The notes under the pieces: model-generated
Told to the model about the DNA's origin: nothing
Databases searched by the model: none
Seen by the model: the letters and a program-made list of their open reading frames with translations, nothing else
Shown: one piece after another, positions 1 to 23,708 of the stretch
Layout: each line of letters opens with the position of its first letter
Position numbering within the stretch: position 1 is the first letter of the stretch
Program-made: the position numbers and the translations under genes
Assembly: GCA_000310025.1 (NCBI GenBank)
Contig: FN649742.1
Coordinates: 3,364,750-3,388,457, forward strand
Reading direction: 5' to 3'
DNA length: 23,708 bases
DNA from: Ectocarpus siliculosus
Taxonomy: Eukaryota > Sar > Phaeophyceae > Ectocarpales > Ectocarpaceae

Positions 1-290
1 CTTTTGGGGGGGGGGGGGTAAATGGTTTTACCGGGGGGGGAAAGAAAAAATTAGGGGTCCCCCCCCCCCCCAGGCGGAACCCCTTTAGGGGGGGGGAGCC
101 CCCCTTTTTGGGGCCCCCCAAAATCCCCCCGGGCCTTTCCCTTTGGGTAATGGAAAACCCGGTCCCGGGAAAACCCCGGGGTCCCCCTCCCCGCTTTTTG
201 GGGGTGGGGGGGCAAAGGGCAAAAGGATTCGGCCACCCCGGCTTTGGATTCCCCCCCCCCCCCCCCCCCCCCGCGTTGTGCGCCGCACCT
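1..290. other. Low-quality homopolymer-stretched contig end
   Basis: Almost every base is part of a run: G and C tracts of 5 to 20, and strings of doubled or tripled bases. This is typical of a Sanger read tail in which peaks run together, not of biological DNA. The minus-strand ABC transporter frame stays open into it but turns into Gly/Pro-rich nonsense at about position 272, which marks where reliable sequence starts. No feature should be called here. Confidence 0.75.
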
Positions 291-588
291 CTGAAGACCC
301 CCCTAGGTCGAAAAACGCCACCTCCTGCGCCAGCAGGGACCGAAACGCCCGGAGCTTGAGCCCCGAGGCCGCTCGGTCGATCACCCCGCTCATGACCTTC
401 ACGTACAGATACGTCGACACAGGCTCCACGGCGTAGCTGGTGCCGAGCATGGCGACAGCCCTCGTGAGGCGGGAGGGCGGGGAGGTCGGGTCCAGGATCG
501 CCTCGACGATACGAGCATAGGCGAGGGGGGCGGCGAGGGCTGCCACTGTGCCCAGAGCCGCCCACAGAACCGAAACAGATATCTTTCG
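289..588 (-). CDS. ABCB-type ABC transporter membrane domain, partial exon
   Basis: About 100 residues of an ABC exporter transmembrane domain. In order: a hydrophobic helix (VLWAALGTVAALAAPLAYAR), a short loop with ILDP, a second hydrophobic segment, and the hallmark intracellular-loop sequence LRAFRSLLAQEVAFFD. ABCB half-transporters and P-glycoproteins carry that last motif where the coupling helix meets the nucleotide-binding domain. The ATP-binding domain would lie further left and is lost in the bad contig end. The frame is open upstream to ATGs at 778-780 and 886-888. That extension is rich in Ser/Pro/His and could be a plastid or mitochondrial transit peptide. Alternatively a pyrimidine-rich stretch on the minus strand (about 596-625) followed by AG near 585 could be an intron acceptor. 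Substrate and location cannot be told. The family call is firm, the gene boundaries are not. Confidence 0.72.
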
Positions 589-780
589 TTTTTGGGGTGC
601 GGAGGAGGAAGAAAGAGAAACGGACAAAATTGAGCGTGGGTGCGCCAGAGTGGAGGGAGACGGAAAAGGGCCGCGATTAAAAAAGGAAGGCGTTTTTGAC
701 AAAGTGGGTGCTTTGTGAGGAGCCGCAATAAACGAGCTGTGTATTGCGCTTTGTGCGTGTGCCGGTGGGTGGTACAGCAT

Positions 781-803
781 ACGCACACGTCTCACGTGTG
801 CGT
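781..803. repeat. Perfect 9-bp inverted repeat, 5-nt loop
   Basis: ACGCACACG, loop TCTCA, then CGTGTGCGT. It lies just upstream of the second candidate ATG of the ABC transporter (read on the minus strand). It could be a palindromic operator-like site or chance in a GT/CA-rich patch. No function is assigned. Confidence 0.5.
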
Positions 804-1377
804 GGTCGTCGATGCTGTGCCCAGCTTGCAGGCGGAGAGCAAGGAGAGCAGGAACGTGAACGGCAACAACCGGTCCAGGGAGTGCCATGCACTACAATAC
901 TATATCTATCTTTGAACGCATCTCCAAAAGCCAGGCTGAAGTGGTGCATATCGTGGGCACCATGGTATACAGATTGTGTCTGACTACCCCGCATGCGATG
1001 GTAACCCGTACTGTACTTGGTCCGCTCTTGGAGCACCACACGCGTGTTCGGCGATGCTGCTGGTATCGAAAAAGCAGAGTAGATATCATAGCGTGGTTGG
1101 TACGTACCATTTACATAATAGTACGGTCCACTATTTCTGAACAATGAACACATGGCTCGACCGCAGAGAGTTAACACCCGCGTTTTGCTGGCACGATATG
1201 CTCTGGGGGGAAACAAACGTACAAACTGGTCCTGTTGCTGTTTTACAAGATATGAAGTACAAGTACTAAGTACCGGGGTACGAGCAGCGGCGGTTGGCAG
1301 CCCAACTTTCAAATTCAAAAAATTTGGAATAAATAACCGTACGTTATTTCTCTCTGTATTTTATACAAAAAACAGCA
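804..1377. other. No gene seen
   Basis: Short overlapping ORFs occur on both strands, but none has a recognisable domain or protein-like composition. The stretch is notably rich in GTAC tetranucleotides and small palindromes built on them. It may hold the 5' flank of the minus-strand ABC transporter. Confidence 0.5.
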
Positions 1378-1764
1378 AAACAGTCATTTCTTCCGCAGCA
1401 GATAATAGTTCGGGATAAAATTAGCAATGAGTTCATCCGTCGTGTTTATGATGACCAACTTGTATTTCTGCTGTTCCGCGAGCAGCGTCAAGAGATGTTC
1501 TCCCCTGTGGGCGACTCATGTTACCGTACGATACCACACCCCCTCTGGACCCACTTCAAATCTCGATTACTCCACGACGAAGAGGATACCCAAATCAAAT
1601 GGTACGTTTTGAGAAAGCTCTTGACGAGACGGTTACAACGCCGCCCAGTTCGGCACCGTCACTGCCGTTCCTGCAGAGTAGTCAAGCTTCGAATATCGGT
1701 CCAGAGGGGGTGTGTTATCTTACGCAACCTACGTAAATTGCATCCTTCGCTTTCAAGTGTTTGA
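1378..1764 (+). CDS. Unrecognised open frame, possible decayed element fragment
   Basis: One frame stays open for about 129 codons, with the first ATG at 1495. The upstream part reads like a genuine soluble protein (around IRRVYDDQLVFLLFREQRQE), charged and amphipathic. After about 1560 it becomes very Arg-rich, while a neighbouring frame (1518-1736) becomes more protein-like (PLDPLQISITPRRRG). This suggests a single frameshift near 1540-1570. I do not recognise a family. It could be a fragment of a transposon protein or chance. No splice sites or promoter stand out. Confidence 0.25.
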   Translation, partial: KQSFLPQQIIVRDKISNEFIRRVYDDQLVFLLFREQRQEMFSPVGDSCYRTIPHPLWTHFKSRLLHDEEDTQIKWYVLRKLLTRRLQRRPVRHRHCRSCRVVKLRISVQRGCVILRNLRKLHPSLSSV

Positions 1765-1897
1765 TGACGAATGATTGGTACCACAAAGAAAGGGCGATAC
1801 TATTTGTGCGAACTGAGATGATACTCTTCATGCTTAGCTGGGTGGATATGGACGTCCCCGACGACTACACAACAGCTCTACAACGGCAACTTGCGTG

Positions 1898-1913
1898 TCT
1901 TGTACGTACAAGA
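1898..1913. repeat. 16-bp perfect palindrome
   Basis: TCTTGTACGTACAAGA is self-complementary with no loop, in a region already rich in GTAC. It could be a dimeric protein binding site. There is no nearby start to give it meaning. Confidence 0.5.
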
Positions 1914-1985
1914 TAGAGATGCTTTGTACGTCCGCAGACACGGCCAGCAGCATTCAACATGTGCACCAACCAACAGAACCGCTCT

Positions 1986-2450
1986 CTAGACCGTTCCCAC
2001 CCTTGGCAAATCAGGCCTCAAGATCTCCATCATCTGGGCCTTGACGCTAGGCCCCCGCTGCGCCTCCGATTGCTCCGTCTGATCGACGCCTGAGTCTCCG
2101 CTGACCCCGCTGCTCTCCCAGGCTGACCTTGGCCCTGAGCCTGCACTTCCTGCAGCAGCAGCAGCAGCAGCAGCAGTCAGACGAGAGGAGCCGCGGCTTC
2201 GCCTCATCTTGCAGCACCACGACATCGACACGCCCGCCGCTCCGCCAGCCACCACTCGCGCCTTGCACTTGTGGGAGCACCATCCTTGCAAGCAGACTTC
2301 GGCAGCCAGAAAAGGCTTGGGCGGACGATGTCTTGACAGCTCATGATGCACCCGTGCGCTACTGCTGCCGCTGCTCACTGAGAACGCGTGATTCGCCCCA
2401 AAGGTCGCCGCCTGAGCCAGAAGCACAAGGCCAGCTGACAGCCGGGTCAT
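1986..2450 (-). CDS. Hypothetical small secreted protein with poly-Ala tract
   Basis: 154 codons from an ATG at 2448-2450. Residues 1-24 look like a signal peptide: a basic start, then the hydrophobic core AGLVLLAQAATFGA. The middle holds several cysteines (one at residue 53, a WC-x3-C motif at 57-62, a WCC at 83-85), suggesting disulfides after export. An alanine run at about 93-100 is encoded by the CAG/CTG microsatellite at 2153-2176. The tail is Ser/Gly rich and acidic, ending GTV. Codons favour G/C at the third position, unlike the flanks. I do not recognise a family. Against it: short length, the low-complexity tail, and other open frames over the same bases. Confidence 0.4.
   Translation of the reverse strand: MTRLSAGLVLLAQAATFGANHAFSVSSGSSSARVHHELSRHRPPKPFLAAEVCLQGWCSHKCKARVVAGGAAGVSMSWCCKMRRSRGSSRLTAAAAAAAAGSAGSGPRSAWESSGVSGDSGVDQTEQSEAQRGPSVKAQMMEILRPDLPRVGTV
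2153..2176 (+). repeat. (CAG)8 trinucleotide microsatellite
   Basis: Eight perfect CAG units. On the minus strand they encode the alanine run of the hypothetical secreted protein. The length is likely polymorphic. Confidence 0.9.
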
Positions 2451-3114
2451 CGCGTCGCCTGGCCAGAGACTGACAGGGAGGCACGCCTAGGGATCGTGCT
2501 TCGTTTGCGTAGTCGAGATACGCGCAGGTATGTAGCAGTAGCAGCGGGGCGATCGGTGTAAGCTTCAGCTCTTCGGCCTTCCCGTAGTTCATGTTACGTG
2601 TGACAGATGGTGTGCCGCCGTCGGTTGGCACTGTCAAATACAAAAAACGGAGATCATGACGATCGTAGATCTTCGTTAGAACTGCTGTTCATCCAGAATG
2701 CGTAGCAGCGCCCTGCGATGCATCATTGCTTGAGACGAGGGAAACACAACAGTCGCTGCAAGGAGCATCCATCACCACGGGTAGAAGTACAACATGTGAG
2801 CAAAGAGAGAGTAATCTCCCGCTCTCCGAACCATGGTTGGTTCAAATTGGTTGTTGCGTGTGGAAGAGCGCATCGAGTGCGTTGTTAGATACCACACCCG
2901 TCGGAGCACTGTTAGTTACATACAGTGGAACTGCGGCTGTGTGCATCAGATGTGGCACACCGAAGGCCTTGGTCGCGCGCCGCGCTCCAGGTCTGTGCCC
3001 TCTCGTGATTCAGCTCGCCGCTGGTCATCAAATGTGGCACACCGCTTTGAGACATCTGCAGAAATGCAGATGAGCTCGGTGGTTCAACTCGCACACTCGC
3101 ACCCCGCGTCCATG
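2451..3114. other. No clear gene; short 19-bp direct repeat
   Basis: Overlapping short ORFs, none recognisable. A 19-base sequence containing ATGTGGCACACCG occurs twice about 82 bases apart (from 2944 and from 3026) with one mismatch. It may be an outlying part of the diverged repeat that follows. Confidence 0.4.
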
Positions 3115-3449
3115 TATCCGAACACAGCAATGTACCGGAATTGGATGGCGACGGCTCTCGCTCTCTAAGTTTGATTGCAGCCTCACGCACGCACACGATT
3201 GAAGCTCACAGCTCCGTCGGACGCGTGTCGGGCGCCCCCAGTGGCGCGGTCGAGTCTAGTACTCCTGCCCAAGTCCAGCTGTGCCGCTATCGGCTTTTTC
3301 GAACCTCAGAGTTTGAATTGTTCCGACGCCAGCCCGACTGCATCCCATTCCGAGCGCGGACATGTGCCGAATGTGGATCGTGTTGGCTCTCATTCCCCGA
3401 GTTTGATCGATGCCTCACACACTCACTCGATGGGAGTTAGCAGCTCCGT
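3115..3449 (+). repeat. Two diverged copies of a 103-bp module, protein-like
   Basis: Copies at 3115-3217 and 3347-3449 lie 232 bp apart. They align along their length at roughly 70-75 percent by eye. Translated on the plus strand, both give the same pattern: a V-P-x-x-D start, GS, SLIxAS, THT or THS, then SSV. The match therefore holds at protein level, but the two copies lie in different frames because 232 is not a multiple of three. This suggests a tandemly repeated protein module in a gene that has since picked up an indel. Ser/His/Thr-rich composition points to a disordered linker such as those in retroelement polyproteins. No family recognised. Confidence 0.45.
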
Positions 3450-3536
3450 CGAAAACACGTTCAGAACGAACAAGCGGAGCGGTCGCCTTGAGCGATTCTG
3501 CCCCTGGTCTTGCCGTCGCAAGTCCCCGAGAAACTA

Positions 3537-3862
3537 TCAAAACGTTCTCTCGGCTGCATTCCGAACAGCATTCCGAGGACACAACAAACGTTTCAGGGTA
3601 AGTTGGAGGATTTGCTCCTCCAATTGAGCAGGTTCCTCGTTTACCGCGCTCAGCGCCGCGTCGGCCTCTCTCTTTCGTTCGTCTGCCTCCTCTTCAGCCA
3701 ACGCACGCGCTTTAGCGTCAGCTTCACGCTTCGCCTCTTCAAAGTTGCGGAACAAGATGTGGTTGTTGTCGAGCATTGCCGCTCGCTCATCGGCGTCCAG
3801 TTTACCCCATGGCACGCGGAAGGCATCATCACATTCTGGAAGATGGACGGCATCGACTGCTC
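3537..3862 (-). pseudogene. Coiled-coil protein fragment, copy A (uninterrupted)
   Basis: The minus-strand frame is open from just after a stop near 3865 down to 3537. It begins in a VPWGKL-type stretch, followed by about 60 residues of Glu/Ala/Lys/Arg-rich heptads (FEEAKREADAKARALAEEEA and onward to LEEQILQLTL), a strong coiled-coil signature. There is no ATG in the right place, so it is a gene fragment or internal exon. Its last third is nearly the same as the pieces at 4087-5004, which makes it the intact reference for that interrupted copy. Together with the RRSRRLAGKP tail of copy B, the composition suggests a retroelement-encoded protein, but no catalytic domain is visible. Confidence 0.4.
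3603..3623. repeat. Hairpin within the duplicated coiled-coil module
   Basis: TTGGAGGA, loop TTTGC, TCCTCCAA: a perfect 8-bp stem. A near copy sits at about 4499-4518 in the second module. On the minus strand it encodes part of the LEEQILQ segment, so the symmetry may simply come from the codons used. Confidence 0.45.
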
Positions 3863-4523
3863 GTCAAGGGAAGTTGCGCCGCGCATGTCGACGTCAGGCG
3901 TACCGCCTGCAGCAGCAGCACCCCTCTCGCCGTCGGCGGCTCCGCCATATCGGCTAAATTCGAAAGGGTACGAGTGAATGGATGGCCAACAGACGAGATT
4001 GCATGACCATGGGGTACAACTGGGTGTAGTCGTTTTTCGGGAGTTTCATGAGCAGGCACGGGACGCATTGGAGCGGTCCTGGCAGATTAGACTATGATGG
4101 TTGATCGCATCAGATGGGGTTTACCAGCTAAACGCCTTGAACGTCTGACAGCGGGAGTACTCATTGTCTGCACGCGTGTGGGTGCAAATGGGAGAGGAGG
4201 TACTGGTGGAGGGGTACGATCTTCTGCTACGGCGGGTAAAGATGCACTAGATACAGATTCTACGTCTCTGCATGCAATTGCATCGCTGTAAACAGGGGCA
4301 GAATCACGGTTTCCAGTCGGCACATCTACACTTCGTTTGCAATCAAGTGATTGTGGATGCGGGTGCCAAAGTGCGGTGTCTCTTGCATCATGCGCGGCAC
4401 CAGGCGGGGCAGGGTTGCTCGAAGCAAGTGCGCCGCTGGTGGCTTGCGGTGTCTCTTCATCAGCGGATCTCAGGGTAAACGCGCGCTCCAGGGTAAGCTG
4501 GAGGATTTGCTCCTCCAATGGAG

Positions 4524-4528
4524 CAGTT
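4524..4528. repeat. Left 5-bp target-site duplication (CAGTT)
   Basis: Identical to 4957-4961. The two copies immediately flank the TG...CA element. Copy A has the matching single-copy site (CAGGT, one mismatch). Confidence 0.75.
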
Positions 4529-4956
4529 TGTTGAACTACAGCACATTACTGCTGTAGGATGTGTGTAGTAGAATAGATGCAGCTATGCAGCTGTATGATT
4601 GCTGTATGCAATGATGAAGATGCGGTGTGATATGTGACGTTTCGTAAAACGTAACATGTGTGACGAGTTCTAGCGAGAAGCTCACGAATGAATTGATGGT
4701 TGAGCAGAGGATTGTAATTGTAGCGAGATCACAAGGTGTTGCGAGCCCCACCGGGCTCACTCCCCAACTATCCCTCAACATCTCAACTCTGCAACTGAGC
4801 TAGGCTCCGGTGCCACCGGCAGGCAATAATGAAAGTCCCACTGAGGCACTGAGGCAACAATGATACCAACTTCAGTCTTGACGACTGCACACAGGCTTAA
4901 CCGCCTGCAGACACGACCCTTGGGTACAGGGCACCTCGACACGACGCATTTCTACA
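4529..4956. mobile_element. Solo LTR, 428 bp
   Basis: It begins TGTTGAACTACAGC and ends CATTTCTACA, the TG...CA termini of long terminal repeats, and is flanked by CAGTT on both sides. The flanking coding sequence is continuous in paralogous copy A, giving a clear filled versus empty comparison. No second LTR or internal region is present, so it is a solo LTR left by recombination. Orientation cannot be fixed, since TG/CA ends are symmetric. Inside are a perfect 6-bp hairpin (4743-4758) and, on the minus strand at about 4790-4805, a sequence resembling a tRNA A box (TAGCTCAGTTGC). Superfamily not assigned. Confidence 0.75.
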
Positions 4957-4961
4957 CAGTT
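4957..4961. repeat. Right 5-bp target-site duplication (CAGTT)
   Basis: Partner of 4524-4528. Five bases is the usual integrase stagger for Ty1/copia and many Ty3/gypsy elements. Confidence 0.75.
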
Positions 4962-5056
4962 TCCTCGTTTACCGCGCTCAGCGCCGCGTCGGCCTCTCTC
5001 TTTCTCCTCCGACAATAGATGAAGCGTCGCCAAGTCTAGCTACCTCACGCGATGAT

Positions 5057-6105
5057 TTGGACATGTCCACTGCGTACGGTTCATCGACAGCCTACTGCGC
5101 TAAGGCCGATGGAACTCGAGACGGTGATAACAGTCACTCGCCGCGCGGTGAAGCGAGTATGACCGATTGCGTTGAAAGAAATACGCGTCGAATTCCCGTG
5201 GTTTGCGATTCGCGGAGTACCAAAGCTGAGCGGCCCTCAACCGCGACCACGGAGGTGCTGACAACACCGTATTCGGAGGACGCTCCGATTGCGCCCCTCG
5301 TTGAACAAACAACGAAAAACTCGCCACCCTCGTCAAGGGAGGTCCGTCATGTCTCCAACGTGATGGATTCAAGCGAAAGCCCTACAGACAATACACCTCC
5401 TCCGGGTTGCGCTGTTGGTAGAGTAGAGGACTCGGGGCAACAGAAATCCCCCTCCTCCACTATAGCTGGTATTCGTATCTACCCTCCTCCTCCGACCGAT
5501 GCCAAGTGGTCACCACCCGCGTTTGATCCGAGAAAGGAGTACTGTACGCCTGATATGGTGCTACTCTGGCAAGCCCCGTCGGCTTTCTCGCAATGGACGC
5601 CTTCCATCTGTACTGTGGATGGTGTGGAATACTCTTGTGGAGGAAATTCTTCGCGGCTGCTAAGGCTCGTCTATTTGACGACCATGATGCTTGCGGTGGA
5701 TTATGCGTGTTTCCGATCCTATGAAACATTAGCGTTACGGACGCCAAGTTAAAGGGTTTGACGAAGCAGGTTGGGAGCGCGAGCGTGAAGACGTGGTTCG
5801 TGTCGTCTCCTACTAGAATTTTTCGCAAAATCCCGCTGTGCGACAACATCTTTTGGGCACCGGCGACAAGCTGCTTGTCGAAGCTAAGCCCATACGGTGC
5901 CATATGGGGCATTGAACATCGCGGAGATGACCCTGCTGCAATCCAACCCTCTTTATGGCGACGCTCCAATCTGCTTGGCATAAGCCTGCAGATTGTTCGA
6001 GACCTCCTCCGAGAGCACGCGCCGACACCAACACTTCCACCACAAGTTTCGTCCGAAGCAAAGCTCAGGAATACAATAGGAATGTTTGTTCGTCGAAGCA
6101 GATAG
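5057..6105 (+). pseudogene. NADAR (YbiA-like) domain gene, frame-broken
   Basis: The first open frame (5057-5752) gives about 168 residues of Ser/Thr/Pro-rich, probably disordered sequence. A NADAR domain then starts with LLWQAPSAFSQW and a VDGVEYSC strand. The domain continues in other frames: KFFAAAKARLFDD (from 5644), VKGFDEAGWERERED (from 5748), an in-frame TAG at 5814-5816, FSQNPAV and LLGTGDKLLVEA (from about 5820), then SPYGAIWGIEHRGDDPAAI (from about 5887) and LLGISLQIVRD. All are in canonical order. NADAR proteins act on ADP-ribose or riboflavin-intermediate N-glycosidic bonds. At least three frameshifts and one stop make this a pseudogene, unless they are read errors. The last codons and stop (from 6079) belong to the neighbouring element's terminal repeat, so the native C-terminus is lost. 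Confidence 0.8.
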
Positions 6106-6340
6106 AATAAACTGGTGTTTATTTTGTAACAGTCGAATTAGAATTTGGCTTCATTTTCTACCGGAAACCCAGGGTCACGGTGTTTGGAATTATTAGTCTA
6201 TAGTTGGGGGTGTCATTCCGTGATCGAGTCCACGCAGGGGCTGTAGCAAAGTCGGGTAACGTGTGACAGCTACAGAGCGCGTGAAGCAACGGAAGGACAG
6301 CAGCAGCCGCCTAACGCAGTAGCGGCGGCAGTTTAGAAAA
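6079..6340 (+). repeat. Split direct repeat A1
   Basis: Matches 11795-12058 with only two differences noticed, both single-T length changes in T runs. Starts GGAATGTTTGTTCGTCG, ends GTTTAGAAAA. Confidence 0.85.
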
Positions 6341-6396
6341 GGGCGGGACGGGACACGGCGCAAGCATTGGGGAAGTGACCAGCACGCGACTCTCCA

Positions 6397-6403
6397 TATA
6401 AAG
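6397..6403 (+). promoter_or_regulatory. TATA-like box
   Basis: TATAAAG within CCATATAAAGG, just downstream of repeat A1. It is a plausible promoter for the element's transcript, with a start expected around 6425-6435. The following 180 bases to the ATG at 6581 would be leader. Based on motif and position only. Confidence 0.4.
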
Positions 6404-6580
6404 GTGTGTACTCGTGTCCAACATCCATCGTGTCGGCCGTGTTCCTATTCGCGTCCCGCTACTCTTGTGACCTCACCGCTGCGTGCATTTAGCACGAGGG
6501 GGGAGGGTGCAGTAAGATAAGCGGCGGCAAGCCACCGCAGTCTCGCTCGCCGCGCCGCTCAGATAGGTCCCTTCCCAAAC

Positions 6581-6817
6581 ATGGGATGCGGTTCATCCCA
6601 ACCGAGACGTACTCTCGCTGAAGAAAAAAAATGCGGTTCGTCCCAACCGAGACGTACTCTCTCTGAAGAAAAAATTCAACGGCAAAAAGAAAGAGCGGGG
6701 CCTGTTGTATGGTCGCACGCTGACTTGTCGCGGTTGATAGCAGCCATTGTACTGCACGGGGTGGAGGAACCCTGCGGCATCGGACATAACCAATCGACCC
6801 GCGGCAGTAGGGCATGA
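6581..6817 (+). CDS. Small ORF with MGC acylation-like start and 15-aa tandem repeat
   Basis: 78 codons. It opens MGCGSS, which fits the consensus for N-terminal myristoylation (Gly2) plus palmitoylation (Cys3), although eukaryotic context would have to confirm expression. Two 15-residue repeats follow (CGSSQPRRTL(A/S)EEK), encoded by the 45-bp tandem duplication at 6586-6675. The rest (to residue 78) contains a weakly hydrophobic LIAAIVLHGV segment. It is the first ATG downstream of the TATA-like box. No family is recognised and it could be fortuitous. Confidence 0.3.
   Translation: MGCGSSQPRRTLAEEKKCGSSQPRRTLSEEKIQRQKERAGPVVWSHADLSRLIAAIVLHGVEEPCGIGHNQSTRGSRA
6586..6675 (+). repeat. 45-bp tandem duplication
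   Basis: Copies 6586-6630 and 6631-6675 begin ATGCGGTTC and differ at a few positions. The 45-bp unit preserves the reading frame. Confidence 0.85.
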
Positions 6818-7492
6818 TGCTGTCACGAGTATGCACATGAGGCAGGTGCCTTGTTTTCTGTTTCCCCCGGCTTACTAGGGACTACTTGCCGGTACAATCT
6901 TGTCTGTGCCGCGCACAGAGGGGCATATAGCTGAAGGAATCGACGATAATATGCCCACTCACGTAAGCAATCGTCTCACGGATGGTATTGACAAGTCCCC
7001 ACTGATGGTATCGACAAGTCCCATGGCATACAAAGCGGCCGCATACGTAATCGGAAAGTGCATTCAACAGCATTCACGGGAACGGATAAAAGCAAAAACA
7101 CATGCATGCGAGAGACAGACTCAAAGAAAAAGACTGAAAAACAAAGAAGACGAGAAAAAAAAACGAGACAGCGAACTACGTGCTGTATGCATAAGGAAAA
7201 AGAAGATGAGAAAAAAATAGGGGGGGGAGGTGAAAGTGACACGCTAGGTTCGAACTCGCGAGGAACGTCAGGTAGCGGTCCATGTGAGTGCATCACGGTC
7301 TCGAGGGGCATCACGTCAAATTCATTGCCGCTGTGACACAAACCTTCTATAAGAATACGTCACGTCCATCGACGATTAAGCGACCAAAAACGCCCGGACA
7401 GCAATTGATGCATGCCAAAAACTCGTCAACCTGCCGTAGGATTGTCTATGCGGAAGTGATCTCAATGAAAAAAAAAAAAACAAGGACACGCA
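6818..7492. other. Non-coding element interior, purine-rich tract and short direct repeat
   Basis: No credible gene. A 20-bp sequence (GATGGTATtGACAAGTCCC type) occurs at 6981-7000 and 7004-7023. From about 7076 to 7229 the plus strand is strongly purine-rich (AAAG and GAAAA strings ending in G8), which resembles an extended polypurine tract. Short ORFs here are Lys/Arg-rich artefacts of that bias. Confidence 0.45.
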
Positions 7493-7493
7493 C

Positions 7494-8909
7494 CAGCACG
7501 GGACGCGCCAATAGTGGAAGCACTCGTCCGTGCTGTTGGCGAGTGGAAGTTAACCGATCTCAACGCAACGAAACACGAAGTCATACATGTATCAGCACGG
7601 GATGCGCCAATGAGTGGAAGCACCCGCGCTCTTGGCGAGTAGAGTTAACCGAATTCAACGCAGCGGTAGAAAATACCACAAATCATGCATCAGTACGGGA
7701 CGCGCCAATGAGTGGAAGCACCCGTGCTGCATATGTGATGTCAGCCTCAGCACGGGACGCGCCAATGAGTGGAAGCACTCGTGCTGTTGGTGAGTAGAGT
7801 AAACCGATCTCAAAAAGAAAGAACAAAACGCCGTACATGTATCAGCACGGGACGCGCCAATGAGTGGAAGCACCCGCGCTGTTGGCGAGTAGAGTTAACC
7901 GAATTCAACGCAGCGGTAGGAAATACCACAAATCATGCATCAGTACGGGACGCGCCAATGAGTGGAAGCACCCGTGCTGCATATGTGTTGTCAGCCTCAG
8001 CACGGGACGCGCCAACGAGTGGAAGCACTCGTGCTGCTGGCGAGTAGAGTTAACCGATCTCAAAAAAGAAAGAACAAAACGCCGTACACGTATCAGCACG
8101 GGACGCGCCAATGAGTGGAAGCACCCGCGCTGTTGGCGAGTAGAGTTAACCGAATTCAACGCAGCGGTAGGAAATACCACAAATCATGCATCAGTACGGG
8201 ACGCGCCAATGAGTGGAAGCACCCGTGCTGCATATGTGTTGTCAGCCTCAGCACGGGACGCGCCAACGAGTGGAAGCACTCGTGCTGTTGGCGAGTAGAG
8301 TTAACCGACCTCAAAAAGAAAGAACAAAACGCCGTACACGTATCAGCACGGGACGCGCCAATGAGTGGACGCACCCGTGCTGTTGGCGAGTAGAGTTAAC
8401 CGAATTCAACGCATCGAAAACGAAGTCGTACACGTATCAGTACGGGACGCGCCAATGAGTGGAAGCACCCGTGCTGCATATGTGTTGTCAGTTTCAGCAA
8501 GGGACGCGCCAATGAGTGCTGTTGGCGAGTAGAGTTAACCGATCTCAAAAAGAAAGAACAAAAACGCCGTACACGTATCAGTACGGGACGCGCCAATGAG
8601 TGGACGCACATGTGCTGTTGGCGAGTAGAATTAACCGATCTCCACGCATCGAAAACGAAGTCATACACGTATCAGTACGGGACGCGCCAATGAGTGGAAG
8701 CACCCGTGCTCATATGTGTTGTCAGTTTCAGCAAGGGACGCGCCAATGAGTGGAAGCACCCGCGCTGCGTACAAGTATCAGTACGGGTCGCGCCAATGAG
8801 TGGAAGCACCCGTGATGCATATGTGTTGTCAGTTTCAGCGAGGGACGCGCCAATGAGTGGAAGCACCCGCGCTGTTGGCAAGGGGGTTTCCCCGTTTCCA
8901 AGGCTTGGC

Positions 8910-8952
<43 letters not shown>

Positions 8953-9000
8953 ACGTATCAGCACGGGACGCGCCAATGAGTGGAAGCACCCGTGCCGATG
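7494..9000 (+). repeat. Tandem hairpin array with 250-bp higher-order period
   Basis: About 19 copies of a ~39-bp core that starts CAGCACGGGACGCGCCAA, continues TGAGTGGAAGCA and ends CCCGTGCTG. The first and last nine bases are complementary, so each core can form a hairpin. Copies start near 7494, 7593, 7691, 7748, 7843, 7941, 7998, 8094, 8192, 8249, 8344, 8438, 8496, 8579, 8673, 8729, 8779, 8836 and 8959. Three types of spacer alternate, giving a higher-order unit of 250 bp (for example 7591, 7841, 8092, 8342) that decays after 8440. Spacers carry GTTAACCGA(A/T)(T/C)TCAACGC or an A-rich AAAGAAAGAAC stretch. ORFs through it (ARDAPMSGSTRA repeats) are by-products of the unit. Confidence 0.9.
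8911..8951 (+). repeat. A41 homopolymer inside the array
   Basis: Forty-one uninterrupted A residues, preceded by a degraded spacer (GGGGGTTTCCCCGTTTCC). The normal array spacer has only about four A at this place. It may be a sequencing or assembly artefact at a read end. Confidence 0.8.
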
Positions 9001-9261
9001 GCGAACCGGGGTTCACCGAATCCAAGAAAATATATATATAAAAAAAAAAAAAGAGAAACCATCGCTAGTGTCCCAAAGAGAGAAATATTCGGGATTGGTC
9101 GACGTCCGGTGACCGTAGCGTCAGCAGCAATAATCACTCCATTCAATCCACAGGCGTCGAGAACGAACTAACGCGAGCTCGCGATATAACAACGCGTCGT
9201 TCTGGGCCCGACGAAAACCCACGTCAGATAGTTTCGCCCGAAGATAGGATTTGTAGACCAT
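9001..9261. other. Array edge and leader, no gene seen
   Basis: The last array spacer is distorted (run-rich, ATATATAT then A12 at about 9040-9052). From 9060 the sequence becomes balanced. No domain can be read before the gag-like region. Confidence 0.4.
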
Positions 9262-10266
9262 TCTAACTGCAGATCCAGGCGCGCGATCGACTACGCCCAC
9301 GATGAAAAGGAAAAGAAGTGTTCCCGCAACGCCGCCCTGACGCTCGCCCGCCGCCTGCCGCCGGTCCGCTGCTTATACGACTCCAACCGCGACCAGATGC
9401 CGACACGGGCCTCCACGCGGAGCGGCAGGGCAGCGGCTGGGCAAGCAGGGCGAGGTCGGGCGGCGACACCTTCGACACCACGCACGAGGAGGTCTACCGC
9501 GCGATCGGTGGCGAGCTCGACGGCTCGCCCCTCGACGCGCAGCGGATCACGTACTCCCGCGAGGCGTCGAGCGGTATCCTCCTCGCGAGCGCCAGGGACA
9601 GGCACCCGCGGCGACCCCCCCGCTGATGAGACTGAGCTCGCTTCTCTCCGCGGGCTGGTGGACGGCCTGAGGGAGGAGCTGCAGCGGAAGCGCGATGAGG
9701 CTGCCGGCGATCGCCAGCAGCTTCAAGCAACGATCGACGACCTGATCGCCACCCAAGCAGCAGGACCTGGCCTTCCGGGGGGGGGTGCAACTGGTGGGCA
9801 CAACCGCCCCACCATCGGCCTCTCGGGCCCCCGCTACACCCAGCGCCGAGGGGGCTAAGGCTACGGCAAAGGATAGAGCGCGGATGTGGGGGGACCTCCG
9901 CCGGGTAAAAGCGTGGCTCATCCTGGGGCGGCCTCCGGCAGTTTCAAAACTGTCGCAGATGGAGTGGCAATCCTTGCTTCGCAAAGGCGTCCTGGTGACA
10001 GAGAAAGTGGCGGCATCGCTCGACACGCTCGTGGTTACTGCTTCGCCTTCAACTCGTCGTCCGGTTGCCATGATCGTAACTGCCCACACATCCACACCCA
10101 GAACCCTTCCCACGCTAGGCGCGGAGCGTCCGAAACTCCGGCAACCGGCGCGCGCGGCGTTGGCCACGGCAACGGGGGAGGGCGCGGAGGAGAGGCGCGC
10201 GCCGCTGGCGAGGGCGGCGCGAGACCCAAGGCCGCTGGCTTCTTCACCCACGGGAAAGACAAATAG
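9262..10266 (+). pseudogene. Gag-like protein with coiled coil and CCCH zinc finger, frame-shifted
   Basis: Protein-like sequence shifts frame several times. Frame 1 (9262-9396) includes a RRLPPVRCLYDSNRDQ stretch. Frame 3 (about 9398-9610) includes FDTTHEEVYRAIGGELDG. Frame 1 (to 9776) holds a heptad coiled coil (LRGLVDGLREELQRKRDEAA). Frame 2 (9786 to about 9990) includes MWGDLRRVKAWLILG. Frame 1 then returns with CFAFNSSSGCHDRNCPHIH, a C-x8-C-x4-C-x3-H finger close to the CCCH pattern of nucleic-acid-binding gag proteins in DIRS/Ngaro-type elements. One break falls on the G9 run at 9777-9785, a likely indel site. The frame ends at TAG 10264-10266, directly before the recombinase. The gag-like role is inferred from the finger, coiled coil and position. 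Confidence 0.55.
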
Positions 10267-11514
10267 GGGTGCGGGCTCTCCCGCGTAGCGGGGGGGGCTA
10301 CCTCGGATGGCAGCGCACCTGCGTCTAAATCGAACGGCAGCACGCCGGTCTACACGAGGTTGGCTCCAGGGCTATCAGCAGGTTCAGGACCTGGGACAGG
10401 CAGGACGGGACTTTGTTACCGACGTCTTGGCATGCAGCTCGTCGAGCACTCAGTTGCGTCTTCGTCTAGAAGGACTTACACGTCAGGCTTCAACTCTTGG
10501 TGCACGTTTCACAGGCTGACGGAGAAGCCCAAGTTCCTAGGGCAACGTGCCGGGGACCTTCATGTGTGGGAGTTGATAGACTTCGTAGCCTGGTGTTTCG
10601 AGTCTGAGGGTAATCTAGCGAGTACAATATCCGGAAAACTCACGGCTGTACAACATTTTCATAGGCTGGAAGCTTCTGTCGAGCTAGACTTGTCGTCTCC
10701 GATGTTGAAATGTGCGCTAAGGGGGATTGCGAGGAACCACGTGGCTGTGGGGACGGTACGCCGTGTGCGCCTGCCTGTGTCTTGGCGTATGCTGCTGGAC
10801 GGGCAAAGCGCAAGCCAGAACTGGGGGGAAGGGGGCAGAGTGATGTGGCTGTGTCTGTGCTTGTCCTATCTCTTTATCACACGGTCTGATGAGGTGTTCG
10901 CGAATGATGCGGGCAGGGTGCATGAGGCACACTGTCTTACGAGGGCGGACGTAGCATTGTTTGCTGGCGAGACGCAATTAGTCTTTAGTCACTATCGTAG
11001 AGCAGACCGTGTCGAAATGAGGTTTAGAGGGCACAAGGCCGATCAAGAGCAGAAAGGAAACATACGGGTTCGTACGCGAGACGAAGTCACCGGACCGCAG
11101 TCAGGTGTGAGAGCACGCGGCGGCGCGGTGGCTCTTGTGGTGGAGCTGTTATCGTGTCATGCGACGTTCCCTGACTCCGCACCGTTGGCTTCGTACCGTA
11201 GTGGAAGAGCAGTGAGAGTAGTGAGGTATACTGCTGCCCTCCGTGCACTCAGAGAAGTGGTAGCGAAGTCGGGGCGTAACCCCCAGGAGTACGCGTTGCA
11301 CTCGTTGCGAATTGGAGGCTCGACGGCTCTTGCATCGGGCGGAGACATCGCAGAACGAGTGATTCAGAGAGAAGGGAAGTGGAGGTCGGATGCATACAAG
11401 CCGTACGCGTGAAACAATGTAGAGGATTCGCGGCGAGTGTCACGGAAACTTACAGACGGCAGTAGGATCGTACCGAGACAGCCGGGGGAGGGGACCGTCT
11501 GGGGGAACGGATAG
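10267..11514 (+). pseudogene. Tyrosine recombinase (YR) with premature TGA
   Basis: Frame 1 is open from the TAG at 10264-10266 to TGA at 11410-11412, with the first ATG at 10432. An N-terminal core-binding helix domain (SSSRRTYTSGFNSWCTF onward) is followed by the catalytic domain. Visible residues are Arg in LFITRSDEV, H-x-x-R in LHSLRIGGSTA, and GKWRSDAYKPY, where the last or preceding Tyr is the nucleophile. This matches the R...HxxR...W...Y order of DIRS/Ngaro/Crypton recombinases, which insert element circles by strand exchange. After the TGA the same frame reads NNVEDSRRVSRKL, a typical end of such domains, to TAG at 11512-11514. The TGA therefore probably replaced an Arg codon. The frame is otherwise intact, so readthrough or a read error would give a full protein. 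Confidence 0.85.
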
Positions 11515-11555
11515 TTGACTTATTCGGTAGTCGTCCAGAAACTGACCTCGATGTG

Positions 11556-11793
11556 GGTGTTGTAGAATGGGGTGTACCATTTGAGGACTTGGTCAGTTTT
11601 GGGACTCCTGCGTTTGCAGTCGTAGTCCCCCGGCTAGTATTTGTGGGGAGAGAGATGGATTTGTAAGAGTTGATGCCGGCCTTTGCAGCTAACGCGGCCG
11701 GAGAGACGATGAGCGTTTCGTGCGTCTCTCTCCCCAACACGTAGCCTAGAAACCGAAGAAATAATGAAGCAATTCGAAAGAAAACAAAATAAA
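11556..11793 (+). repeat. Split direct repeat B1
   Basis: Matches 12127-12364 with one substitution noticed (G at 11571, T at 12142). Starts GGTGTTGTAGAATGG, ends AACAAAATAAA. Confidence 0.9.
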
Positions 11794-11794
11794 A

Positions 11795-12058
11795 GGAATG
11801 TTTGTTCGTCGAAGCAGATAGAATAAACTGGTGTTTATTTTGTAACAGTTCGAATTAGAATTTGGCTTCATTTTTCTACCGGAAACCCAGGGTCACGGTG
11901 TTTGGAATTATTAGTCTATAGTTGGGGGTGTCATTCCGTGATCGAGTCCACGCAGGGGCTGTAGCAAAGTCGGGTAACGTGTGACAGCTACAGAGCGCGT
12001 GAAGCAACGGAAGGACAGCAGCAGCCGCCTAACGCAGTAGCGGCGGCAGTTTAGAAAA
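11795..12058 (+). repeat. Split direct repeat A2
   Basis: Second copy of A1, immediately following B1. Two one-base T insertions distinguish it from A1. Confidence 0.9.
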
Positions 12059-12126
12059 TCCCGCCCTCCCATCCCTTTTCTTTCGAAGGTGGGGGCATAA
12101 GTTCGGGAATATTCGGTATCTAGTCA

Positions 12127-12364
12127 GGTGTTGTAGAATGGTGTGTACCATTTGAGGACTTGGTCAGTTTTGGGACTCCTGCGTTTGCAGTCGTAGTCCC
12201 CCGGCTAGTATTTGTGGGGAGAGAGATGGATTTGTAAGAGTTGATGCCGGCCTTTGCAGCTAACGCGGCCGGAGAGACGATGAGCGTTTCGTGCGTCTCT
12301 CTCCCCAACACGTAGCCTAGAAACCGAAGAAATAATGAAGCAATTCGAAAGAAAACAAAATAAA
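12127..12364 (+). repeat. Split direct repeat B2 (element right end)
   Basis: Second copy of B1. It is separated from A2 by 68 bp that match neither repeat, apart from a short ATTCGGTA shared with the B1 upstream flank. Confidence 0.9.
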
Positions 12365-12376
12365 CCATGAGGTTAA

Positions 12377-12987
12377 GAGCGTATTTCGACGGCTGCCGCC
12401 GAGGAGGCCGCCCCGTCGTCAGGTTACCGCATCAAATCAGCGCATCTTCCACGTGATCACAGCGCTGAAGTTCTCGTGGTTACGTCCGCTGAGAATAATG
12501 AGGAAGATCGTGTATACCGTTGTTCGCTGAGCATGGTCCTTGCCTCGTAGGTGGTGTTGTTACAGTTGACGACGCTTCATTTACGACTCGAGTCAACATT
12601 CACGGTGGACCGGCCAAATCACAATATGGTTGTGCTGCTCTGCTAGATTCAGGATCACCGGCAACGTTCATCAACAGCAACGCTGTTGGTACCCTCAAAG
12701 CCATGGGAGCAATCTCAGAGGCTTGCATCTCGCACGGTAACACACGTTCTTGGGGAGGTTTTGGTACATCCGAGTCTCTTCAGACGTCCGACACAGTCCG
12801 TCTGAGTGTACAATTTTTCCACGGTGATACGCCTTCGGCTTCTCTTGCCGTTTGGGCACACGTCGTCCCTGCAAACACCATGCAGTTTCCCATCCTCTTG
12901 GGACGCGATAGTTTCATGCGATTTAACACTCGCGCGTACCGTATGTTGCCTCCGCGGCCACTGGACAATCAATCGCGTTTTTTGTGA
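12377..12987 (+). pseudogene. Ty3/gypsy gag tail and aspartic protease
   Basis: A frame from 12377 (ERISTAAAEEAAP...) shifts near 12545 into the open frame 12520-12987. That frame contains LLDSGSPATFIN, the retropepsin active site (Asp of DSG at 12646-12648), and later FPILLGRDSFMRF, which corresponds to the conserved LGRD/LG-x-D C-terminal motif of retroviral-type proteases. The frame breaks at the T6 run near 12980, and the protein continues in frame 2. The protease matures the polyprotein as a dimer in the particle. The catalytic residue is intact, but the copy is broken. Confidence 0.75.
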
Positions 12988-13690
12988 ATATACGCTTGCC
13001 CACCAGGACGATTCTGGTGCGGTCGCGTATGTGCCCGATTTCACAGCCCCGGCGGACCAATTCCAGCTCCGTTATGCAGGGCCGACGGGTACCTCATTGT
13101 CAGACGACCACCAAATGATTGAGGTCGACTTGGTGCGTTCCAACGGTACACCGGCTCTGACCGGTCAATACCTTGTCGACGTGTTACCTGAGGTTTCGTC
13201 GAACGAAGAAATCCTTGTCTCCGACGGACGTCAGTTTGTGCCGCTCGCGGGTGCCGCAGAACTTGAGCCAGGAGACTTGCTCGGTACTGCTGCCGCCCCG
13301 CTGATGCGCGTGCCGGTAGATCATTTAGAACAACAGTTCAGCGACGAAGCTGATACTTCATGTTCTGTGCCTGGACCTATTTTGGGTTCTACCGATGATA
13401 ACGCGGACAGGACCGTCGATCCGCAGGTGCGTTGCTACGACCCCTTCGTGCACCACCTGCGATCCACCGATCCTCCTGTGCCGGACCCAGCGAAATCATC
13501 CCCTGCGGCCCCTGCCTCCGCCCACACTTCGCCCTCGCCGCCACCACAGCATGTGATGGAGTGGTTGAGCGCTGATCAGAGAGTTAGCTTTGAGTCATTG
13601 TGGAATCGCTTGCCGCCTCACCTGAAGTTGGTTAAGTTTGATCTGACACGGTCCTGGTTGGTCACCAGAGGTCATCATAGAACTTGGTGA
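12988..13690 (+). pseudogene. Protease-RT linker region
   Basis: An open frame (with the segment 12806-12987 as shadow) of acidic and Pro/Ser-rich sequence. It ends with a helix-forming stretch (WLSADQRVSFESLWNRLPPH) that usually leads into RT. The frame is lost at 13688-13690, just before the conserved ELxxLLxxFxDVF segment. Confidence 0.55.
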
Positions 13691-14650
13691 TCTTTTGCAT
13701 GACTTCCAAGACGTGTTTTCCCCCATCCTCGACGGATTTGGGGTCCTGTTCCCTGATACCGTTTTAGATCAAATTACCTCCGGATTGTCCCCCTGCGACG
13801 TCCAAATCGTACCGTATGAATCCTTTGGTTGCGAAGCAAGTCGATGCCATTTTGGACCTGTATCTAGCTGCTGTCCTAATTCAGCATTCGACCTCTCCTT
13901 GTTTCAGCCCCATTGTGGGTATACCAAAGACGCCTGGTGGCATACGTATCTAACTACCGAAAGTTGAACCAGCAGCCTTGGTAAACTTCCCATTCCCCGA
14001 GTCGACGCCCTTCTAACAAAACTCAACAGAGGTTTGATTTCCTCGCAGTTCGATTTTACGGGTTCCTTCCACCAGATCACTTTCCACAAGGACACTATCC
14101 CCCTTCGGCCTTTGCGACCCCCACTCGTTTGTTCGAATGGCTGCGCATGCCGATGGGTGCTAGCCAGTCCGCAGTCCAATTGTAAAAGTGACTAACGAAG
14201 TAATCAAAGGCCTAGATGGGGTCGAGGCATACCTCGATGACGTCGTTGTTTTTGATGAAGGCCCGCTGCAGCATGTCCGTAATGTGCTCACGCTCTTCGA
14301 ACGGTTGAGAAAGTACGACCTCAAACTTTCTCCCTCGAAAGCCCCATCGGTACCACCAAGGTGACTACTTAGGGCACACCATATCTTCGAAAGGTGTCCT
14401 CCCCAACGCCCGTAAAGTAGAAGCCCTGGCTGGTATGCCCATGCCTACGAACGTCAAGCAAGTCAGGTCGCTCATGGGTGGTCTGAGCTACTACCGACGT
14501 TTTCTCAGAGACAAGGCCAAGCGTGTGAAGCCCATTACTCACTTGCTCAAAAAAGGTGTTCCCTTCGCTTTCACGAGCGACATGGAAACAACTGTGCGCA
14601 GCCTACTGGCTGAGCTCGCGAAACCGCCCATTCTAGTGTTTCCTGAATGG
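13691..14650 (+). pseudogene. Ty3/gypsy reverse transcriptase, heavily frame-shifted
   Basis: Conserved pieces appear in order. First HDFQDVFSP (13697), then IVGIPKTPGG and NYRKLNQQPW (13915-13980). After a shift come KLPIPRVDALLTKLNRGLIS and FDFTGSFHQI (motif A), then FATPTRLFEWLRMPMGAS (motif B region). TAA follows at 14183-14185, then AYLDDVVVF with the catalytic YLDD at 14230-14241, and LSPSKA. The thumb and connection follow as one frame (14435-14680), with RSLMGGLSYYRRFL. At least four frameshifts and one stop occur, so it cannot make an active enzyme. Confidence 0.8.
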
Positions 14651-14659
14651 GACGCTATC

Positions 14660-15060
14660 GCGGACAGCACACGCCCTTGAAGGTCTTTGCTGTGACGCCA
14701 GCTCCGACGGTCTCGGCGATGCGCTTGAGCAAGAGCAGAAGGACGGCTCGGTACGGCCGATCGTTTTCATCAGCAGAGCTACGCTCGACGCTGAACGTAA
14801 CTGGAATGAACGTAACTGGACCGCTCTCGATCTCGAAGCAGGAGCCGTTGCATGGGCGATCACGCGTATCCGCGAATACCTTCGTGGCACACACTTCCGC
14901 ATCTATTCAGAAAAAAGGCGCTGGAAATTTTGCCGAAAATCAGCGAGCACAACCCACGCGTCCAACGCTGGATTGAGTTCCTTGAGGCATACAGCTACAC
15001 GTTGGAATACCGACGAGGTGCCTCGAACGGCAATGCTGACGTGCTGTCTCGTCTACCGAT
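14660..15060 (+). pseudogene. Ty3/gypsy RNase H domain
   Basis: CCDASSDGLGDALEQEQ (catalytic Asp), RPIVFISRATLDAERNW, LDLEAGAVAWAI (catalytic Glu) and REYLRGTHFRIYS are readable from about 14690 to 14905. A shift at the A6 run near 14912 leads into the ORF starting at 14852, with KALEILPKISEHNPRVQRWI and GASNGNADVLSRL. A 15-bp in-frame duplication (14793-14807 and 14808-14822) repeats ERNWN. The domain degrades the RNA template strand. Confidence 0.8.
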
Positions 15061-16100
15061 TGAGCCTACTGACGCCGACGTCAACGGTAACAGTAGTTTG
15101 ACGTCCCCCGAGGACGTTGGTGTGTATCTGATCCGAGCGACAGGTCACGCACCACCCGGACAAACCACGCCTGGCGTTGGTTGGGGTGGGCTACCCCTTA
15201 CTTCCGATGATATTGCGGATTTTCACAGACACGGGACTCGGATTAACGACCTTGATGCTCCTGACGGAGAATTCGTCGCTCGTGTTTTTCCCAACGTCAC
15301 TGCGCGAGGACCTTTGCGACACCTTGCGGACGCTCGTGCAATGTCTTGTACCGAACACTCCATATTTGCTGTGCCTGAGGTTATCTCCGCTGCAACCCAG
15401 ACTACACAGGATACTGTGCCGGCACTCCGGTCTTCAGCTTATCCTGTTGTGTCTCCGATGAGACCATTGTATAGGGACAGTGCCACGGTTTACGGACCGT
15501 CTGCGCGACCCCACACGGATACAGCTGCATTTGCGCTCCTTATCCACGACACGCAGACCGCCCACGGTAACTCTCGGTTGCCCCCTGTCGTGTCTCCTGC
15601 GCCAGTAACTGTCGACGCCGGCTCCCAGTCTGATCGTTTGGATACCGCCGACTCATTGCCGCCGCCTTCGACCTATCGGTTGCAACCACATCGTCGTGAT
15701 CCTTCGGAACTGATCTCTTATCGTACGCCTCGCCGAACCGCGGCTGTTGCGGGTCAGCCTCAACCCGATGTAAACTACGGTTTCGGTCCTGATTTGTCGA
15801 TCCCCCCACATGTTCCGCGTGCAGCTGCCGCTGCAGGCGCTTCTCGTCGTCAAACACGAGTACCGCCAGCCGCCACCACGCCTGAGCCTGCTGTCGAGCA
15901 TGTCCCAACGGTGCCCATAGCGCCGCTGGAGACGGTTTCCGACGCCCCTTCGGGTCCTCTGTTGGGTTTGTCACAACCGGCTGCTTCAGCTGATACGGCA
16001 ACACGCGCAGTGGATTCCGCGGTCCTCAATCCTGCAGAGTTAGAATTCCGTGAGTCCGTCGAACGCTACACGCGTGCCGATTGGGCGCGGGAACAACAGA
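15061..16100 (+). pseudogene. Long proline-rich linker between RNase H and integrase
   Basis: About 340 residues in one uninterrupted frame (part of the open frame 14852-16345). They are rich in Pro, Ala, Ser, Thr and Arg, with no predicted fold (SLPPPSTYRL, HVPRAAAAAGASRR, PAATTPEPAVEHVP). In most Ty3/gypsy elements the gap between the VLSRL motif and the integrase zinc finger is only tens of residues. It is the longest undamaged stretch of the element. Confidence 0.6.
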
Positions 16101-17066
16101 AAGAGCCGGTGTGTGAAGCCAATATCCGCTACATTCTTCTCAAACGCCCTCAGATTCTACGGGACGAGTTATTTGCCGGAGTGTCATATCACTCCAGGCA
16201 TAGACCATCGTTGGCGGACATTCGAGAGGTTGCAGATAAAGGACGCGTCGTCACTGACGATGGCCTCTGCCTCTTGGTAAGACAGCATACCAAGCCCCCG
16301 GTCTCTTCTGACCGTCCCGGAGGACGAGAGCGGCACGTCTGTTGAATGACAAACCCATCGTATTTACGTGCCCATGTTAATGCGACCTTGGGTCATGCAA
16401 GTTTGTCATGCCAACGCCCTTTGTCACCTTGGTTCCGAACGCACGCTTAGCTTGCTTGAGAGGTGTTACTGGTGGATTGGGATGAATATTGGTACCCGTT
16501 GGTGGATTCGGCGATGTTTGAAATGTCAGGCTCGGAAAACTGCGCGCCAGACTGTTCGCTGGCCGAGTCTCACGATCCCTCTTCTTTCGGCGCCAGGGGT
16601 CGCGATTAGCATCGACTATTTTGGTCCGCTTTCCACAACTCCGCGAGGTTTCTCGAATATCTTGCTAGAGAGCCAATGTATGTACGCAGTAGCTGACCCC
16701 AAGTTCACAGCTGAAGGTACAGCCGACGTCCTTTTCAATAAACACATGCCTGTTTGGGAATGCCCCCTCAGCAATCTTTCTGACAACGGATTGCAGTTTT
16801 GTTCCAAACTTTCGGTTGCCATCCTGAAACTGCTACGCGTCCGAAAAATCACGACGAACCGTATACCATCCTAGTGGCAACGGAGGAGTTGAGCGCGTGA
16901 ACCACATCATGGCCCAGATGCTGGCTATGGTTGTGAATGAACGACAAGATGATTGGGACGTTCATCTCCCTCATGTTGAATTCGCATACAACAACTCCGT
17001 TAGCACTGCCACAGGATTGGCGCCCAATGAGGTTCATATGGCGCGCTTCCCAGGTTTCCACTGACC
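16101..17066 (+). pseudogene. Ty3/gypsy integrase zinc finger and catalytic core
   Basis: The H-H-C-C finger reads VCHANALCHLGSERTL ... YWWIGM ... CLKCQARK (16395-16535). The core carries SIDYFGPL (first Asp, 16614-16616), LSDNGLQF (second Asp, 16782-16784) and, after a frame change near 16865, GGVERVNH (Glu, 16891-16893). The second Asp and Glu are about 35 residues apart, the D,D-35-E signature. EFAYNNSVSTATGLAPNEV follows. Breaks: TGA near 16345, a shift near 16865, and TGA near 17064. Integrase joins element DNA to the chromosome. Confidence 0.85.
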
Positions 17067-18240
17067 GTTTTTGACAACATTTATTTACGCTCGTGGTCAC
17101 CAGTCGCTTGCACGCGATCAGCTCGAGTATTGCAGCCTTGCCGCCGATCGCCAACGGCGCTCCTACGAGCTAGCGCGTAAACAACACGCACTCACAGATT
17201 CCCGTATGGAAAGACGGAACTCGAAACTGTCTGATGCCTTACACCTACCCGTTTACGCTACCGGTGGTTGGGTATGGGTCTACAACTCTTTGGCCATCAT
17301 CCGACAAGGTGCCAAACTCACTTCCAAGGCCCGCGCAGACGCTGACTCCCAGGTACTCAAGAAGAAGCTGTCCTTGAATTGGACAGGTCCTTTTGAATCC
17401 TCGCAGTCGGTCCTTGCAACAAGGCTCCTGATGGCAGCCCGGTGGCTGACAAGCTCCTGTACTTGGATCTTCCGTCCGATATGCCCGGAGCGCATGCCAA
17501 GCGCCGAGTTTCTGTCGCTCGTTGCAAACCGTGCGCGAACCCGCACGATAGTGACGACATGCCTCGGTTTTTGCCTGTAGGCCTCACGCAGAATGTTCTC
17601 AACAACTACACGACGAAGTCTCCGCCGTACCATGTTACCGCGGACGATGTGTCCGCGCCTGTCCGCAGGTTCGAGGTTGAGAAAATCGCGGGACACCAGT
17701 CGGTTCGAGGACGTGGCGGCGTCATCGCAGTACCCACTGGAAAGGTCGTCTGCGCCCCTCGTGAGAACGAGAAATGGACCTCCAACACTCCCGAAAACAG
17801 ATTCTTCTGTATTGGGCTGGTATGCCCGACCAACACAGGCAGACTACCCGTCTGTATCGTCGCACGCGCATTGGCGCAGCGGAACGTGAACTGTCTCGCA
17901 TCAAAGGCGAGCGGTCCTCGTCGCCTGGGTACGAATATGTTCTCCGCGGATGTTTGGGCCCGCCGTTTTCGCAACACCGTGTGCTGCCTGTTGGCGCACA
18001 CTTCTGGTACAAGGCTCAAGACGCTCTATGGTGGGTAGGGAAAACCTCCGGAACCCTCAAACTCCAAAAGTTTTCTTCGTTCTCTTCCCGGATGACCCTG
18101 GACCTGTCAAGATCACCCTCTCCCCTTCGCGCTACAAAACCGCTTGGTGCCTTCAGCTGCACCGAAGTAGTCCCTTCATGCGAGGTACCTTGCGCAATAT
18201 AGATGAATTGCGTGGTACGGATATCGTTGCACCTAGCTAA
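17067..18240 (+). pseudogene. Integrase C-terminus with chromodomain and aromatic-rich end domain
   Basis: The open frame 17071-17580 covers the GPY/F-like region (LSLNWTGPFE). After a shift, FEVEKIAGHQSVRGRGG (17668-17720), HWKGRLRPS, a TGA, EREMDLQHSRKQILLYWAG (to about 17820) give a chromodomain in which a Trp codon appears replaced by TGA. Further on, VGAHFWYKAQDALWWVGK and VFFVLFPDDPGPVKITLSP (17985-18120) look like a Tudor- or chromo-barrel-type fold. The end is LQLHRSSPFMRG ... VAPS and TAA. Chromodomains steer integration to heterochromatin histone marks in chromoviruses. The Tudor-like reading is an inference. Confidence 0.7.
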
Positions 18241-19450
18241 TGGGACTGTTGCCTTTGTTTTATGTGTCTGTGTATGTGTTTGTGTATATGTTGGTGTTTG
18301 TGTTTCTAGCTCAGCCTCTCGATCTATTTTTTGAGACTGGCTATTGCTTCTGTATGTTTCTAGCTCGCCCTCTCGACTATTTTGAGACTGCCTATCGCTC
18401 CTTTCTGCTTTCCGCTCGCCCTCTCAATCCCTTTGAGACTGGCCCTTGCCTTTGTATTGCGTACTTTCCCGCCGCCGTTTGTCACATCTCGGTCGGTTGC
18501 CGAAACTTTTCGCTCCCCTTTCACTATATTTCAATGTGACCTAGGTTCGTTACTACTGTAGTTGCGGTGACACCCCACCGTGTGCATCGTTTACATCCCC
18601 CCCCCTATGGTATGCTTTGCATATTATGGTCCGACGTTCCGCCAGTGCTTCCATTACATCACACGGCCGACGTGTTCCACATTTTGCTACTTTCTTTAGC
18701 ATTTTTCTTCATACAATTGGCCTTGACGTACAAGTAGGATTGTTTGTTCACGCGCCCCCCCGATCGCAAGCGCGTTGTCTCGTGACATGCGACTGTTTGT
18801 TTTTTGGCATTTGGTTGTTGCCCATTTTTTTTGCCGTTGGTTGTTTGCTTGTTTTCCACCAGAACCCCCCTCTTTCGATGCTTTTCTCAATTTTGGTCCA
18901 CCCTTAACGGTTTTCCATGTCGTTTGAGCTTTTGCAGGCTCGTTTTTTTTTCTTATTCTTTATTTTTGCATTTCAGCACTCGATCGCATCGTCGCCCCCT
19001 TTCCCGTACGGTTTTGGTTTACTTGATTGCGTAGTCGACCTGTTCATTAGTGCGAGATCGTTTGTGTTTTCCCTTCACGATTCGTTACTTCGTGTTATGG
19101 TCTTTTCGGTTCGGATGTTTTGGTTATTTTTCGCCCCCCATGTGCCTTCTCCCGATTTTATCCGCCGAGTTTGCCGCCCACGGCTCCTTTGTTTGTTCTT
19201 TCTTGGTTCCACTTCTTTGGTTTGGTCAACGGATTTTGAGTGCGGGTGAGGATTTTGAGTTGTCTCATCTTCGATCCATCCCGCAATCCTTTTGATTGAC
19301 TAGAGTCCCTCCAAGGTTTGCTTCTGTATAAGGGATCTACGACCACTCAGGGTGGGTTAGTGCTGTGGTATGTGGAAGTAGACATGTGATCGTGGTTGAC
19401 CATGGTTATTTGGCGCCGTCGGATGATAAGACGTGACGTCATGCTAGATT
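18241..19450. other. T-rich non-coding region downstream of gypsy pol
   Basis: Strongly pyrimidine-rich on the plus strand (long TTTGT, TTTTC strings), so ORFs of either strand are Phe/Leu or Lys-rich artefacts. It may be the element's 3' untranslated region and 3' LTR, but TG...CA ends could not be paired. A C9 run lies at about 18597-18605. A TGGCGCCGTCGG sequence at 19410-19421 resembles the start of a tRNA-Asp-type primer binding site. Confidence 0.4.
18307..18463 (+). repeat. Three diverged tandem copies of a ~52-bp unit
   Basis: Units start at about 18307, 18360 and 18412. Each has a (T)AGCTC(A/G)(G/C)CCTCTC start, a CTATTTTGAGACTG core, and a TTGCTTCTGTATG-like end. Confidence 0.65.
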
Positions 19451-20091
19451 AGGGCTTTATGCCGAGGCATGTGCCCTTCTGTTCAGTGTGCGTGCAGACG
19501 ATCCCTGATCGTGTGTGCGTGGGATATTGTGAGTTGGCTTGGAAAGCGTTAATCAAGAAAAAGAGAACAACGGAAAGCAACAACAACCTGCTCCGGAGGT
19601 CGGACAAGAGAGTTTCAGCCAGCATAAAGGTGATTGATTCTGAAGGAAGGGGTCTAATACCATTACATTTTCCTATGGAAAAGCTGATATTTCCGAAAAT
19701 GCGTAATTTCCTTACCGAATGACCGATCAATCTACTGTGTTGCATTCGTTTTCGATTCCCCGCGAACGTCGTTTTAGGGATGGGCTGCAGTAAGACCCGT
19801 GGTTCTGTCGCAAAAATCGAAATAAAAAATATGTATTTGTGCGGACTTGATATTGATGTCAAAATTTTGATCTTGTTGTGCCGGGCCCACCTGTAGCTAG
19901 CTCGCATCAAAGTGCCCAACCTTGACCGTTTTCGATACAAACCGGCCGAAGGAGCGCGAATACCCCGCCTTCACAAACAAGGGAAAAGTTCAGCACGACA
20001 ACGTGACGTGACATGTACAGGATAGCACAAAGGACTACAGAACCCATACGAGGAGGCAACGACTACTTATGACGAGAGACAGAGTGCGGGA
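19451..20091. other. No recognisable gene
   Basis: Open frames at 19459-19722 (plus) and 19449-19940 (minus, 163 codons) have no family resemblance and overlap each other. I do not support either as a gene. Confidence 0.4.
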
Positions 20092-20113
20092 TTGTTGTTG
20101 TTGTTGTTGTTGT
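20092..20113 (+). repeat. (TTG)7 microsatellite
   Basis: Seven TTG units plus one base, no interruptions. Confidence 0.9.
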
Positions 20114-20333
20114 CTTCACATTAAAAACCGCTCCGTTTTCTCTGCCCAGTACCTTCTTCTGTCCGTACTAGTCAAACACTTGACGGGGTCGATTCCCGTT
20201 GTCACAGGCTGACTTACCCCAAAAAGGTATACGAAAATAAAATGGACTCGAAGGGTTCGCAAAAAAAGAAAGTCAACGACAGATAGTCTAGGCCACTTCG
20301 CCCGCCTCTACACGCTATGCGAGGTAACCCTAA
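20114..20333. other. No gene seen; isolated T-arm-like hairpin
   Basis: ACGGG-GTCGATT-CCCGT at 20183-20199 looks like a tRNA T arm, but no D arm or anticodon arm precedes it. No ORF is supported. Confidence 0.35.
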
Positions 20334-20520
20334 ATTGAAAAAAGACAGAAAATAGAAAAGGAAAAAGAAAAAGAAAAAGAACAAGAAAAGGAAGAGAGCA
20401 GACGGAAAGAAGGGAAAGAAAAGGAGAAAGACACAGACAGAGAAAGACGCACGCCGTAGCGACAGACAACAAACAAACAAACAACAAACAAACAGAACAA
20501 CACAAAACAACACAACGCAA
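20334..20520 (+). repeat. Purine-rich tract followed by (ACAA)n
   Basis: 20334-20450 is nearly all A and G (AGAAAAAG strings). 20462-20515 is made of ACAAACAA-type repeats. A homopurine mirror-rich strand can form triplex DNA. The minus-strand ORFs across it (Phe/Leu/Cys-rich) are artefacts of composition. Confidence 0.75.
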
Positions 20521-21097
20521 AGCGGTCCACTCGAGCCAGCCCATGCACGTCATCGCTCGCGGGGGGTTGGTGCAATGGTGCAGTGCCGGGGGGGGGGGGG
20601 GGTTACACGAAGAAAAACAGCGCACCTCAAACACACACCTCTCGTGACTCCTACGTACAACCACGACGACAGCAATGTGCCTCCGAAGAAACGCACAGTA
20701 ATCGTATGCGCGCTCCCAGAATTGCTTCGGTTCACATGTACAACTTATTCCCAACGCCTTTAAACACAACGTGCAACAAAGGTGCACAATAGGTACGCTC
20801 AGCGCAGCCGCGAGGACACAAGATGGTTTCGACCGCACCAAGCAAGACACGATACACATACGAACCCGAGCGAGCGACACAGACACCAGAGACTATGCCT
20901 CGAGGAGGGCTGAGGCACATTCATGTATAAATTGAAGGCCCATTCTACAACTGGTGCACAGAATACGAGGGTATTTTGTTATCGCCACACACACCGCGAG
21001 CTGGTGCAAACAACTCGCGTAAAAGTGCACTCTACGTGGAGCCGCTTGCAACACCTGCTGGTCATATGTTTCTTACGAAGAAAGGACGGAGACGCTC
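20521..21097. other. No recognisable gene; G15 run
   Basis: Contains a run of 15 G at 20588-20602 and CA-rich sequence. No coding pattern convinces on either strand before about 21098. Confidence 0.4.
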
Positions 21098-21310
21098 TAC
21101 ACCGGCTCTACCCAGCCATCGCACGCCGGTACTCCGACCATTGCGGCTCGGTACCCAGTCAAGAAGTGCTCGAGCGACACCGGGACGTGCTCCAAGATGT
21201 CCTTGAAGGACTTCACGCTGCTTACTGCGGCCATCAGAGGGACCTTCACCATCACCACCTGGAATGATGGGACACCAGTGAAGTACAGCCGCAAGTGCTT
21301 GTGTTACGAA
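21098..21310 (+). CDS. Possible exon of a small cysteine-containing protein
   Basis: One plus frame shows strong G/C third positions and balanced protein-like composition. It has a Gly/Ser/Thr/Pro lead-in, then RYPVKKCSSDTGTCSKM, LKDFTLLTAAIRGTFTITTW and NDGTPVKYSRKCLC. Four cysteines (two pairs spaced by six and one) could form disulfides. The composition changes abruptly after about 21310, and the sequence beyond does not look coding. No signal peptide, ATG in a good context or clear splice border was found. An alternative minus-strand frame (21097-21294) is also open. No family recognised. Confidence 0.25.
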
Positions 21311-21548
21311 AAGCGGTCACGTACGCATAGTATTGTCATGATGAACCATGTACGAAAAATGTACTTTGGAACACAGCCAGCTTCTGTTCTCCTCGTAAAC
21401 AACCCAAAAAAGCTAGGGAGAGGGCGACGAGGGGGAGGAGCGTCGAGGTTGCATCCTTCTTGTTCAGTTTTCGTCTCAAGGTGGAAGAACAAAATATCAA
21501 GTGCTGGGTGGCAAGGTACAGAATCAGCCGGGGAGGAGGGGCGTACTC

Positions 21549-23196
21549 TTATGTTTTGCATGCCTTAGCGGTTAGACCATTGACCACGCGTCCTCGAGAG
21601 GACGGAGCATTGTTCCCACAGGACCGATCACCGATGGCCAATCGTTCCTTCCTACTTTGCCAAAGGTGGCTCAAAAATGTCTTTCCAAGTCCAGCAATCC
21701 TACCGATATCCCTTCCCGCCTTTTCAAACCACTTCCTACTCCCCAGTACAGCTACCGTCTTCTCCTCTCTATTCCATGCCTCAAACATCTCGCTGTATTT
21801 TCCCAGCTCAGTCATGTACAATTCCCTCTCCTTATTGTACAGACGACATTCCGCGACTACATGAACACGGTCTTCGCATTCGAAGTCGCAATCGCATTTG
21901 AACTTGTCTTCTTCGTCGTCTACCGTCCTATGTCTTCGTCGACGTTCTCGAAGGCCTATGTTCCCGGTCCTGAATTTGATCTTCTTTGTCCCTGCATCCA
22001 TTGGTCCATGCAGGTAGTCCTTGAACCCTATTCCTTCTTTCAACATTCCGTACACTTCTAGACCTTCCTTATCCTCGGTTTCTTTCCTTAGATTATGTTA
22101 TTCTCTTTCGGCAAAAACAACAGATATCTTCTCCTTGAACCCCTGTAGACCCTCCGTTTCCAGCGTTTCATCTTCGTCGTCGATGTCTAACCCCTTCCAT
22201 ACGTCCTCCACAACCTTGACCCATTCCGTGAGTTGTCTACCCCTCTTTTTGTTTGGCCACTTCGCCTCCCATACTATTCTCGGCAACTTCTCCTCTCCCA
22301 TCCCGCACATGCGATACTGCCATGTCAGCTTCCTTGCGTCTCTTCCCGACCGTAGGGATTGGATCCCCAATTCTGCCCTGAGGGCTGCATTACTTGTGCG
22401 CTTGGAGCATCCGAGGATGATTTTCACTGCTTTCATCTGCGCCGCCTCGAGTTCTCTCACTACCTTCTTATTTCCTTCCCATACTTCTCCGGCGTACTCT
22501 AGCGGCGGTACGATTACGCTCTTCAAAACCGTCAATTTGATGCGTGTATCGAGATGCCGGAATGCGAGTATCGGGTGCAGCTTCGCTGCTCGTGCTTTGC
22601 CGTTTTCCGCTACCTTGGACATGTGTGCATTCCACGAGCAGTCTTTTGCGATCTCTACTCCGAGGTACGTGTACTGGTCCACTACTGCAATCTCCCCGAT
22701 CCCCCACGTCCATCTATGTTCTACTGGTTCCTCCCTGACCTCGTTGCATACCATGACGGCACTCTTCTTAACGTTGGCAGAAAATCTCCACTTTTCAGTA
22801 AATTTCTTCGCCGCGTCAATTTGCAGTTGCAGTCCCTCAGGGGTGTCCGACATACCAACAAAATCATCCGCATACAGCATTCCTGACACCGAAGTTTCCG
22901 TGTCCCCTACTTTTACTTCCTTCCGGACTGCCTCTACGACTTCCAACAGATCGTTGATGAACACCTGGAGCAATGTTGGGGACAGCGTGCAACCTTGTGG
23001 GACCCTCTACTCAATGTCGAAGAACTTAGACAGCTCTCCGTCTAGCATGACCGCGCTTTTTGTACGCTCTGTCATCTTCTTCACAGCACTCTCCATATTT
23101 TCCCCTTGATCCCGTACTTGTTCAATTGTTTTCACAGCCTATTTCTCCATACGGTATCGTATGCCTTTTTAACGTCCAGGAAGAAGCAGTACGTCG
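21549..23196 (-). mobile_element. 5'-truncated non-LTR (LINE-type) retrotransposon
   Basis: Reading down the minus strand: FFLDVKKAYDTVW (RT motif A, Asp at 23174-23176), a TGA (23132-23134) and a frameshift. Then comes an in-frame TAG (23007-23009), VPQGCTLSPTLLQVFINDLL (motif B), and GMLYADDFVGMSD (motif C, YADD at 22863-22874). The thumb and a basic helical region follow, with TAA at 22098-22100. The same frame then continues with CDCDFECEDRVHVVAECRLY, the Cys/His knuckle found at the C-terminus of many LINE ORF2 proteins, to a stop at 21549-21551. The endonuclease and RT fingers are missing: sequence stops matching at about 23196, a normal 5' truncation. No poly(A) tail or target-site duplication could be placed. 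Confidence 0.85.
22098..22973 (-). pseudogene. LINE reverse transcriptase palm/thumb, longest open piece
   Basis: 291 codons from an internal ATG that is not the native start. The frame is open further upstream to the TAG at 23007-23009. YADD is intact. Downstream segments include TYLGVEIAKDCSWNAHM (the LGV motif after the palm), RIKLTVLKSVIVPPLEYAGE (a common LINE thumb motif), and a Lys/Arg-rich tail. The closing TAA at 22098 is the only block before the zinc-knuckle segment, which lies in the same frame. The copy is inactive because of truncation. Confidence 0.8.
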
Positions 23197-23306
23197 ACGG
23201 CGGGGGAAGGGGGGCGGTAAAGACACGATGACGGTAACTGGAACAGGGTCCGGTGAGACGCCGCCATCGATGGCAATCTACTCCTACTGCAACGGCCTTC
23301 GCTTAC

Positions 23307-23472
23307 CACGTCGGCGTCCTCCGCCCCCTGCTTCTCCGCCAAGCAGAGAAGAGACATAACAACGAATATCGTGCCAGCCGGGCCATGAAGGCCAGCCCGC
23401 ATCGTCTCCTCCACGATGTCGTTGATGACACACTGGGGGAGGCCCAGCCTGGAGCAGAAGGTCGAGAGCGGC
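23307..23472 (-). CDS. TFIIB-like exon (second cyclin-fold repeat), partial gene
   Basis: Translation gives a segment beginning LSTFCSRLGLPQCVINDI, then a helix and GPAGTIFVVMSLLCLAEKQG. This matches the second repeat of transcription factor IIB and relatives (FCSxLGLPxxV, then the G-x-x-P/x-T-I-x-x-x-x-x helix). TFIIB bridges TBP-bound promoters to RNA polymerase. The exon has good borders on the minus strand: a pyrimidine tract ending GCTGCTGCCAG before 23472, and a donor GTAAGCG directly after 23307. The remaining repeat should lie in a downstream exon that I cannot find in the window. The conserved Arg/Ser core of the second half is weak, so a pseudogene or a diverged BRF-like paralogue is possible. 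Confidence 0.42.
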
Positions 23473-23708
23473 CTGGCAGCAGCGACAGGAGAAGAAGAGG
23501 AACATTGGACAAGTGCGGCGAGGGGTGCCAGCGTAAGTACAGAGAATCGAGCACAGGGAGAGGCAAGTGGAGATGGACACGTGTTCGGTCGTCGCATGCA
23601 TGCATGGTGACAACTACGGCACCATCTTGTCCAAAAATATGATGCATCCGTACTGAGCTCGGCCTTTGCTTCCGAAACCGAGCAGATATGTCAACCTACA
23701 TGTACACC
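23473..23708 (-). other. Probable intron and upstream flank of the TFIIB-like gene
   Basis: Immediately upstream of the exon is a typical 3' intron end, with TTCCTCTTCTTCTCC, then CAG. Beyond it, short open frames show no match to the zinc ribbon or first repeat of TFIIB. A GCATGCATGC alternation lies at 23597-23606. Confidence 0.4.

Follow-up and report, generated by a model that had tools for sequence, protein, structure and literature searches.

The window, a 23,708-nucleotide stretch of Ectocarpus siliculosus DNA, carries between positions 6078 and 12364 an element that is best explained, with a probability of roughly 85%, as a derivative, arisen by internal deletion, of a Ngaro-like tyrosine recombinase (YR) retrotransposon; it lies within an older NADAR-type Ty3/Gypsy Pol. 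The predicted assignment to the Ngaro-like group rests on the repeat layout, on the YR and on the overlap of the reverse transcriptase-RNase H (RT-RNase H) and YR frames, with a YR tree that holds only relatives found here. The element is filed as a deletion derivative and not as an intact member because the RT-RNase H ORF present in its relatives is missing here. All features given below lie on the forward strand.

Split repeats and boundaries of the element

A repeat search of the window revealed two families of two copies each, in the order A1-interior-B1-A2-B2, and listed no third copy of A or B. Repeat A1 (6078..6340) forms the left end of the element and B2 (12127..12364) its right end, while B1 (11556..11793) and A2 (11794..12058) are internal. 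End-to-end alignment of A1 (263 bp) with A2 (265 bp) gave 263 identities and no mismatches; two 1-base indels fall in T runs. B1 and B2 (238 bp each) are identical at 237/238 positions with one mismatch. Over the 501 aligned bases of both pairs, the differences amount to one substitution and two 1-base indels. Chance does not account for repeats this long and this similar. B1 and A2 are contiguous, with zero bases between them, and the internal B1|A2 junction is therefore the sequence obtained by joining the end of B2 to the start of A1. A spacer of 68 bp (12059-12126) separates A2 from B2. The order had been proposed in the sequence-only reading and was borne out by the repeat search and the end-to-end alignment; all four boundaries meet as it stated, except that A starts one base earlier (6078, not 6079). 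The split direct repeat layout A1-[ORFs]-B1A2B2 expected of a Ngaro-like retrotransposon, as described in PMC8547959, is present. Two of the three differences between repeat copies, as well as the breaks in the gag-like frame described below, are 1-base events for which sequencing errors are possible.

Insertion in a Ty3/Gypsy Pol

Judged from domain matches, the element is nested in an older predicted NADAR-type Ty3/Gypsy Pol, between its NADAR domain and its protease-RT-RNase H-integrase part. The NADAR domain is found left of the insertion at 5647..6012 (Pfam PF08719, E 6.7e-5; 23.6 bits for a cut-off of 35.1). The remainder of the interrupted Pol (12502..16871) has Pfam matches to protease-like (E 0.057), RNase H (E 3.5e-18) and integrase zinc (E 1.6e-12) domains, together with an RT match below the cut-off (E 1.9e-4). 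Such an arrangement of NADAR and Gypsy Pol is known from one Gypsy lineage of Ectocarpus described in PMC12477816. When the flanks are joined without the element, frame 2 is open for 117 + 55 codons. The left flank ends with ATACAAT and the right flank starts with CCATGAGG; a target-site duplication is absent. YR elements as a rule insert without one.

Tyrosine recombinase

The YR ORF (10432..11412) starts at the first ATG of an open frame spanning 10267-11412. The sequence-only reading of a YR in the element is confirmed by the conserved R, K, H-x-x-R and Y, presumably the catalytic residues, and by the match of the family profile to Cre, and the predicted ORF is regarded as real. In an alignment of 13 YR sequences R206, K257, H345 and R348 are invariant and Y380 is found in at least 90%; among 42 aligned sequences R and K are invariant and H, R and Y are kept in at least 90%. 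The profile matches Cre over its C-terminal part (E 0.00056) and Pfam detects Phage_integrase in one relative, P0068 (E 2.7e-7). The window YR on its own gave no Pfam and no PDB match; its AlphaFold model has a pLDDT of 87.7 and a pTM of 0.72. Protein P0001 is another record of this YR (94% YR identity, 9 member sequences). The stop of the window YR is the second codon past the tyrosine codon, while P0001 runs 35 residues further.

Residual RT-RNase H tail

The sequence-only reading had found no readable RT. This holds for nearly the whole element, in which neither tblastn nor the RT-RNase H profile detected an RT, the exception being the final 45-46 RT-RNase H codons. This residual C-terminal tail (46 codons and a stop, 10379..10519), delineated by tblastn, profile and a shuffle control, overlaps the start of the YR in a different frame. 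The Ngaro-type profile, built from 15 proteins, matches at 10379-10513 with only its positions 690-734 of 735 (E 4.9e-11), and in tblastn P0103 is 70% identical over 46 aa (E 1.1e-13). Comparison of 55 proteins (P0081-P0135) to the window by tblastn gave 28 matches at E <= 0.01. Of these, 25 fall between 10295 and 10516 in frame 2 and correspond to the C-terminus of RT-RNase H, and the remaining three (P0102, P0111, P0117) align by the YR sequence that they themselves carry. A six-frame Pfam scan of the element also revealed no RT. Pfam is weak on full-length RT-RNase H relatives, where RVT_1 was found in 5/7, always below the curated cut-off, and the family-specific tblastn and profile searches are thus the real test. 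The only family at E <= 0.1 in that scan, DUF4658 (E 0.033), is not a credible match.

The tail shares 28-29 of its 46 codons with the YR ORF, and the homology of some YR relatives starts already at 10417 (P0012, P0018) or 10387 (P0032), which leaves only some 12 codons for the most part free of YR homology; 9/12 of these are identical to P0103. Compared with the best of 1000 shuffles, the 17 codons that precede the first ATG of the YR reach 5.4 bits against 0.3, at the profile positions where the tail belongs, and the 12 codons reach -1.0 against -1.6. Extending the tail by 49 upstream codons gave a score no better than shuffles.

RT-bearing relatives

Locus L001 has an RT-RNase H ORF (1-2409) that overlaps its YR ORF (YR match from 2340), the YR being in the +2 frame relative to the RT as in the window. 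In both, the RT-RNase H frame runs into the YR with no methyltransferase domain between them. L001 lies on a 3.7-kb contig of a Rickettsiales MAG, taken as a eukaryotic contaminant, and is the sole locus obtained from 29 pattern matches in a scan of prokaryote genomes. Scans of viral contigs with the YR and the RT-RNase H alignments (13 pattern matches each) confirmed no locus.

Five of the 136 proteins fetched have matches to RT/RNase H as well as to YR references, and three of these are among the 19 tree rows adjoining the window YR and P0001. Within the YR tree, several branches contain RT-joined YRs, among the nearest and more distant relatives; this is a quick tree whose rows are the relatives found here, and the placements of P0117 and P0111 (less than half of the columns filled) and of P0032 (long branch) are unsure. 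In P0032 a piece of RT is joined straight to the YR. Equal longest contigs (3985, 5514, 1059222 and 4298) suggest that the members of four YR/RT-RNase H pairs probably come each from the same contig.

Interior upstream of the recombinase

The 5' interior (6341..9230) has no recognised genes: no RT-family match was found there by tblastn or profile, no Rfam match and no convincing Pfam match. It contains a minisatellite with a period of ~250 bp (7468-9010). A following region (9397..10263) is tentatively gag-like, its putative identity based on a CCCH-type motif (C-x8-C-x4-C-x3-H) recognised by eye in an interrupted frame, and it has no meaningful Pfam match. When its stops are read through, the sole protein match is P0136, 100% identical over 42% of the query; as this query is low in complexity and 8000 candidates were scored, missing gag relatives mean little. 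P0136 possibly represents this very locus, taken from a different assembly. The bases after A1 and after A2 share an exact complementary 8-mer, a match found likewise in 5/200000 random position pairs. Its candidacy as a priming signal was dropped, being post hoc and with 13% of 2000 shuffles binding as strongly.

Origin of the element

Of the two origins offered by the sequence-only reading, an internally deleted derivative is favoured because the RT-RNase H tail (10379-10516) overlaps the YR with the frame offset also found in L001 and because YR relatives are joined to an RT. The ancestor would have been arranged as A1 - gag - RT-RNase H overlapping YR - B1 A2 B2. A deletion of ~2 kb, lying between the gag-like region and ~10379, would have removed almost all of the RT-RNase H ORF and left a split-repeat template and a YR gene that ends early. 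Ngaro and PAT elements transpose through an RNA copy, a circle with a B|A junction and insertion by the YR. Correspondingly, an RNA with incomplete terminal repeats could have been copied by the RT of an intact relative, its missing ends being restored from the internal B1|A2 block, and a circle with a B|A junction would have been inserted by the YR without target-site duplication. The deletion would then precede the last insertion, with RT supplied in trans. The near-identity of the repeat copies makes such movement in trans plausible.

Deletion after insertion, giving a dead copy, appears as possible as trans-mobilisation. An ordinary decayed copy of the same ancestry, never trans-mobilised in this form, has close to an even chance: its YR ends early relative to P0001, its gag-like frame is interrupted and the element is known from one copy, while the near-identical repeats leave little time for a ~2 kb deletion and the other lesions, without excluding them. 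A non-autonomous family, in which the RT-less form itself would multiply in trans (as considered for SIRE with VIPER in trypanosomes), is a genuine possibility short of even odds. The near-identity of the A and B pairs, the further YR record P0001 (94%) and the match of P0136 to the gag-like part, though possibly from the same locus in another assembly, point to it, as does P0032, whose direct joining of an RT piece to the YR implies that such deletions recur in the group; against it, the element DNA was read for one copy and P0001 is a protein record. More speculatively, and rather unlikely, the window element and P0001 might represent an RT-less split-repeat family that multiplies in trans on Ngaro RT and keeps the four repeats and the YR, with the hairpin-rich minisatellite as a possible RNA packaging or priming signal.

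The other origin, an undescribed RT-less split-repeat lineage moving as DNA in a Crypton-like manner, is not supported and is very improbable. The RT-RNase H tail has the position and frame that L001 would predict, and a small part of it escapes most of the YR homology; RT-joined YRs are found on several branches of the tree, and the near-identity of A1/A2 and B1/B2 fits RT copying, whereas DNA cut-and-paste would not renew identity. These observations outweigh the failure of tblastn and profile (and of Pfam, which agrees but is insensitive) to find an RT in the element, the ability in principle of a YR alone to excise and reinsert a circle, and the fact that most of the tail match falls in the YR overlap. 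The sequence-only reading would have been refuted if 11556-12364 were a small separate LTR-type element, with B serving as its LTR and with no relation to the A copy at 6078. B1 and B2 do flank 333 bp like two LTRs. LTR retrotransposons are defined by TG..CA ends and a target-site duplication, but B starts GGTGTT and ends ATAAA, and GATGTG left of B1 does not duplicate CCATGA right of B2. Moreover, the 333 bp contain a complete A copy abutting B1 and the outer ends 6078 and 12364 are those of one insertion inside the Gypsy Pol, so that this separate element is rejected as scarcely conceivable.

Relation to known systems

Fifteen Ngaro families were already described in Ectocarpus (PMC12477816). 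The element resembles Ngaro-like elements (order DIRS), as far as these are described in the sources cited, by its layout, its RT-RNase H/YR overlap, the lack of target-site duplication and repeat sizes of a similar order (A 236 bp and B 152 bp in Xenopus DIRS-53_XT; PMC9210276). It differs by the absence of all but the last ~46 RT-RNase H codons, by a YR that ends early and by the 250-bp-period minisatellite in its 5' interior. PAT-like elements also combine split direct repeats with a YR but, in the account of PMC4157794, carry a methyltransferase-like domain, for which the overlap of the RNase H end with the YR leaves no room in the window and L001. No Pfam match to such a domain was found in the six frames of the element. 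Cryptons likewise have a YR without RT, but no split repeats and no RT ancestry, unlike the element with its long split repeats, RT-RNase H tail and RT-joined YR relatives.

The apparent RT-less split-repeat element is thus explained as a deletion derivative, and no new transposition mechanism need be assumed. Should the deletion be common to several copies, these would amount to a natural experiment on trans-complementation between split-repeat YR retrotransposons. This bears on SIRE, a truncated form of VIPER in Trypanosoma cruzi, whose mobility (helped by full copies or a remnant) is left open in PMC6681497. Both are truncated relatives of split-repeat YR retrotransposons, but SIRE, as described there, corresponds to the A2-B2 region while the element keeps all four repeats and the YR gene. 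Ngaro elements of Cafeteria described in PMC8547959 have also lost one ORF, the gag-like ORF1, in place of the RT-RNase H lost here.

Split direct repeats of the element

Two families of long direct repeats lie within the window in the order A1 (6078-6340), interior, B1 (11556-11793), A2 (11794-12058) and B2 (12127-12364), as proposed in the sequence-only reading. Global alignment shows them to be near-identical: A1 and A2 agree in 263 of 263 aligned bases with two 1-base indels, and B1 and B2 in 237 of 238. B1 abuts A2 exactly and the outer ends of the element are the start of A and the end of B, so that the internal block carries the junction expected in a circular form of the element. The repeat order is that of Ngaro elements, whose layout is given as A1-[ORFs]-B1A2B2 (PMC8547959, excerpt).

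The 8-mer following A1 (6341-6348, GGGCGGGA) is the exact reverse complement of that following A2 (12059-12066, TCCCGCCC); the duplex strength of their flanks is not unusual when compared to shuffles. Downstream of A1 are found a 45-bp tandem duplication (6586-6674, copies 95% alike) and, at ~50 bp, a TATA-like box recognized by eye (6390-6402, CCATATAAAGG), which would place the transcript start outside A1.

The tyrosine recombinase

The tyrosine recombinase (YR) ORF (10267-11412) has at least 80 relatives at E <= 1e-5 among the 8000 candidates with the most shared words; the one assigned to a named source, P0017, is from Ectocarpus sp. Across 13 aligned sequences four residues never vary (Arg206, Lys257, His345 and Arg348) and Tyr380 almost never does; we take these positions to be the catalytic residues. 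A 42-sequence alignment again shows the Arg and Lys without exception, and the His, Arg and Tyr in at least 90% of sequences. The window protein by itself has no Pfam or PDB match. A profile of the 13 sequences matches the C-terminal part of Cre (E 0.00056), and the relative P0068 matches Pfam Phage_integrase (E 2.7e-7). The AlphaFold model has a mean pLDDT of 87.7 and a pTM of 0.72. The closest relative among the matches listed, P0001, is 94% identical and is aligned by tblastn past the window stop, to 11508. That stop falls two codons past the one for the tyrosine, at a point where P0001 has 35 further residues.

A probable remnant of RT-RNase H

P0017 has an RNase H-type region ahead of its YR. 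A search with this region yielded 56 proteins, 20 of them 643-800 aa long. The D-D pair of the YVDD-type motif is invariant in 15 aligned RT-RNase H proteins, and a weak RVT_1 match is present in five of seven tested. When 55 of the 56 (P0017 left out) were compared with the window by tblastn (E <= 0.01), there were 28 hits, all inside 10295-10917. In three of these (P0102, P0111 and P0117) the aligned part is the protein's own YR; in the other 25 it is the C-terminal end of RT-RNase H, which matches 10295-10516 in a frame other than that of YR. The best of the 25, P0103, aligns over residues 683-728 of 728 and is 70% identical (E 1.1e-13). Searched with a profile of the 15 proteins, the element matches at profile positions 690-734 of 735 (E 4.9e-11); the rest of it, both strands included, gives nothing better than E 2. 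In the same run L001, a relative locus with both genes, scored 1037 bits (positions 20-733), a method check rather than an independent control since L001 was found with this alignment.

Most of this tail falls where YR is also conserved, because the homology of some YR relatives begins at 10417 (P0012, P0018) or 10387 (P0032), ahead of the first YR ATG at 10432. At profile positions 690-706 the 17 codons preceding this ATG reach 5.4 bits, compared with 0.3 for the top-scoring of 1000 shuffles. For the 12 codons that precede 10417 the score at positions 690-700 is -1.0 (highest among 1000 shuffles, -1.6), and nine of these codons are identical to P0103. Addition of 49 further upstream codons gave -4.5, no better than shuffles. 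The tail supports RT ancestry of the element, though its independent part is short.

RT-bearing relatives and ancestry of the element

L001 is a 3704-bp contig (JALZUV010000302.1) with an RT-RNase H ORF open from base 1 to 2409 that overlaps the YR ORF, whose match starts at 2340. YR is in the +2 frame relative to RT both in L001 and in the window (10379 versus 10432). All ORFs are likewise reported to overlap in Xenopus Ngaro-like elements (PMC9210276, excerpt). The record in which this eukaryotic-type Ngaro RT-RNase H and YR occur (L001:1-3704) is labelled as a Rickettsiales MAG, probably through eukaryotic contamination.

For five of the 136 fetched proteins (P0017, P0032, P0102, P0111 and P0117) E is <= 1e-5 against an RT-RNase H reference as well as against the window YR. 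In four further YR/RT-RNase H pairs the longest contigs of the two members are equal in length, which suggests, short of proof, that each pair comes from one contig. In P0032 (444 aa) the first 87 residues match positions 385-469 of the RT-RNase H protein P0084 and YR starts at residue 83. RNase H thus seems to be missing, which would make P0032 another internal deletion within this group, distinct from that of the window element.

A quick tree was built from 84 YR rows, without inferring its root. In it the window and P0001 form a fully supported pair that adjoins 19 rows (SH-aLRT 85, not starred), of which three are RT-joined. At least three label changes are needed to account for the RT-joined rows, about as many as in shuffles, so these rows are scattered; exact places are unsure because P0111 and P0117 fill less than half of the columns and the P0032 branch is long. 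The sequence-only reading had left a choice between an internally deleted derivative and an undescribed RT-less lineage moving as DNA. Loss of RT in the window element is the simpler reading and the tail supports it, which favours the deleted derivative over the DNA-moving lineage.

Ngaro elements are abundant in Ectocarpus, with 15 families and 3893 copies (PMC12477816, excerpt). Truncation is known from SIRE, the truncated form of VIPER (PMC6681497, excerpt), and Ngaro types of Cafeteria lack ORF1 (PMC8547959, excerpt) while the present element lacks RT. Listings of open papers, searched with chosen words for Ngaro or DIRS elements that are non-autonomous or carry internal deletions, showed no description of an RT-less form that keeps all four repeats. 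The element adds an altered example to a kind of object already known.

Timing of the proposed deletion, and the insertion site

Over 501 aligned bases the two repeat pairs together show a single substitution and two 1-base indels; the last round of copying was therefore recent. Under the transposition model for such elements, if the deletion is older than this round, RT would have come from another element; if younger, the element would just be a dead copy. Frames are interrupted in the gag-like region (9397-10263), which is not taken as evidence because 1-base differences may be sequencing errors. Between A1 and this region lies a minisatellite (7468-9010; period ~250 bp, 5.2 copies by TRF) whose core unit is present in 17 copies, each folding into a stem-loop such as AGYACGGG...CCCGTGCT; pairs are kept by G-T exchanges in some units.

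The Ngaro-like insertion splits a NADAR-bearing Ty3/Gypsy Pol (5647-6077 and 12365-16871) whose domains are spread over several frames. The NADAR domain, at 5647-6012 to the left of A1, matches Pfam at E 6.7e-5, short of the curated cut-off. Beyond B2, in the same orientation, lie a weak Ty3-like protease (E 0.057) and an RT whose match stays below cut-off (E 1.9e-4), along with RNase H (E 3.5e-18) and an integrase zinc domain (E 1.6e-12). We infer that one single Pol was interrupted. With the flanks joined (6077 to 12365) one frame is open for 117 codons before the junction and 55 after, against 9 when the same frame is continued into A1. Taken alone, the 55-codon run does not carry much weight; the order of the domains to either side gives stronger support. 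The two flanks of the element carry no target-site duplication.

Elsewhere in the window, the minus strand codes for an RT of another kind, LINE-like by eye (22098-23006; RVT_1 E 2e-13), and for a piece of an ABC-transporter membrane domain (85-891; PF00664, E 4.9e-5, below cut-off) that is perhaps a host exon.
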